A DNA stretch of 64,000 nucleotides from Pseudomonas sp. B21-040 (GTDB lineage: Bacteria > Pseudomonadota > Gammaproteobacteria > Pseudomonadales > Pseudomonadaceae), in assembly GCF_024748695.1 (NCBI RefSeq), contig NZ_CP087176.1:241501-305500 (forward strand). Direction: 5' to 3'. Below are positions 1-64,000 of the stretch, piece after piece (position 1 is the first letter of the stretch; the number at the start of each line of letters is the position of its first letter). The notes beneath the pieces were generated by a model. That model saw nothing but the letters and a program-made list of their open reading frames with translations, had not been told where the DNA came from and ran no database searches. Both the position numbers and the translations under genes were made by a program.

Positions 1-105
1 TCGATGCACGGTGGGAATGTTGAGTTGCGTAACCGTTCCGGTGGCGGGCTGGAAGCTCGGGTACGGTTGCCGCTGGGGTTGATGTTGCCGCGGGATGCTG
101 TCTAA
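1..105 (+). CDS. envZ: EnvZ sensor kinase, 3' end (partial)
   Basis: The window opens inside a reading frame that runs to a TAA at 103-105. The 34 visible residues, ending RLPLGLMLPRDAV, contain a GGGLEARVRLP stretch like the end of a histidine-kinase ATPase domain. In Pseudomonas, ompR-envZ lies next to rimK, which follows here on the opposite strand, so EnvZ (inner-membrane osmosensor kinase, partner OmpR) is the likely identity. Only the tail is visible, so no catalytic motif can be checked. Confidence 0.7.
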   Translation, partial: SMHGGNVELRNRSGGGLEARVRLPLGLMLPRDAV

Positions 106-123
106 GCGCCGGTATTTTTACCT

Positions 124-234
124 GATCGTTCCCACGCTCCGCGTGGGAATGCAGCCTGGGACGCTCCGCGTCCCATTCAAAGCCGAACGCGGAGCGTCCG
201 TTGATGCATTCCCACGCGGAGCGTGGGAACGATC
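124..234. repeat. REP pair (family GATCGTTCCCACGC), copy 1
   Basis: Two small palindromes of the type CGTTCCCACGC..GCGTGGGAACG face each other, with an inner GGGACGC/GCGTCC pair between them. The element sits between the convergent envZ and rimK genes. Two more copies with the same outer sequence lie at 11015-11118 and 12341-12446. This is the layout of a REPIN (inverted pair of REP sequences) in fluorescent pseudomonads, mobilised in trans by RAYT transposases; no RAYT gene is in the window. Confidence 0.85.
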
Positions 235-238
235 AGCC

Positions 239-1144
239 TCAGCCCTTTCCTTTGGTTCGGGTCATGTTCGGCCCGCCATTCTTTTCCAGATGCTCGATGA
301 TGATCCCCGCCACGTTTTTCCCGGTGGTGGTTTCGATCCCTTCCAGTCCCGGCGACGAATTGACTTCCATCACCAGCGGCCCGTGATTGGAGCGCAGGAT
401 GTCCACGCCCGCCACCGCCAGGCCCATCACCTTCGCTGCACGCAACGCGGTCATGCGTTCTTCGGGTGTGATCTTGATCAGGCTGGCGCTGCCACCTCGA
501 TGCAGGTTGGAGCGGAACTCCCCGGGCTTGGCCTGACGCTTCATTGCTGCGATCACCTTGTCGCCGACCACGAAGCAACGAATGTCGGCCCCGCCGGCTT
601 CCTTGATGTATTCCTGAACCATGATGTTCTGCTTCAGGCCCATGAACGCTTCAATCACCGACTCCGCCGCCGTCGCCGTTTCACACAACACCACACCAAT
701 GCCTTGGGTCCCTTCCAGCACCTTGATCACGAGCGGGGCGCCGTTGACCATGTCGATCAGGTCGGGAATGTCATCCGGCGAGTGAGCGAACCCGGTCACC
801 GGCAGGCCGATGCCGCGACGTGACAGCAATTGCAACGAACGCAGCTTGTCCCGCGAACGGGCAATGGCCACCGATTCATTGAGCGGAAACACGCCCATCA
901 TTTCAAACTGGCGCAACACCGCGCAGCCATAAAACGTGACCGACGCACCGATCCGGGGGATCACCGCGTCGAACCCTTCCAGCGGCTTGCCGCGGTAGTG
1001 GATCTGCGGCTTGTGGCTGGCAATGTTCATGTAGGCGCGCAGGGTGTCGATCACCACCATTTCATGGCCACGCTCGGTACCGGCTTCAACCAGACGACGA
1101 GTGGAATACAGACGCGGGTTCCGCGACAGCACAGCGATCTTCAT
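239..1144 (-). CDS. rimK: RimK, ribosomal protein S6 glutamate ligase
   Basis: 301 residues, the usual RimK length. RimK is a cytoplasmic ATP-grasp ligase that adds glutamates to the C-terminus of ribosomal protein S6. Visible family motifs are [14 protein letters not shown] at the start, [11 protein letters not shown] near residue 70, the glycine-rich EGTQGIGVV loop and [12 protein letters not shown] near the C-terminus (metal/ATP site). Its ATG overlaps the stop of rimB by 4 nt, so the two are probably translationally coupled. In P. fluorescens RimK modification is linked to proteome control during rhizosphere colonisation (family knowledge). Confidence 0.95.
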
Positions 1145-1629
1145 GCAACACCTGTGGAGGAGGTAGATACCGGGAACACCGGCTTGTCTTGTACGTACTT
1201 GATGCCCGGATTGACCACCAGCTGGCCGTGAATCAGGGCTTTGGAACCGAGCAACAGGCGATAACGCATGGATTTGCGGCAGGCGAGCGTGAACTCGACC
1301 CGCCAGACCCGATCACCGAGGGCCAGGGTGGTGCTGACCACGTATCGCTTCTGCGCGTGACCGTTGGAGCTTTTAATGGTTTTCATCGTCACCAGTGGCG
1401 CTTCGCAGCGTCGATGGCGCAACTGCACCACCGTGCCCAAGTGCGCGGTGAAGCGAACCCACTGCTCGCCATCGCGCTCGAACGGCTCGATGTCGGTGGC
1501 ATGCAGGCTGGAGGTACTGGCACCGGTGTCGATTTTTGCCCGCAGGCCCGCGACTCCCAAATCCGGGAGCGCCACCCACTCGCGCAGACCGACAACGGTC
1601 AAATGGTCAAATGTCTTCAAAGTGCTCAA
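1141..1629 (-). CDS. rimB: RimB, retropepsin-like zinc protease family
   Basis: 162 residues. The sequence [14 protein letters not shown] carries the DTGA aspartic-protease-like signature of the RimB (ATP-dependent zinc protease) family. The start appears to be TTG at 1627-1629, overlapping the TGA of the small upstream frame (1626-1628); no ATG lies in frame near it. The gene overlaps rimK by 4 nt. In pseudomonads RimB acts against RimK-added glutamate tails (family knowledge). Only the TTG start is uncertain. Confidence 0.9.
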
Positions 1630-1757
1630 CCGGTAGAAACCGCACGGCCCGGCAAGCGGCCGAATTCGCGGTATTCACGCAGAATAATGGTTAAAAGGCG
1701 ACAGATATCTACGGCCCGGATTTCCAGCCCCTGCGAGAGGTTCTGGAATGCGTGCAT
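1626..1757 (-). CDS. rimA: Small protein, candidate RimA
   Basis: A 43-residue frame begins with ATG at 1755-1757 (MHAFQNLSQGLEIRAV) and ends in a TGA that overlaps the TTG start of rimB by 2 nt. Position, tiny size and overlap fit rimA, the first gene of the P. fluorescens rimABK operon. The protein is rich in Leu/Arg and has no domain I recognise. The name rests on synteny, not on sequence recall. Confidence 0.55.
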   Translation of the reverse strand: MHAFQNLSQGLEIRAVDICRLLTIILREYREFGRLPGRAVSTG

Positions 1758-1836
1758 TGTAATCCGAGCCGGTGGAATTCTTGGTACGACTGAAACGGTA
1801 GTACAGTTCAGCAATATTTCAGAATGAGGAAATCCC

Positions 1837-2244
1837 ATGGCACAAAAAAACGAAGAGGACGATAAAGTCCGTCTCGATAAATGGTTGTGGGCCGCGCGTT
1901 TTTACAAAACCCGTGCCTTGGCCAAGGCTGCCATTGAAAGCGGCAAGGTGCATTGCCGGGGCGAGCGTTGCAAGCCAGGCAAGGAACCGAGAGTCGGCGA
2001 TGAGTTTGTGATTCGAGCCGGTTTCGACGAGCGCACGGTGGTGGTTCAGGCGCTGTCGATCGTTCGTCGGGGCGCGCCGGAGGCCCAGACGCTGTATGCC
2101 GAAACCGAAGTCAGCATCGCCAAGCGCGAAAACGCCGCCGCCCAGCGTAAGGCTGGCGCGCTGGGTGTGAGCACCGATGGCAAACCGAGCAAGAAACAGC
2201 GACGGGATTTGTTCAAGTTTCGTGGCAGTAGCAGCGGCGACTAG
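1837..2244 (+). CDS. hslR: Hsp15, ribosome-associated S4-domain heat-shock protein
   Basis: 135 residues, the normal length. The N-terminus VRLDKWLWAARFYKTRALAK is a classical S4 RNA-binding domain, and the C-terminus is basic (KPSKKQRRDLFKF). Hsp15 binds stalled 50S subunits carrying nascent chains. The ATG is preceded by a good GAGGAAATCCC ribosome site. It lies just upstream of hslO on the same strand, as in other Pseudomonas, with a 200-nt gap. Confidence 0.95.
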   Translation: MAQKNEEDDKVRLDKWLWAARFYKTRALAKAAIESGKVHCRGERCKPGKEPRVGDEFVIRAGFDERTVVVQALSIVRRGAPEAQTLYAETEVSIAKRENAAAQRKAGALGVSTDGKPSKKQRRDLFKFRGSSSGD

Positions 2245-2448
2245 CCTGAAATCCGGCCCTTTGACCGGGGCGGACTTGCAATTGGCGGGATGAGTAACCA
2301 TATCGGGTCATTCCCTGACGGTACTACGAGCTGATAAATAGCCACTCGTCGAAAATCACTACCGCATCCGACCCCATGGGCCATAAAGAGGGCCTATGGC
2401 GTCAGAGGCGTTGAAACTTCATTTTGATCAATTCAGATACCCAGACTT

Positions 2449-3351
2449 ATGACCGACCTACCGGATAACGACTTCACCCAACGCTTCATCTTCGATGACA
2501 GCGACACCCGTGGCGAGCTGGTCTCGTTGGAGCTCAGCTACGCCGAAGTCCTGGCCAAACACGCCTATCCGGAACCGGTCGCACAATTGCTCGGCGAACT
2601 GATGGCGGCTGCATCGCTGCTGGTCGGCGCGCTGAAGTTCGATGGCTTGCTGATTCTCCAGGCCCGTTCCGATGGCCCGATCCCGCTGCTGATGATCGAG
2701 TGCTCCAGCGAGCGCGATATCCGCGGCCTGGCCCGTTACGAGGCCGATCAGATTGCCCCCGATGCGACACTCGCCGATTTGATGCCTAACGGCGTGTTGG
2801 CGCTGACAGTCGACCCGACCCAGGGTCAGCGTTACCAGGGCATCGTCGACCTCGACGGCGAGACCCTGTCCGAGTGCTTCACCAACTATTTCGTCATGTC
2901 CCAACAGGTCGGCACTCGTTTCTGGCTGTACGCCGATGGCCGCCGCGCCCGTGGCCTGCTGCTGCAACAACTGCCTGCCGATCGCTTGAAAGACGAAGAA
3001 GAACGCGCCGCCAACTGGCAGCACCTCACTGCGCTGGCCACCACCCTGACCGCCGATGAATTGCTGAGCCTGGACAACGAAACCGTGCTCCATCGCCTCT
3101 ACCACGAAGAGCAAGTGCGCCTCTTCGACGTGCAGAAACTGCGCTTCCGTTGCAGCTGCTCGCGCGAACGTTCGGCTAATGCCCTGGTCAGTCTGGGGAT
3201 GGACGATGCGCAAAATCTGGTGGTTGAACACGGTGGCAACATCGAAATCGACTGCCAATTCTGCAACCAGCGCTACCTGTTCGATGCCGCTGACGTCACT
3301 CAATTGTTCGCGGGCGCAGGGGTCGAGACGCCGTCAGATACCCGTCACTAA
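2449..3351 (+). CDS. hslO: Hsp33, redox-regulated chaperone
   Basis: 300 residues. Hsp33 is a cytosolic holdase switched on by oxidation. The zinc-binding redox switch is intact: Cys235-x-Cys237 and Cys269-x-x-Cys272. The N-terminal part ([17 protein letters not shown]) is typical. Pairing with hslR is the usual Pseudomonas arrangement. Confidence 0.96.
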
Positions 3352-5073
<1,722 letters not shown>

Positions 5074-5091
5074 GACTGGTTCTGGCGAATG

Positions 5092-5121
5092 AAAAAGCCG
5101 CCCTTCGGGGCGGCTTTTTTG
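5092..5121 (+). terminator. Rho-independent terminator of pckA
   Basis: Stem AAAGCCGCCC / GGGGCGGCTTT with a TTC loop followed by six Ts, 18 nt after the pckA stop codon. Confidence 0.9.
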
Positions 5122-5202
5122 TGGGCGCTATTCAGCTCGTCAGATTCACGAAACTGCCAATATTCCAGCTGAAACTGCGTAAAACGACCAGGATAATGGC
5201 AC

Positions 5203-5664
5203 TTATGCGTTCGATTTGGAGCCTTCCAATTCGAGCGTATCCCACCGTTGAGCTTTGATTGCTTTGTACAGCATGCCAATGGTCAGTGGGACTTTGTCAC
5301 CGCGACCTTTGGCTCGGCGCTTGAGGAACACATCAAACCCTTCCGGCTGAAAGTAGCGATAGGCGTCGTAATCTATCAAGTCGATCCCAAACTGCTCTTC
5401 CAGCGCTTCCATCAAGTGCCGCGCATCGGTGCCGTCACAACTCAGGTCGAAGTTGATCGAGGTGGTGAGGCTGATGGATTTGCGTTCAGGCAGGCCGAGT
5501 TCCTCGTGCAACAACTGCATGAGCAGGTGCATGGTGTGGTCGTCGGGGAAGTTGGGGGCGAGGTTCATGATGGCCTCCAGTTGGAGAAAAGTGGCGTTGA
5601 TACGCTCAGTGCCTTCTTTCAAATAACGAGCGGTTGGGTCGGCGTCGGAGAGCTTTTGTAACAT
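5203..5664 (-). CDS. DUF1493 family protein
   Basis: About 153 residues from ATG 5662-5664, chosen because CAGG lies just upstream; an ATG at 5697 would overlap the parE stop but has no ribosome site. The sequence LPERKSISLTTSINFDLSCDGTDA...FEEQFGIDLIDYDAYRYFQPEG resembles DUF1493, a small family often noted as acyl-carrier-like. Function is unknown. It follows a toxin-antitoxin pair on the same strand and may be a third gene of that transcript. Confidence 0.7.
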   Translation of the reverse strand: MLQKLSDADPTARYLKEGTERINATFLQLEAIMNLAPNFPDDHTMHLLMQLLHEELGLPERKSISLTTSINFDLSCDGTDARHLMEALEEQFGIDLIDYDAYRYFQPEGFDVFLKRRAKGRGDKVPLTIGMLYKAIKAQRWDTLELEGSKSNA

Positions 5665-5687
5665 TCGAAACCTGGTGGTGGGCCTAA

Positions 5688-5960
5688 TCACGGCCATTGT
5701 TGTCTAGCATGCAGTACCCGTATTGCTTCTACCGTTTGTGGCAAGACCGCATAGACCATAACGTAATTTGGTGTGGCGACTATTTCATGAGTGCCATGGA
5801 TTCTGCCCTTTTTATATAGCTTTGGTTGCTGGCGTGCTTGCTCTGCTTTGAATTCGAAGACTTCGTCTAAAGCAATTGCCGCGTAAGGGTTGTCCTGGCA
5901 AATGTAATTCATGATGTTGTCCCGGTCAGTCAGCGCCGAGGGGCGCCAAACAACCCGCAT
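5688..5960 (-). CDS. RelE/ParE-type toxin
   Basis: 90 residues from ATG 5958-5960. The N-terminus RVVWRPSALTDRDNIMNYI and the C-terminus VEAIRVLHARQQWP match ParE-type toxins (beta-hairpin, two helices, then a sheet ending in an I-x-V-LHxRQ strand). ParE toxins usually poison gyrase. The start overlaps the stop of the upstream antitoxin gene by one base (TAATG), the usual antitoxin-first order. Confidence 0.85.
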   Translation of the reverse strand: MRVVWRPSALTDRDNIMNYICQDNPYAAIALDEVFEFKAEQARQQPKLYKKGRIHGTHEIVATPNYVMVYAVLPQTVEAIRVLHARQQWP

Positions 5961-6403
5961 TAGCACGTCCGTCGACGTATGGCATCACGTTTTGCAGCAA
6001 AGATTCGGCGTGCCTCTTCGTCACTCACGCTTGGTCGGGGATCATCAATGCTGGCCTGAACCTGCTTCCTGAACCACTCCTCATAAGCAGCGGCTTCATG
6101 AGCTTGCTTCATTGCGTCGGAACGGTCCGGGCGCGAATAGGTTTTTACTTGTAGGGGGTCATAGCCCGAAGCATCGACATCGAAATGATTGATGCCTATT
6201 CCTTGCAAATAAATCACTAGCGTTTCAAGTTTTTTAAATAGGCGAATTTGTTGGCTGCGTTGCGCTGCCAGGGAATGTGCTTGTGATCCATGTTCAATCT
6301 GTACCGCCCACCCACCCTGTTTGGCTGAGATGTGAGCGGCGTTAACGGCGCCGTTTTCAACCAGTTTGACAAGCGTGCTGTGATGAATCGTTTCGGTTGT
6401 CAT
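5960..6403 (-). CDS. Antitoxin partner of ParE (unusual long type)
   Basis: 147 residues from ATG 6401-6403; longer starts lack support. The C-terminal third (YEEWFRKQVQASIDDPRP...SDEEARRIFAAKRDAI) looks like the toxin-binding tail of ParD/RelB-type antitoxins. The first 100 residues (LVKLVENGAVNAAHI...GGWAVQIEHG) match no DNA-binding fold I recognise. Position and TAATG overlap with the toxin support the antitoxin role; the N-terminal function is unknown. The flanking DNA is less GC-rich than pckA, suggesting acquisition. Confidence 0.7.
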   Translation of the reverse strand: MTTETIHHSTLVKLVENGAVNAAHISAKQGGWAVQIEHGSQAHSLAAQRSQQIRLFKKLETLVIYLQGIGINHFDVDASGYDPLQVKTYSRPDRSDAMKQAHEAAAYEEWFRKQVQASIDDPRPSVSDEEARRIFAAKRDAIRRRTC

Positions 6404-6555
6404 AAAAAGGAGCCCGTGGCTGATCAGTGGCTCACATGCTACGCAATCAATAATAGTTTGCAATCTTTTGCCTCCATTAGGGATGTAGGAATTAGTATCC
6501 TTTTTCGTGGGCAGCCAGCTCACAGTGAAGTTGGCTTCCCGGTGAAAAGGGTGTC

Positions 6556-6852
6556 TTAGGTTGGTGCTTTCCAGCCCATCATGCGTTGTTGGGCGACTTG
6601 CATCAGGTCGCAACCGTCCTGAGTCAGCAGGTAGAGCGCGTGAGTGATGTGCGGGATGTCTTCGACGTCGCCGTGTTTGAAGCAGATGCAGTGCAGGGTT
6701 TTGAGGAGATCACTGGAGGCTCGGATGCGCTGCATGGCAGCTTCGAGGATGTCCTGGGGGTTGGCCTGTGTGTCGATGATCAGGGGCGGGGAGTCGGTGA
6801 GATTGGTTTGCAGCGGGCGGTAGCGATCAAAAAGAGGATTTAACGTTGTCAC
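6556..6852 (-). CDS. Small hypothetical protein, paralogue of the gene at 7134
   Basis: 98 residues from a likely GTG start at 6850-6852 (VTTLNPLFDRYRPLQ). It is clearly related to the next protein: both share DRYRPL, an ID-ADP-EIL-A-QRIRA block, a CFKH-D--DIP-I--ALYLLTQDG core and a QQR/HQR tail. It is probably all helical, with no signal peptide or membrane span. The family appears limited to pseudomonads and its function is unknown. A stem-loop lies just upstream (6895-6942). Confidence 0.65.
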   Translation of the reverse strand: MTTLNPLFDRYRPLQTNLTDSPPLIIDTQANPQDILEAAMQRIRASSDLLKTLHCICFKHGDVEDIPHITHALYLLTQDGCDLMQVAQQRMMGWKAPT

Positions 6853-6894
6853 TGATGAACACCTGTATTTAATTGGAAATGTGAACTCTCTTTG

Positions 6895-6942
6895 TCGGGT
6901 GACCAAGCCCGAGCCGCTGATTTGGCAGCGACGGTCACGACT
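6895..6942 (-). ncRNA. Candidate structured leader (stem-loop)
   Basis: On the minus strand, GTGACC (from 6933-6938) pairs with GGTCAC (from 6899-6904), enclosing a second hairpin CGCTG-CCAAAT-CAGCG. The inner hairpin, GTCGCTGCCAAATCAGCG, nearly repeats one in the element at 43801-43990 (GTCGCTGCCAATTCAGCG), which also sits upstream of a small-protein gene. It lies 45 nt upstream of the GTG start of the 6556-6852 gene. The role is inferred. Confidence 0.4.
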
Positions 6943-7078
6943 ATAGGTGTGAGCCGCCAGGCAGCGAAAGGCGACAAGGGATCTGTCGTTGTAGGACCGG
7001 GATGAAGCTTTGATAGGGCGCTGCCTACAGACTTATCCCCAGCCGAAATATCTATCGTTTAGAGCCATCAGGCCTTCC

Positions 7079-7118
7079 GCGTTATCGTCCATTGCGGGCA
7101 AGCCCGGCTCCTACAGGG
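7079..7118. repeat. Single REP sequence (GCGGGCAAGCCCGGCTCCTACAG)
   Basis: TTGCGGGCAAGCCCG followed by GCTCCTACAGGGA is the standard fluorescent-pseudomonad REP. It is a single copy between the two paralogous small genes. The paired form of a related repeat is at 17227-17315. Confidence 0.8.
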
Positions 7119-7133
7119 ATTTTCATCCGGGCA

Positions 7134-7409
7134 TCAACCAGCGCTAATTCTCGGTAGGCGCTGGTGGGCGATGTCCAACAGTTCGTTGCCGTCCTGAGTC
7201 AGCAGGTACAACGCGTTGACGATGTTGGGGATGTCGGCTGTATCGGCGTGTTTGAAGCATAGGCAATAGAGGGTTTCGAGCAGGCCGGTGGCGGCGCGGA
7301 TGCGTTGTCGGGCGGCGTCGAGAATTTCGTGAGGATCTGCGTCGGTGTCGATGACCAGCACCGGTGTTTCGCTGTAGCTGGATTTGAGTGGGCGATAGCG
7401 GTCTTGCAT
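7134..7409 (-). CDS. Small hypothetical protein, paralogue of the gene at 6556
   Basis: 91 residues from ATG 7407-7409 (MQDRYRPLKSSYSE), a better start than the upstream GTG/ATG because it aligns with DRYRPL of the paralogue. It shares the CFKHADTADIPNI-NALYLLTQDG core. No domain is recognised. The tandem arrangement, same strand and 281-nt spacer point to a local duplication followed by divergence. Confidence 0.65.
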   Translation of the reverse strand: MQDRYRPLKSSYSETPVLVIDTDADPHEILDAARQRIRAATGLLETLYCLCFKHADTADIPNIVNALYLLTQDGNELLDIAHQRLPRISAG

Positions 7410-7735
7410 GAGGTCCGTCCTGTTTTCAGCGGCGCGGCAAACTATAGGGGCGCGCATCAGGGGGTCGCAATACCGCGCAAATGGACAGGTTTTGTAGGGG
7501 GTTTACCGTCGATGTCGTCTTTTGCCTACGCGCGCGCCAGAATCCGTAGGACGATTCGAAAACGCCTGCGTTTCGCTTAAAGCGAGTCAGGCATGCGATG
7601 CCTTAGCCCCTTCGCCTACTGGTGACCCTTTGAAGCTGTATCATCCCGTATCGTTTTGGCCCCCGACCTTTTCTCGACTCGCTGCGTTTGCCGGCTAGGC
7701 TTTGGGCTTCGCAGCGGTCAACGGAGTGACAGCTT

Positions 7736-9670
7736 ATGCACAACACCCTGGAACAGGTTTTCGGTTATCCACAGTTTCGTCCTGGCCAGGAGGCGGCAGT
7801 CAGCGCGGTCTTGGCCGGGCGCTCGGCGGCGGCGATTTTCCCGACAGGTTCGGGCAAATCCCTTTGCTACCAATTACCCGCCGTGCTGCTGCCACACCTG
7901 ACGCTGGTGGTCTCGCCATTGCTGGCGCTGATGCAGGATCAACTGGCGTTCCTGCAACGCCACGGTATTGCGGCGGGCAGCATCGATTCGGCGCAGAGCC
8001 GTGATGACGCCAGTGATGTGATGGCGCGGGCCAAGTCTGGCGAGCTGAAGATCTTGATGATTTCAGTGGAGCGGCTGAAGAACGAGCGCTTCCGTAACTT
8101 TTTGCAGCAAGTGCCTATCTCGCTACTGGTGGTGGACGAGGCGCATTGTATTTCCGAGTGGGGCCACAACTTCCGCCCCGACTACCTCAAGCTCCCGGAC
8201 TACCAGCGCCAGTTCAATATTCCACAGGCGCTGCTGCTGACCGCGACCGCGACGCCCAAGGTCATCGCCGACATGGAGGCCAAGTTTGCCATCGCACCGC
8301 AAGACGTAGTGACCACGGGTTTCTATCGACCCAACCTCAACTTATTGGTAGAGCCCGTGCGTGGTCAGGACAAACGCCGACGGCTGGTCGAATGGATGAA
8401 CGAGCGCCCCAATCAGCCAAGCATCGTCTACGTCACCCTGCAAAAAACCGCTGAGCATATTGCTGAACATTTGAGCCGCAACGGCATTCAGGCCGAGGCG
8501 TATCACGCCGGTTTGCCCCACGAACAACGCGAAGCCATTCAAAAGCGCTTCATGGGCGGGCAGTCCAATTGCATCGTCGCCACCATCGCGTTTGGCATGG
8601 GCATCGACAAGAGTGACATCCGCAATGTGGTGCATTTCGACCTGCCCAAATCCATCGAAAACTACAGCCAGGAAATCGGCCGTGCCGGACGTGACGGGCA
8701 GCCGTCCGATTGTCTGGTGCTAGCCAACCGCGACAGCCTCAACGTGCTGGAAAACTTCGTCTACGGCGATACGCCGGAACTGGACGGCATTCGCTGCGTA
8801 CTCGACGAGTTGCAAGCGTCCGCCCCCGAAGGTCAATGGGAGTTTTTAATCGGCCCTCTGGCGGACCAGAGCAACATCCGGCAATTACCGCTCAAGACCT
8901 TGCTGGTGCAACTGGAACTGCGCGGATTGATTGCCCCGCGTTACGCCTATTACGCCGAATACCGCTTCAAATACTTGCAGGAACCCGAGGCCCTGTTAGC
9001 CCGTTTTGAGGGTGAGCGAAGGGACTTTGTCGCGGCAATCATCCAGACCTCCAGTCGCGCACGGACTTGGGCGACGGTGAATTTCGATGCGCTGTACGAG
9101 CAGCACCAGGCCGAGCGCAATCGGGTGGTCAAGGCACTGGATTACTTCCAGGAAAAGGGTTGGGTCGAACTCGAAAGCAAGCAGATGACCGAGGTCTACA
9201 GCCTGCTGCAATCGGAAGTTGATTCTCAGGCCTTGAGTGTCGAGTTACATGCCTACTTCACTCAACACGAGCGAACCGAGATCGCTCGGATTCACGCCAT
9301 GCTTGATCTGTTTGCCACTGACCAGTGCCTGGGTTATCGCCTGGCCGAGTATTTCGGTGATGAAAACGCGCCTCGGCAGTGCGGGCATTGTTCGGTCTGT
9401 CACGGGCAAGTAGCCCGGCTGCCAGCACCGCCGGAGTTGCCGGCACTTGTGGATAAAAGTTTCGAAGCACTGTGCGGTGATTTTATCCACAGGCACGAGC
9501 AGCACACCGGCAATGCACCGTCGGCCGAGCGCGTCACGCGGTTTCTGTGCGGCATCAGCGTACCGCTGTTTACCAAGCTCAAGGTGCGGGCAATTGCGGG
9601 GTTCGCGGCGCTGGAGAATTATCCCTATGCCGACGTGCGGGAGTGGGCCGAGGCGCATCTCCCGGGGTAG
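7736..9670 (+). CDS. RecQ-family ATP-dependent DNA helicase
   Basis: 644 residues. RecQ core: YPQFRPGQEAAV (motif 0), FPTGSGKSLCYQLP (Walker A, about residue 40), VVDEAHCISEWGHNFRPDY (DEAH box and aromatic-rich loop), LLTATATP, and QEIGRAGRDG (motif VI). A cysteine cluster near residue 545 (CGHCSVCHG) is part of the zinc region. There is no obvious HRDC domain, unlike canonical RecQ, so I give no symbol. It acts in DNA repair/recombination as a 3'-5' helicase by family. GGAG lies about 10 nt before the ATG. Confidence 0.93.
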   Translation: MHNTLEQVFGYPQFRPGQEAAVSAVLAGRSAAAIFPTGSGKSLCYQLPAVLLPHLTLVVSPLLALMQDQLAFLQRHGIAAGSIDSAQSRDDASDVMARAKSGELKILMISVERLKNERFRNFLQQVPISLLVVDEAHCISEWGHNFRPDYLKLPDYQRQFNIPQALLLTATATPKVIADMEAKFAIAPQDVVTTGFYRPNLNLLVEPVRGQDKRRRLVEWMNERPNQPSIVYVTLQKTAEHIAEHLSRNGIQAEAYHAGLPHEQREAIQKRFMGGQSNCIVATIAFGMGIDKSDIRNVVHFDLPKSIENYSQEIGRAGRDGQPSDCLVLANRDSLNVLENFVYGDTPELDGIRCVLDELQASAPEGQWEFLIGPLADQSNIRQLPLKTLLVQLELRGLIAPRYAYYAEYRFKYLQEPEALLARFEGERRDFVAAIIQTSSRARTWATVNFDALYEQHQAERNRVVKALDYFQEKGWVELESKQMTEVYSLLQSEVDSQALSVELHAYFTQHERTEIARIHAMLDLFATDQCLGYRLAEYFGDENAPRQCGHCSVCHGQVARLPAPPELPALVDKSFEALCGDFIHRHEQHTGNAPSAERVTRFLCGISVPLFTKLKVRAIAGFAALENYPYADVREWAEAHLPG

Positions 9671-9773
9671 ATCCATCCGCTGAATGTTGCTCATCACAGG
9701 AATAAATTTCAAAAATGCAGGGCGTCTGACTATGGTGAGGGCTGTCTTTGGATCGCCAACAAGAGAGCAAATC

Positions 9774-11000
9774 ATGAGCCAGACGCCATTCAATATTCAG
9801 CGTGCCGCCGTTATCGGTGCAGGCACCATGGGCCGTGGCATTGTCATGTGTCTGGCCAATGCCGGGGTGCCGGTGCAGTGGGTGGATAACAATCCGCAGA
9901 TGCTTGAACAGGCGTTGGCCACGGTAGCCGAAACCAACGCTCACAATGTGCGCCAAGGGCGCATCGATCAGGCCGAGGCTGACGCCCGCATTGCGCGAGT
10001 GACTGCTGCGCCAGACTACTTTTCGATCCGCGACGTCGATCTGGTCATCGAAGCGGTGTATGAAAACCTCGAACTGAAACAGAAAATATTCCGCGAACTG
10101 GACGGCCTGCTGAAACCCGAAGCGATTCTGGCCAGCAACACGTCGGCGCTGGACATCGACGCCATCGCCGCCGCCACTCGCCGTCCGCAACAGGTCCTGG
10201 GGCTGCACTTCTTCAGCCCGGCGCACATCATGAAACTGCTGGAAATCGTCCGTGGCGCCCAGACTGCGCCGGCGGTACTCGATGCCGCGCTGGTGCTGGG
10301 CAAGCGCATGGGCAAGGTCAGCGTGGTGGCGGGCAATTGTGACGGATTCATTGGCAACCGCATGCTCAATACCTACGTGCTCGAAGCGCGCAAGATGCTG
10401 CTGGAGGGGGCCTATCCCTACCAGGTGGATGCGGCGCTGCAAGGTTTCGGTTTTGCCATGGGACCGTTCCGCATGTACGACGTGGTCGGGGTCGACCTGG
10501 GGTGGCGTGCGCGGGAATTGGCCGGCACCGGGCAGGATGCGCCAGAGGTTCAAGTGGATAACCGGCTGTGTGAACTCGGGCGTTTCGGTCAGAAAAGTGG
10601 CAACGGCTATTACCACTACGAACCGGGCAGTCGTCAGGCTGAGCACGATGTCGAGGTTGATGCGCTGGTCTTGAAGGTCAGCGAAGGCTTGGGCTTCCAG
10701 CGCCGCGAAATCAGCCCTGAAGAGGTTCTGGAGCGTTGCTTGCTGGCACTGGTCAACGAAGGCGCGAAGATCCTTGAGGAAGGCATTGCCGGGTCGGCAC
10801 ACGACATCGATCTGGTGTACCTCAACGGCTATGGTTTCCCGGCGGACAAGGGCGGGCCGATGGCCTGGGCGGATCAGCAAGGATTGGCGGACATCCACCA
10901 ACGCTTGATGGCATTGGAAACCCGGCAAGGCGATCACTGGCAGCCAGCACGGCTGATTGGCGAGTTGGCGGCGGTGGGTAAAGGATTCGCGGATCGGTAG
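9774..11000 (+). CDS. 3-hydroxyacyl-CoA dehydrogenase
   Basis: 408 residues from ATG 9774-9776 (MSQTPFNIQRAAVIGAGTMG); the frame is open upstream but this start aligns with the family. The N-terminal Rossmann domain has GAGTMGRGI (NAD site) and SNTSALDID and GLHFFSPAHIMKLLEIV signatures; two C-terminal 3HCDH helical domains follow (GNRMLNTYVLEA..., then LVNEGAKILEEGIA). It oxidises 3-hydroxyacyl-CoA to 3-ketoacyl-CoA. There is no hydratase domain, so it is a stand-alone enzyme, not a FadB. A thioesterase follows on the same strand. Confidence 0.93.
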   Translation: MSQTPFNIQRAAVIGAGTMGRGIVMCLANAGVPVQWVDNNPQMLEQALATVAETNAHNVRQGRIDQAEADARIARVTAAPDYFSIRDVDLVIEAVYENLELKQKIFRELDGLLKPEAILASNTSALDIDAIAAATRRPQQVLGLHFFSPAHIMKLLEIVRGAQTAPAVLDAALVLGKRMGKVSVVAGNCDGFIGNRMLNTYVLEARKMLLEGAYPYQVDAALQGFGFAMGPFRMYDVVGVDLGWRARELAGTGQDAPEVQVDNRLCELGRFGQKSGNGYYHYEPGSRQAEHDVEVDALVLKVSEGLGFQRREISPEEVLERCLLALVNEGAKILEEGIAGSAHDIDLVYLNGYGFPADKGGPMAWADQQGLADIHQRLMALETRQGDHWQPARLIGELAAVGKGFADR

Positions 11001-11014
11001 ACTTCAATACCGGT

Positions 11015-11118
11015 GATCGTTCCCATGCTTTGCATGGGAACGCCTCCTTGGACGCTCTGCGTCCACTGTGACGCCAAGCGTCACGGGCTGGATTCCCACG
11101 CAGAGCGTGGGAACGATC
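11015..11118. repeat. REP pair (family GATCGTTCCCACGC), copy 2
   Basis: The outer GATCGTTCCCA...TGGGAACGATC arms and inner GGACGCTCTGCGTCC/GACGCCAAGCGTC pieces match copies 1 and 3. It lies between the dehydrogenase and thioesterase genes, 14 nt after the first stop and 20 nt before the next start, so it may attenuate or process the shared transcript. Confidence 0.85.
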
Positions 11119-11138
11119 TTTCAAGACGAGAGCCTCCC

Positions 11139-11558
11139 ATGAGCCAACGCACCGACTACCCACACTTCCAGCCCATCACCACCCGCTGGCACGACAATGA
11201 CGCCTACGGTCATGTCAACAACGTCACCTACTACAGCTTCTTCGACACGGCGGTGAACACTTACCTGATCGAAGTCGGCGGCCTGGATATCCATGACGGC
11301 GAGGTGGTGGGTTTTGTCGTAAGTTCGGCTTGCGACTACTTTGCTTCCATCGCGTTTCCGGACCGGATCGAGATCGGCCTGCGAGTCGGCAAGTTGGGCA
11401 ACAGTTCGGTGCAATATGAACTGGCCGTGTTCAAGCAAGGGGAAGAGGAAGCCTGCGCGGCGGGGCGCTTCGTGCATGTGTTTGTAGATCGCCTGTCGAA
11501 TCAGCCTGTGTCGATTCCGGCCGGATTGCGTGGGGCGCTGGAGCGTTTGGTGGTTTAG
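11139..11558 (+). CDS. Acyl-CoA thioesterase, 4HBT/YbgC type
   Basis: 139 residues from ATG 11139. The signature [20 protein letters not shown] is the hot-dog thioesterase active-site region (Asp in [11 protein letters not shown]). Products of this type hydrolyse acyl-CoA thioesters in the cytoplasm. Location after a 3-hydroxyacyl-CoA dehydrogenase suggests a role in short-chain acyl-CoA or carnitine/betaine-type breakdown, but no substrate can be read from the sequence. Confidence 0.88.
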
Positions 11559-11566
11559 ACCGGGCA

Positions 11567-11599
11567 AAAAAAATCGCAGCCCGAGGGCTGCGATTTTTT
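11567..11599 (+). terminator. Bidirectional rho-independent terminator
   Basis: AAAATCGCAGCCC-GA-GGGCTGCGATTTTTT: a 13-bp perfect stem with A- and T-tracts on both sides, between the thioesterase and the convergent glycine-zipper gene. It can serve both. Confidence 0.92.
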
Positions 11600-11629
11600 G
11601 ACGTACCGGCTAGCGAGGCGACTGAAGTC

Positions 11630-12118
11630 TCAATCGCGGTCGCGGTAGTACTTGTGGTGCTTGCGATGACCATAGTGGTGGCCACGATCGTGGTGACCGT
11701 CACGGTAGTAGCCACGATCACCACGATAAGAGCGATTATCGTTGTCGCCCTCATCATCGTATTTGTTGCCCATGTAGTTACCCAGCGCGCCACCAGCGCC
11801 GCCGCCTGCTGCGGAGCCGATCAGGCTGCCGGTGGTGCCGCCCATGCTGCGGCCGACCACGTTACCGCCTGCTGCGCCCAGTGCGCCGCCGATAGCGGCT
11901 TCGCCACGGCTGTGTTTGTTTGCGCCAACTGCGCTACCACCCGCGCCGCCCAGGGCCGCGCCGATGGTGGAACCTGTATTGCCGCCTAACGACTGACCGA
12001 CGACCGAGCCAAGAACCCCGCCCAATGCGCCGCCCACACCTGCTTCGGTGGTGCCGCCAGCAGAAGCAATGCCACTGACCAAGCCAAGGGACAACAAGAG
12101 AATCGAGGAGAACTTCAT
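11630..12118 (-). CDS. Exported glycine-zipper protein with His/Tyr/Asp-rich tail
   Basis: 162 residues. A signal peptide (MKFSSILLLSLGLVSGIASA) is followed by about 95 residues of alternating G/A repeats (GALGGVLGSVVGQSLGG, GAAGGNVVGRSMGG, GGGAGGALGNYMGNK), a multi-copy glycine zipper that favours membrane insertion or oligomerisation. The last 45 residues are charged and rich in Asp, Arg, His and Tyr (DGHHDRGHHYGHRKHH) and could bind metal. It resembles YMGG-like glycine-zipper proteins of the Pseudomonas envelope; function unknown. Confidence 0.8.
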   Translation of the reverse strand: MKFSSILLLSLGLVSGIASAGGTTEAGVGGALGGVLGSVVGQSLGGNTGSTIGAALGGAGGSAVGANKHSRGEAAIGGALGAAGGNVVGRSMGGTTGSLIGSAAGGGAGGALGNYMGNKYDDEGDNDNRSYRGDRGYYRDGHHDRGHHYGHRKHHKYYRDRD

Positions 12119-12340
12119 GGGGGAACCTCAAGGGGATGACGGCGCGATCCTGAGGCTGTGTCAGAGGTGTGACAATCGAAATCCGACGAGTAACACGACT
12201 TCAGCACATTTTGATAAGTTACTGTTTTATAGACGGAACTTAACGGTTTTTCGCCGGTCTTTAGTTACTTCGGACAGGCCGTTTCTATACAGAAACGGCC
12301 TTTTTTGTGGGCGATTGGAAAGTTGTTCGTCGCGAAGAGT
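12119..12340. other. Non-coding gap upstream of the glycine-zipper gene
   Basis: About 220 nt that are more AT-rich than the flanks, holding the promoter of the minus-strand glycine-zipper gene. The rightmost part contains a free-standing terminator (12276-12307) with no coding gene ending at it on the plus strand. No convincing reading frame is present. Confidence 0.5.
12276..12307 (+). terminator. Orphan rho-independent terminator
   Basis: AGGCCGTTTCT-ATAC-AGAAACGGCCTTTTTT: an 11-bp perfect stem with a six-T tail on the plus strand. No plus-strand gene ends nearby, so it may end a short RNA starting at about 12190-12240. Confidence 0.8.
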
Positions 12341-12446
12341 GATCGTTCCCACGCTCTGCGTGGGAACGCCTCAATGGACGCTTTGCGGCCGCTTTGGGAC
12401 GCGGAGCGTCCCGGGCTGCATCCCCACGCAGAGCGTGGGAACGATC
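12341..12446. repeat. REP pair (family GATCGTTCCCACGC), copy 3
   Basis: Outer GATCGTTCCCACGC and GCGTGGGAACGATC arms with an inner GGACGC...GCGTCCC pair. It sits just downstream of the stop of the formate-dehydrogenase-like gene. It is almost the same as copy 2. Confidence 0.85.
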
Positions 12447-12458
12447 AGGGGTGGGACG

Positions 12459-14807
12459 TCAGGCCGACCTGGCCATGATCAATCCGGTTTCACTCGCTGC
12501 TTCCAAACGGATCGCCACAAACTTCGACGTCGGTGTATGGCTGCCATCCCCGGTGCTTTCCAGTGGCACCAGCGGATTCACTTCCGGGTAGTAAGCCGCC
12601 GCTTGCCCCGCCGGGATATCAAACGCCAGCAGGGTGAAGCCCTTGACGCGGCGCTCACGTCCGTCATCCCAGATCGAAACGATATCGGCCTTCTGCCCCG
12701 GTTTGAAACCCAGGCGAATGATGTCGGCTTCGTTCACAAACAGCACATCGCGCTGACCTTTCACTCCACGGTAACGGTCGTTGAGACCATAAATCGTGGT
12801 GTTGTACTGATCATGTGAACGCATCGATTGCATGATCAAGTCAGGCAACACGCCCGTCGCACGCGTACGTTCGTGCACCAGGTCTTTGGGCAGCGTATTG
12901 GGACGGAAATTGGCCCGGCCCGACGGGGTATTCCACTTGCGCGCGCCGGCGCTGTTGCCAAGGTAGAAACCACCCGGGTTCTTGACCTTCTCATTGAAAT
13001 CGCGAAAGCCCGGAATGGTGTCGGCGATCAGGTCGCGAATGCGCCCGTAATCAGCCACCAGCCAGTTCCAGTCCACCGGTTTGCTGCCCAGGGTCGCGGC
13101 GGCGATACCGGCGATAATCGACGGCTCCGAACGCATCTGATCGGACAGTCGCTGCAACTGGCCGTTGGAGGCGTGGACCATGCTGAACGAGTCTTCCACG
13201 GTCACCGCTTGCGGGCCTTCAGTCTGGATGTCGATGTCGGTACGGCCCAGGCACGGCAGGATCAGCGCGTCTTTGCCGTGGGCTAAATGGCTGCGGTTGA
13301 GCTTGGTGCTGATTTGCACGGTCAGGTCGCAATTGCTCAGGGCCTTGAAGGTGCGCGGGCTGTCCGGGGTGGCTTGGGCGAAGTTGCCGCCCAGGCCGAT
13401 GAATACTTTGGAGCGGCTTTCAGCCATGGCGTGAATCGCCTCGACCACGTTGTGGCCGTTGTCGCGTGGCACTTTGAACTGGAAGCGACGTTCCAGCGAG
13501 TCAAGGAACGCCACTGGCGGACGTTCGTTGATGCCCATGGTCCGGTCGCCCTGCACGTTGCTGTGACCACGCACCGGGCACAGGCCGGCGCCCGGTCGGC
13601 CGATGTTGCCACGCAGCAGCATCAGGTTGGCGATTTCCTGGATGGTCGCCACCGAATGGCGGTGCTGGGTGATGCCCATCGCCCAGCACATGATCACGTT
13701 CTTGCCTTTGGCGTACATGCGCGCCGCTTGCTCGATCTCCACCAGGGTCAGGCCGGACTGCTCGACGATCTGCTCCCATGACGTATCGTCGACGATGCCC
13801 AGGTACTCCAGCACGTTGGCGCTGTGTTCATTGAGGAAGTCGTGGTCGAACACGGCCGGCTCACCGGCCTTCTGTGCGTCGCGCTCCCATTGCAGCAGGA
13901 ACTTCGCCATGCCGCGCATCAGCGCCATGTCGCCGCCAAGCGCCGGGCGCAAGTAGGCGGTGTTGGTGGGCTTGTCGCCGTTGGTGAGCATTTCGATCGG
14001 GTGCTGTGGATGCTGGAAGCGTTCCAGGCCACGCTCTTTGAGCGGGTTGATGCACACCACTTGAGCGCCGCGTTTCACCGCTTCACGCAGTGGCTCGAGC
14101 ATCCGTGGATGGTTGGTGCCGGGGTTCTGGCCCCAGACGAAAATCGCGTCGGCGTGCTCGAAGTCGTCGAAGGTCACGGTGCCTTTGCCGACGCCGACAC
14201 TTTGCGCCAACGCCACGCCGCTGGCCTCGTGGCACATGTTCGAGCAGTCCGGAAAGTTGTTGGTTCCGTAAGCGCGCACGAACAGCTGATACAAGTAAGC
14301 CGCTTCGTTGCTGGCCCGCCCCGAGGTGTAAAACTCGGCCTGATCCGGGCTCGACAGGCCCTTCAAATGTTTGGCGATCAGCGCAAAGGCGCCCTCCCAG
14401 CTGATCGGTTTGTAGCGATCGGTCTCGGCGTCATAAACCATAGGCTCAGTCAGACGACCCTGATATTCGAGCCAATAGTCGCTCTGCTCCAGCAAGGACG
14501 TAACGCTGTGCTTGGCGAAGAACGCGCCGTCCACCCGGCGTTTGGTCGCTTCCCAGTTCACCGCTTTGGCGCCGTTCTCGCAGAACATCACCATGCCCTT
14601 TTCCGGAGAATCGCCCCAAGCGCAACCCGGGCAGTCGAAGCCACCGTTCTGGTTGGTCTTGAGCATGATGCGCAGGTTTTTCAACGCGTTGTCGCTGGTC
14701 AACCAGGCCTGGGCCACGCTGATCAGTGCACCCCAGCCGCCGGCCGGTCCTTTGTAGGGCTTGTAGCGAGGGACGGGTGTCTGATCGGCTTGACGGTGTT
14801 GACTCAC
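12459..14807 (-). CDS. FdhF/YdeP-family molybdopterin oxidoreductase
   Basis: 782 residues from GTG 14805-14807 (SQHRQADQTPVPRYKP), which overlaps the fdhD stop by 4 nt. The N-terminus has a Cys cluster (FDCPGCAWGD ... FCENG) in the place of the iron-sulfur site, then EFYTSGRASNEAAY, SNMCHEASG (Cys at the position of selenocysteine in true FdhF) and GRPGAGLCPVRGHSNVQGDR. The C-terminal molydopterin-binding domain is complete. It is a bis-MGD formate-dehydrogenase-like enzyme of YdeP type, soluble and cytoplasmic; the physiological substrate is not certain. Confidence 0.92.
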   Translation of the reverse strand: MSQHRQADQTPVPRYKPYKGPAGGWGALISVAQAWLTSDNALKNLRIMLKTNQNGGFDCPGCAWGDSPEKGMVMFCENGAKAVNWEATKRRVDGAFFAKHSVTSLLEQSDYWLEYQGRLTEPMVYDAETDRYKPISWEGAFALIAKHLKGLSSPDQAEFYTSGRASNEAAYLYQLFVRAYGTNNFPDCSNMCHEASGVALAQSVGVGKGTVTFDDFEHADAIFVWGQNPGTNHPRMLEPLREAVKRGAQVVCINPLKERGLERFQHPQHPIEMLTNGDKPTNTAYLRPALGGDMALMRGMAKFLLQWERDAQKAGEPAVFDHDFLNEHSANVLEYLGIVDDTSWEQIVEQSGLTLVEIEQAARMYAKGKNVIMCWAMGITQHRHSVATIQEIANLMLLRGNIGRPGAGLCPVRGHSNVQGDRTMGINERPPVAFLDSLERRFQFKVPRDNGHNVVEAIHAMAESRSKVFIGLGGNFAQATPDSPRTFKALSNCDLTVQISTKLNRSHLAHGKDALILPCLGRTDIDIQTEGPQAVTVEDSFSMVHASNGQLQRLSDQMRSEPSIIAGIAAATLGSKPVDWNWLVADYGRIRDLIADTIPGFRDFNEKVKNPGGFYLGNSAGARKWNTPSGRANFRPNTLPKDLVHERTRATGVLPDLIMQSMRSHDQYNTTIYGLNDRYRGVKGQRDVLFVNEADIIRLGFKPGQKADIVSIWDDGRERRVKGFTLLAFDIPAGQAAAYYPEVNPLVPLESTGDGSHTPTSKFVAIRLEAASETGLIMARSA

Positions 14808-15643
14808 GCTTGGTTCTCCATCGCAGGGCTGTAAACCCGCGGCGCACTTTTTTGCGGCAGGTGGATGAGATTGAGGTGGTGACGACGGGCCCATTGCACG
14901 GCGAGGCCCGTGGGCGACGACAGGCTGACGAGGGTCTGGATACCGGCGCGCAATACTTTCTGGATCAGTTCGAGGCTGCACCGGCTGGTGACGATCGCCA
15001 GGCCGCCGGTGGTCGGGATCTTCTGGCGGATCAACCCGCCAATCAGTTTGTCGAGGGCATTGTGCCGACCGATGTCTTCACGGCCCATCAGCAATTCGCC
15101 CTGACCGTTCATGAACACCGCCGCGTGCACTGCGCCACAATGCTGGCCCAACGGCTGGAAGGCGCCGATGCGTTGGCGCAGGCCATCGAGCCATTCAGCA
15201 GGCGGCAGCGGTGCGCCGGGTAACACCTTGAGATCCGGCAACGCCTGTTCCACGGCTTCCACGCCGCAGAGCCCGCAACCGCTGGTGCCGGCCAATTGCC
15301 GACGCTGTTGCTTGAGGTTCCAGAAGGCGCGGTTGGCAATGGTCACTTGCGCGTACTGCGCCGAGCCCGAGCCGCTGAGTTGCAGGTCGTAAATGTCGTT
15401 GGCGTCTTCGATGATGCCGCTGCCGAGGCTGAAGCCGACAATAAAGTCTTCAAGGTCCGTCGGTGTCACCAGCATTACGGCTTGGCTGATGCCGTTGTAG
15501 GCGATCGCCAACGCGACTTCTTCAGCCAGCGCGGTGCTGGCCGATTCGGTGTATTGAAGGTCGCAAAAACTGTACGTCTGGCTAGCGTCTGGCGCGGGCG
15601 TGTCGAGGGCAGGCGCCGCGCAAGTAGGGCGCTTGGCGTTCAT
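14804..15643 (-). CDS. fdhD: FdhD, sulfurtransferase for formate dehydrogenase
   Basis: 279 residues. FdhD transfers sulfur from IscS to the Mo-cofactor of formate dehydrogenase. The essential Cys pair is present as GTSGCGLCGVE (Cys123, Cys126); HNALDKLIGG and SRCSLELIQK blocks are typical. It overlaps the oxidoreductase gene by 4 nt (GTGA), so the maturation factor and its client are made together. Confidence 0.94.
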   Translation of the reverse strand: MNAKRPTCAAPALDTPAPDASQTYSFCDLQYTESASTALAEEVALAIAYNGISQAVMLVTPTDLEDFIVGFSLGSGIIEDANDIYDLQLSGSGSAQYAQVTIANRAFWNLKQQRRQLAGTSGCGLCGVEAVEQALPDLKVLPGAPLPPAEWLDGLRQRIGAFQPLGQHCGAVHAAVFMNGQGELLMGREDIGRHNALDKLIGGLIRQKIPTTGGLAIVTSRCSLELIQKVLRAGIQTLVSLSSPTGLAVQWARRHHLNLIHLPQKSAPRVYSPAMENQA

Positions 15644-15737
15644 GAGGTATCACCGACGTTTTAGTCAGCTTTAAGCCTAGGCGTGTCAACTTGTCGCGTC
15701 TAATCGCTATTACTGATCTGCCGATAGATGCCGTCGA

Positions 15738-16625
15738 TCAAGAAGCTATTGGTGATTTCTGATAGAGCGCGAAACAGGCTTCCGCCAACGCCGAACGCGG
15801 CGCACTTCGACGCATGATCAGCCCCAGCCGGGCGAGGGTCTGCGCGTTTTCGATCGGTTGCAGGCGAAGGTGATCGGTGAGGTTCTCCAGCCCGCCGTCC
15901 AGCGGCATCACCGCGCAGCACATGCCACCGTGTACCGCTTGCAGCAATTGATGGACTGCATCGGTTTGCAGCAACGGCTGGGGCGTCAGGCCACGGCTGT
16001 GGAAGTTGTGGTCGATGGATTGGCGAAAGTGCATGCCGCTGGTGAGCATGCCCAGCGGCAGTTCGATCAGCGATTCCCAGCTCAAGGGCGTATCGCCGAA
16101 ATTGAAGAAGCGCTGGTCGTAAAGCAGGCCCATGCGGGTTTCGTCGAAGGCCAGCGAATCGAAGCGCTCGTTGTCCAGGCGTTCCAGATAGGACACGCCA
16201 AGGTCGAGGCGGTTGTTCGCCAGTTGTTCGAGGATTTGCTCGGAACTCAATGCCGAGAGTTCGAAGCGCAAGTTCGGGTGTTCGGCGTGCAGGCGCTGCA
16301 TCAAGGGCAGCGGATCGAAACTCGACAACGGCACCACACCCAACCGCAACGTACCGACCAGGTTGCCGCGACAGGCGGCGGCTTCAGCCTGCAAGCCGTC
16401 GTAAGCCGCCAGCACCGTGCGCGCCCAGGCCAGCACGCGCTCACCGGGGGCGGTGAAACCTTCAAAGCGCTGGCCGCGATTGACCAACGGCAACTCAAGC
16501 TCTTCTTCGAGGCTGCGCAGGCGCATGGACAGGGTCGGCTGGGTGATGTGACACCGCGCGGCGGCCTGGCCGAAGTGCCGGGTTTCGTCGAGGGCGATGA
16601 GGAATTTCAGCTGCTTGATGTCCAT
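15738..16625 (-). CDS. LysR-family transcriptional regulator
   Basis: 295 residues from ATG 16623-16625 (MDIKQLKFLIALDET). The winged helix-turn-helix is at residues 3-60 (FGQAAARCHITQPTLSMRLRSLEEELE) and the effector domain follows. It is of OxyR/HypT-like branch length but lacks a clear redox Cys pair in the OxyR context (MCCAV near residue 240). It sits 94 nt upstream of fdhD on the same strand and is a candidate regulator of fdhD-fdhF. Confidence 0.88.
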   Translation of the reverse strand: MDIKQLKFLIALDETRHFGQAAARCHITQPTLSMRLRSLEEELELPLVNRGQRFEGFTAPGERVLAWARTVLAAYDGLQAEAAACRGNLVGTLRLGVVPLSSFDPLPLMQRLHAEHPNLRFELSALSSEQILEQLANNRLDLGVSYLERLDNERFDSLAFDETRMGLLYDQRFFNFGDTPLSWESLIELPLGMLTSGMHFRQSIDHNFHSRGLTPQPLLQTDAVHQLLQAVHGGMCCAVMPLDGGLENLTDHLRLQPIENAQTLARLGLIMRRSAPRSALAEACFALYQKSPIAS

Positions 16626-16762
16626 CTTCGCTCCAGGGCGCGGTGAAGGAGGGGATTCTAGCGCTTGCACCGGATCGACGTCATTGGTCGGGTTGGAACC
16701 GGGGATGACAGGCTTGGTCTAGTCTTTTGCGTCTGGATCCCTAAACCCAAGGAGCGTGCACC

Positions 16763-17203
16763 ATGAGTCTTTTGAGCTTTGTGAAGGAAGCCGGCGAAAA
16801 ACTGCTGGATCTGCTGACCCCCGGCAATGCCAATGCCAGCGAGCAGTTGAAGGAACACATCAGCAAGGTCGGCCTGGGTAACCCGAATGTGCAGGCGACG
16901 GTGGATGGCGACAAAGTGACCGTCACCGGGGAAGTCGCCAGTCAGGAAGAGAAGGAGAAGATTCTGTTGGCGGTGGGCAACATTGCCGGTGTGGGCAGTG
17001 TGGATGACCAGATCACGGTGACCGGGCCGGTGGTTGTGGCCGCGAGGTTCGTCGTTGTAGAAAAGGGCGATACCCTGAGCGCAATCTCGTTGCGCGTTTA
17101 CCATGACGCTAACAAGTATCAAAAAATCTTTGAGGCCAACAAGCCGATACTCAAGGATGTGAACAAGATCTATCCGGGGCAAACATTGCGGATTCCTGAG
17201 TAA
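16763..17203 (+). CDS. lysM: BON-LysM protein (Kbp/YgaU homologue)
   Basis: 146 residues. Residues about 25-90 form a BON domain (NPNVQATVDGDKVTVTGEVA...GVGSVDDQI) and residues 96-145 a LysM domain (FVVVEKGDTLSAISLRVY...PILKDVNKIYPGQTLRIP). There is no signal peptide. The E. coli homologue is a cytoplasmic potassium-binding protein. The AGGAGCGTGCACC ribosome site precedes the ATG. Confidence 0.92.
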   Translation: MSLLSFVKEAGEKLLDLLTPGNANASEQLKEHISKVGLGNPNVQATVDGDKVTVTGEVASQEEKEKILLAVGNIAGVGSVDDQITVTGPVVVAARFVVVEKGDTLSAISLRVYHDANKYQKIFEANKPILKDVNKIYPGQTLRIPE

Positions 17204-17226
17204 GCCTCAAGACCGTGTGATGGCCT

Positions 17227-17315
17227 TCGCGGGCAAGCCACGCTCCCACAGGTTTTGCGTCGTTTGAACACTATGCGAACAACACAAAACCTGTGGGAGC
17301 GAGGCTTGCCCGCGA
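17227..17315. repeat. REPIN (inverted REP pair, CGCGGGCAAGCC family)
   Basis: Left arm TCGCGGGCAAGCC...CTCCCACAGGTTTT and right arm AAAACCTGTGGGAG...GGCTTGCCCGCGA are inverted over about 30 nt with a spacer of roughly 30 nt. It lies between the convergent lysM and yrfG genes, where it may also act as a terminator. Confidence 0.9.
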
Positions 17316-17330
17316 TGCAGGCGACTCGGT

Positions 17331-17993
17331 CTAAAGCCCTGCAATCAAATCCCGATAATCCCTCAGCGCCGTAAACTCCGCCGTGTCCTTGGGCCCCTTG
17401 CGACTGTCCGGCTCACTCACCGCCAACAAATGAGTCACGCCAAAATCGCGCGCACTACGCAGGATAGGCAACGTGTCATCGATAAACAGACTGCGTGCCG
17501 GATCAAAGCCGATGTCGGCCTGCAATGCCTCCCAGAACTGCGGATTCTCCTTGGGGAAACCGTAATCGTGCGAGCTGATCAAACGCTCGAAATAGGGCGC
17601 CAGTTCAATCCTTTCCAGCTTCAATGACAGCGAGTCGCGGTGCGCATTGGTGATCATCACCACGCGCTTGCCGGCCTGTTTGATCGCCGCCAGAAAGGTG
17701 TCCGCGTCGGGGCGCAAGGCGATCAGGTGGGCGGTTTCCAGTTTCAGTTCGCGCACTGGCAACTTCAGTTCGGCGCTCCAGAAATCCAGGCAGTACCACT
17801 GCAACTGACCGGCATTGCGCTCGAACAGCGGCTGCAACTCCAACTCGGCCATGGCCCGGCTCACCCCGTGCAACTCGGCGTAACGCTGGGGCAAATGCTC
17901 CATCCAGAAATGGTTGTCGTAGTGCAGGTCCAGCAGCGTGCCGTCCATGTCTAGCAGAACGGTATCGATGTCGCGCCAGGGCAGCGGGGGCAT
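17331..17993 (-). CDS. yrfG: HAD-family GMP/IMP nucleotidase (YrfG)
   Basis: 220 residues from ATG 17991-17993 (MPPLPWRDIDTVLLDMDGT), preceded by GGAG. HAD motifs: I DMDGTLLDLHYDN, II MITNAHRD, III KENPQFWEAL..., IV LFIDDTLPIL. YrfG dephosphorylates purine monophosphates. Its neighbours nudE and cysQ are also nucleotide hydrolases, and the trio is conserved in Pseudomonas. Confidence 0.92.
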   Translation of the reverse strand: MPPLPWRDIDTVLLDMDGTLLDLHYDNHFWMEHLPQRYAELHGVSRAMAELELQPLFERNAGQLQWYCLDFWSAELKLPVRELKLETAHLIALRPDADTFLAAIKQAGKRVVMITNAHRDSLSLKLERIELAPYFERLISSHDYGFPKENPQFWEALQADIGFDPARSLFIDDTLPILRSARDFGVTHLLAVSEPDSRKGPKDTAEFTALRDYRDLIAGL

Positions 17994-18082
17994 TAAAAAA
18001 TCTCCAGCGGTAAAAAGGATATCCGAGGTCAACAATCAGGATAGGCCGGGTATAGTAACGCGTTCACGCCAAGGAGCTTTTC

Positions 18083-18649
18083 ATGCGCCAGAAACCCACC
18101 GTACTCGCCCGCGAGATCGTCGCCACCAGCCGTTTGTTCTGTGTCGAAGAGCTGAAACTGCGCTTTTCCAATGGCGTGGAGCGCACGTACGAGCGTTTGG
18201 TCGGTAAGGGCGCTGGTTATGGCGCCGTGATGATCGTGGCCATGCTCGATGCCGATCACGCGGTACTGGTCGAGGAATACTGCGGCGGTACGGATGAATA
18301 CGAGCTGTCCCTGCCCAAAGGCCTGATCGAGCCGGGCGAAGATGTGCTGGCGGCGGCCGAGCGGGAGCTCAAGGAAGAAGCCGGGTATGGCGCGCGGCAG
18401 TTGGAGCACCTGACCGAGTTGTCGTTGTCGCCCGGTTACATGAGCCAGAAGATTCAGGTGGTGCTGGCCACCGATCTGTACGAAGAAAGCCTGGAGGGCG
18501 ACGAACCCGAGCCGATGGGCGTGGACAAGATCAATCTGCATGAGCTGTCTGCCCTGGCGCAGAACCCACGCTTCACTGAGGGCCGAGCCTTGGCGGCGTT
18601 GTACTTGGCCCGTGACTTATTGACCCAACGTGGGGTGTTTTTGCCATGA
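18083..18649 (+). CDS. nudE: ADP-compounds hydrolase NudE
   Basis: 188 residues. The Nudix box is intact: GLIEPGEDVLAAAERELKEE plus AGYGA (about residues 75-98). NudE cleaves ADP-ribose, NADH and diadenosine polyphosphates. It is divergent from yrfG and overlaps cysQ by 4 nt (ATGA). Confidence 0.94.
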   Translation: MRQKPTVLAREIVATSRLFCVEELKLRFSNGVERTYERLVGKGAGYGAVMIVAMLDADHAVLVEEYCGGTDEYELSLPKGLIEPGEDVLAAAERELKEEAGYGARQLEHLTELSLSPGYMSQKIQVVLATDLYEESLEGDEPEPMGVDKINLHELSALAQNPRFTEGRALAALYLARDLLTQRGVFLP

Positions 18650-19479
18650 AGTTGAATTTCCCCCATCCGTTGATGGCGCCGGTGGTTGAACTGGCGTTGA
18701 AGGCTGGCGAAGCGATTTTGCCGTTCTGGCGCACCGGCACGGCCGTGACGGCCAAGGCTGACGATTCGCCAGTGACCGCTGCCGATCTGGCGGCTCATCA
18801 TTTGATTCTGGCCGGGTTGACCGCGCTGGACCCCAGTATTCCTGTGCTGTCCGAAGAAGACGCCAACATCCCCCAAAGCGTGCGCGCCGGGTGGCAGCGT
18901 TGGTGGCTGGTAGATCCGCTGGACGGAACCAAGGAATTCATTAGCGGCAGCGAAGAGTTCACCGTCAACATTGCGTTGATCGAGCAGGGGCGGGTGGTGT
19001 TTGGTGTGGTGTCGATGCCGACCAACGGGCGCTTCTACGTCGGTGGTGCAGGCTTGGGCGCTTGGCGTGGCGATAGGGGCAGCCAGCCATTACCGATCCA
19101 GGTCCGCGAAGTGCCTGCTGCGGGAGAGGCGTTTACCGTGGTCGCCAGCCGTCGACATTCGAGCCCGGAGCAGGAGCGCTTGCTGGCCGGGTTGAGCGAT
19201 AGCCTGGGTGAGTTGCAATTGGCCAACATCGGCAGTTCGTTGAAGTTCTGCCTGTTGGCGGAAGGGGCGGCAGATTGTTATCCGCGTCTGGCGCCGACGT
19301 CGCAGTGGGACACGGCAGCTGCGCAAGGCGTGTTGGAAGGCGCGGGCGGCGAGGTGCTGGATTTGAGCGGTGCGCCGTTTTGCTATCCGGCGCGCGAGTC
19401 GTTGTTGAATGAGTTCTTTTTGGCGCTGCCGGCGAAGGCTGCCTGGCGCGAAAAACTGCTGGCGTTGGCGCGGGCATAA
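18646..19479 (+). CDS. cysQ: 3'(2'),5'-bisphosphate nucleotidase CysQ
   Basis: 277 residues. Inositol-monophosphatase-fold motifs: LSEEDA (metal Glu), VDPLDGTKEFI (Asp-Pro-Leu-Asp-Gly-Thr) and PTSQWDTAAAQGVLEGAGG. CysQ removes PAP made in sulfate assimilation. It is translationally coupled to nudE. Confidence 0.95.
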   Translation: MKLNFPHPLMAPVVELALKAGEAILPFWRTGTAVTAKADDSPVTAADLAAHHLILAGLTALDPSIPVLSEEDANIPQSVRAGWQRWWLVDPLDGTKEFISGSEEFTVNIALIEQGRVVFGVVSMPTNGRFYVGGAGLGAWRGDRGSQPLPIQVREVPAAGEAFTVVASRRHSSPEQERLLAGLSDSLGELQLANIGSSLKFCLLAEGAADCYPRLAPTSQWDTAAAQGVLEGAGGEVLDLSGAPFCYPARESLLNEFFLALPAKAAWREKLLALARA

Positions 19480-19491
19480 AGATCAAAAAAA

Positions 19492-19570
19492 CGCAGCCTC
19501 GTTTCACTCGACAGCTCCTACAAGGGGCGCGCGGTCTTCTGTAGGAGCTGTCGAGTGAAACGAGGCTGCG
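19492..19570. repeat. 31-bp perfect inverted repeat, likely bidirectional terminator
   Basis: Arms 19492-19522 and 19540-19570 are exact reverse complements (CGCAGCCTCGTTTCACTCGA...), separated by 17 nt. The inner CTCCTACA/TGTAGGAG part is of REP type. It lies exactly between the convergent cysQ and thioesterase genes, with an A-tract before and TTTT after it, so it can end both transcripts. Confidence 0.9.
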
Positions 19571-19579
19571 AATTTTGCG

Positions 19580-20035
19580 TCAACGGTGAAGCACGTACTG
19601 CCCGGTAAACGTCACCGCATCGTCATCACTGTCGACATTCACAATCCGCGAATGCAACGTCAACCGCGCTCGCCCATAGCGCTGATACATCACCAAAAAC
19701 TTCTTCCACACCGCCGCACTCGGTGCCTGACAAATCGCTGTCGCGTCCATGGTCACCGGCAGTGGATAGCTGATCTGCCCTTCGTGAATCACGATGTGCC
19801 CGTCTTTGATCCCCTCTTCACGCAAGCGCAAATGCAGCCAGCCCCAACCCGCCAGCACCGCCCCGCAATAGAGACTGCCGCCGAACATGGTGCTTTTGTG
19901 GTTGACGTTGGCTTCCAGCGGCAAGTACAGGCGCAATTGCTGGTCGTGCCAGTCGAGCACTTTGATACCCATGGCCTGCGTCAAGGGGATGTCGTGATGG
20001 AGAATGGATTCCAGGTGACGACTGTCGCGGTTCAT
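19580..20035 (-). CDS. YiiD C-terminal-type hot-dog thioesterase
   Basis: 151 residues. NHKSTMFGGSLYCGAVLAGWGW is the active-site helix of the YiiD_C thioesterase family; HHDIPLTQAMGIKVLDW is the usual N-terminus. It is a small cytoplasmic enzyme or possible acyl-ACP/CoA thioesterase; substrate unknown. It ends next to the large inverted repeat. Confidence 0.85.
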   Translation of the reverse strand: MNRDSRHLESILHHDIPLTQAMGIKVLDWHDQQLRLYLPLEANVNHKSTMFGGSLYCGAVLAGWGWLHLRLREEGIKDGHIVIHEGQISYPLPVTMDATAICQAPSAAVWKKFLVMYQRYGRARLTLHSRIVNVDSDDDAVTFTGQYVLHR

Positions 20036-20074
20036 GCATGGGCCTCTTGTCTGAAGGTGTTGATTAACGGTCGC

Positions 20075-21457
20075 TCAATCGAGATCGTCGGTCGGGCCGC
20101 TGGCGAAGATCAGCCCATGTTTGCGCAGCTTGTCGTGCAAGGTTTTACGCGGGATGCCCAGCGCTTCGGCAAGGCTGCGCACGGAGCTGTGTGAGCGCGC
20201 CAGTTCGGCGGCGATCAGGCTCTTTTCGAAGTTTTCCACTTGCTCGCTCAAGCCGCCGCTGACCACTTCAACCATTGTGTTGGGGCCGCCGCCGGGCGTG
20301 TTGTTGTCCAGCGCCAGTTCGAGGCCCAAGGCAAAGCGTTCGGCGGCATTTTGTAGCTCGCGAACGTTGCCGGGCCAGGTGTGGCGCAGCAACAGGGCGC
20401 GATGCCCCGGTTGCAATTCATGGGAGGGCAAACCGTGGCGGGCGCTGGCTTCATCGGCGAAATGCTGGAACAACGTCAACGCGTCTTCGCCACGTTCGCG
20501 CAGCGGCGGAATACGCAGCGGTGCGACGTTCAGGCGGTAATACAAGTCGGCGCGAAAGCGTCCTTGATCGGCGGATTGGCGCAGGTCTTCCTTGGTCGCG
20601 GCGATGATGCGGATGTCCAGCGGGATCAATTGATTGCCACCCAGGCGTTCGACGACGCGCTCCTGTAGCAATCGCAGCAATTTCACCTGCACATCCAGGC
20701 TCATGCTTTCGATTTCATCGAGGAACAGCGTGCCGCCGTTGGCGAACTCGAACTTGCCGATGCGACGCTTTTGCGCGCCGGTGAACGCTCCGGGCTCGTG
20801 GCCGAACAACTCGCTTTCCACCACCGACTCGGCCAGCGCACCGGCATTGATCGCCACGAACGGGCCATTACGACGGTTCGACAAATCGTGCAGCGCCCGC
20901 GCCACGACTTCTTTGCCGGCACCGGTTTCACCCAGAATCAACACATCAGCCTTGGTCGCGGCCAGTGCGCCAATCTGCTCGCGCAGACGCAACATCGGCG
21001 CCGAATGCCCGACCAGCCGGGTGCTCAATTCATTGCGATCACTCAAGGCCAGACGCAGGCTGCGGTTATCCAGCACCAGCCGACGCAAAGCCAGTGCGCG
21101 ACGCACACTGTCGAGCAAGGCATCGCTGGCGAAGGGTTTTTCCAGGAAGTCATAAGCCCCGGCGCGCATGGCTTGCACCGCCAGCGGTACATCGCCGTGG
21201 CCGGTGATGAGCAGCACGGGCAGCTCCGGGTCCTGGGCATGCAGTTCGGTCAGCAGTTCGAGACCGTCCATGCCCGGCATACGAATGTCACTGACCACCA
21301 CGCCCGGCCAGTCGCGCTCCAATTGCACGGCCAGGCCCTTGGCCTCGGCCAGCGGCAGGATTTTCAGGCCGGCGAGGTCCAGGGTCTGGCTCAGGGCCTG
21401 ACGCAGGTGGGGATCGTCGTCGATCAACACGACCTGGATGCGGTTGTCGATGGTCAT
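20075..21457 (-). CDS. dctD: DctD-type sigma-54 response regulator
   Basis: 460 residues. Receiver domain residues 1-125 with phospho-acceptor Asp57 (VVSDIRMPGMDG); AAA+ domain with GETGAGKE Walker A, ESELFGHEPGAFTGAQ (GAFTGA sigma-54 contact loop) and GTLFLDEIE; Fis-type helix-turn-helix at the C-terminus (SVRSLAEALGIPRKTLHDKLRK). It activates sigma-54 promoters of C4-dicarboxylate uptake. It overlaps dctB by 4 nt. The dct transporter genes are not in the window. Confidence 0.92.
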   Translation of the reverse strand: MTIDNRIQVVLIDDDPHLRQALSQTLDLAGLKILPLAEAKGLAVQLERDWPGVVVSDIRMPGMDGLELLTELHAQDPELPVLLITGHGDVPLAVQAMRAGAYDFLEKPFASDALLDSVRRALALRRLVLDNRSLRLALSDRNELSTRLVGHSAPMLRLREQIGALAATKADVLILGETGAGKEVVARALHDLSNRRNGPFVAINAGALAESVVESELFGHEPGAFTGAQKRRIGKFEFANGGTLFLDEIESMSLDVQVKLLRLLQERVVERLGGNQLIPLDIRIIAATKEDLRQSADQGRFRADLYYRLNVAPLRIPPLRERGEDALTLFQHFADEASARHGLPSHELQPGHRALLLRHTWPGNVRELQNAAERFALGLELALDNNTPGGGPNTMVEVVSGGLSEQVENFEKSLIAAELARSHSSVRSLAEALGIPRKTLHDKLRKHGLIFASGPTDDLD

Positions 21458-23268
21458 GCACTTCGGTCCTCGGACGGTTGCAGGCTCACACCCGGTGCGC
21501 CTGCGCGTAGCTTCAAAGTAATCAGGGCGCCGCCTTCCTTGTGGTTGGCGAACGACAGTTCACCCCCGAAGGCACGCATCAGAGTTTCACAAATCGCCAG
21601 CCCCAGCCCAAGCCCTTGTGTGCGAGTCTTGGTGGTGTAGAAAGGCTCGCTGGCGCGCCCCAGGGCTTCCATGCAAAAGCCGGGGCCGTTGTCGCGAATG
21701 TACAGATGGACGCCGTCGGCGGTGGATTGGGCACTCAACCAGAGTTTACGCGGTGGACCTTTTTCGGTCAGCGCGTCCAGAGCGTTGGCCAACAGGTTAC
21801 CGAGCACCTGGCGCAGACGGGTTTCCCCGGCCTCGACCCACAGCGTGGCGGCCGGTAAATCGCGGATCAGCTCGACCTCCATGCTGCGTCGACGCTTGGC
21901 CAGCAACGCCAGCGCGTCATCCAGCGCCGGTTGCAGAGCGACACTTTCCGGCGCGTGACGATCACGCCGGGCAAAGGCGCGCAGGTGAGCGATGATCGAG
22001 GCCATGCGCCCGGTCAGTTCGCTGATCAGTTTGAGATTGCCGCGCGCATCGTCGGTGCGTTGATGATCGAGCAGCACTTCGGCGTTTTCCGCGTAGCTGC
22101 GAATCGCCGCCAGTGGCTGATTGAGTTCGTGGCTGATGCTCGCCGACATCGTTCCCAATGCCGACAATTTACCGGCCTGGACCAGATCATCCTGCGCGCG
22201 CACCAGTTCCTGCTGGGCGTGTTCGCGCTCCAGCACTTCCTGTTTCAAACGCCGGTTGAGACCTTCGAGGTCGCTGGTGCGTTCGGCGACCCGGCCTTCC
22301 AGTTCGCGACGGGCCTTGGCTTCGAAGGCGATCCGTTCGAGGTAATGGCGGCGGCGCTGCATCATCAGCCCAAGCAGCAGCATCAACACCAACAGCGTGG
22401 CGCCTCCGATGGCGACCACCGTACGCACCGGTCGGTCGATCAAGGTGCGCGGGGCGAGGATGCTGACGTTCCAGCCGGTTTCGGCGATCTGCTGGGTCTG
22501 AGTCAGCCAGGCGTTGGGGTTGAGCTTCAGCGGTTTGGGGTCACGGGTCGGGTAGGGCTGGATCGCGGTTATCGCTTTGCTTTCTTCGTCGCTCAACGGA
22601 CGGGTCGAGCGGAAGCGCCACTCTGGCCGTGACGTGAGAATGACCACGCCGTTATGGTCGGTCAGCAACAGCTGTTCCGGGGTTTTGCCCCAGAGACTTT
22701 CGGTGTGGTCCAGATCAACCTTGACCACCAGCACGCCGATGACTTTTTCGCCATCGCGTACTGCGGCGGCGAAGAAGTAGCCGCGTTTGGCGGAGGTCGT
22801 GCCCAGGCCGAAAAACCGTCCGAGCCGCCCGGCCATGGCTTCGCTGAAATAGGGCCGGAAGGAAAAATTACGGCCGACAAAGCTGTCGTGTTTGTCCCAA
22901 TTGGACGCCGCCAGCGTTTTGCCGCGGGTGTCCATCAAGTACATGACTTCGGCACCGGTCTGGGTGCTGATGTTTTTCAGCAAGCGGTTGGCATTGCCTT
23001 GGGTGGCGCTATCGTCCGGCGCGCCGAGTACCGCGCGCAGGGCCGGCAAGTCGCCGAGGATTTGCGGCAACACTTCATAACGATGCAGCGTGCCCAGCAG
23101 GTTGGCGACGTACAGGTCGAGGGTTTGGCGATTTTGCCCGGCCAGTTCGCTGCGGTAATAGCGCTCGGCCAAGTGCTCCAGCGGCCACAGTAACGGCGCC
23201 AGGCATAGCGCCACCAGGGCGAGGCTGCGCCAGCGGGGTCTGCGAGGGAGGGTCGGAGTCATGAGCAT
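21454..23268 (-). CDS. dctB: DctB-type sensor histidine kinase
   Basis: 604 residues. An N-terminal membrane segment (LALVALCLAPLLWPL), a large periplasmic double-PAS (Cache) sensor region up to a second membrane segment near residue 280 (VVAIGGATLLVLMLLLGLMM), a coiled coil, the H box SASISHELNQPLAAIRSYAEN, and the ATPase domain (NLLANALDAL, DNGPGF, GLGLGLAI). It senses C4-dicarboxylates and phosphorylates DctD. Confidence 0.93.
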   Translation of the reverse strand: MLMTPTLPRRPRWRSLALVALCLAPLLWPLEHLAERYYRSELAGQNRQTLDLYVANLLGTLHRYEVLPQILGDLPALRAVLGAPDDSATQGNANRLLKNISTQTGAEVMYLMDTRGKTLAASNWDKHDSFVGRNFSFRPYFSEAMAGRLGRFFGLGTTSAKRGYFFAAAVRDGEKVIGVLVVKVDLDHTESLWGKTPEQLLLTDHNGVVILTSRPEWRFRSTRPLSDEESKAITAIQPYPTRDPKPLKLNPNAWLTQTQQIAETGWNVSILAPRTLIDRPVRTVVAIGGATLLVLMLLLGLMMQRRRHYLERIAFEAKARRELEGRVAERTSDLEGLNRRLKQEVLEREHAQQELVRAQDDLVQAGKLSALGTMSASISHELNQPLAAIRSYAENAEVLLDHQRTDDARGNLKLISELTGRMASIIAHLRAFARRDRHAPESVALQPALDDALALLAKRRRSMEVELIRDLPAATLWVEAGETRLRQVLGNLLANALDALTEKGPPRKLWLSAQSTADGVHLYIRDNGPGFCMEALGRASEPFYTTKTRTQGLGLGLAICETLMRAFGGELSFANHKEGGALITLKLRAGAPGVSLQPSEDRSA

Positions 23269-23360
23269 CGGGCGCCTGGGGGTACAGGCGCATTATGCCT
23301 AGGCTTGGTGGCGCAGTCTGCGCACCGTTGCCAAGTCCTTCTTGAGGCGAAAATTCAGAC

Positions 23361-23906
23361 TCAGGCGAAAACTTCAGCGTCTTTGAAAAACTCGGCGGCT
23401 TGATCTTTTCCGGACAGTTGCGGTGCTTCTTCAAGTTGCCAGTCGATGGCCAGGTCCGGGTCGTCCCAGCGAATGCTGCGCTCGGCGGATGGGGTGTAGT
23501 AATCGGTGGTTTTGTAGAGGAATTCAGCGAACTCGCTCAGCACCACGAAGCCGTGGGCGAAACCCTCCGGGACCCAGAGTTGACGATGATTGTCTGCGGA
23601 CAGACGCACCACCACCCATTTGCCAAAGTGCGGCGAGCTACGACGAATATCCACTGCCACATCCAGCACCTCACCGGCCGTCACGCGGACCAGTTTGCCT
23701 TGAGTGTTTTCCAGTTGGTAATGCAGGCCGCGCAGTACGCCTTTTTGCGAGCGGGAATGGTTGTCCTGAACAAACTGTGTGTCCAGGCCAGTCGCTTCTT
23801 TGAATGCCTTGGCATTGAAGCTTTCATAGAAGAAGCCGCGCTCGTCACCAAATACCTTGGGTTCGATGATCAGAACACCGGGCAAGTCGGTGGTGACTAC
23901 ATTCAT
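23361..23906 (-). CDS. rfbC: dTDP-4-dehydrorhamnose 3,5-epimerase
   Basis: 181 residues from ATG 23904-23906 (MNVVTTDLPGVLIIEPKVFGDERGFF). RmlC family signatures: QDNHSRSQKGVLRGLHYQ (catalytic His), VVVRLSADNHRQLWVPEGFAHGF and YKTTDYYTPSAER. It is the third step of dTDP-L-rhamnose synthesis for LPS or exopolysaccharide. It stands alone here; rfbA, rfbB and rfbD are not in the window. Confidence 0.94.
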   Translation of the reverse strand: MNVVTTDLPGVLIIEPKVFGDERGFFYESFNAKAFKEATGLDTQFVQDNHSRSQKGVLRGLHYQLENTQGKLVRVTAGEVLDVAVDIRRSSPHFGKWVVVRLSADNHRQLWVPEGFAHGFVVLSEFAEFLYKTTDYYTPSAERSIRWDDPDLAIDWQLEEAPQLSGKDQAAEFFKDAEVFA

Positions 23907-24104
23907 GGTACTTCTCCAGCAATAGGCGTTGATGGGGGACATTCTTGCGCAAAGTGTCGAGCGAGGCGAGTGTGGCGTGATTTTTCCAGATTCGTTTGCT
24001 CATTGTGCCGGGTGTCCGGCGCTGGTCAGGCAGTCGAATGGGGGTTGCGTATCGCCGCAAGCAGTGGCGATATAAGCGCCTAATAAAATTTCAGAGGTCG
24101 TTGT

Positions 24105-27017
24105 ATGCCGCTCGCCACGTTGATTCACCGCGCCAGTTTGCCCAGCCCGCAAGTGTCTGCGCAGCAAGCGCTTGAGCTGCTGGAGGGGCATTACGGGCTT
24201 AGCGGGAGGTTGCAGGCCCTGGGCAGCCAGCAAGATCTCAATTTCCGCGTCGACAGCGACCAGGGGCGTTTCGTCCTGAAAATCTGCCGTGGCGACTATT
24301 CAGCGCTGGAACTGCAAGCCCAGCACGCAGGGCTCAAGCATTTGGGCGAACAGTCCGGCGTCAAGGTGCCGCGTGTGATTGCGGCGAAAAACGGTGTGGA
24401 TTTGCTCACGCTGGACGTCGCAGGCCAATCGGTGCACGTGCGCCTGCTCGATTACATCGAAGGCCAGTCGCTCACCCACCTCGATCATTTGCCAGGTGCC
24501 GTGGTCGCCGGTTTCGGTCAACTCTGCGGCGAAATGGACCTGGCCCTGGCCGCTTTCGACCATCCGGGACTTGAACGCACGTTGCAGTGGGACGCTCGTC
24601 ACGCCAACGCATTGATCGGCCATTTGCTGCCGGTGATCAAGGATGACGCGCAACGCCGGTTGATCACCGAGGCCGCCGAACGCGCCGAGCGTCATTTGCA
24701 ACCGCTGGTAGATAAGTTGCCGGTGCAGGCCATTCACATGGACATCACTGACGACAACGTGGTCTGGCAGCGCGATGCTCAGCGCCAGTGGCAATTGCAG
24801 GGCGTGATCGATTTCGGCGACCTGGTCCGCACCTGGCGTATCACCGATCTTTCGGTGACCTGTGCGGCGTTGCTGCATCACGCCAATAGCGATCCGTTTT
24901 ACATCTTGCCGGCGATTCAGGCCTATCACGCGATCAACCCGTTGCAGCGCGAAGAACTGCTGGCGCTCTGGCCGTTGATCGTCGCGCGGGCGGCGGTGCT
25001 GGTGCTCAGTGGCGAGCAGCAGGTCAGCATTGATCCGGGCAATCAATACAGCCGCGACAACCTCATTCATGAATGGGAAATTTTCCGCGTGGCCACCTCG
25101 GTGCCGCTGGAACTGATGGAGGCGGCGATCCTGGCGCGTGTTGGCCAGAGCCTGCCGAGCATTGGCAGCGAAGGATTCGCGCCGTTGCTGCCGAGCCTGG
25201 TGGGGCGCGAGTTTGCGCTGATTGATCTGGGTGTGCTCAGCCCGCATTTCGAGGCGGGTAACTGGGAACAGGAAGGCATCGATCAGCGGCTGCTGACGGA
25301 AGCCGCCGCGACCCACGGCCTGGCGGCCAGTCGTTATGGGCAATACCGGTTGTCGCGAACCCGGCCAGACACGGCGGACGAGCCGGACACCTGCCCATTG
25401 CACGTCGAGTTGCGAGTGCCCCACGGCACGGCCGTCGAGTCGCCGTTTGCCGGGGTGGTTCATCAGCCGTCGGCGGGTGTGCTGCAACTCGACGGGCCGC
25501 AACTCAGCGTGCGGCTGTGGGGCGTGACCCCATCGCTGCACACCGGCGCAGCACTGGTCAAAGGCCAGGTGTTGGGTTCGGTCAGCGGGCCACTGATCGT
25601 GCAGTTGTGCCGAGGCACGGCGTTCAATGCGCCGCTGTTTTGCACACCTTCGCGCGCCCTGGCCTGGCAAGCCTTGTGCCCGTCGCCCGCAGCGCTGCTG
25701 GGCCTGGCCTGTGATGCTGAAGAGGAGCTGGACTCGCAGACACTGCTGGCACGCCGCGACGCCAGTTTCGCCCGTACCCAGAAGCACTACTACGTTGACC
25801 CGCCGCGCATCGAACGCGGCTGGCGCAACCACCTGATCGACATGCAGGGCCGTTCCTACCTCGACATGCTCAATAACGTCGCGGTGCTCGGCCATGGCCA
25901 TCCGCGCATGGCGGCGGTCGCCGCTCGTCAGTGGTCGCTGCTCAACACCAATTCGCGCTTCAACTACGCCGCGGTCGCCGAGTTCTCCGAGCGCTTGCTG
26001 AAATTGTCGCCGGACTCCATGGACCGCGTGTTCCTGGTCAACAGCGGCAGCGAAGCCAACGACCTGGCGATTCGTCTGGCGTGGGCCTACAGCGGAGGTC
26101 GCGACATGCTCAGCGTGCTGGAGGCCTACCACGGCTGGACGGTGGGCGCGGATGCCGTCTCGACGTCGATCGCCGATAACCCCAAGGCCTTGAGCAGCCG
26201 CCCGGATTGGGTGCATCCAGTCATTGCGCCAAATACGTATCGCGGAGAGTTCCGAGGCCCGGACAGCGCGCCGGACTACGTACGCAGCGTCGAACACAAC
26301 CTGGCGAAAATCGCCGCGCAAGGTCGCCCATTGGCCGGTTTCATTTGCGAGCCGGTGTACGGCAATGCGGGTGGGATTTCGTTGCCAGCGGGTTATCTGA
26401 AACAGGTTTATGGACTGGTTCGAGCCCAGGGCGGCGTGTGCATCGCCGACGAAGTGCAGGTCGGCTACGGGCGTATGGGGCACTTCTTCTGGGGCTTTGA
26501 GGAACAGGGCGTGGTGCCGGACATCATCACCATGGCCAAAGGCATGGGCAATGGGCAGCCGTTGGGCGCGGTGATCACGCGTCGGGAAATCGCCGAGGCG
26601 CTGGAAGCCGAAGGGTATTTCTTCTCCTCGGCAGGTGGCAGCCCGGTCAGTTGCCAGATCGGCATGGCGGTGCTGGATGTGATGGAAGAAGAAAAGCTCT
26701 GGGAAAACGCCCAGGTGGTGGGCGGGTACTTCAAAGAGCGACTGGAGGCACTGATCGATATCCATCCGCTGGTGGGCGCGGTGCATGGTTCCGGTTTCTA
26801 CCTGGGCGTCGAGCTGATCCGCAATCGCGAGACCCTGGAACCGGCAACCGAAGAAACCACGGCGCTGTGTGATCGCCTGCGCGAACTGGGGATTTTCATG
26901 CAGCCGACCGGCGACTTCCTCAACGTCCTGAAGATCAAACCGCCGATGGTGACCTCGCGCCAGAGTGTGGATTTCTTCGTCGACATGCTCTCGAAGGTGC
27001 TCGCAGAGGGCCTGTAA
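24105..27017 (+). CDS. Trifunctional fusion: APH-type kinase, M23-like domain, class III aminotransferase-fold enzyme
   Basis: 970 residues. Residues about 20-330 are an aminoglycoside-phosphotransferase-type kinase (VQAIHMDITDDNVVWQ catalytic loop; GVIDFGDLV metal motif). Residues about 430-530 resemble a peptidase M23/biotinyl-like beta domain (VPHGTAVESPFAGVV...ALVKGQVLGSV) without clear catalytic His. Residues 560-965 are a PLP class III aminotransferase (VNSGSEANDLAIRL, YHGWT, DEVQVGYGRMG, Lys in ITMAKGMGNGQPLG near residue 811). In humans, hydroxylysine kinase and phosphohydroxylysine phospho-lyase are separate proteins with these two folds, so this fusion may phosphorylate a hydroxy-amine and then eliminate phosphate (inference). 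Confidence 0.88.
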   Translation: MPLATLIHRASLPSPQVSAQQALELLEGHYGLSGRLQALGSQQDLNFRVDSDQGRFVLKICRGDYSALELQAQHAGLKHLGEQSGVKVPRVIAAKNGVDLLTLDVAGQSVHVRLLDYIEGQSLTHLDHLPGAVVAGFGQLCGEMDLALAAFDHPGLERTLQWDARHANALIGHLLPVIKDDAQRRLITEAAERAERHLQPLVDKLPVQAIHMDITDDNVVWQRDAQRQWQLQGVIDFGDLVRTWRITDLSVTCAALLHHANSDPFYILPAIQAYHAINPLQREELLALWPLIVARAAVLVLSGEQQVSIDPGNQYSRDNLIHEWEIFRVATSVPLELMEAAILARVGQSLPSIGSEGFAPLLPSLVGREFALIDLGVLSPHFEAGNWEQEGIDQRLLTEAAATHGLAASRYGQYRLSRTRPDTADEPDTCPLHVELRVPHGTAVESPFAGVVHQPSAGVLQLDGPQLSVRLWGVTPSLHTGAALVKGQVLGSVSGPLIVQLCRGTAFNAPLFCTPSRALAWQALCPSPAALLGLACDAEEELDSQTLLARRDASFARTQKHYYVDPPRIERGWRNHLIDMQGRSYLDMLNNVAVLGHGHPRMAAVAARQWSLLNTNSRFNYAAVAEFSERLLKLSPDSMDRVFLVNSGSEANDLAIRLAWAYSGGRDMLSVLEAYHGWTVGADAVSTSIADNPKALSSRPDWVHPVIAPNTYRGEFRGPDSAPDYVRSVEHNLAKIAAQGRPLAGFICEPVYGNAGGISLPAGYLKQVYGLVRAQGGVCIADEVQVGYGRMGHFFWGFEEQGVVPDIITMAKGMGNGQPLGAVITRREIAEALEAEGYFFSSAGGSPVSCQIGMAVLDVMEEEKLWENAQVVGGYFKERLEALIDIHPLVGAVHGSGFYLGVELIRNRETLEPATEETTALCDRLRELGIFMQPTGDFLNVLKIKPPMVTSRQSVDFFVDMLSKVLAEGL

Positions 27018-27045
27018 ACACATACCTCTGTAGGAGTGGTAGTTC

Positions 27046-27117
27046 GATAGATATCGGCTTTTAAGCAAAAAAATATGACGTATGGCTTACTGGTGGCTTC
27101 TAAAGCCGATATTTATC
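27046..27117. promoter_or_regulatory. 16-bp inverted repeat upstream of aguB
   Basis: Arms GATAGATATCGGCTTT (27046-27061) and AAAGCCGATATTTATC (27102-27117) are complementary with one mismatch, across a 40-nt spacer. It lies between the fusion gene and aguB. It could be an operator (two GATATCGGCTTT half-sites) or a long hairpin ending the upstream gene. No regulator of agmatine genes (AguR) is adjacent. Confidence 0.5.
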
Positions 27118-27228
27118 GGATATAAAGTCACCGCAGCCTCGGTGTGGACGAACCACGCCCGATGCTTCCCATTTCTGTCATGGGTCGAGGCCACACTCGA
27201 CCCCACGCCTTTGCTCAGGAGCCGATTC

Positions 27229-28107
<879 letters not shown>

Positions 28108-28112
28108 TTGTC

Positions 28113-29219
28113 ATGACCACTTTGCACACCACGCCTCGCGCCGACGGTTTCTACATGCCGGCCGAATGGGCGCCACAAACCCAGACCTGGATGATTTGGC
28201 CCGAGCGCCCGGACAACTGGCGCCTGGGTGGCAAACCGGCGCAAGCCGCGCACGTGGCGGTGGCGAAAGCCATCGCGCGTTTCGAACCGGTGACCGTGGC
28301 GGTTTCCGCAGGCCAGTACGAAAACGCTCGCGCCCGTCTCGACGTGCCGAATATTCGTGTGGTGGAAATGTCCAGCGATGACGCATGGGTACGCGACACC
28401 GGCCCGACATTTGTCATCAATAGCCGTGGCGAAGTCCGTGGTGTGAACTGGGATTTCAACTCGTGGGGTGGTTTCGACGGTGGCCTGTATTCGCCGTGGA
28501 ACCGTGATTCGCAAGTGGGCGGCAAGATCCTCGAGATCGAGCGCAGCCCGCGTTATCGCACCGAGGGTTTCGTGCTCGAAGGCGGTTCGATTCACGTCGA
28601 TGGCGAAGGCACCCTGATCACCACCGAAGAATGCCTGCTCAACCGCAATCGCAATCCGCACCTTGGGCGTGCCGAAATCGAAGCGGTGCTCAGCGCCAAC
28701 CTGGCTGTGGATAAAATCATCTGGCTGCCGGACGGTTTGTTCAACGACGAAACCGACGGCCATGTGGATAACTTCTGCTGCTACGTGCGCCCGGGCGAAG
28801 TCTTGCTGGCCTGGACCGATGACCCGCAAGACCCGAACTACCCGCGCTGCCAGGCAGCAATGAACGTGCTGCAAAGCAGCACCGACGCCAAGGGTCGCCC
28901 ATTCACGGTGCACAAGATGCCGATTCCGGGGCCGCTGTACGCGACCGAAGAAGAGTGCGCGGGTGTCGACCCGGTGGACGGCACTCAGGAACGAAACCCT
29001 TCCGTTCGTCTGGCCGGTTCCTACGTGAACTTCCTGATCGTCAACGGCGGCATCATTGCGCCGAGCTTCGATGACCCGATGGACGGCCCGGCAAAAGAAA
29101 TTTTGCAGACGCTGTTCCCGCAACATGAAGTGGTGATGGTGCCGGGCCGTGAACTGTTACTGGGGGGCGGTAACATCCACTGCCTTACCCAACAACAACC
29201 CGCTCCGCACAAGGAGTGA
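28113..29219 (+). CDS. aguA: Agmatine deiminase
   Basis: 368 residues. Guanidino-group-modifying family: [56 protein letters not shown] and the catalytic Cys357 in [14 protein letters not shown]. It converts agmatine to N-carbamoylputrescine and ammonia. With aguB it makes putrescine from agmatine; the gap of 5 nt implies one operon. Confidence 0.97.
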
Positions 29220-29288
29220 GTGAGGTCGTAACAGCCTGAGTCGATTGCGAAATCGATCAAAAAAAGCAACCCCCTATGCTGCTCGACG

Positions 29289-29325
29289 AAAAGCCCGCAA
29301 TCCGTATGGACTGCGGGCTTCTTTG
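29289..29325 (+). terminator. Terminator of aguBA
   Basis: AAAGCCCGCAATCC-GTAT-GGACTGCGGGCTT: a 13-bp stem with one mismatch, followed by CTTT, 70 nt after the aguA stop. Confidence 0.8.
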
Positions 29326-29464
29326 TATCCGCTTGTCGACAGATGCGAAACATTGGCACAGCTCTTGTATCTGTCAGGGGTGAAACAGGGAGGGGGAGAA
29401 CTGCGATGTTCTGTCATAAACCTTGGATAAGTTAGCCGCTCACAAACCAGGAGAGAGCGCTGAA

Positions 29465-29677
29465 ATGAACGCCGAAGTGAACGTAGTGAGCGAGCGGGCG
29501 TCGCATCCCCTGGCAATTAATAGCGAATCGCTCCAGGTCCTTGCGCACTGGTTCAAGTCCAATGGAACGCGTCAGATCGGGGAACCTGATCCGCGCCGGA
29601 TGATGATCGAGCGCTACCCCGCTGGTTTATTCAGCGAAGCGGAACTGGAAGCGTTGTGGGATGTGATGGAAGGATAA
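29465..29677 (+). CDS. Small hypothetical protein (70 residues)
   Basis: ATG at 29465 follows a strong AGGAGAGAGCGCTGAA ribosome site, and a terminator lies 25 nt after the stop, so this is very likely a real gene. The protein (HWFKSNGTRQIGEPDPRRMMIERYPAGLFSEAELEALW) is acidic to neutral, has no membrane segment or signal, and no fold that I recognise. Confidence 0.7.
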   Translation: MNAEVNVVSERASHPLAINSESLQVLAHWFKSNGTRQIGEPDPRRMMIERYPAGLFSEAELEALWDVMEG

Positions 29678-29700
29678 GAAGAATAAACAAAGGATTGATA

Positions 29701-29731
29701 AAGCGCTGCCGGGATGGCGGCGCTTTTTTTT
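29701..29731 (+). terminator. Terminator of the 70-residue protein gene
   Basis: AAGCGCTGCC-GGGAT-GGCGGCGCTTTTTTTT: stem with eight Ts; the T-run is followed by the REP-like element. Confidence 0.88.
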
Positions 29732-29760
29732 GCGTGAATCTTATGGGACGTACACCGAAC

Positions 29761-29897
29761 GTGTAGCAGCTGGCGGAGCCTGCGTCCGGCTGCGCAGCAG
29801 TCGTCAAACCGAACAGCGCGTTTTTTCAGAAAAACTGCGGTGTCCGGTTTACGAGGACTTCGTCCTCGAACGCAGCCTTCGGCAGCTGCTTCAGGTT
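29761..29897. repeat. Degenerate REPIN (GCAGCTGGCGGAGCCTGCG family)
   Basis: Left part GTAGCAGCTGGCGGAGCCTG...GTCAAACC and right part GGTTTACGAGG...GGCAGCTGCTTC are inverted copies over about 47 nt with mismatches. It is a third REP family in this window, just beyond the stop of the TonB receptor gene. Confidence 0.75.
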
Positions 29898-29908
29898 TTA
29901 CTGCCTCC

Positions 29909-32014
29909 TTAGAAGCTGTAGGTTCCGGTCACCACCACGCTGCGCGGTTCGCCCGGCTGGATCTGCGCGGCACTCGTGGCGGAGGCGTAGTAGGTTTTAT
30001 CGCTGATGTTGTTCAGCGCCGCGCGCAAGTCCCAGTCCTTCTGGCGGAACCCGGCCAGTGCATCCCAACGGCCATAACCGGGCAGCACAACCGTATTGAG
30101 GTTGTCGGCATAACGCTGGCCGACCAGGGTCAGACCGGTTTCGGCGTACCAACCCATTTCCGGTTTCCACGTCAGGAACAGGCTGCCATTGTGCTTGGCC
30201 ACATTGCTGATGCGTTTGCCTTCAAAGCCGTTGTTATCCTTCTCGACGGTGGCGTCCTGCACGCCCACACCACCGCGTACATACCAGTTGCCAGTGATTT
30301 TGCCGGTGCCGGTCAGCTCGATTCCGCGCGAGCGTTGCAGGCCGCTCATCAAGGTCACGGTGGGGTCATTCGGGTCGCTGGTGCGACGGTTGTAGAGTTC
30401 CAGTTCGTAGATCGCCAGTGTGGTGCTCAGGCGATCATCGAACCAATCGCTCTTCACCCCGATTTCTTTTTGCTTGGTCAGCTCCGGGCTCAAGTCATTG
30501 GCGTTACCGGGCGCACCCGGTGTGATGCCGATCAAACCGCCGCCCACCGGCGAAAAGGTTTTGGTCCAGGACGCGTAGAAGGAATGATTCTGCAGCGGCG
30601 TCCAGACCACCCCGACACGCGGGCTGGTGCTGTGGCTGTCACGGTCTTCGGAAATGTCCTTCAGCTTGTTGGTCGACTCGATGTCGAATGTGTCGTAACG
30701 CAGACCGGCCAGCAGTTGCCATTGATCGTTCAGGCGCAGTTGATCCTGTACGTACACCGCGCGGCTCTCGACTTCGGTGTGGCTGCTGCTGGACACCTGC
30801 ATGCGTCCGGTATGGCGCAAATCGCGATTGGGGTTGTACAGGTCCAGGGCCGGCACGGGTGAACTGCCGCGTCCGGAGGTGGCGGCGTTGTACAAGGTCG
30901 GATCGCGGCGCTGGCTGCCCGTTTCGAGGCCGGTCAGCAGACGATGCTCCAGTCCAAACGTGTGGAAACCGCCTTCCAGCTCAACGTTGTTGTACACGTT
31001 GCGGGTGGTCAGATCTTGCTGCCAGTGCTGGCGCGTCACCTTGTTGGTTGCCGGGGTGTAACCGGTCAGGTAAGTGTTGTCGAAATCGCTGTCGAGCTTG
31101 AACACGCCCAGGGTGTGGCGCAGTTGCCAGTTGTCGCTGAGTTCATAGCTGAGCCTGGAGCGTAGGGATTGCGACTTGTCGTCGATGAAATCGTGCTCGC
31201 TGCCGTAGGTCGTATCGCGTCCTACATCCGCCGGACGCCCATTCACACCGGGAACACCCCGATCCGGCGTACGGTTGTAGCGACTGTATTCGTATTGCAC
31301 CAGCCAGTTCAGGTCCGGCGTCAGTTGCCAACTCATCGACGGCGCGAACAGTTGTCGATTACCGCTGACGCCATCGCGAAAGCTGTTCTGATCCATGTTG
31401 CCCATGTTCAAACGCAGGCTGATGTTCTCGCTCGGGTCGGTGCTGAGGTCGGCATACAAGCTGCGCAGGTCATCGCTGCCACCCTGGGCTTCGAGGGTCG
31501 AGCGGCGACCGAACTCCGGCACCTTGCTGACCCGGTTGACGATGCCGCCCTGGCTGCCACGGCCATACAACACTGACGCCGGGCCTTTGAGGACGTCGAT
31601 GCGTTCGATGTTGTGCAAGTCGCGCACGTATTGGCTGTCATCGCGGATGCCGTCGAGGTAGAAGTCGTTGCTCGCGTCGAAGCCACGGATGCGCAGGCTG
31701 TCGAAGCGGGTATCGGCGCCACTGCTGACGTTGGGGAGGCCACTGAGCGCTGTGCCCAGGTCGTTGGTGCCGTAATCCATGACGTTCGAGGTTTTGATCG
31801 AGTCGATGGCCTGTGGCACGTAACGCACCGGGGTCTCTGTTCGGGTCGCGGTGTTGGTTTCTTTTACGCGAGGGTCATCAGCCTCCACATCGGCGCTGAT
31901 CGCGGTCTCGGGTAAAACAGTGGTGGAAGCGCAGGCAAAACCGGTGGACAAAAAGGCAGACAGCCCAAGCGTAGCGGGCGTTAGACGGAACGGGGCAGGC
32001 ATCAAGAAGCGCAT
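29909..32014 (-). CDS. TonB-dependent siderophore receptor
   Basis: 701 residues. Signal peptide (LTPATLGLSAFLSTGFACAS) then a TonB-box region and plug (RYVPQAIDSIKTSNVMDYGT, LSGLPNVSSGADTRFDSLRIRGF, VLKGPASVLYGRGSQGGIVNRV) and a 22-strand barrel ending in VVVTGTYSF. Family: ferrisiderophore receptors (catecholate/ferrichrome type, Fiu- or FhuE-like). It works in the outer membrane with TonB-ExbBD. No sigma/anti-sigma partner or siderophore biosynthesis gene is nearby. Confidence 0.93.
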   Translation of the reverse strand: MRFLMPAPFRLTPATLGLSAFLSTGFACASTTVLPETAISADVEADDPRVKETNTATRTETPVRYVPQAIDSIKTSNVMDYGTNDLGTALSGLPNVSSGADTRFDSLRIRGFDASNDFYLDGIRDDSQYVRDLHNIERIDVLKGPASVLYGRGSQGGIVNRVSKVPEFGRRSTLEAQGGSDDLRSLYADLSTDPSENISLRLNMGNMDQNSFRDGVSGNRQLFAPSMSWQLTPDLNWLVQYEYSRYNRTPDRGVPGVNGRPADVGRDTTYGSEHDFIDDKSQSLRSRLSYELSDNWQLRHTLGVFKLDSDFDNTYLTGYTPATNKVTRQHWQQDLTTRNVYNNVELEGGFHTFGLEHRLLTGLETGSQRRDPTLYNAATSGRGSSPVPALDLYNPNRDLRHTGRMQVSSSSHTEVESRAVYVQDQLRLNDQWQLLAGLRYDTFDIESTNKLKDISEDRDSHSTSPRVGVVWTPLQNHSFYASWTKTFSPVGGGLIGITPGAPGNANDLSPELTKQKEIGVKSDWFDDRLSTTLAIYELELYNRRTSDPNDPTVTLMSGLQRSRGIELTGTGKITGNWYVRGGVGVQDATVEKDNNGFEGKRISNVAKHNGSLFLTWKPEMGWYAETGLTLVGQRYADNLNTVVLPGYGRWDALAGFRQKDWDLRAALNNISDKTYYASATSAAQIQPGEPRSVVVTGTYSF

Positions 32015-32042
32015 CCGAAAGGGGTGGGAAATTTCAGGATGC

Positions 32043-32063
32043 GAATGGTAATGCTTGTTATTT
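32043..32063 (-). promoter_or_regulatory. Possible Fur box upstream of the TonB receptor
   Basis: GAATGGTAATGCTTGTTATTT resembles Fur-box hexamer repeats (GATAAT-like) and lies about 30 nt upstream of the receptor ATG. The match is partial; iron-repression is expected for such a receptor from family knowledge. Confidence 0.35.
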
Positions 32064-32258
32064 ACTTTCGTTAATTGTTCTTGAAAATGGTGGCTGTTTG
32101 ATTGTGTCGAGTTGTGTCGAAGTTGCTACAACGGCCACGCGGCGTCATTCGACCGATTCATGAAACAGACTGAAAGCCATTCCAGCGTTTTTCCGAAACC
32201 ACCTGAGGATTAGTCTGCCGGCCATTGAATCTTCCTGACGTATTGCCGGAGCCTTGCG

Positions 32259-32873
32259 ATGATCCTTCATTATATTTACGACCCATTGTGCGGCTGGTGT
32301 TACGGCGCCAAACCGTTGGTACAGGCTGCCCAAGGCGTGTTGCCCGTGATCGCCCACGGCGGCGGCATGATGACCGGCGCCAACCGCCAGGCAGTTTCGC
32401 CACAACTGCGCAACTACGTGATGCCACACGACCGGCGCATCGCCGAGTTCACGGGCCAGCCCTTTGGTGAAGCCTATTTTGAAGGCCTGCTGCGTGATGA
32501 AACGGCGGTGTTCGATTCCGATCCACCGATCGCTGCGGTGCTGGCCGCTGAGCAGATAGCCGGGCGCGGTATCGAGTTGTTGGGGCGTTTGCAGACCGCT
32601 CACTATGTGGAAGGTCGGCGCATTGCGGACGAATCGGTGCTGCTTGAATTGGCAATAGGCATCGATTTGGAGCCCGTGGCATTTGCGGCCGCCTTGAAAA
32701 GTGCCAATACCGATCAGCACATCAAAGACAGTCGCGCCTTACTGGCCCGCGTCGGCGGTCAGGGTTTTCCAACGCTGGCGCTTGAGCAAGATGGCCAATT
32801 CTCCCTGGTCGATGTCAGCCCATGGCTCGGCAAGCCGGAAGCATTTGCGACCTGGCTTGCCCAAAGCGCTTAG
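32259..32873 (+). CDS. DsbA-family (FrnE-like) thioredoxin-fold protein
   Basis: 204 residues. HYIYDPLCGWCYGAKPLV has the active-site CGWC at residues 11-14, and ARVGGQGFPTLALEQDG has the cis-Pro of the thioredoxin fold. It has no signal peptide, so it is cytoplasmic like FrnE/2-hydroxychromene-isomerase relatives. It may be a redox stress protein; substrate unknown. Confidence 0.87.
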   Translation: MILHYIYDPLCGWCYGAKPLVQAAQGVLPVIAHGGGMMTGANRQAVSPQLRNYVMPHDRRIAEFTGQPFGEAYFEGLLRDETAVFDSDPPIAAVLAAEQIAGRGIELLGRLQTAHYVEGRRIADESVLLELAIGIDLEPVAFAAALKSANTDQHIKDSRALLARVGGQGFPTLALEQDGQFSLVDVSPWLGKPEAFATWLAQSA

Positions 32874-32981
32874 GCGTTTTTCGTCTATCCATAGTCAATT
32901 CGTCAAATTGACAGGCAGTTGTGGGCCCGACTAGGATCGCGCCCAACGCCTGTGGCTAACCGCCACGACTCAAAAAATAAT

Positions 32982-33020
32982 AAAAGGTCCGCCACGATTT
33001 TTTCGTGTGCGGGCCTTTTT
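32982..33020 (+). terminator. Terminator of the DsbA-like gene
   Basis: AAAAGGTCCGCCACGA-TTTTT-TCGTGTGCGGGCCTTTTT: a long stem with mismatches and T-tail, 110 nt after the DsbA-like stop. Confidence 0.75.
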
Positions 33021-33102
33021 GTTTTGGGGTGAAAAAAGAGTGCGATAGCGCCGTTTCAGCCGTTTGACACAGCACGTTTCAACCCGAAATAAGGAAAACA
33101 AG

Positions 33103-34389
33103 ATGTTGAACAAGCGAATCAGCCTGATCGCTCTGGGGATATTGAGTGCAACACCGGCCATGGCGAACGACCAGGCCCAATCCAAGGGTTTCGTAGAAGA
33201 CAGCAGCCTCAACGTGCTGCTGCGCAACGCCTACATGAACCGTGACTACAAAGACGGCAACCCGGATAAATCCGAGTGGGGCCAGGCGGCCATCGGCACG
33301 TTCTCGTCCGGCTTCACCCAAGGCACCGTGGGTGTGGGTGTGGACGCTTTCGGTCTGTACGCCCTTAATCTGGAGCGCAGCGAAGACCGTAGCGGCGCGC
33401 AAGGCATCGACTTCTTCAAGAAGGGCGCCAGCGGCCAGCCTGCTGATGATCTGTCCAAGGGCGGCGCGGCCGTCAAATTCCGTCTGTCCAGCACCACGCT
33501 GACTTACGGCGACCAGATGCCGGCCCTGCCGGTGTTGAACTACGACAACTCGCGTCTACTGCCAGAAAGCTACACCGGCACCCTGATCACCTCCAAAGAG
33601 ATCAAAGGCCTGCAACTGGACGCCGGCCGCTTCACCGCCGAGTCGCGTAAAAGCGCTGAAGGCCATGACAGCGGTGGCTTGAAGTCGATCAACGTATTGG
33701 GCGGCAGCTACCAGTTCACCGAACAATTCAAAGGCGCGCTGTACGCTTCCGATGTCGAAGACGTGCTGAAGAAGCAATACGTGAACGCCAACTACCTGTT
33801 CCCGATCGACAAGGATCAGTCCCTGACCTTGGACTTCAACGGTTACCGCACCAAGCTGGACGATGCTTACGTCCGCGAAAACGGGATCACCGGCGACGAC
33901 AACAAGATCTGGAGCCTGGCCGCAACATTCGTCACCGGCCCGCACTCGTTCACCCTCGCGCACCAACACAGCACCGGTGACAGCAACTTGGGCTACGCCT
34001 ACGGTGGTTATCAGAAAGACCAGGGGCGTATCGGCGACGGCGGCAACACCATCTACCTGGCAAACTCCTACTGGTCCGACTTCAACGCTGAAGACGAGCG
34101 CAGCTGGCAGTTGGGCTACGGTTTGGACTTCAGCACATTCGGCGTTCCGGGCCTGACCTACAACTTCGCTTATGTGCGCGGTGACAACATCACCACGTCC
34201 ACCAGCGAAGGCGGTACCGAGCGCGAAATCTTCAACCAGTTCAAGTACGTCGTGCAAAATGGCCCGGCCAAAGACCTGAGTGTGAAGTTGCGCAGTTCGG
34301 TTCTGCGTGTGTCGCAAAAATCCAGCGAGTACAACGTCAGCGGTAACGAAGTGCGTGTGTTCGTGGATTACCCGATCAGCATCTTCTGA
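33103..34389 (+). CDS. OprD-family outer-membrane porin
   Basis: 428 residues from ATG 33103-33105 (AAGGAA upstream). Signal peptide MLNKRISLIALGILSATPAMA; then SKGFVEDSSLNVLLRNAYMNRDYKDG, the classical OprD-family start of the barrel; SYQFTEQFKGALYASDVEDV; final strand EVRVFVDYPISIF. OprD/OpdX porins take up specific small molecules (basic amino acids, organic acids). No substrate can be assigned from sequence alone; no regulatory gene is adjacent. Confidence 0.93.
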   Translation: MLNKRISLIALGILSATPAMANDQAQSKGFVEDSSLNVLLRNAYMNRDYKDGNPDKSEWGQAAIGTFSSGFTQGTVGVGVDAFGLYALNLERSEDRSGAQGIDFFKKGASGQPADDLSKGGAAVKFRLSSTTLTYGDQMPALPVLNYDNSRLLPESYTGTLITSKEIKGLQLDAGRFTAESRKSAEGHDSGGLKSINVLGGSYQFTEQFKGALYASDVEDVLKKQYVNANYLFPIDKDQSLTLDFNGYRTKLDDAYVRENGITGDDNKIWSLAATFVTGPHSFTLAHQHSTGDSNLGYAYGGYQKDQGRIGDGGNTIYLANSYWSDFNAEDERSWQLGYGLDFSTFGVPGLTYNFAYVRGDNITTSTSEGGTEREIFNQFKYVVQNGPAKDLSVKLRSSVLRVSQKSSEYNVSGNEVRVFVDYPISIF

Positions 34390-34413
34390 TGATCGACTGA
34401 GCGTTAAAACTCG

Positions 34414-34446
34414 AAAAAAACCCCGATTGATTCGGGGTTTTTTTTT
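34414..34446 (+). terminator. Terminator of the OprD-family porin gene
   Basis: AAAAAAACCCCGA-TTGA-TTCGGGGTTTTTTTTT: 9-bp stem with A/T tracts on both sides, 24 nt after the stop. Confidence 0.93.
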
Positions 34447-34619
34447 GCCTTGTGACTGCAAAAACGCACTAAAAACCGCTGTTTTCAGTCTTGAAAAGTG
34501 GAATTGAAGCGACTTCATACTCCGTTTCAAGCAGTGCTTGATATGCCTGAAATTCTTTCTCATGGACGCAAATCCTGTGCTCTCTAGATTAGGTAGCTAA
34601 ATGCACGGAGATTTTGAAA

Positions 34620-35369
34620 ATGCTCGTTTTGAATAAAGAAGTGGGCGAATCGCTACGGCGCGACAAATACGTCAACGTCAAAAGTAGTGACTTCAATCTA
34701 TTCGGTCACTTCTCCGACTTCGTCAGATTGACCCGAAGTTGGGAAAACATGGAGCCCGACAGTTACTACGGTCAGGCTGACGCGGGCAATCGATACCGTC
34801 GCTACAGTGATTTCGAATACAACCCGGTGACCCGTGAACTGACGCAGCTGGAACACCGCGCCTACGTCCAGTCCAAGGCCAACAACGCCTACGTGGGCGG
34901 AATGGTTCGGCACTTCCAGGACTTCTCCGATGAAATCATTCATTCGCCGGTGATGCGCAGCCTGATCGACACGGATTTCGAGGTGTACAAAAACGTTCTG
35001 CCGCCGGAACTGCACGATGAAATCTGGCAATGCCAGATTCACCAGATCCGCATCGAGATCAAGCCAGGTAAGCAACTGGAGATCACCCCGGAAGGCATTC
35101 ACTGCGACGGTTACCCGTTCAGCGGCGTGCATTTCTGGGGGCGCAATAACGTGGAGGGGGCGGAAAGCCGCTTGTACAGCGCCCATGAACAAGAACATCT
35201 GGCGTCGACGACTTACACCGACATTCTCGACACCACTTACTTCCTGGATCGGGACATGCGCCACTACGTCACGCCGGCGCGCAACACCCATTCCCACGCC
35301 ATGGCTTATCGGCAAATTCTGGCGATTTCCTTCTCGCGGCCCGGGACCGCTTTCGACATTGTTCGCTGA
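34620..35369 (+). CDS. 2OG-Fe dioxygenase family protein (2OG-Fe_Oxy_2 type)
   Basis: 249 residues from ATG 34620-34622; a TTG two codons earlier is less likely. Sequence features: HRAYVQSKANNAYVGG, IHQIRIEIKPGKQLEITPEGIHCDGYPFSGVHFWGR (His-x-Asp iron ligands in HCDGY) and a distal His in NTHSHAMAYRQILAISFSRPG. This is the family of BsmA and free L-amino-acid hydroxylases such as isoleucine 4-dioxygenase, so a hydroxylated amino acid is a plausible product. The gene starts a run with a GNAT and an AzlCD exporter. Confidence 0.85.
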   Translation: MLVLNKEVGESLRRDKYVNVKSSDFNLFGHFSDFVRLTRSWENMEPDSYYGQADAGNRYRRYSDFEYNPVTRELTQLEHRAYVQSKANNAYVGGMVRHFQDFSDEIIHSPVMRSLIDTDFEVYKNVLPPELHDEIWQCQIHQIRIEIKPGKQLEITPEGIHCDGYPFSGVHFWGRNNVEGAESRLYSAHEQEHLASTTYTDILDTTYFLDRDMRHYVTPARNTHSHAMAYRQILAISFSRPGTAFDIVR

Positions 35370-35415
35370 ACAGTACAACGCCGCGATCAGCCTCGCCGAG
35401 TGCCCTGCACCGGTA

Positions 35416-35829
35416 ATGCTGAGGCGTACGACAGCCAAGGATGCCCAGCGCCTGGAGCGCTTCTTCCGGCAATTCGAAGAGGTGTCTTTCTGCGAATGGC
35501 AGGACGCCAAATGCCTGCGTGGTGTATTGGTGCAAAAGACCACCACCGCATTCATTGCGCTGGACGCCAGTGGCGAAATCGTCGGCGCGGTACTGGGCGG
35601 CATGCTCGGCAGTCGCGGCACGATCAACCATTTGGCCGTGAGCCCGATGTATCGCAGCCAGGGTGTCGGTCAACGCTTGGTTGAAGCGGCATCGGCGGAC
35701 ATGAAACGCGTGGGCGTGCTGCGCATGTTCCTGTTTGTCGACGATGCAAACCTCGTCGGCCAACGCTTTTGGAGTGCCCAGGGTTTTTGCGAACCGCGTG
35801 GCGAAAGAACATTTGAGAGGGATCTATGA
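35416..35829 (+). CDS. GNAT-family N-acetyltransferase
   Basis: 137 residues from ATG 35416; an upstream TTG (35359) overlapping the dioxygenase gene is possible. GNAT signatures: FIALDASGEIVGAVLGG, INHLAVSPMYRSQGVGQRLVEAA (acetyl-CoA R/Q-x-x-G-x-G/A loop) and RMFLFVDDANLVGQRFWSAQGF. It overlaps azlC by 4 nt. It may acetylate the hydroxylated amino acid made by the upstream enzyme (inference from context only). Confidence 0.85.
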   Translation: MLRRTTAKDAQRLERFFRQFEEVSFCEWQDAKCLRGVLVQKTTTAFIALDASGEIVGAVLGGMLGSRGTINHLAVSPMYRSQGVGQRLVEAASADMKRVGVLRMFLFVDDANLVGQRFWSAQGFCEPRGERTFERDL

Positions 35830-36545
35830 ATGAGACGTCCAGCAGCCGTCCGCTGATGGTCGGGCCACAACAACGCTCGCGCACCTTTGCAGAAGCCAGC
35901 CCGGTAGTGGCGGGCTATTTCACGGTGTCGTTCGTGTTCGGCCTGATGGCGGTCAATGCCGGGATGCCGGTGTGGTTACCGGTCGCGATGTGCCTGTTTG
36001 TCTACGCCGGTGCTTCGCAGTTCGCTGCGCTGGCGCTGATTACCAGCGGCGCGTCACTGACCACCATCGTCCTCACCACGTTTCTGATCAACGCGCGGCA
36101 CATGCTGATGTCCGTTTACATGGCCAAGGCGTTGCAGGCGATGGGGCTCAGTCGACTTGAGCGTTGGTGTTATGCGGGTGGGTTGACCGATGAGTCGTTC
36201 GCCTTCCACAGCGTCAAACTGGGCAAGGGTGCGCCGGTCAATGTGCGCTACCTGATCGGCTTCAATCTGTTTTGCCACACCTCGTGGGTGCTCGGCGGAT
36301 TGCTCGGGGCGATTTGCGCGCAGTACGCGGCGCACTTGATCAAGTATCAGCTCGACTACGCGCTGACGGCGATGATGCTCTACGTGCTGGTTTCGCTGTG
36401 CAATACGCGTAACAAACTCATCGCTGCACTGGCCGCCGTCGCCTGTATGGGCGCACTGAGCCTGGTCGGCAGCTCGCCGTTCAACGTATTCATCGCCACC
36501 TTTGTGGGCTGCGGGGTGGGTGTATGCCTGACCAAACGTTCCTGA
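35826..36545 (+). CDS. azlC: AzlC-family amino-acid exporter subunit
   Basis: 239 residues, multi-pass inner-membrane protein: GYFTVSFVFGLMAVNAGMPVWLPVAMC, VYAGASQFAALALITSG (AzlC signature), LTTFLINARHMLMSVYMAK. AzlC works with the small AzlD protein encoded next. Known AzlCD systems export branched-chain amino acids or analogues. Confidence 0.92.
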   Translation: MNETSSSRPLMVGPQQRSRTFAEASPVVAGYFTVSFVFGLMAVNAGMPVWLPVAMCLFVYAGASQFAALALITSGASLTTIVLTTFLINARHMLMSVYMAKALQAMGLSRLERWCYAGGLTDESFAFHSVKLGKGAPVNVRYLIGFNLFCHTSWVLGGLLGAICAQYAAHLIKYQLDYALTAMMLYVLVSLCNTRNKLIAALAAVACMGALSLVGSSPFNVFIATFVGCGVGVCLTKRS

Positions 36546-36841
36546 TTCTGGTCGTCGTCCTGATGATGGCTGTGACGTTCTTGCCGCGTGCGCTGCCGCT
36601 GCAAGTGAACACCGACCATTGGCCGCCCTTCGTCGCCCGGGCGCTGGAATTCCTGCCGGTGGCGATCGTCGCTGCCATCAGCGTCACACCGCTGTTGATC
36701 AAGGATCAACACGTGCAGCTCGATCGCCCGGAATTTTATGCCGCGATTCCGACGTTGTTATGTGCGTACTTCAGCAAAAACCTCTTTCTCTCCGTTGCGG
36801 TGGGAACGGCTGCGTACATTGCGCTCGGTTCGTTCATGTAG
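36524..36841 (+). CDS. azlD: AzlD-family exporter subunit
   Basis: 105 residues. LILVVVLMMAVTFLPRALPLQ, AREFLP-like block AREALEFLPVAIVAAISVTPLL and LFLSVAVGTAAYIALGSFM are the three to four membrane segments of AzlD. It overlaps azlC by 22 nt and its 3' end overlaps the opposite-strand LysR gene by 84 nt. Confidence 0.92.
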   Translation: MPDQTFLILVVVLMMAVTFLPRALPLQVNTDHWPPFVARALEFLPVAIVAAISVTPLLIKDQHVQLDRPEFYAAIPTLLCAYFSKNLFLSVAVGTAAYIALGSFM

Positions 36842-37684
36842 CGCCAGGTCGACCACATCGTGCAAAGCCTGGCTCGACAACTCTGGGTTATTGACCGCCA
36901 ACCGAACTTCGAGGGCATCCTCGAAGCCAGGGAAAATGGTCAAGCCGTTACGTTGGGCGGCGTCACGGGACACCATGCCCAGGCCGTCCATTTGCGTGAT
37001 CAAGGAGAGCGTCAGCGTCTCACTGCAGGAGTAAACCATCCGTTTGTTCGACTCGTAATTGCCAAGGCCGGCGTCGAGAAAGCGCAAGAAACTGTGGGAA
37101 TACGGACAATCGTCGGCCGGACGCACCTGAAATTTGTTGCCAAGCATCACCAGCGGATCATGTTCCTGACCGCAATGGGCACCGACCACCTGCACCTGAA
37201 CCTCGGGCAGGATAATGCTGGGCATCCCTGGCTGCTGCGGGCCGATCAACACGGCCAGGTCAAAGTCTTCGTTTTTGAGCTTGCTGAGGTTTTCCATCGA
37301 CTCGGCGTAGCTGAATTCCAGCTGATAGTCGGGAAACACCTCAATCAGGCGTCCGATCATTCGTCGATTGAAGTCAGCCGAAAGCGTTGTGTTCAGCGCC
37401 ACTTTGAGCGTGCGCTGCCCAGGCTCTTTCAGCGCAGCAACTTTTTCTTCCAGTTGCCGCGTGGCCACCAACACCTTGTCCATGAAAGGCGTGAGTTCCG
37501 AGCCCTGCGTGGTCAGGGTCAACCCCTTGTTGGAGCGACGAAACAACCGAAAACCAAACTGCTCTTCGACTTTGTTCAACTGTGCAGCCAATGCCTGCAC
37601 GGTCAAACAGGAATGCTCTGCCGCCGCTGACAATGAGCCAGTCTGCACAATGCGCATCAGGTTGCGTAGGGTTCTGCTATCCAT
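36758..37684 (-). CDS. LysR-family transcriptional regulator
   Basis: 308 residues. HTH at residues 2-60 (SLSAAAEHSCLTVQALAAQLNKVEEQF), then effector-binding domain. The last 28 codons lie antisense to azlD. LysR genes often control the neighbouring operon; here the convergent arrangement with overlap could add antisense regulation of azlCD. The promoter side faces the 1.2-kb gap. Confidence 0.9.
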   Translation of the reverse strand: MDSRTLRNLMRIVQTGSLSAAAEHSCLTVQALAAQLNKVEEQFGFRLFRRSNKGLTLTTQGSELTPFMDKVLVATRQLEEKVAALKEPGQRTLKVALNTTLSADFNRRMIGRLIEVFPDYQLEFSYAESMENLSKLKNEDFDLAVLIGPQQPGMPSIILPEVQVQVVGAHCGQEHDPLVMLGNKFQVRPADDCPYSHSFLRFLDAGLGNYESNKRMVYSCSETLTLSLITQMDGLGMVSRDAAQRNGLTIFPGFEDALEVRLAVNNPELSSQALHDVVDLALHERTERNVRSRSHRNGEKEVFAEVRT

Positions 37685-38133
37685 TGGGTAATGCCCTCTG
37701 AAGTGGGCTGGCTATTGTTGTGTACCTGGCCGTCGGTTGGGCGATACGTGCTGGCTATAATCCTGCACCTGAACCCGCTTGTCCCGAGTTTAGTAGCGAA
37801 TTGATGCTGGCGTCCGATGGTTGGAGGGTTGCGCAGGATCGCGGGTTTCTGGGGGAGGGTGGGTGATCGGGGTCAAAGAATGCTCGGACCGGGAGGTTTG
37901 GGCATTTTTTTGCGTTTTGTTTTCATAAGGTCGCGCCATTTCGTACGTATAAGAAAGCCGCTACCTGCACGGCTACCGGACGTCTCCCAGTCAAAAAGAG
38001 AACCCGCCTGATTTCCATCCCTGACTTGTTTCGCTGAAATATCGACTCATCAATTCGAGATTTTTCTCCGAATTTGAGCCCATTGGATATCAAGGCATTT
38101 GCCAGCATCCACGACGCGAGCGAGTAGATACCG
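37685..38133. other. Non-coding gap, nothing convincing
   Basis: About 450 nt between the LysR gene and a weak small frame. It contains the LysR promoter region, and on the plus strand a short frame with no ribosome site. I see no RNA gene, mobile element or conserved frame. Confidence 0.4.
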
Positions 38134-38361
38134 ATGGATGTACCAGGGATAAAGGAAGTTCTCGGTCAACAAAACTGGAAAGACATTGGTTTGCCAGATA
38201 TCCGGGATATACCGCTATCGATACTGGCGAGCGACGCTCGGGAACAACCAAGTGCAGTCGATCTCAATCACGCCTTGGACCAGGTACTAAACAAGCATCG
38301 GCATGGGATGTTGGTTTATCAACGATGTCTTCCCCACAAACAAAAAAAGCAGCCTGATTAG
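38134..38361 (+). CDS. Doubtful small hypothetical protein
   Basis: A 75-residue frame (MDVPGIKEVLGQQNWKDIGLP...) ends inside the stem of a good terminator. There is no clear ribosome site (AGATACCG before ATG) and the sequence matches no family. It may be a real short gene or the 3' remnant of a lost one; the terminator supports transcription through it. Confidence 0.3.
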   Translation: MDVPGIKEVLGQQNWKDIGLPDIRDIPLSILASDAREQPSAVDLNHALDQVLNKHRHGMLVYQRCLPHKQKKQPD

Positions 38362-38372
38362 GCTGCTTTTCT
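38342..38372 (+). terminator. Rho-independent terminator
   Basis: AAAAAGCAGCC-TGATTA-GGCTGCTTTTCTT: a 9-bp stem with T-tail. The only gene it could serve is the doubtful 38134-38361 frame. Confidence 0.8.
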
Positions 38373-38590
38373 TGAAGAGGTTGCTTGATATTGTGCTCCC
38401 TCAAGCAGGGGAGAAGAGGTCTCACCCGAGCGCTGATCTCCAGGTCATCAACGGGGTTCCTAACGCCGACTATAGCCACCTGATGGCAGTCGGTTTCGCG
38501 CTCTTGGACCGACTCTCTGCCACTTGCGACGTCGGTGTCAACTTGAAGATCTTGAGTCGACCATCCGGATACATTTGACGATTTCGAAAC

Positions 38591-38651
38591 GTTTTTATGC
38601 AAACAGGCAGTTTTATGATCGTTTTTATGCACGAAAACTCATTTTTATGCA
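38591..38651 (+). repeat. Phased direct repeats GTTTTTATGC
   Basis: GTTTTTATGC occurs at 38591 and 38621, ATTTTTATGC at 38641, and a degenerate GTTTTATGAT at 38610. Spacings are close to 20, 10 and 20 bp, that is, near whole helical turns. They lie about 310-370 nt upstream of the permease start. Confidence 0.55.
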
Positions 38652-38685
38652 GAGGGCCGAAATTACTAACGATGTCCTCAAGCTT

Positions 38686-38716
38686 AAAAGCCTCGAGTAA
38701 TTCGGGGCTTTTAAGT
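38686..38716. terminator. Stem-loop, possible weak terminator
   Basis: TTAAAAGCCTCGA-GTAA-TTCGGGGCTTTTAA: an 11- to 13-bp stem lacking a long T-run downstream. It could end a short transcript beginning in the repeat region. Confidence 0.5.
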
Positions 38717-38958
38717 GCGCGGTGGCTCGTCCCGATTAAGGTTTACACCTTGTTACCTCTTTTCAACGAGGGCATAAATTCACCTGTTACAGCAGGCTCC
38801 TCCACCACAAATGATCAAAACGATCATTTGAATGATTGATTTGCGCAGTTCATGACGAAAGCCTAAGATAAATTTGACTGAATTAATCACTGCGTGATCG
38901 ATTCAGTCAGTTTCGAGGTGATAAACGTCTTGCCAAACAATTATAAAAGGAGACCCTC

Positions 38959-39972
38959 GTGGCCCAAATTCCTATCAAGCGCACCATAGAACGCATCCCT
39001 GGCGGCATGATGATTGTCCCGCTGCTGATCGGTTCGCTGGTGGCTACCTTTCTTCCCGATACACCGAAGTTTTTCGGCTCTTTCACCAATGCGCTGTTCA
39101 CCGGGGCATTACCCATCCTCGCGGTGTTCTACGTTTGCATGGGCGCGAGCATCAACATCAAGGCCACGCCTTACCTGCTGAAGAAGGGCGGCACGCTGCT
39201 CATCACCAAAGTCGGCATCGCTGTCCTGATCGGCATTGTGCTTGGGCACTTCCTGGGTGAGCAGCCGGTTTCGTCAGGGCTGTTCGCCGGTATTTCCACG
39301 CTGGCGATCGTTGCTGCGATGAACGACACCAACGGCGGGTTGTACATGGCGCTGATGGGGCAATACGGTCGATCCGAAGACGTCGGTGCCTACTCGGTCA
39401 TGTCCCTGGAGTCCGGGCCTTTTCTGACGATGGTCACCTTGGGTATCGCCGGCCTGTCGGCCTTCCCGTGGCCGACGCTGGTGGGCAGCATTCTGCCGCT
39501 GGCCCTGGGCATGTTGTTGGGCAATCTTGACCGTGACATGCGCGATTTTCTGGCCAAAGCCGTTCCGGTGATGATCCCGTTCTTCGCCCTGGCACTCGGC
39601 GCCAGCCTGGATTTGCATAACGTCTGGCAGGCCGGTTTGCTCGGTCTGGGAATGGGTGTTGCGGTTGTCGTGTTGACCGGTATCCCGCTGTTCTTCGCTG
39701 ACCGTTTGACCGGTGGCACTGGCGTCGCCGGCGTCGCTGCGGCCACCACCGCCGGGAACGCCGCCGCCGTGCCAGCACTGATCGCGGCGGCCAATCCGGT
39801 GTACGCAGAAGCGGCCAAGAGTGCGACCATATTGGTCGCCGCTTGTGTCGTGGTCACAGCGATTCTCGCGCCGTTGCTCACCGCAGCCGTTGCCAAGCGC
39901 GTGCAACAGCGCAATCCCGTCGTTATCCCTGAACCGGAGATAGAGCCTCAAAAGCAGGAGGCCTTGCGATGA
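38959..39972 (+). CDS. 2-keto-3-deoxygluconate-type permease
   Basis: 337 residues from a GTG start with AAAGGAGA upstream. [23 protein letters not shown] is the KdgT-family signature; about ten membrane segments, including [24 protein letters not shown] and [26 protein letters not shown]. KdgT-type carriers import acid sugars with protons. Its partner genes are a DUF1537 kinase and PdxA2, so the substrate is more likely a four-carbon acid sugar (threonate/erythronate) than KDG. Confidence 0.92.
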
Positions 39973-41249
39973 GGATTCTGATCATCGCGGACGATTTGTC
40001 GGGCGCGGCAGATTGCGCCATCGGTTTTGCGAGCGCGGGGCTACAAACGGTGGTCACGCTCGACCCTTTGAATGACAAGGCTGACGCTCAGGTGATTGCG
40101 GCCGATACGGACACTCGACGCCTCTCTCCGGAGCGGGCCGCCGAGCGCACCGTCGCTGCATTTAAAGCGCTGCATCAACCCGGGCAGCGACTGTATAAAA
40201 AAATCGATTCAACCTTGCGCGGCAACTGGGCGGCCGAAGTCGCTGCCCTGCAACCGTTGGCAGGCCTGGCCATCGTCGCCCCGGCGTTTCCCGCCACCGG
40301 GCGTACGTTGCGTGGCGGTCGGGTGTTCGTGAACGGCCAGCCACTGGAAACCACCGACACCTGGAAACTCGAAAACGCCGACCGCCCGGCTGACGTCGAA
40401 GTGATGCTCATCGCCGCGGGCCTGAGCACCGCGAAGCTGGACCTCGACACCTTGCGCGGCAACGAAAATGCGCTCGCACAGCACATTATCGAAGTCGCCC
40501 GCAGCGGCACGCAGGCGTTGATCGTCGACGCACAAACCGAAGATGACCTGCTGACCCTCGCTCGCCTGACCGCGTCGATGGAACAGCCGCTGTTCTGGAT
40601 CGGTTCGGGTGGTCTCGCTCGGGAAATAGCCGGTCTTCCTGACTTCAGCGAAACAGGTTTCACGGCCATCGAACCGGATGCAGTCGAAAAAAGTCAGGCG
40701 CCTATCCTGATACTCGTCGGTAGCCTTTCCGGAGTCTGCGACCGGCAATGCGCACGGCTCAAGGAGCGTGGCGGCGTCAGCGAATTGGTCGTACCGCCCG
40801 AGGTCCTTCGCCAGGGCACAACGCATGTCGATTGGGCGACGTGGCAGGCGCGCATCGGCGAGCAACTGGACGGCTGGAGTGACCTGCTGCTGCGCATCGG
40901 CCGCGATGAAGCGTTCGATCCCCAGGAGGGCGCGCAACTCTCGAACCTGCTGGCCGTGCTGGTAGAACCCCACTTCGCCAAGGTTGGCGGCTTGATCGCC
41001 ACGGGTGGCGAGACGGCGCGGGCCATATTGACCACCGTCGGCATCGACAGCCTGCAACTGCTGACGGAAATCGAAGCCGGCGTCGCCTTCGCCCGCCCGA
41101 CCGATTCCCGGCAGGGCCATCGTCCCGGCATCGTTACCAAGGCAGGCGCGTTCGGCACCGATCACGCCTTGTATGCGGCATGGCAACACTTGAGCGACAA
41201 CGCCGATCGCTCCCCGTCCAAACGCACACGAATCCAAGGACTCCAATGA
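39969..41249 (+). CDS. Four-carbon acid sugar kinase (DUF1537)
   Basis: 426 residues. N-terminus [23 protein letters not shown] and [18 protein letters not shown] are DUF1537 N-domain signatures; C-terminal [13 protein letters not shown] and [14 protein letters not shown] are the nucleotide-binding part. These kinases phosphorylate D-threonate or erythronate at C4. It overlaps both its neighbours by 4 nt. Confidence 0.93.
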
Positions 41250-42256
41250 ACACTATGAACAACTACCTCCCCATCATCGGCATCACCATGGGCGACGCCA
41301 CGGGCGTCGGCCCGGAAATCATCGTCAAGAGCCTGACTCATGACATCGTCTACCAGCAATGCCGACCACTGGTGATCGGCGATGCCCGTCGCCTGGAGCA
41401 GGCCAACGTCATCGTCGGCGGCAGCGCCAAAGTGCGCCGCATCGAAGATGCCTCCCAAGCGTTGTACGAGGCCGGCACCATTGACTGCATCGACCTCGAC
41501 CTGATCCCCGACGACCTGCCGTTCGGTGAACTGTCGCCCATCGCCGGTGACGCCGCTTATCAATACATCGCCCGCGCTGTGCAACTCGCCGAGGCCAGCC
41601 AGATTGATGCCATTTGCACCGCGCCATTGAACAAGGAAGCGCTGCACGCCGGCGGCCACAAATACCCGGGCCACACCGAAATGCTCGCGCACCTGACCAA
41701 CGTCGACGAAGTATCGATGATGCTGGTGGCGCCGCAGCTGCGGGTGATTCACGTCACCACCCACATCGGGATCATCGACGCGATCCGCAAGATCGAACCG
41801 GGCCTGGTCCAGCGCACCATCGAGCGCGGCAACGCGACGCTGATCAAGGCCGGCATTGCCAAGCCACGAATCGGCGTGTGCGGGATCAACCCGCATGCCG
41901 GTGAAAACGGTCTGTTCGGTTATGGCGAAGAGGAAGAAAAGATCATCCCTGCGGTGAAGCTGTTGCAGGAACGCGGCCTCGACGTGACCGGCCCGCTGCC
42001 CGCCGATACGCTGTTCTTCCGCGCCGGACGCGGCGACTTCGACCTGGTGGTGGCGATGTATCACGACCAGGGCCACAGCCCGGTCAAAGTGCTGGGGCTT
42101 GAAGCCGGTGTGAACGTGACCGTGGGCCTGGACGTGATCCGCACTTCGGTCGACCACGGCACTGCTTTCGATATCGCCGGCAAGGGCATCGCCGATGAAC
42201 GCAGCCTGCTCGAAGCGCTGCGCCAGGGTGCGGAGCTTGCCACGCGACGGGGATGA
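41246..42256 (+). CDS. pdxA2: PdxA2-type 4-phospho-acid-sugar dehydrogenase
   Basis: 336 residues from ATG 41246 (overlapping the kinase TGA). PdxA family motifs GITMGDATGVGPEI, CTAPLNKEALHAGGHKYPGHTEML and MYHDQGHSPVKVL (metal His). PdxA2 proteins beside DUF1537 kinases oxidise D-threonate 4-phosphate to DHAP and CO2 rather than making pyridoxal phosphate. This assignment comes from gene context. Confidence 0.9.
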   Translation: MNTMNNYLPIIGITMGDATGVGPEIIVKSLTHDIVYQQCRPLVIGDARRLEQANVIVGGSAKVRRIEDASQALYEAGTIDCIDLDLIPDDLPFGELSPIAGDAAYQYIARAVQLAEASQIDAICTAPLNKEALHAGGHKYPGHTEMLAHLTNVDEVSMMLVAPQLRVIHVTTHIGIIDAIRKIEPGLVQRTIERGNATLIKAGIAKPRIGVCGINPHAGENGLFGYGEEEEKIIPAVKLLQERGLDVTGPLPADTLFFRAGRGDFDLVVAMYHDQGHSPVKVLGLEAGVNVTVGLDVIRTSVDHGTAFDIAGKGIADERSLLEALRQGAELATRRG

Positions 42257-42311
42257 GGCGCACGGGCGCTGTCGTGTAAGATCGACCACCGTCCACACAA
42301 CGAGACCCGCC

Positions 42312-43085
42312 ATGAAAGCCTCCGAACGCCACCGCGCCATCCTCGATCTCGTACGCATTGGCGATGCCAACGTCGAGCAATTGAGCGCGGCGCTCGGGGT
42401 CTCGGAAGCGACCGTGCGACGTGACCTGACCATGCTCGCCAAACAGCGGCATCTGGTGCGCACCTACGGCGGCGCGACTTCGGTGGTTGGCGTTCATGAG
42501 CCGGAAGCTTCCCTCGAAGAACGCAAAACCAGCCAGTGGGAACAGAAAGACGCCATCGCCCAAGCGGCGGCGGCTCACGTTCAGGATGGCGATACCGTAT
42601 TGCTCGATGGCGGCACCACCTGCGCCGCGCTGGCTCACCATTTGTGTTCACGGCAAGACGTGCATGTGGTGACCAATAATCTGCTGGCGGTGATGACCCT
42701 GGCCAACGCGCCGGGCGTGCGCCTGACCCTGATCGGCGGCGATCTGCGCGGTTCGAGCATGAGCACATTGGGGCCGTTGGCGGAACTGACGTTGAGCCGG
42801 TTGAGCGTCGACAAGGCCTTTCTGGGTGCGGACGGTGTGGTCGCGGAGTTTGGTTTGTGTGAAGCGAGTGCGCAGCAGGCGTATCTCAAGGAATGCATCA
42901 TCAAGCGTGCGGCGCAGATTGTTGTCCTCGCCGACACCGACAAGTTGGGCCGTGCCCGGCAGCAGCATTGGACGCCGATTGAGCGGGAGTGGCGGTTGAT
43001 TACCGGCTCCACTGCGGATGAAGCTGCGCTGGCGCCGTTTTATGCGCTTAAGCAGATCACGGTGGAAACTGTCGACGTCGCTTGA
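42312..43085 (+). CDS. DeoR-family transcriptional regulator
   Basis: 257 residues from ATG 42312. DNA-binding domain ERHRAILDLVRIGDANVEQLSAALGVSEATVRRDLTML and the sugar-phosphate isomerase-like sensor (LDGGTTCAALAHHL, VVTNNLLAV, FLGADGV, VLADTDKLGR). It probably represses the permease-kinase-dehydrogenase genes until a phosphorylated intermediate accumulates. It lies 55 nt downstream of pdxA2, same strand. Confidence 0.93.
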   Translation: MKASERHRAILDLVRIGDANVEQLSAALGVSEATVRRDLTMLAKQRHLVRTYGGATSVVGVHEPEASLEERKTSQWEQKDAIAQAAAAHVQDGDTVLLDGGTTCAALAHHLCSRQDVHVVTNNLLAVMTLANAPGVRLTLIGGDLRGSSMSTLGPLAELTLSRLSVDKAFLGADGVVAEFGLCEASAQQAYLKECIIKRAAQIVVLADTDKLGRARQQHWTPIEREWRLITGSTADEAALAPFYALKQITVETVDVA

Positions 43086-43093
43086 TTGCTCAC

Positions 43094-43138
43094 CTCTGTG
43101 GCGAGGGAGCTTGCTCCCGCTGGGCTGCGAAGCGGCCC
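43094..43138. repeat. Pseudomonas repeat (GTGGCGAGGGAGCTTGCTCCCGC)
   Basis: GCGAGGGAGCTTGCTCCCGC palindrome followed by GGGCTGCGAAGCGGCCCC palindrome: a widespread dispersed repeat of fluorescent pseudomonads, directly after the DeoR gene. Confidence 0.8.
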
Positions 43139-43204
43139 CAAAATTCTCACAAGCAACGCTTTTTTTTGCACTCAAACGGTAGTTGTCTCCCTCGCGACAA
43201 AGCT

Positions 43205-43309
43205 CATGTCGCAAAAATCCAATTTCGGCGACACGTGTCGCCAACATGTCGTCCGCGGCGACACGTTCCGAAGACGTGTCGCAAAAAGTGAAAAATTGCG
43301 ACACGTTAA
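43205..43309. repeat. GCGACACGT repeat cluster, copy A
   Basis: Five or six half-sites: CATGTCGC (43205), the perfect 16-bp palindrome GGCGACACGTGTCGCC (43227-43242), ACATGTCG, GGCGACACGTTCC (43257), GACGTGTCGC (43273) and TGCGACACGTTA (43297). The last 67 nt (43243-43309) are repeated at 44273-44340 with an identical order and spacing of half-sites. A terminator follows. Confidence 0.75.
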
Positions 43310-43322
43310 TAAGAACGACTCA

Positions 43323-43351
43323 AAACGCCCCGATAGGCTCGGGGCTTATTT
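43323..43351. terminator. Rho-independent terminator
   Basis: AACGCCCCGA-TAGG-CTCGGGGCTTATTT: 8-bp stem with T-rich tail. It may serve a transcript through repeat copy A (plus) or, less well, the DUF3077 gene (minus). Confidence 0.65.
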
Positions 43352-43365
43352 ATGCGTGCAATTTT

Positions 43366-43659
43366 TTATGGTGCGACGTCACTGGATCGGTTGTTACACG
43401 GTGCGGCGAGCACCTTCACCACATCATCAATAATCGCCTTACTCATATCCTGCAAATAATGCAATGCCCAGGCATGCCGGTCGGTATCCCGAACCATCGC
43501 GGCATCTGATGCGAGAAGTTTGGCGATGTGGAGCAGATCGGAAGCGTGGGAGAGGGCCTGGATCACCGGGACGCCAGCGTTGATGCGGAAGAGTGCATCG
43601 TTTGCGTGGTAGGAGAAAGGGGTGAGGCCGATGGTTTTGAGGTCTTGAGGGTTGGTCAT
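43366..43659 (-). CDS. DUF3077 domain protein
   Basis: 97 residues from ATG 43657-43659, preceded by GGAGGTGCCCA. PFSYHANDALFRINAGVPVIQALSHASDLLHIAKLLAS matches DUF3077 of pseudomonads. It is a small, probably helical, cytoplasmic protein of unknown function. The region upstream is highly structured (43801-43990), as if the gene had a regulatory leader. Confidence 0.8.
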   Translation of the reverse strand: MTNPQDLKTIGLTPFSYHANDALFRINAGVPVIQALSHASDLLHIAKLLASDAAMVRDTDRHAWALHYLQDMSKAIIDDVVKVLAAPCNNRSSDVAP

Positions 43660-43800
43660 TGGGCACCTCCGGTTTTTGGGCGGTGGTGGGTGATGGCTGG
43701 TGGAGCGGTAGCGCAAATTTTGGACGGATCGATAGCGGGCATTAGCAAAAACTCCTGAATCAAAGTTTGAGCTACCACGTTCGTTCTCAGGCGAATGGGT

Positions 43801-43990
43801 GGCAGCTATGCGTGGGCTGAGAAACCGGAGATACAGGAACCCGGCAGACCCGAAGGTCTCCCACGCACAGCCGCCATTACACGGAAATGCAGGCACAAAA
43901 AAACGCCAACAATCGTGATTATGGGCGCTTGTGCGCCTGTATCTTACTCGGGTTCTCAGGCCCGGTCGCTGAATTGGCAGCGACGACCTG
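43801..43990. ncRNA. Candidate structured RNA with alternative folds, upstream of DUF3077 gene
   Basis: Complementary pairs: GCTATGCGTGGG (43805-43816) with CCCACGCACAGC (43860-43871), enclosing AGACC-CGAA-GGTCT (43846-43859); GTCGCTG (43965-43971) with CAGCGAC (43978-43984); and competing long-range pairs GATACAGG (43830-43837) with CCTGTATC (43936-43943) and CTGAGAAACC (43817-43826) with GGTTCTCAG (43951-43959). The two sets cannot all form together, as expected of a switching leader or immunity RNA. Strand is not certain; the minus strand would lead into the DUF3077 gene, 140 nt away. The plus strand has an open frame across it, which I do not call coding. Confidence 0.55.
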
Positions 43991-44153
43991 AAGGTAGCTT
44001 GAGAGGGGAGGATGCGCAATCGTGGCTAGGTGGTGGCGTGCCGAAATGTTTTGGTGATTTTTATGGCTGGGAAATAAATATTGCCCAGCAATAATTTTGA
44101 TAATTTGAGAAGGCTTGTTGAGACCTTATCGACTGGCGAAATAGGCATCAGTA

Positions 44154-44402
44154 TTGGATATCGAATTGGATCAGTTTCAAAAGGATTTGCTGGAATCTGT
44201 GCGCGAAATGAATGAGCACCGAGCGCTTCCAATCGCTGAGGGCAGGCCGTTAACGAAGGAACGCATCAACTCGCACATGTCGTTATCAGCGACACGTTCC
44301 AATAACGTGTCGCAGAAAGTGAAAAAAAGCGACACGTTACAAAACGGACTACATCAAAAGGGGCTGAGTCCTACGGAAAAAGAAGCCTGCGATAACTACT
44401 AA
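44154..44402 (+). pseudogene. Possible antitoxin 5' remnant running into repeat copy B
   Basis: A frame from TTG 44154 (DIELDQFQKDLLESVREMNEHRA) starts like HigA/NadS-type HTH antitoxins of pseudomonads (ELDQFQ-DLL-SV-EM), but after about 40 residues it enters the GCGACACGT repeat (SHMSLSATRSNNVSQKVKKSDTL) and has no HTH. It is probably the remnant of an antitoxin gene truncated by the repeat. A toxin gene follows. Confidence 0.4.
44273..44340. repeat. GCGACACGT repeat cluster, copy B
   Basis: CACATGTCG, GCGACACGTTCC (44289), ACGTGTCGC (44305) and GCGACACGTTA (44329) in the same order and spacing as 43243-43309; the joining AAAGTGAAAAA is also shared. About 50 of 67 positions agree. Confidence 0.75.
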
Positions 44403-44470
44403 ACAGCATCCCTTCAATCGTCTACTGGACGTTGAGAAGGCATCGACTGTTTCAGGTAGGAATCCAGCAT

Positions 44471-44818
44471 TTGAAGAGATTTGCTTTTGTAAGTGAAGCT
44501 GCAACACGGGAGTACAAGGCCTTGCCGGACTGGGTTCAGGATGAGTTTGGGAAAGACCTGATGCGTGTGCAGTACGGCGGGGATCCAGAGTTGGCAATAA
44601 AGCAGCTGAGTTCAATCGGGGCGGGGACGATTGAGATGATCATCAATGGTAGCCCGGCATACCGATGCATCTACATCACGAAGTATGCGGACACCATTTT
44701 CGTCCTTCATTCGTTCGTGAAGACGACGAATCGAACTGATCGTCACGCAATGGCAGTTGCGGAGGATCGGTTGAAGGAGCTCAAACGGGAGCTTCGGAAT
44801 ATGGAGTGGAACGTCTAG
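44471..44818 (+). CDS. Gp49/HigB-like toxin (RelE superfamily)
   Basis: 115 residues from TTG 44471 (AGGAA 8 nt upstream); an earlier TTG at 44432 is possible. KRFAFVSEAATREYKALPDWVQDEFGKDLMRVQYGGDP, then IGAGTIEMIINGSPAYRCIYITKYADTIFVLHSFVKTT is the phage-derived Gp49-like toxin pattern (mRNA interferase by family). The usual HigA partner would be downstream on the same strand; here the XRE gene is convergent, and both stops share CTAG. Confidence 0.8.
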   Translation: MKRFAFVSEAATREYKALPDWVQDEFGKDLMRVQYGGDPELAIKQLSSIGAGTIEMIINGSPAYRCIYITKYADTIFVLHSFVKTTNRTDRHAMAVAEDRLKELKRELRNMEWNV

Positions 44819-45138
44819 CAGGCGTGAGCTTGTGAAATGACTATCTGAGGCAACGCGCCAGCATCGTTGGATGGCAGAGTAAACGTGGTGCGAAAGCCGA
44901 GTTTATCCAGCATGTCCATCATTGCATCGATCGTAAACTTCTCGATTTTCCCAGTGGTGAGTTCAGAAACACGTGATTGGGTCACGTTCAACCTGGCTGC
45001 GGTCTCACTCTGTTTGAGGCCCAGTTTTTTGATGCACTCAGTGATGAAAATGGACAACTCCATTTTCAGAGCCATTTTGCTGGCGACTTCCTCGTCATGC
45101 GTGACATGGAACGGACTGTCGAAGAATTGGATTGCCAT
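44815..45138 (-). CDS. XRE-family HTH antitoxin (HigA-like)
   Basis: 107 residues from ATG 45136-45138, GGAGATTGCTC upstream. KLGLKQSETAARLNVTQSRVSELTTGKIEKFTIDAMMDMLDKLGF is a Cro/CI-type HTH of the HigA/XRE antitoxin class. It overlaps the toxin gene tail to tail at CTAG (44815-44818). A TTATC-N10-GATAA dyad (45163-45182) lies in its promoter region and may be its operator. Confidence 0.82.
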   Translation of the reverse strand: MAIQFFDSPFHVTHDEEVASKMALKMELSIFITECIKKLGLKQSETAARLNVTQSRVSELTTGKIEKFTIDAMMDMLDKLGFRTTFTLPSNDAGALPQIVISQAHAC

Positions 45139-45363
45139 GAGCAATCTCCTTTTTTAAATGGTTATCTAAAATTTACGATAAATGGAGGTTAGCGATTGAT
45201 CATTTTTGATGCAAACATTTTTTCGCCTGCCCCTAGCGCACTCATTACACCAAGTAACTAATGATGTTCCCGTCCCCACCTTTATCCCCTCCAGCTAACT
45301 CCCTACATTGAGCTCCAACGCCTACCCATTCATTCCGAAGGGCAGGTCACTGGAGATTCCCTC

Positions 45364-45585
45364 ATGCCTTTTGTCAGCGTTCGCATCACCCGCGATGGCG
45401 TTACCTCAGAGCAGAAAGCTCAGGTGATCGCCGAAATCACTGAAACCCTGGAGCGCGTCCTCAAAAAGGATCCGCACCTGACCCACATCGTGATCGAAGA
45501 AGTCGACACCGATAACTGGGGCTACGCCGGCATCACCACCACCCAATACCGCAAAAAACTGGCAGAGGCGGAGGGCAAGTCATGA
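45364..45585 (+). CDS. 4-oxalocrotonate tautomerase-family protein
   Basis: 73 residues starting MPFVSVRITRDGVTSEQKAQ; Pro1 after Met removal is the catalytic base of tautomerases. IVIEEVDTDNWGYAGI follows the family pattern. It overlaps the next gene by 4 nt, so a three-gene unit (tautomerase, DsbA-like, SDR) is likely. Confidence 0.88.
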   Translation: MPFVSVRITRDGVTSEQKAQVIAEITETLERVLKKDPHLTHIVIEEVDTDNWGYAGITTTQYRKKLAEAEGKS

Positions 45586-46238
45586 CCGCGCCCGTCTCCA
45601 TCGACTTCATCTCCGACGTGGTGTGCCCGTGGTGCGCATTGGGCGCGACGGCGCTGGAGCAGGCGATTGAGAACGTGGCCGGTGAAGTGTCGGTGGCGCT
45701 GACCTACAAGCCCTTCGAGTTGAACCCGGACATGCCGGCGGTCGGTGAAAAAGCTGTTGAGCATTTAATGCGCAAGTATGGACGCACCGCCGAGGACGTC
45801 GCCGCCGGCAAAGCCATGCAAATCGCTCGTGGCGAGGCCATCGGTTTCACGTTCGATCTGGAAAAGCGCACGCACTTCTACAACACGTTTGATGCGCACC
45901 GGTTGCTGTTGTGGGCGTTGCAGGAAGGGCGGCAGATCGAGCTGAAGAAGATCCTGTTGCGCGCTTATTTCACCGATGGCCAGAACCCGAGCAATCGCGA
46001 AACGCTGGCTCGTCTGGCCGGGGAAGCAGGACTGGATGTGGCAGCTGCGCAGGAAGTGTTGGCATCCGCAGCGTTCGCGAAAGAAGTGCGCGAGCTTGAT
46101 GCGTTCTACCGCCAGCACGGGATCAATTCGGTCCCGGCCATGATCCTCAACGGTCGTCACCTGGTGTCCGGATCGCAGTCGGTCGAGTACTACGAACAAA
46201 TGCTGAGACAAATGGCCAAGGCCCCCGCTGAAGCCTGA
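45582..46238 (+). CDS. FrnE-like DsbA-family oxidoreductase
   Basis: 218 residues. SIDFISDVVCPWCALGATALEQAI has CPWC at residues 16-19; HRLLLWALQEGRQIELKKILLRAYFTDG and INSVPAMILNGRHLVSGSQSVEYY are typical of FrnE/DSBA-like isomerases. No signal peptide. Cytoplasmic thiol-disulfide or glutathione-linked role. Confidence 0.9.
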   Translation: MTAPVSIDFISDVVCPWCALGATALEQAIENVAGEVSVALTYKPFELNPDMPAVGEKAVEHLMRKYGRTAEDVAAGKAMQIARGEAIGFTFDLEKRTHFYNTFDAHRLLLWALQEGRQIELKKILLRAYFTDGQNPSNRETLARLAGEAGLDVAAAQEVLASAAFAKEVRELDAFYRQHGINSVPAMILNGRHLVSGSQSVEYYEQMLRQMAKAPAEA

Positions 46239-46282
46239 TTACTTACTTATTTAAATCATCTTTTAATTAGCAGAGGTTCATC

Positions 46283-46993
46283 ATGAGCAATTCGAAAAAA
46301 GTCATCGTCATTACCGGCGCATCCCAAGGCCTCGGCGCCGGCATGGTCAAAGCGTTCCGTGATCTGGATTACAAGGTTGTCGCCACTTCGCGTTCGATCA
46401 AACCATCTACCGACCCGGACATCCTCACTGTAGCGGGCGACATTGGCGACCCGGCTGTTGCGCAGCAAGTGATCCGCGAAGCCATCGCCCGTTTTGGCCG
46501 CATCGATACGTTGGTCAACAACGCCGGGATCTTCATTGCCAAGCCGTTCACTGCCTACACCGCTGAAGACTACGCCAATGTGTTGTCGGTTAACTTGAAC
46601 GGCTTCTTCTACATCACCCAACTCGCGATCAACGAGATGGAAAAACAGGGCAAAGGCCACGTGGTCAACATCACCACCAGTCTGACGGACCACGCGGTTG
46701 ATGGTGTGCCATCGGTTCTGGCTTCGCTGACCAAGGGTGGTTTGAACGCGGCGACCAAGTCCCTGGCGATTGAGTACGCCAAGCGTGGGATTCGGGTGAA
46801 TGCGGTTTCGCCAGGCATCATCAAGACGCCGATGCATGGTGAGGAAACGCATGAAGCGCTGGGGAATCTGCATCCGGTTGGGCATATGGGCGAGATCGGT
46901 GACATTGCTCAGGCGGTTGTTTACCTGGATAGCGCGAACTTTGTTACTGGTGAGATTCTGCATGTGGATGGTGGGCAGAGCGCTGGTCACTAA
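46283..46993 (+). CDS. SDR-family oxidoreductase lacking the catalytic Tyr
   Basis: 236 residues. Rossmann motif TGASQGLGAGM, NNAGIFIAKPF and the C-terminal VNAVSPGIIKTPMHGEE are those of classical SDRs. The YxxxK active site reads AxxxK (VLASLTKGGLNAATK), so the usual Tyr is absent while Lys is kept. It may use another residue or be catalytically altered. It follows the tautomerase and DsbA-like genes with a 44-nt gap. Confidence 0.9.
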   Translation: MSNSKKVIVITGASQGLGAGMVKAFRDLDYKVVATSRSIKPSTDPDILTVAGDIGDPAVAQQVIREAIARFGRIDTLVNNAGIFIAKPFTAYTAEDYANVLSVNLNGFFYITQLAINEMEKQGKGHVVNITTSLTDHAVDGVPSVLASLTKGGLNAATKSLAIEYAKRGIRVNAVSPGIIKTPMHGEETHEALGNLHPVGHMGEIGDIAQAVVYLDSANFVTGEILHVDGGQSAGH

Positions 46994-47005
46994 GACTTGG
47001 TCTTT

Positions 47006-47052
47006 CAAACCCCAGAAACACAAAGCCCTCGTATCTCTACGAGGGCTTTTTT
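47006..47052 (+). terminator. Terminator, left copy of a direct repeat flanking the abi locus
   Basis: CAAACCCCAGAAACACAAAG then GCCCTCG-TATCTCTA-CGAGGGC and eight Ts. It ends the tautomerase-SDR transcript. The same 47-49 nt recur at 49545-49593. Confidence 0.88.
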
Positions 47053-47065
47053 TTACTTCGGGTTT

Positions 47066-47528
47066 TTATTCCAGGTGCCATTGCGGTTGACGTTTCCAAT
47101 CGCCAGGAAAGCCCATCAGGCTTAAATTCGTTGATTCCAGATGCTCCATGATTTCTGCGAGACGAGGTTTCCACCGGCTGTCTGGACTGATCAAATCGGT
47201 TAGATACGCGAGGATCGTCAATACGATATAAAGCCGCTGTTTGGGCTGAGGTCTGCTGGCAGCTGCGTTTGGGATATTCCACTCTTTGGGTAGCGAGGGC
47301 CGAATTGAGAGTTCTCTGTTCCATAACCGCGAGTGGTGGGCGCAACAGTTTCGTATGAAGGTCAGGGTGTGGAGCCACGAAGCCAAAACATCGAACGGCA
47401 GACCGAATCTGGCGGCAATAGCTTTCTTGTCGGCACTTCTGCCTATGGCATTGAATAGGGTGGATACCGTACCGAGGCTGAGTTCTTCAAGAATGGCCCA
47501 TGCGGGCGGCAGTTCGGGAAAGGCATAG
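47066..47528 (-). pseudogene. Abi-family protein, 3' part (split by IS)
   Basis: Downstream half of an Abi_2/AbiD-F-type gene. Joining it to 48785-49311 after removing the IS and one TAG copy gives one uninterrupted frame (...YFRYYGATYAFPELPPAW...). This part carries RNCCAHHSRLWNR, which contains the HEPN RNxxxH motif (RNCCAH) of abortive-infection RNases. It ends at 47066. Confidence 0.85.
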
Positions 47529-47536
47529 TGCAGTGG

Positions 47537-48379
47537 TCAATTAATTCCGGACACCTCGATAGGTGGTTTCGACGCCATTGCCCGTTCGTAAACGGTCGGT
47601 GGCAGATATCCCAGTTTTGAGTGCAGCCGCTCGTTGTTGTAATACCCAACGATGTATTCAGTGATGTCACGTATCGCTTCGGCGTGGTTGGCGTAATCGC
47701 GCCGCCATACCCGCTCCATTTTCAAACTCAGGAAGAAGCGCTCCATCACTGAGTTGTCCCAACAGTTACCTTTACGGCTCATGCTTTGCTGCATGTTATT
47801 TCTTGTCAGCAGCGCCCTGTAGCTCGCGCTGGCGTACTGGCTACCGCGATCCGAGTGAGCGATCAGACCAAGTGGCGGTTGACGCTGAGCAACTGCCAGT
47901 TGCATGGCACTACACACCAGCTCGGCAGGCATGTTCGGGGCCATGGACCAACCCACGATCTTGCGTGAGAACAAGTCCAGTACCACGGCCAGGTACAGCC
48001 AGCCGCTACGGGTCCGGATATAGGTAATGTCCGCCACCCAAGCCTTGTTCACCGCCGCGGGTTCGAATTGACGATTCAACACATTTTCAGCGATCGGCAG
48101 GTCGTGGTTGCTATCGGTCGTGTGCACAAACTTGCGCTTCCAGGCCGAACGCAGACCGTTGGCGCGCATCAAGCGACGAATTTTATAAACGCCTATTTCC
48201 ATACCCTTAGCGCGCAACGCTTTACGCAACGGGCGACTGCCATAGCTGCCGCCACTCGCAGCAAACGACGCCTTGAGTTGCACAGTCACGGGACAAATCG
48301 AGGCTGGCGCTCCAGCACGCTTGTTGGCCTCGTAGAAACCGGATCGGCTGATACCCAGCAGCCGACAGACATACGCCAC
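47537..48379 (-). CDS. IS3-family transposase OrfB (DDE integrase)
   Basis: 280 residues from the first ATG, but the frame is open back to the A7 slip site at 48454-48460, so the active product is probably an OrfAB fusion. rve catalytic residues: Asp in AWVADITYI, Asp in AHSDRGSQY and Glu in NCWDNSVMERFF. Uninterrupted, so the element is probably active. Confidence 0.93.
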   Translation of the reverse strand: MAYVCRLLGISRSGFYEANKRAGAPASICPVTVQLKASFAASGGSYGSRPLRKALRAKGMEIGVYKIRRLMRANGLRSAWKRKFVHTTDSNHDLPIAENVLNRQFEPAAVNKAWVADITYIRTRSGWLYLAVVLDLFSRKIVGWSMAPNMPAELVCSAMQLAVAQRQPPLGLIAHSDRGSQYASASYRALLTRNNMQQSMSRKGNCWDNSVMERFFLSLKMERVWRRDYANHAEAIRDITEYIVGYYNNERLHSKLGYLPPTVYERAMASKPPIEVSGIN

Positions 48380-48420
48380 CGAATAAGCCTTCTGTTGCAG
48401 CTGACGAACCAGGCGATACG

Positions 48421-48747
<327 letters not shown>

Positions 48748-48781
48748 CTATCGAGGTGTCCGGGGAAATTAGACCACTACA

Positions 48782-49311
48782 TAGGTCGCACCGTAGTATC
48801 GAAAATAGTTATCACGCATGCGGTTTTCGATTCTCTGCTGCTGAAGGCCGTCGTCCTGTCGCCCTTTCTTGATACGGTCCGTTTCACGTTCGAATTTATT
48901 TCGCTCTTTGCTCAATTGGTCCCGAAGGGGGCGTAAGAGTTCGGTGTGCGAATAGGACGAGGAGAACACCGAGGCATCGGCGATCCAGTCAGACCCATAC
49001 TTGGGGCACATGTGGCTGCTGATGCTTGCTCGTATCGCGACCTCGACCCTCTCGATGGCGTCCATGGTTATGCGCCGCAACGCCCCATCGAATCGGTAGA
49101 TGTCGACTACGGCTTTCAGAGTGCTACCGGGTTTGAAGGTATGTTCTGGCCCTTGCTCTTGGAAGGGGCGCATATAGGGGCTCAGGCGAAACAGCGTGAC
49201 CACTTCGAGAAAGCGCATGGCCCGGTCGTTGTTTGCGACTTGCAGGCCTCGTTGCTTTAGCAGTTCCAATTGCTGTTCTACGCTGAGGGCCGGTTTGTCG
49301 AAGGACCTCAT
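48782..49311 (-). pseudogene. Abi-family protein, 5' part (split by IS)
   Basis: ATG 49309-49311 with GGAG upstream. MRSFDKPALSVEQQLELLKQRGL, then VTLFRLSPYMRPFQEQGPEHTF and VVDIYRFDGALRRITMDAIERVEVAIRAS match the start of Abi_2 (AbiD/AbiF) proteins. The frame is lost at the IS edge (48781). Before insertion the gene coded for about 330 residues (49311-48785 plus 47528-47066). Confidence 0.87.
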
Positions 49312-49544
49312 GTAGCTTTTCTCCAGGCAAAAAAAACCCGCACGATTTGAGCTTGCTGACTGGGTCAACCTAGGCTTGGCGGGTGTGTTGGGGTGCATTA
49401 TAGGTAGGTGTGAGACCCCGTCAACGTTGCACTGACGCGAATTTGTAACGATTAGGTGTGCGGGCAATGTTTGGTCTGGCGCTGGAGGTAAGGTTTTGTT
49501 GGCTTCTATAGAAGCCAATGTGTTGGCGTCCCGGGGACTGTCTC

Positions 49545-49593
49545 CAAACCCCAGAAACAACAAAGCCCTCATATTTCTACGAGGGCTTTTTTT
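49545..49593 (+). terminator. Terminator, right copy of the direct repeat flanking the abi locus
   Basis: CAAACCCCAGAAACAACAAAG then GCCCTC-ATATTTCTAC-GAGGGC and T7. It differs from 47006-47052 by a few bases plus two extra As/Cs. No gene is seen upstream of it on the plus strand. Confidence 0.82.
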
Positions 49594-49612
49594 ATGTTGC
49601 CCGCAACATTCG

Positions 49613-49825
49613 CTACAGACAAGAAAGCTCCACATCTTCGTCGTCGGGGACTTCGTCCGTAACAATCACTCGTGCGTGCGCGCTGTGCTCTTCCTCCATG
49701 CGCAACCCGAAGTAGCGGGTATCGTTGGCGTCCCAAAATGCCTCTATCTGCGCCATGGGTGCATGTTCCAGCAGCACCTCGGCGCTGTGCTCCAAGATGA
49801 TCGAGTAACGTCGTTCGGTGTTCAT
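49613..49825 (-). CDS. Small hypothetical protein
   Basis: 70 residues from ATG 49823-49825 (MNTERRYSIILEHSAEVLLEHAP); no strong ribosome site. The acidic C-terminus (DEVPDDEDVELSCL) and short length fit a small regulatory or antitoxin-like protein, but no domain is recognised. Alternative starts lie upstream. Confidence 0.45.
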   Translation of the reverse strand: MNTERRYSIILEHSAEVLLEHAPMAQIEAFWDANDTRYFGLRMEEEHSAHARVIVTDEVPDDEDVELSCL

Positions 49826-50034
49826 TACAAAGGGGCTCGCAACGGCGGAGTGAAGTGGCAGATTGTGCATAAGCACTGCTGCCATTATGCCGCCTCACTG
49901 ATTTTCGACCGTAACCGCTCATCGTTTCGGGGAGGTATGTAGATGCGCGGTACCAGAATGGGATGCGTCGACTCGCGTCTTTGATGAATATGACCATCCT
50001 TCAGCGAGACGGGCGAGCGTAAGACCCATAAACG

Positions 50035-50065
50035 AAAAAGGCCCACCTTTCGGTGAGCCTTTTTC
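50035..50065. terminator. Terminator at the island edge
   Basis: AAAAAGGCCCACC-TTTC-GGTGAGCCTTTTT: symmetrical stem with A and T tracts, so it can work both ways. Confidence 0.8.
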
Positions 50066-50073
50066 GATATTGC

Positions 50074-50099
50074 GTATGGTGCGGCACCAGGAATCGAAC
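50074..50099. other. Island attachment site, distal copy (attL-like)
   Basis: GTATGGTGCGGCACCAGGAA plus TCGAAC, a near copy of the 3' end of tRNA-Thr (60637-60663: one C missing and one G to A). The rest of the tRNA is not present. With the integrase next to the tRNA it defines an island of about 10.6 kb. Confidence 0.8.
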
Positions 50100-50352
50100 T
50101 AATCCGTAATCTATTGATTTTTATTTTAATTTCTATAAAGCTGCGTTCTTCTACCTCTAAAACTACCTCAAGACTTGCGCTCTCTTGTTGATAGCGTGAC
50201 GCAGGTGGTTTCCCGGACGGTTACAGCCGTATCGCCGCGATCGCTCCAGTTATCACCCTTGGAGTCGGTGGATTGTGGTGGCTGGTGCTGGGCATGAATC
50301 TCATGAGTTTTATGGCGATGTTTTCGTAAAGTCCCTGTTTTGCTATTTATGA

Positions 50353-53300
50353 TCATGGACGCTCCGCGGCTTTAAGCCAGTCATTCATGCCATCGACACC
50401 CAAAGTCAGCAGCGAATCCTGCATCGCTACCACCCGCTGTAGCATGGCACTACCGTCTGACTCCTCCTGTTCTTCAGCCTGCGCGAAAAGGCGTGTTAGC
50501 AGTTGCGTGAGGTTGTTTTCATGGTCGTATAGATAGGGTTTTGTTTGCCGAACAAAATCAAGGTAAATCTCGGTTGCTTCTAATGCATACATTGGATCGT
50601 GATGTGACATAGCGTTCAGCCATGCATCGAAGCCATAGATGTCGTTTCGTGCAGAATCACTTTCTGTTCCTAGCAAGAACAAGCAGCGCCGAATTAACTC
50701 AATGGGTATAGCAACCAGCGGTGTTGCCTCCTGGAAGAGGTTGCGGAATTTTTGGGCAACTGCAACAGCATAATGATTTTCTGCATCCAAGCCGGCCTCA
50801 AGACCGGCGAGACACTGTTCCCGGTGCTGCTGAATGTTGTCGCTGTGAGTCCAAACGCTCGCTGCACCGTGCCACGCTTCGACGGTTTCCCCAGCGTCGA
50901 GTCCTGCGAGAAGGGTAGAAAACTCCAATCTCTTCGAAAGAGATGCCAGTGCAGATATACGCCCCCAAGTCTCAAAATCCTTTTTGCTGCCTTCGCGATA
51001 AAGGCGTGCTAGCCACAAAGCGACAATTTCGAACTTTTGGTGGTAAGCGTAATACAGGCTAGATTCGGCTATTGGCCAAAGTCCGGGGGATATCTCCTGC
51101 ATGGCAAGGCCAAACAGCTCCCAGCCAAGTTCTGGGTGATGGCTTTGCAAATAGGGCATGCGCCGCAGCAATAGGGCGCGAATAGCTGGGTGCGGGTCTG
51201 CGGCAAATATGCGCAGCACGTTCGGTAGCAATTGGGGCCACGGTACGCCGTTCTTTTCAAGTTGATTGGCCACGATCATCAAGGCTTCCGCTGCGTTACC
51301 TTTGGCCATATTGATGCCCGCTGTGACCAAATCAACGGAATCCCCTGAGATGGAGCTCTCCTCCTGTAGTGTAGAAAAATCCGCAGCCAAGGACACTAGC
51401 CGCGTAGCGTCCTGTGACAGTTCAACTACGTGCGCACAGCTCTGTATTGCTTTAGATGCGACGCGGTTGTGGTGCCAATGACTCGGATGCGTTTCCAGCT
51501 CATTCAGGATTTGCTGCGCCAGCGCTGCAGCATTGGGCTCATCTTTGGGTGACCAAGTGCCATTTACCTGCAAGTTGCCGTAGCGGTGAGCCAGGTAGGT
51601 CGCAATGCCCTCCATGAGGTCGTTTCGAAAGCGGTCCGAGATCCGCTCCCAGTTGGCTGATAAAAGACTCATAAAACGGGTGGGGTGGCGCGAAGCCGCC
51701 TCACGCAATTGTGAGCCAACCTCTCTCTCACCCCCCATCAGAAAGTCATCAAAAGGGCTTCTGACATGCGCTTTGTAGTGATTCAGTAGGTCCAGCACGG
51801 AGTCATCGCTTGCACCAAGAAACACTTCGAAAGAAAACGGTGCGCTAACCATTCCTCCTCGCATGTGAATGTCCGGCTGGCGAAGCAGAGGCCATATTTC
51901 TTTTTCGCATTCGTCCAATACAGCCTGTGCATCGGCTGAACGCAGATGGCAGGGGATGGTAAGAATTAGTTGCGCTTGATCTCGTAGCGCCCATGCATGG
52001 TGCTTCGGGTCAGTTGTAGTTTCCCAGTGAAGGGTTAAAACGGTCGAATGTATTGCGTCTTGCGTAGCCGAATCAAGGTGCAGAAAAGTGGTTTGTATCA
52101 GCGTGCCGAGTTCATACGACAAAGAGGATTCGAGCAGTTTTTTGTTGCAAAGCATACGGCCAATCACATCCAGATTTGCGGCTGGTGCTGCCATGCACGC
52201 GAGGATGGCGAAATAGCGTAATGCGCCTTCTGTGCTGAAGCACAGACGTTCGCTGTTGCTTTGCCACCAATTCGATTGAGTGTTTGCGTGATGCACGATG
52301 GCGGTTTCAACGGCATCCAGCAGTATGCGTTCACTTTCAAGGTGCCGGTGGTCGGTCTGGGTATGTGCGTCGTTGTATGACGTTTGGTGCAGGAAACCGC
52401 TCCAAAAGTTTTTAGGAGCCTCACCATAGCTTGAGTTCTTGATTTGGCTCCATCGCTCAATCGATGCTATAGCCAGGTCAAGCAATGCCGTGGACTTTCG
52501 CATTCGATCTGCAAGAAAACTGTTATTGCTTGTCCCAAAGTCATGCGGTTGACAGTGCAGTTTTTTGCCAAAGCTATAGGCGAGCACATCATCATCGGTG
52601 ACTTCGTCAGCGACATAGCGCCATAGAACCGTATCGTCCATACCTCCATCGTTTACGCAGCGTGCGAGTGCACGCCCAAGAAAGCTGTGTTCTTGCCTCG
52701 GTAACTTAAGCAATTCGACAAGCAAAGGCACAAGCACCGCCGAATGGTCTGCATGGACTTGCGTGATCGCATGTGCAATAGAATTTGTCAGCTGGGTATT
52801 GTCCACCCCATCCAGCGCCAGCATTTCGGTCCAAAATGCGAACACCCCTACAGCATCGTCATTTTTCCATTGAGACACCCGGTGCACATGCATCGTTAAC
52901 CCGTCAACATCGCGGGTATCTCTCAAAAAAGGTACTAGATGCTTCATCCAAAAGTGATGCCATTCCACCCGAACCGCCAGGGTGTAGATCACCTGAAACA
53001 CATCACGATGCTGGTTGCGCAGGTCGCGTATTAAAAGCCAGTCGTCATCGTGTGGAGGCTGTTCTGAAAAGGTTTCCGCCACAAGACGGCGAATGTGGAA
53101 GGCGTTGTTGCCTGTCAAAACAGTACGCAACTGCTTTCGGAATTCGCGCCGATCTCCGGTTGCCAGCTGCGTGACAAAGCTACGAATGCTGGGGCGCACA
53201 AAAGGCACAGGCGGTAAACGTTGTATGAATGCGTTCAAAGTCACAGCTTGGCGCACCGCGCCGCTGATCACCAACACGTCGAGCAGGGTTTGGTGTCCGA

Positions 53301-54927
53301 ATGTCAGCTGCCCATCTTGCGTCTCATGCAGCACCTTATTACTGAGAAGCGCACGTTCAATATCTTGTGAGGCGGTGAATCGCTGACGTGGCACTGCAAG
53401 ACTGCGCAACTTTAGCATTTCAGCAGCGATGGCTTCGATGGCTTGCATGGCGGCATGGCCCAGTGTGCTATTAGCCTGCACGATCGTGGCAAGGTAGCGC
53501 TGTGCCAGCGCTTGGCTGGTCACTACATTGAAGCTACCTCCTTGCTGCGCTAATTCAACAAACAAGGCCAATTCACGTGGATTACAAATTAATTCGCGCG
53601 TGGTCGCATCGATGGTCGATGCGTCAATGCTGAGTTTTGCGAGCAGCGGCGCTATCTCGGTATCCCATTCCAATGGCTGGCAAGTGATTTTTTTACCCCA
53701 ACTGCGCTGGGCAATACGTCGATCGTAATGACAGTCAAAATCGCGACAGGCAGTGACGACGGTAATATTGGGGACCAGCAGCAGACGATCAATTTGGGCA
53801 AGGAAGTACGTAAGTACGCTGTGTTCACGGGCAATGGAAAGTACATCTAACGAGTCGATCATCACGACTACGTGCCCATCCTCCGCCATGCGTGCCGCTT
53901 CTTCTACCCATTGTTCAGACAGGCCTAGGGCTTGACGGTCTTGCGCAGTGACGATGTCGGCGAACTCGCGCGATTGAATGAACAGCGGCAGCAGGTCAGT
54001 GCGGGTTTTGGCAAGTTGCTCCAGTGCTTCTTGCACTGCCAGCATCACGCAGGTCTTGCCGGAGCCTGGCAAGCCAGTGAGCAAGATAGAGCCATGTTTG
54101 GCTTCAATGGCTTCGATGAGCTCGTTGACGGATGGATTCGAAATGCTTTCACTGCCAATATCTCGGCGCCATGACCGGCCAATGGCAGAAGTGCTTTTGA
54201 ATGAAGTACGAACCTTTACCATGTCCATGGGAGGGGTCAGCATTGAGCCTGCTTTGTCCAGCAAGTCTGTCAGGTTGTCCTTTGTCAATCGATGTTGCGT
54301 CGCGCTACTTTCGCCGTGGCCGCGAATGCGCATTCCGAGGTAGTCAAGGCGTGTCCATAGAGTGTTGTAAGCCGCTGAACCGTTGCTTACCAGCCGCCAC
54401 AAACGTTCGCGCAGAAATGCCTCCATGCGATCCAGTTCTGGACTGATTTCAAACGTCGTGCGTTGTAGGAACTGGTAGGTCGAAAGATTTGACGCCTGTT
54501 CGACAAGCAGATTTCCTAGTTCGGTATCTGACTCTTGAAGGGCCTTGCCCAGATTGGTTTGGTAGGTCGCTTCATCGGCATAGTTGGTGCTGTATTCCCG
54601 CAATCTTGAGAGATCACCAAACGCGCTGCGCGAATAGAAGCGAATTTCCGCTGTCGGGTCGCTGGTCAACAAGCTGATTGCCTTGCGCAATTCGTCGGCG
54701 AGGTCGGCGGTAGACCAGGCCTTATGCAGCGTCTGGTTTTTTTTGCATTGGCAGTAAATTTTGGTGCCATCTACTTTGCCGATCACCACATCGTCCACTG
54801 ACCAGCTTACGGAATCTACTTCAAGCCACTGGTAACCAGGATCCGAAAGAATGCTCAACGCCCAGTCAAAGGCAACCAGCGTTTGGTAACCATCGCCTCG
54901 ATTGGACTGAATCCCTGCTTTGCTCAT
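50353..54927 (-). CDS. Avs-like STAND NTPase with Cap4/DUF4297-type nuclease domain
   Basis: 1524 residues; AGGA lies 8 nt before ATG. Residues 1-165 resemble Cap4/DUF4297 nucleases: RGDGYQTLVAFDWAL (8-24), Asp45-Asp46 and QCK (Gln60-x-Lys62), a PD-(D/E)xK pattern. A NACHT/STAND ATPase follows: Walker A GLPGSGKT (285-292), Walker B VVVMIDSLD (353-361) and TACRDFD (392-398). About 1000 residues of helical repeats complete it. This layout is that of Avs antiviral STAND proteins, where the C-terminus senses a phage protein (terminase or portal) and the N-terminal nuclease kills the cell. It is alone on its strand except for the recombinase pair upstream (gap 520 nt). It could be a different STAND defence family. 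Confidence 0.8.
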   Translation of the reverse strand: MSKAGIQSNRGDGYQTLVAFDWALSILSDPGYQWLEVDSVSWSVDDVVIGKVDGTKIYCQCKKNQTLHKAWSTADLADELRKAISLLTSDPTAEIRFYSRSAFGDLSRLREYSTNYADEATYQTNLGKALQESDTELGNLLVEQASNLSTYQFLQRTTFEISPELDRMEAFLRERLWRLVSNGSAAYNTLWTRLDYLGMRIRGHGESSATQHRLTKDNLTDLLDKAGSMLTPPMDMVKVRTSFKSTSAIGRSWRRDIGSESISNPSVNELIEAIEAKHGSILLTGLPGSGKTCVMLAVQEALEQLAKTRTDLLPLFIQSREFADIVTAQDRQALGLSEQWVEEAARMAEDGHVVVMIDSLDVLSIAREHSVLTYFLAQIDRLLLVPNITVVTACRDFDCHYDRRIAQRSWGKKITCQPLEWDTEIAPLLAKLSIDASTIDATTRELICNPRELALFVELAQQGGSFNVVTSQALAQRYLATIVQANSTLGHAAMQAIEAIAAEMLKLRSLAVPRQRFTASQDIERALLSNKVLHETQDGQLTFGHQTLLDVLVISGAVRQAVTLNAFIQRLPPVPFVRPSIRSFVTQLATGDRREFRKQLRTVLTGNNAFHIRRLVAETFSEQPPHDDDWLLIRDLRNQHRDVFQVIYTLAVRVEWHHFWMKHLVPFLRDTRDVDGLTMHVHRVSQWKNDDAVGVFAFWTEMLALDGVDNTQLTNSIAHAITQVHADHSAVLVPLLVELLKLPRQEHSFLGRALARCVNDGGMDDTVLWRYVADEVTDDDVLAYSFGKKLHCQPHDFGTSNNSFLADRMRKSTALLDLAIASIERWSQIKNSSYGEAPKNFWSGFLHQTSYNDAHTQTDHRHLESERILLDAVETAIVHHANTQSNWWQSNSERLCFSTEGALRYFAILACMAAPAANLDVIGRMLCNKKLLESSLSYELGTLIQTTFLHLDSATQDAIHSTVLTLHWETTTDPKHHAWALRDQAQLILTIPCHLRSADAQAVLDECEKEIWPLLRQPDIHMRGGMVSAPFSFEVFLGASDDSVLDLLNHYKAHVRSPFDDFLMGGEREVGSQLREAASRHPTRFMSLLSANWERISDRFRNDLMEGIATYLAHRYGNLQVNGTWSPKDEPNAAALAQQILNELETHPSHWHHNRVASKAIQSCAHVVELSQDATRLVSLAADFSTLQEESSISGDSVDLVTAGINMAKGNAAEALMIVANQLEKNGVPWPQLLPNVLRIFAADPHPAIRALLLRRMPYLQSHHPELGWELFGLAMQEISPGLWPIAESSLYYAYHQKFEIVALWLARLYREGSKKDFETWGRISALASLSKRLEFSTLLAGLDAGETVEAWHGAASVWTHSDNIQQHREQCLAGLEAGLDAENHYAVAVAQKFRNLFQEATPLVAIPIELIRRCLFLLGTESDSARNDIYGFDAWLNAMSHHDPMYALEATEIYLDFVRQTKPYLYDHENNLTQLLTRLFAQAEEQEESDGSAMLQRVVAMQDSLLTLGVDGMNDWLKAAERP

Positions 54928-55448
54928 TTGCTCGTCCTGTTTGACTACGACTGCCCCCCAAAGAACTATTTAGCAGCCGAGCCGTGCCGCACCTTCTTTT
55001 TCTCGGCACGATTAGCCGATGCGCCACGCGATATTCACATTTGTCTACAACGCTCTTAAAAGTGGGGGTGGCCTTTTCTCGTGCGTAGCGCCGGCTGATG
55101 GAATATCGCGTCCGATGCCACATAACGTTGTAGTTCATTGGTTGCCAAAGCGGCCTGGGGAAATGAGCCGTTATCTGGCGTAGATTGACCGTTAATATGG
55201 ATGTTGTCACAGGGCATTCTGCAGGAGCTGTCAAGCTTTAGCCAAGTAAGGCCAAGCATGAGAATTTCACGCCTTTCCAGGGCAGGTGGCTGGCCAGCAA
55301 CAGTGGGTGCTGTCACCTATCATCTTCACCGGGGAGCAAAGTGGACCATGCCGGCTTTCCGTCCTTGGCCGATCTAGCCCTGTCGCCCTTTTTGCGTGCA
55401 ATGGTCAAACCGGATGTAAACGTTGGTCAGCGCCTCTCCCGAGATCCG
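54928..55448. other. Non-coding gap upstream of the STAND gene
   Basis: About 520 nt. The first part holds the STAND promoter. A minus frame inside (54866-55234) has no ribosome site and mainly overlaps the STAND start. I see no RNA gene, repeat or recombinase fragment. Confidence 0.4.
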
Positions 55449-55745
55449 CTATAGATGCTGACCTTGGCCTACAACTTTGAAATGCCATGGCTTACCTAAG
55501 CGAATAGTGAGCAAATGCACGGTCAGCAGATAGTAATAGCGCGTGGATTCACTGCGCTGGTTCAGGTGCTGATTTAGAAACCAGTCGATATGTTTTCGCT
55601 GCCAGGTCCATGGATTATCTCGGTGCCAGCGAAAATAAATAGCCGCTTGAATGGCCTTCGCCTGACGAAGGTGACGCTTGCGGGTGGAATGCGATCCGGT
55701 CAGAACGCCCACCAGGAACAGCTTCATATCGAATGGCTTGCTCAT
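55449..55745 (-). CDS. Small protein coupled to a tyrosine recombinase
   Basis: 98 residues (MSKPFDMKLFLVGVLTGSHSTRKRHL). The ATG overlaps the stop of the recombinase by 4 nt. A region KAIQAAIYFRWHRDNPWTWQRKHIDWFLNQHL is helical and reminiscent of a SAM-like core-binding domain of recombinases, suggesting a helper of the recombinase. I do not recognise the family by name. Confidence 0.65.
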   Translation of the reverse strand: MSKPFDMKLFLVGVLTGSHSTRKRHLRQAKAIQAAIYFRWHRDNPWTWQRKHIDWFLNQHLNQRSESTRYYYLLTVHLLTIRLGKPWHFKVVGQGQHL

Positions 55746-56722
55746 GCTCGACCACCGATGTAAGCCGATACCACGTCGATACGGCCGTGCCCGAGTTCAT
55801 AGCTGATTTGTATGCGTGCCTCTCGATCAAGGCCTGGATCGAGGCGCTTGCACCTGCCACCGTTGATGGGCGCTAGGTGATGGGTGATCTGCTCATAGCG
55901 TTCGCACGCATAAGCCGCGCGCAGTTCGTGGAAGCCTTTGAGGTTGTACGTATGGAGGATGTCTCGGGCGGGGCGTACGACATGTTGCTGGAAATCGAGG
56001 TAGCTCTCGTTCGGAGCTAGTAGGTTGTGGCTACCATGCGGTAGGACCTGCTCGGCATATCTGAGCGCTTCGCGAACATGGTCATCTACGATGATCCAGC
56101 GAGGTGCTGTTGCTCCGCCGCGACCACCTTTGGTGCCGTCCTGGATGTTGATCCTCTCGAGTTGCTTGGCTTCCCGCTGTAGTCGAGGAAGGTCGGCCAA
56201 AATCGCTTCACGCAAACGCATGCCGGTGGCTCGCGCTAACTTAGCGATGGCCGCAGCGCGCGGCTGCTGATGTTCGCAAAGCTCGTCGACGATCCGCTTC
56301 ACGTATTCGCGGTCTTGGCCTTGCGGCACTAAGCGACGAACACTGGCCCGATGCATTCCCAACGCCTTGCTTGGGCTCGGCACTTTCACAGACTGATCAC
56401 CGCGAAGCGCGGCCATAGTTCTGTTCACACTGGACAATCGGTTTTGCGCAGTCGCGATGCCGATAGCTCCTTGTTCGACTTGCTGGCGCAGATGCCTGGC
56501 GTAGTCCAGCAAGGTCTGCCGAACAATTTTCCGCGCATCGTTGAACCCTGGCCCATCCTCCGAGCGACACCAGCGCACAAAGGCCAGCCAGCGATCACTG
56601 TGCGCTTGGACAGTCCCGTAATGCCCGCCGCCGAACATGTCTTTCAACGCCTGCGGCCCGGCGTAGCTCAATTGCCGGCCATAGCCAAAATTGCGCCCAT
56701 CCCGTTTACCGACCAGCGCCAT
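55742..56722 (-). CDS. Tyrosine recombinase (Integrase_1 type)
   Basis: 326 residues from ATG 56720-56722 (AGGAG upstream). Catalytic pattern of tyrosine recombinases: Arg in ATGMRLREAIL, His-x-x-Arg in FHELRAAYACERY, His in YELGHGRIDVVSAYIGG and the Tyr in SAYIGG. N-terminal SAM-like core-binding domain (RWLAFVRWCRS...). This type is found in Pseudomonas genomic islands and ICEs. It is in the same element as a separate P4-type integrase, so it may have another task (dimer resolution or capture). Confidence 0.85.
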   Translation of the reverse strand: MALVGKRDGRNFGYGRQLSYAGPQALKDMFGGGHYGTVQAHSDRWLAFVRWCRSEDGPGFNDARKIVRQTLLDYARHLRQQVEQGAIGIATAQNRLSSVNRTMAALRGDQSVKVPSPSKALGMHRASVRRLVPQGQDREYVKRIVDELCEHQQPRAAAIAKLARATGMRLREAILADLPRLQREAKQLERINIQDGTKGGRGGATAPRWIIVDDHVREALRYAEQVLPHGSHNLLAPNESYLDFQQHVVRPARDILHTYNLKGFHELRAAYACERYEQITHHLAPINGGRCKRLDPGLDREARIQISYELGHGRIDVVSAYIGGRA

Positions 56723-57012
56723 GATCAAACTCCTCTCGAAGACAAAACTTTTAAAACCTTCCCCACGTCATCCCGCCATGGATGTTGAGTGTTATCAGGG
56801 ATCAAGGCCCCTGCGACCTGTGAGGGTTGTCCACTAACGCGGGACTGGCGGCTCTTTACGACCGGGAGCTTGGGCATCTCATGATCTGGCCTCCTGAACA
56901 CTTCCGAGGAAGTGGGCGGGTGGGGGCTGCATAGGCTGACGAAACCAACGCCGCGAGATCCTGAGTCAGGTGAGGGCAGTGAAGCGATGACCGGGGCATG
57001 CCTGACTGTCAG

Positions 57013-57393
57013 TCAGGTGCAGTCCATTCCGTAGGCTGCGGCACCATCATCTGCATCGCCGTTGCTGGTGACTTCGGTGTTTGTCACGCCGATTGTCACG
57101 AGGGGAAATGCCGCAAAGCCTTGTACGAGATGGGCTGCAGCAGCGGTAGGAGCGCCCGTCTCTTTCCGGGAGAAAGAGACGGGCGCAGGTTGGCGCAATG
57201 AAATGGCCAAGCGGATAGGTTGCTGCAGGGCAGCTATAAAGGGGTATGAGTTGCCGCAGTGGGCACTCTGGTAGAAGTAGGCATCCATCACATCGCTGTG
57301 ACCGTGCGAGCCGCCGGATGCTAATCGCACTTTGGGAGAACCACCACGGTGTGGCGTAGCCTCAAAGGCTCTGGCTACCTGGGTTGCTGTCAA
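57013..57393 (-). CDS. Doubtful ORF, satellite-phage leader type (Ash-like?)
   Basis: 126 residues (MTATQVARAFEATPHRGGSP..., then MDAYFYQSAHCGNSYPFIAAL and PVSFSRKETGAPT). Similar segments recur in Pseudomonas genomic islands from memory, near integrases, and may be RNA-structured immunity regions annotated as small 'ash' proteins rather than real proteins. The hairpin at 57152-57186 lies in it. No strong ribosome site. Strand matches the recombinase pair downstream. Confidence 0.35.
   Translation of the reverse strand: MTATQVARAFEATPHRGGSPKVRLASGGSHGHSDVMDAYFYQSAHCGNSYPFIAALQQPIRLAISLRQPAPVSFSRKETGAPTAAAAHLVQGFAAFPLVTIGVTNTEVTSNGDADDGAAAYGMDCT
57152..57186. repeat. 14-bp perfect inverted repeat
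   Basis: GCGCCCGTCTCTTT (57152-57165) and AAAGAGACGGGCGC (57173-57186) around CCGGGAG. No T-run follows, so it is not a typical terminator. Confidence 0.75.
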
Positions 57394-57424
57394 CGACAGC
57401 GCTTTGCCCGATCTTTTCTACGCC

Positions 57425-57514
57425 TGTGGATAATTCGGGTCAAGGCTCGAATTTTCGGGAGTTCTGCGGCTGTGGATGAAATTATCCACCGGTGGAAATC
57501 AGTGGTTTTCCACA
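57425..57514. promoter_or_regulatory. Cluster of DnaA-box-like sites
   Basis: TGTGGATAA (57425-57433, perfect reverse-complement DnaA box), TGTGGATGA (57471-57479), TTATCCACC (57482-57490) and TTTTCCACA (57506-57514) within 90 bp, in both orientations, with an AT-rich stretch (57528-57545) and an 18-bp inverted repeat close by. Confidence 0.5.
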
Positions 57515-57545
57515 GACAGTTGGTGGCTTTAGATTTTTTAAGTGA

Positions 57546-57590
57546 GGTCCATCCAAGCAGGGCGGCTTTGCAGCCCTGTTTGGATGGACC
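57546..57590. repeat. 18-bp inverted repeat (cruciform candidate)
   Basis: GGTCCATCCAAGCAGGGC (57546-57563) and GCCCTGTTTGGATGGACC (57573-57590) pair with one mismatch across 9 nt. No T-run, so not a terminator. It lies about 30 nt from the DnaA-like boxes. Confidence 0.75.
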
Positions 57591-58011
57591 CGCGTGGACG
57601 AGCGGATCAGCGAAATCTCGAAAATGTACGCGGACTCCGCTGCGGGATTATTCCGCCCCAGCTGTTATGGCATGCAGGATCATTTTGCGGTGGGTCGGGA
57701 GCTCCAGAGCCTCAATCAAGGAATGGGGGTGTAAGGGTTGACGGTGATTCCTTGGTCCCGAGGGGTTTTCCAAAATTGAGGAGCATCAGAAGGTTCTACG
57801 TCGCCTAAAAATTGGAATATTAATTTAATCAATTGGTTATATATATTCACGAAAATAAAAAGATGCCAAGGTAACCAGTGGGGGTCATAGTTTATGGGAA
57901 TGGGCTAGGCAAATCTTAAATTTCACTGGCGAAAGATATTGACTTTTGATATTATTTATAAATATAAATTACACTGTAAGCAATGGCTTTACAGAGAATG
58001 GGGTAGTACGA

Positions 58012-58593
58012 ATGGCTAACACGGCACGAAACCGCCTTGTTAACGCGATTATTTTCTTTGCTGATAACACTAAGGTCTGCGGGAAAATAAAACTTTTTAA
58101 GCTTCTATATCTACTTGATTTTGAGCATTTTCGTCAAACAGGGAAGAGTGTTACAGGTGGCGATTATCAGGCGTGGAAGTTTGGGCCAGTACCCATTGAT
58201 CTTATGGAGGAGTGGGAAGAGTTAAATGATGACCTTGCCGGCTTAGTGACTATAGTTTCAGAGCAAGTAGTCGATTATGTTCGCCAAAAAGTAGTGGTCA
58301 AAGAAGGTATAAGCTTTGATGATGAGGAGTTTACACCAAGGCAACTTCGAATCATGAATAATCTTGTTAGCCGCTACAAAGAAACATTTTCCCCTAAAAT
58401 GATCGATGTCACTCATGAGCAAAACGGCGCTTGGGATAAAATCTGGAACAACGGTAATGGGGCACATAAACCTATACCCTACGAACTCTCGATCAAAGAA
58501 GACGCACCAGAAAGAGAAGACCTATTAGCAATAGCATCTGAGAATGCAATGTACCAAGCAGCCCTCGCTGCTGCACGCCAAGAGTCCGTTTGA
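58012..58593 (+). CDS. Panacea (SocA-like, DUF4065) antitoxin
   Basis: 193 residues from ATG 58012 (MANTARNRLVNAIIFFADN). KIKLFKLLYLLDFEHFRQTGKSVTGGDYQAWKFGPVP is the Panacea/DUF4065 signature, found in antitoxins of varied toxin partners. Low GC (about 42 percent) suggests recent transfer. The next gene starts 3 nt after its stop. Confidence 0.88.
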   Translation: MANTARNRLVNAIIFFADNTKVCGKIKLFKLLYLLDFEHFRQTGKSVTGGDYQAWKFGPVPIDLMEEWEELNDDLAGLVTIVSEQVVDYVRQKVVVKEGISFDDEEFTPRQLRIMNNLVSRYKETFSPKMIDVTHEQNGAWDKIWNNGNGAHKPIPYELSIKEDAPEREDLLAIASENAMYQAALAAARQESV

Positions 58594-58596
58594 ATT

Positions 58597-59049
58597 ATGG
58601 TTGGGCTGAATTTAGCGCCAGCTCAGATCTGGCAAGACGATTGTTATTATCTAAACGAAGAAACTGGGTGTTGTGAGCGAAAATATTGGATTATTCTAGC
58701 ACTTAGTCCAGATCAAGAAGACCTAGTTACTGCTGTTTTCACTTCTAAATCGAATGGGCTGATCGAGAATCCGGCGTGCTCACTGGGCCCGCCCAGAGCA
58801 GGCTACTATGTGGGTGCGCCAGGCAATATTCTTCTACTCCCTAGCTGGGTGGATTTTAGCAGTGTTAAGTTTTTAGATGTTTATGATCTAAAACTCCATA
58901 TAAAACAAAAACGCACACATCTAACCAGTCAGACGCTTTCTTCTGATGTTTTCTGTGGAATCCTCCGATGTGCGCTACAGAGCGAAGATATAATTAAGAA
59001 GCAGGCTCGTTGGATTGGCGATACAGCAGCGTCTCTTGGCTGCAAATAA
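58597..59049 (+). CDS. Candidate toxin of the Panacea pair (unrecognised family)
   Basis: 150 residues, 3 nt after the antitoxin stop. LAPAQIWQDDCYYLNEETG, ERKYWIILALSPDQEDLVTAVFTSKSNGL and PGNILLLPSWVDFSSVKFLDVYDLK have the alternating strand pattern of PemK/MazF-like SH3 folds, where such proteins are RNases. No definitive family match; role inferred from operon with Panacea. Confidence 0.6.
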   Translation: MVGLNLAPAQIWQDDCYYLNEETGCCERKYWIILALSPDQEDLVTAVFTSKSNGLIENPACSLGPPRAGYYVGAPGNILLLPSWVDFSSVKFLDVYDLKLHIKQKRTHLTSQTLSSDVFCGILRCALQSEDIIKKQARWIGDTAASLGCK

Positions 59050-59144
59050 CGGACATCTTAAAGTGCTCCCCCCTCCCGTATTAAATGATATTCGTTGGGT
59101 GATTAATGTGTTGAAGGTTAAAGCTCAGATTTCGTGAGTGTCGT

Positions 59145-60467
59145 TTACTCTATTCCGCCACGTTTTGACTTTAGACGAGTGACGTTCGCTCCGGTCTGAT
59201 TTGAAAATTCGTGTGGAGTGACATGCTCCTGCCGGTTGGCCTCCAGGTACCGGCTCCACCAGTTCATGATCAGCCTGCGCTCCTCGATGAACTCGGCCTT
59301 GTGGATATAAGCGGCGCGGACGTTGTTCCGCTCCTTGTGGCTCATCTGCCGTTCAATGGCTGTCTCCGACCACAATCCTGACTCGATCAGTGCGCTGCAT
59401 GCCATCGAACGAAACCCATGCCCGCAGATATCGGTTTTGGTGTCGTATCCCATCGTTCGTAGCGCATTGTTCACGGTATTTTCGGACATGGGTTTCCAGG
59501 GTTTGGCATCACCTGCGAAGACCAATGCGAATTTGCCTGTGAGTGCATGGATTTTTTCGAGTAGCGCCACTGCTTGCGGCGATAAGGGTACTAAATGGAT
59601 ATCCCCTGCCATCTTCGTACCCCTTGTGGAAAAGGGTACTCCCTCCAACGCGGGTCGAGTGTCCGGTATCTCCCAGGTGCCGCGCTTGAGGTCGAACTCG
59701 CTCCAGCGTGCAAAACGCAGCTCGCTGGATCGTACAAACACATGGAGCGACAGCATCACCGTCAGACGGGTAAGTGCCCGGCCTTTATAGGTGTCGATCC
59801 GCTCCTGCAGTTCCGGCAGTCGCGATAAGGGTAGAGCGGGGCGATGTACCACCCGCGGGGCTTTGATCGAGCCTTCGAGATCGTAAGCAGGGTTTATGGT
59901 GATAAGCCGGAGGCGCTTTGCCTCGCGCATGATGCTCTGCAGGTAGTTTTGTACCCTTAAAGCAACGTCTATCGTTCCGCGCTTCTTGATCTCTTCCAAG
60001 GGCTGCATAAGGTCATGAGTGTCGAGGTCGACAATGGCGCGGGTGCCGATCAGCGGGAAAACGTGGGTTTTGAGGCGGCTCATCACAGTCTTGGAGTGGC
60101 CTGGTGCCCACTTGGCCGACATTTCCGTGTGCCAGTCCAGCGCAACGCTTTCAAAGGTTCTGCCTTTGATCACGGCTTCCGCCTTGGCTTGGTGCTTGGT
60201 CTCTATGGGATCAATGCCATCCGCCAGCATTCGCTTGACCTCCAAGCGCTTGCGGCGCGCATCGGCGAGGCCAATGACGGGGTAGTTGCCGAACGAGGTC
60301 AGTCCTTCCCGTCCGTCGGGTTTGACGTAACGGAGCCGCCAGCCTTTGCGGCCATTAGGTTGGACTAGGAGGTAGAGGCCATCGCCGTCGAAAAGCTTGT
60401 AGGCGCGGTCTGTAGGTTTTGCCAAGCGGCAAGCTGCGTCAGAGAGCGGAGCTGTGGTGCGCGACAT
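59145..60467 (-). CDS. P4-type tyrosine integrase (DUF4102 N-terminus)
   Basis: 440 residues. N-terminus LSDAACRLAKPTDRAYKLFDGDGLYLLVQPNGRKGWRLRY is the DUF4102 arm; catalytic residues Arg in RSSELRFARW, His-x-x-Arg in HGFRSM and QMSHKERNNVRAAYIHKAEF (His, Tyr). It lies 172 nt from tRNA-Thr and points away from it, as in P4-type islands. It would integrate the element at the tRNA 3' end. Confidence 0.95.
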   Translation of the reverse strand: MSRTTAPLSDAACRLAKPTDRAYKLFDGDGLYLLVQPNGRKGWRLRYVKPDGREGLTSFGNYPVIGLADARRKRLEVKRMLADGIDPIETKHQAKAEAVIKGRTFESVALDWHTEMSAKWAPGHSKTVMSRLKTHVFPLIGTRAIVDLDTHDLMQPLEEIKKRGTIDVALRVQNYLQSIMREAKRLRLITINPAYDLEGSIKAPRVVHRPALPLSRLPELQERIDTYKGRALTRLTVMLSLHVFVRSSELRFARWSEFDLKRGTWEIPDTRPALEGVPFSTRGTKMAGDIHLVPLSPQAVALLEKIHALTGKFALVFAGDAKPWKPMSENTVNNALRTMGYDTKTDICGHGFRSMACSALIESGLWSETAIERQMSHKERNNVRAAYIHKAEFIEERRLIMNWWSRYLEANRQEHVTPHEFSNQTGANVTRLKSKRGGIE

Positions 60468-60569
60468 AAGGGTACTCCCTTTTATCGAAGTGACCTGTAT
60501 CCCAAACTCTACCCTTAAAACGGTTGGAATCCACCAGTTTCTGACAGAAACCGATGGAACCCCAAAACG

Positions 60570-60596
60570 AAAAAACCCGCCAGAAGGCGGGTTTTT
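60570..60596. terminator. Terminator between integrase and tRNA
   Basis: AAAAAACCCGCC-AGAA-GGCGGGTTTTT: stem with A and T tracts on both sides, acting on the tRNA-Thr transcript (minus strand) or integrase leader. Confidence 0.85.
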
Positions 60597-60639
60597 CGGG
60601 GGTTCTAGAGATTTTGAAAGCCTTCTCTGGAACCTTGTA

Positions 60640-60715
<76 letters not shown>

Positions 60716-60792
60716 GTGTTGGGCGACGATTATAGCGATTGGATTGGTTCTGTAAACCCCTGAATTCAGACTATTTTTGCGCAGGTGTCAGG

Positions 60793-61617
60793 TCAGGCGC
60801 GAAGCAGGGTTTTCTTGAGTTTCTGGATGGCTTGCCAGGTCCGGCTGTTTTGCATTGCGCGCAGCTGTGCTTCGGCCTGTTCGGCGCGTTGCAGGGCGGC
60901 GGTGAGTTGGTGTTCGGCGTCACTGACGGGGTGGCTGAAGTTGTGGCCTTTGCAGAACTGGAAATTGTCCAGGTTGCAGGGCGGGATGTCGAAGGCGGGT
61001 TTGAGGTGCAGGTGTTCTTCGGCGAGGTAATAGGTATTGATGCCGTCGAACAGGATGGACTGGTAGCCGGCGCCGGTGACGAGGGTTTCCCAGGTCTGGT
61101 CGCGTTCCCACGGGGTTTCGATGAGGATGACCCACGGCCGCCACCGGGTGAAGTCCATGCCGCGCAGGACAGTTTCTTCGTGGCCTTCGACGTCGATTTT
61201 CAGGAAGTGGATCGGCCGGCCCTGCGCGTGCTCTTCGCAGATGGAGGTCAGGGTGCGGGATTTGACGGTCTGGCTGCGCACGTCCATGCCGGCGTCTTTG
61301 TGCATTTGCGCCATGGCCGGGTCGACGGTCGAGAGGCCGGTGCCGGCGATGCCGTAGAAGGTCAGGCTCTCAGCGCTTTCGCCGGCCACGCATTGCAGGT
61401 TGGTGTCTTTGGGACGTTGCTGGCACAGGGCTTCGTAGTAGTTGGGCATCGGTTCGACGTTGATGCCGGTCCAGCCATGGTCGTAGAACGCTTTGGTGAC
61501 CGAGTCATGGGTGGGGTCGTTGGCCCCGACATCGATATAGAAGCCGTTCTCGACAGTCTTGAGGGCGCGCCACAGGCGGATGTCTTCGAAATTCTGTGCG
61601 TAAGAAATGAACGTCAC
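60793..61617 (-). CDS. FkbM-family methyltransferase
   Basis: 274 residues from GTG 61615-61617 (CAGGA upstream); an upstream TTG is less likely. VTFISYAQNFEDIRLWRAL, GFYIDVGANDPTHDSVTKAFYDHGW (SAM motif), FLKIDVEGHEETVLRGMDF and a coiled C-terminal tail (HQLTAALQRAEQAEAQLRAM) are FkbM features. These O-methyltransferases modify surface glycans or small molecules. It stands alone, next to the tRNA. Confidence 0.88.
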   Translation of the reverse strand: MTFISYAQNFEDIRLWRALKTVENGFYIDVGANDPTHDSVTKAFYDHGWTGINVEPMPNYYEALCQQRPKDTNLQCVAGESAESLTFYGIAGTGLSTVDPAMAQMHKDAGMDVRSQTVKSRTLTSICEEHAQGRPIHFLKIDVEGHEETVLRGMDFTRWRPWVILIETPWERDQTWETLVTGAGYQSILFDGINTYYLAEEHLHLKPAFDIPPCNLDNFQFCKGHNFSHPVSDAEHQLTAALQRAEQAEAQLRAMQNSRTWQAIQKLKKTLLRA

Positions 61618-61962
61618 TGTCGCATCCTGTCGGTCGAATTTTCTTGTGGGTGGTCGCGCTGTCGGCGTCCTTGCGTCTGTGTATAACAAGAGTCACGAAG
61701 CGGTGCAATTTCCCCGGTCTGGCGTCCTGACTTCGGCGCTTATGTCCTTTGCATTGAATGCTTATGCACATCGGGCCGCACGCCTTGCCCCCTTCATTAC
61801 TGTTTTTGCGGACCCGTTCTCATTTGTTCGCAAATGCCTGTTTTTCTGGTTTTTTTCGCAGGTGTACGAAAAGTGAACAGACTAGTTTCAGCTCTGAAAC
61901 AGCCGTGTTTATTGGATCCACGATTATTTCATCAACAGAGTTATCCACAGGTCTGAATTGCT
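61618..61962. other. Non-coding gap
   Basis: 345 nt between the two methyltransferase genes, AT-rich in part (61780-61930). A TTATCCACA (DnaA-box match) near 61941 is a single copy and common by chance. No repeat, RNA gene or frame is convincing. Confidence 0.4.
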
Positions 61963-63195
61963 TTAAGGGCGTTCTGCCAGAAGCAGGAAATTACGCGGCG
62001 TGAGCGGAGTTTCGCAGAAGGTGCCCAGACGAACGGTATAGCCCTGCTCCCTGAGGAAAAGTGCCCGGTCGAGAACCAGCCATAGCTCCAACGGGCGTCG
62101 GAAAAGTCCGCGCAGCAGCTCCAGATTGCGTACATGCGCCAAGCGCTGCCAGCCAGCGGCTTCGAGTGCGGACCAATCTTGCGCGCCAACTGTGGATAAC
62201 TCTTTCAGCGCGGCCAGATGATGGCAGTACTCGGCGAAGGGTTTGTCCAGCCAGGCGCTGGGCAGGGACGGAGTCGGCAGGTATTCATCAACGCCGCGCA
62301 GTTGCCGTTGCAGCAGGTCGAAACCCAGACGCCGGGCCATGGAGGTGTCACGTTGACGGCGCACGCGTGCACCGGCGGTGACGGTTTCGCTCATCGGGAG
62401 GGCGAGATCGTCGAGGGACAGCTGTAGGTCGGAGCGTAAAGCCACAGAGGAAAGTGGCTGATAGGCCGCAAGACTGATCCGGTTATAACAGCACGGCGCG
62501 ATGGCGAGTTGCTTGCAACCTGCCGCACTGGCGAGCTGGATCAGTCGCACATGCAAGTCACCGCATGCATGCAGCGCGACGGGTGTGTGTCCGTTGTGCA
62601 GTAGTGATGCAGCATCCGAGGCCAGTACATCCTGTTCGACGTGCAGTGCGTGCAAGTGATGACGCTGGCTGAGTGCCTGTCCGCTGGCCACCAGTGCCGG
62701 GTCGTATTCCAGACAGGTCAGTTGTTGCCCGGTTTGCAGCAAACGCCGGCCCAGGTGGCCCTTGCCCGAGCACCAGTCCAGCCAATGCCTCGGCGGCGCA
62801 GCAAACGACAGGCGACTGGCAAACGCCTCAATCTGCTGCCACTTGCGCCCCGGCACATCGACGTTCAGGCGATGCCCGGCCGCTTGCAGTGCGTGCGCCG
62901 GCAATTCAGCCACCTGGCTCAGCTCAAGCGACAGCGCCGCCAACGAAGCAAATGGCTCCGGCGCACTCAACGAGCAAGGGTGGTTGTGGCTGCTTTCCGC
63001 GTCGTCCAGCGAGCGGTTGCGTAGCCACAAGGACAATTCAGGGTAGGACGTTTCCCAAGGCAGGTGCAGATGAGTAAACGGCCGTGGCTTCCACAGCGCT
63101 TGATGCTCGATCAGAAAAGCATCCAGCGCCGTGAAGCGGGCGAGCAGGGCCTCGCCCGTCAGCACGCAGGAGGAATCAACGCCCTTGGCAGGCAT
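61963..63195 (-). CDS. Class I SAM-dependent methyltransferase
   Basis: 410 residues from ATG 63193-63195, overlapping the permease gene by 20 nt. HWLDWCSGKGHLGRRLLQTG is the SAM-binding motif I, followed by CLEYDPALVASGQ, and LHACGDLHVRLI plus AIAPCCYNRIS; the pattern resembles METTL25/RRNAD1-like methyltransferases with an IAPCCY motif. Possibly acts on RNA or protein; substrate unknown. Confidence 0.8.
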   Translation of the reverse strand: MPAKGVDSSCVLTGEALLARFTALDAFLIEHQALWKPRPFTHLHLPWETSYPELSLWLRNRSLDDAESSHNHPCSLSAPEPFASLAALSLELSQVAELPAHALQAAGHRLNVDVPGRKWQQIEAFASRLSFAAPPRHWLDWCSGKGHLGRRLLQTGQQLTCLEYDPALVASGQALSQRHHLHALHVEQDVLASDAASLLHNGHTPVALHACGDLHVRLIQLASAAGCKQLAIAPCCYNRISLAAYQPLSSVALRSDLQLSLDDLALPMSETVTAGARVRRQRDTSMARRLGFDLLQRQLRGVDEYLPTPSLPSAWLDKPFAEYCHHLAALKELSTVGAQDWSALEAAGWQRLAHVRNLELLRGLFRRPLELWLVLDRALFLREQGYTVRLGTFCETPLTPRNFLLLAERP

Positions 63196-63865
63196 CGACG
63201 CGCAACCAGCGCTCCAGCAGCTTGAAGCCGCGAACCAGCACGTAAGCCATCAACAGATAGAACATGCCCGCGGCGAAGAAGATCTCCACCGGCAGGTAGG
63301 TTCGGGCAATGATGGTGCGGGCCATGCCGGTCAGTTCCAGCAGGGTCACGGTACTGGCCAGGGCGCTGGCCTTGAGCATCAGGATCACTTCGTTGCTGTA
63401 GGCCGGGAGGCCGATGCGCGCGGCTCGCGGCAGGATGATATAGAACAGCGCTTTGGCGCGAGACATACCCAACGCGCGCGCCGCTTCGATTTCACCCGGC
63501 GGAATCGCCTGGATCGCGCCGCGCAGGATCTCGGCGATGTAGGCAGCGGTGTGCAGGGTCATGGTCGCGGTGGCGCACCAGAACGGATCGCGCAAGTACG
63601 GCCACATGGAGCTATTACGGATGACATCAAACTGCGCCAGGCCGTAATAAACCAGGAACAGCTGAACCAGCAACGGCGTGCCGCGGAAAAAGAAGATATA
63701 GCCGTAGGGAAATGCCCGTACGTACCAGAGTCGTGACGAACGCGCGATGCCCAGCGGAATCGCCAGCAGCAAACCGGCGATCACGGCGATGGCCACCAGT
63801 TCCAGGGTCAGCGTTGCGCCTTGGGCCAGTTTCGGCAGCCACTTGATGATGACTTCCCAGTTCAT
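63176..63865 (-). CDS. Polar amino-acid ABC transporter permease (HisM type)
   Basis: 229 residues. LAQGATLTLELVAIAVIAG, then the EAA loop in GEIEAARALGMSRAKALFYIILPRA. About five membrane segments. HisM/ArtM-type permeases take up basic amino acids with a periplasmic binding protein and an ATPase. Its start overlaps the stop of a sister permease (ATGA). Confidence 0.92.
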   Translation of the reverse strand: MNWEVIIKWLPKLAQGATLTLELVAIAVIAGLLLAIPLGIARSSRLWYVRAFPYGYIFFFRGTPLLVQLFLVYYGLAQFDVIRNSSMWPYLRDPFWCATATMTLHTAAYIAEILRGAIQAIPPGEIEAARALGMSRAKALFYIILPRAARIGLPAYSNEVILMLKASALASTVTLLELTGMARTIIARTYLPVEIFFAAGMFYLLMAYVLVRGFKLLERWLRVDACQGR

Positions 63866-64000
63866 TGGGTGCTCCTCGCGAAGCCGCGAGCGGCACGTCG
63901 TTCCATTAAGTGCATGCCGCTCATGGCGAGCACGGTCAAGCCCAGGTACATGAACGCGGCCACCATATAGAAGGTGAACGGTTGCTTGGACACGGTCACG
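63862..64000 (-). CDS. Polar amino-acid ABC permease (HisQ type), 3' end (partial)
   Basis: Frame open from the window edge to TGA at 63862-63864; residues end GLTVLAMSGMHLMERRAARGFARSTQ. The overlap with the next permease and the final membrane span fit the HisQ/HisM tandem of basic amino acid ABC transporters. Confidence 0.85.
   Translation of the reverse strand, partial: VTVSKQPFTFYMVAAFMYLGLTVLAMSGMHLMERRAARGFARSTQ

What the first reader, a model, noticed from the sequence alone, without database searches (positions are those of the whole stretch)
50353..54927. Large Avs-like STAND protein with a Cap4/DUF4297-type nuclease head in a tRNA island
Seen: Asp46...Gln60-x-Lys62 nuclease pattern, Walker A at 285-292, Walker B at 353-361 and about 1000 residues of helical repeats. 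Known: Avs proteins use this order to sense a phage protein and trigger nuclease-mediated abortive infection. Inferred: an antiphage sensor. The helical C-terminus shows no motif that tells which phage protein it senses, so it may form a new sensor class.
Basis: partly seen in the sequence, partly recalled or inferred. Interest (0 to 1): 0.82.

Follow-up and report, generated by a model that had tools for sequence, protein, structure and literature searches.

The report
Phage-sensing suicide nuclease on mobile island
A large bacterial protein that looks like an intracellular virus sensor, with a DNA-cutting head, a molecular switch and a long sensing arm, rides on a small mobile DNA element at a tRNA gene; a close relative already has solved structures, so it is a good new example of a known kind of immune protein, and what it senses is the open question.

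The parts
50353..54927 (-). STAND protein gene, 1524 aa (P0001)
   Evidence: ORF and translation; 910 homologues at E<=1e-3, the 120 listed mostly 1519-1527 aa; full-length relative in the PDB
54238..54927 (-). residues 1-230: Cap4/DUF4297-type PD-(D/E)xK nuclease head
54736..54795 (-). residues 45-64: putative catalytic D45/D46 ... Q60-x-K62
   Evidence: invariant in 235 of 235; catalytic role inferred from the fold
53533..54141 (-). residues 263-465: STAND/NACHT-like P-loop ATPase
   Evidence: Pfam AAA PF00004 27.8 bits over cut-off 21.2; NACHT 18.5 below its cut-off 26.7; Avs, NLR and also other AAA+ fold matches
54052..54075 (-). Walker A, residues 285-292 GLPGSGKT
53845..53871 (-). Walker B, residues 353-361
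53239..53532 (-). residues 466-563: helical and winged-helix-like part with invariant H545
   Evidence: secondary structure of the model; H545 in 235 of 235; equivalence to the NLR MHD histidine is inferred
50356..53238 (-). residues 564-1524: HEAT-like solenoid, presumed sensor
   Evidence: all-helical model, pLDDT 83, pTM 0.50; HEAT/ARM fold matches
55449..55745 (-). 98-aa ORF of the same cassette, function unknown
   Evidence: relatives in L004, L006, L007 next to the same recombinase; no Pfam or PADLOC match
55742..56728 (-). tyrosine recombinase (Integrase_1), 328 aa
   Evidence: PF12835 E 3.4e-10; relatives in L004, L006, L007 upstream of the STAND gene
57946..58593 (+). Panacea/SocA-like gene
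   Evidence: PF13274 E 9.8e-17
58597..59049 (+). 150-aa ORF, possible partner of the Panacea gene
   Evidence: no family above cut-off; partnership inferred from adjacency
59145..60467 (-). phage-type integrase, 440 aa
   Evidence: three integrase domains above cut-off; 90% identical in L006
60640..60715 (-). tRNA-Thr (TGT), attachment site
50074..50099 (-). copy of the tRNA-Thr 3' end, far end of the element
   Evidence: best match to the 27-base tRNA end outside the tRNA itself, score 42 against 23 for the next unrelated site; alignment

Best explanation
A single-protein, Avs-like antiphage sensor. At rest the HEAT-like solenoid and the ATPase keep the Cap4-type nuclease head inactive. A phage product made during infection binds the solenoid, the ATPase switches state and the protein multimerises, the heads come together and cut double-stranded DNA, and the infected cell dies or loses its DNA. 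It travels as cargo of a tRNA-Thr integrative element. Shown here: domain order, fold of the head and ATPase (as models), invariant motifs, mobile context. Inferred: ATP switching, multimerisation, DNA cleavage, phage trigger, cell death.
Confidence: 0.75

Rival explanations
1. A divergent relative of Avs4 (or Avs3): the solenoid is an old Avs sensor that has lost sequence similarity and still reads the phage portal or terminase.
For: Avs4 8dgf is the Foldseek best hit for residues 1-660 (E 3.4e-13). Avs4 8dgf_A aligns with the solenoid over 637 residues at rmsd 8.2 A, the longest alignment of the 50 rows shown, and the chain lengths are similar (1541 residues).
Confidence: 0.2
2. Defence against plasmids or rival integrative elements rather than phages: the sensor reads a replication or transfer protein of incoming elements.
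For: The gene lies on an element at a tRNA-Thr site next to a second stretch with AbiD and an IS element; relatives also occur on conjugative cyanobacterial plasmids.
Against: The closest architectures with known triggers (Avs1-5) sense phage proteins, as stated in passages of PMC12931631 and PMC12724215; the neighbours found are antiphage types or candidates.
Confidence: 0.12
3. A nuclease that stabilises its own element (addiction or incompatibility), not an immune sensor.
For: The 7.5 kb version in L007 carries little besides recombinase, ~100-aa ORF and this gene, and no PADLOC neighbour was found there; a Panacea antitoxin-like gene lies in the window element.
Against: A 1524-aa protein with a ~960-aa conserved solenoid is far larger than addiction toxins I know of; the family also occurs away from this recombinase (L005 and L008 share only the gene region itself with the window at DNA level).
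Confidence: 0.07

Closest known systems
PDB 9n00 / 9n01 / 9yix, 'AAA family ATPase', 1523 aa
   Same: Full-length relative, aligned 1-1524 to 1-1523 at 1993 bits, same motifs
   Different: About 60% identical (its 98% look-alike P0122, shares 59% with P0001); source organism and reported function not found; not seen among the fold matches, whose library ends 2026-04-08
Avs3 (8dgc, bound to phage PhiV-1 terminase)
   Different: 2028 residues against 1524; no Avs profile hit here; trigger here unknown
Avs4 (8dgf, bound to phage PhiV-1 portal)
   Same: Similar length and order; Foldseek best hit of the N-terminal part; solenoid alignable over 637 residues
   Different: No sequence-level relationship detected; solenoid match not discriminating
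DUF4297-HerA, LmuA, Cap4 nucleases
   Same: Fold of the head; LmuA profile in relatives
   Different: There the head is fused to or works with other partners (HerA, Lamassu, SAVED); here it sits on a STAND-like ATPase
Avs5 (SIR2-STAND, 9jap)
   Different: SIR2 NADase head instead of a nuclease (passages of PMC12931631)

Membership tests
STAND / NACHT-like ATPases | P-loop ATPase with Walker A, Walker B, sensor Arg, NP motif and winged-helix His | tested here: met
   residues present and invariant in 235 of 235, P450 in 230 of 235. Naming the residues after NLR motifs is recalled knowledge
STAND / NACHT-like ATPases | closer to STAND/NACHT than to other AAA+ ATPases | tested here: inconclusive
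Cap4/DUF4297-type PD-(D/E)xK nucleases | fold of the nuclease domain | tested here: met
Cap4/DUF4297-type PD-(D/E)xK nucleases | acidic residue ... E/Q-x-K core conserved | tested here: met
   D45, D46, Q60, K62 in 235 of 235; D46 and Q-x-K kept in distant L010 and L012
Cap4/DUF4297-type PD-(D/E)xK nucleases | metal-dependent dsDNA cleavage | not testable with these tools
   needs purified protein
Avs (AVAST) | N-terminal effector, central STAND ATPase, C-terminal repeat sensor in one protein | tested here: met
   that the repeats are a sensor is inferred
Avs (AVAST) | match to a named Avs profile | tested here: inconclusive
   P0001: none at E<=1 in PADLOC, none at E<=0.1 in NCBIfam. 16 family members: none in PADLOC at E<=0.01; none among the 25 NCBIfam families listed, a list that is capped. 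That these libraries hold Avs models is recalled, and no Avs sequence was scanned as a positive control
Avs (AVAST) | direct binding of a conserved phage protein (terminase or portal in Avs1-4) | not testable with these tools
   indirect only: T7 terminase, portal and capsid queries show no chain of 9n00, 9n01 or 9yix in the PDB, which excludes little
Avs (AVAST) | protection against phage | not testable with these tools
   needs plating
tRNA-associated integrative element | integrase or recombinase beside a tRNA gene and a repeat of the tRNA 3' end at the far end | tested here: met
   tRNA-Thr and phage-type integrase; repeat at 50074-50099; repeats also in L006 and L007, L007 with the 327-aa recombinase only

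The most novel reading that the evidence does not exclude
The family is a further class of Avs-type sensor beyond Avs1-5, whose HEAT solenoid reads a phage product other than terminase or portal, and whose effector end is exchangeable: nuclease in proteobacteria, Akkermansia and a Nostoc plasmid, caspase on Tolypothrix and Nostoc carneum plasmids, with the ATPase and solenoid kept.
Probability: 0.4. Interest if true: 0.65.

Novelty: new member of a known kind. Interest (0 to 1): 0.47.

Why it matters
STAND proteins are the bacterial counterparts of animal and plant NLRs. This family is large (910 homologues at E<=1e-3 among 7988 scored), the listed ones keep their length almost exactly, and a relative has an experimentally solved structure, so the trigger can be sought directly. 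The natural swap of nuclease for caspase on the same ATPase and solenoid would let one test whether the sensor half works independently of the effector. The 7.5 kb element in L007 suggests that the sensor by itself can be the cargo of a mobile element.

Tried and rejected
Exact-word search for an att repeat (12 bases or more) found none at the right place; the repeat is diverged, with one gap, and appeared only through relatives. PDB codes 9N00/9N01, 9YIX and the names Avs6, Avs7, AVAST type 6/VI, Avs-like gave no paper about this family; eight searches by topic, judged by their listings (one search listed 25 of 300), also showed none. Only open-licence PMC papers to 5 Aug 2026 were searched. 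Passages of PMC12799240 and PMC7159879 were seen and did not bear on this protein. Guessing the trigger from co-deposited chains: T7 terminase, portal and capsid queries listed no 9n00/9n01/9yix chain; inconclusive. E. coli genomes: no DNA match to 2000 bases of the gene. Phages: no tblastn match. Entropy along the solenoid showed blocks that vary more (701-725, 951-975, 1326-1350, 1376-1425), too evenly spread to name a trigger site. In the structural second look of the solenoid rows other than Avs4 are eukaryotic or designed HEAT/ARM-like proteins; nothing is concluded from families not listed. I rejected 'unknown family' because of the PDB entries. I set aside 'ordinary AAA+ unfoldase' because of the nuclease head and the ~960-residue solenoid, although the ATPase fold alone does not separate the two.

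Full report
WHAT IS THERE. The ORF lies on the minus strand, 54927 to 50353, ATG start, 1524 aa. Of 240 proteins held (P0001 and the listed hits of two protein searches), 235 of 1480-1570 aa were aligned; 5 were dropped by length. D45, D46, Q60, K62, K63, the Walker A residues tested, D358, D361, R395, N449, H545 and R578 are identical in 235 of 235, and P450 in 230 of 235. These are top-listed hits, so near relatives. In a set of 16 reaching down to 26% identity, Q60 is kept in at least 90%, and D46 and Q-x-K are seen in Akkermansia L010 and Nostoc L012.

NOT A BLANK SPOT. A PDB sequence search finds one relative over the whole length: 9n00, 9n01 and 9yix, 'AAA family ATPase', 1523 aa, 1993 bits. 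The three entries hold six such chains. They are not among the fold matches shown, whose library ends 2026-04-08, so I infer later release. Two searches for codes or names and eight by topic showed no paper on them in the open-licence PMC library. A homologue search with that chain lists relatives named as Brenneria, Pectobacterium, Serratia, Citrobacter, Salmonella, Erwinia, Xanthomonas and Pseudomonas.

THE ELEMENT. Nucleotide comparison with relatives exposed what an exact-word search had missed. The 3' end of tRNA-Thr (60637-60663) recurs at 50074-50099 with one mismatch and one missing base; it is the best match outside the tRNA itself (score 42; next unrelated site 23). Beyond the copy lies a hairpin-like stretch that in L004 follows its tRNA-Thr directly, as expected if the element inserted between tRNA and terminator. 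The element (about 10.6 kb) carries integrase, Panacea-like gene, a 150-aa ORF, a second tyrosine recombinase, a 98-aa ORF and the STAND gene. Relatives of recombinase and 98-aa ORF precede the STAND gene in L004, L006 and L007, each on a contig with the same tRNA-Thr (the printout was cut); in L004 further genes, one a Cap15/2TM effector, stand between them and the STAND gene. In Pseudomonas sp. NFIX28 (L007) tRNA and repeat are only about 7.5 kb apart, with little else between them than recombinase, ~100-aa ORF and STAND gene. L005 and L008 share only the gene region with the window at DNA level.

CONTEXT AND SPREAD. Selected neighbours in 7 loci were scanned (10 proteins each, some twice; not all ORFs, no control set). 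Defence-type matches occur in 5 of 7: AbiD in the window (E 1.1e-28, outside the element) and intact in L006 (2.6e-57), which are one and the same neighbour, Cap15 in L004 (4.1e-16; PADLOC 2TM effector 6.7e-24), PDC-M60A/C in L008 (6.8e-109, 1.7e-94) and MkoC in L010 (2.7e-73). L005 (4 ORFs) and L007 (5 ORFs) gave none in PADLOC. The gene is rare and patchy: 2 of 57 relatives, 4 of 369 of the class, 3 of 398 of the phylum, the window's own genome counted each time. No phage record matched.

HEAD SWAP. Ten plasmid records matched by tblastn. In four of them (Nostoc carneum, Microchaete, two Tolypothrix) only residues 231-1521 match, at about 33%. Two were opened: the Tolypothrix PCC 7601 protein (L011, 1709 aa) and the Nostoc carneum protein (L013, 1711 aa) both begin with a caspase domain (Peptidase_C14, residues 3-245, E 1.6e-12 and 1.2e-11). 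L011 has FAGHG at 96 and DCC at 149 and keeps only a remnant of the nuclease before the ATPase. Nostoc sp. MS1 (L012) keeps the nuclease head, but its gene is split by an IS630 transposase.

MECHANISM. Shown: order of parts, modelled folds, invariant motifs, mobility. Inferred from the families: ATP-controlled opening, multimerisation, dsDNA cleavage and cell death. Passages of PMC11291478 report dsDNA degradation by the DUF4297 complex with Mg, its need for the PD-(D/E)xK residues, and a comparison of the DUF4297 dimer with the Avs3 Cap4 tetramer. Passages of PMC12931631 and PMC12724215 describe Avs1-4 as sensing terminase, portal or another phage protein. The trigger here is unknown.

VERDICT. 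A well-supported Avs-like STAND protein with a Cap4-type head on a defined tRNA-Thr element; activity untested; family already represented in the PDB. The claim of a new sensor class stays open: no Avs profile matched, but no Avs sequence was on hand as a positive control.

Noticed in passing
window 47066-49665 (-): An AbiD/Abi_2-type gene is interrupted by an IS3-family element (transposase 47537-48379); an intact relative sits in L006 11262-12227. It lies beyond the att repeat, so outside the STAND element.
   Followed up: partly
window about 50030-50073: The stretch that directly follows tRNA-Thr in L004 (3480-3525, hairpin plus T-run) lies here on the far side of the att repeat, as if the tRNA's terminator had been displaced by the insertion.
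   Followed up: yes
L011 6828-11957; L013 6828-11963: Cyanobacterial plasmid relatives with a caspase head in place of the nuclease on the same ATPase and solenoid; in L011 caspase-nSTAND1 genes lie on both sides.
   Followed up: partly
L006 1820-11025: A contig binned as Formivibrio (MAG) carries the tRNA-Thr, integrase, recombinase and STAND gene at 85-96% DNA identity to the window: recent transfer between distant hosts or a wrongly binned Pseudomonas-type contig.
   Followed up: no
G005 C1:4603690-4610882 (L002, L003): In the only other genome of the 57 with a match, the homologue (52-60% identity) is in two parts about 2.6 kb apart.
   Followed up: no
window 57946-59049 (+): Panacea/SocA-like gene followed by a 150-aa ORF: possibly a toxin-antitoxin pair with an undescribed partner.
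   Followed up: no
window 44432-45144: Gp49-like toxin-type gene (PF05973); the stretch 44858-45129 beside it is 76% identical to L004 4367-4638, which lies by the tRNA-Thr there, perhaps a trace of a second, older insertion.
   Followed up: no
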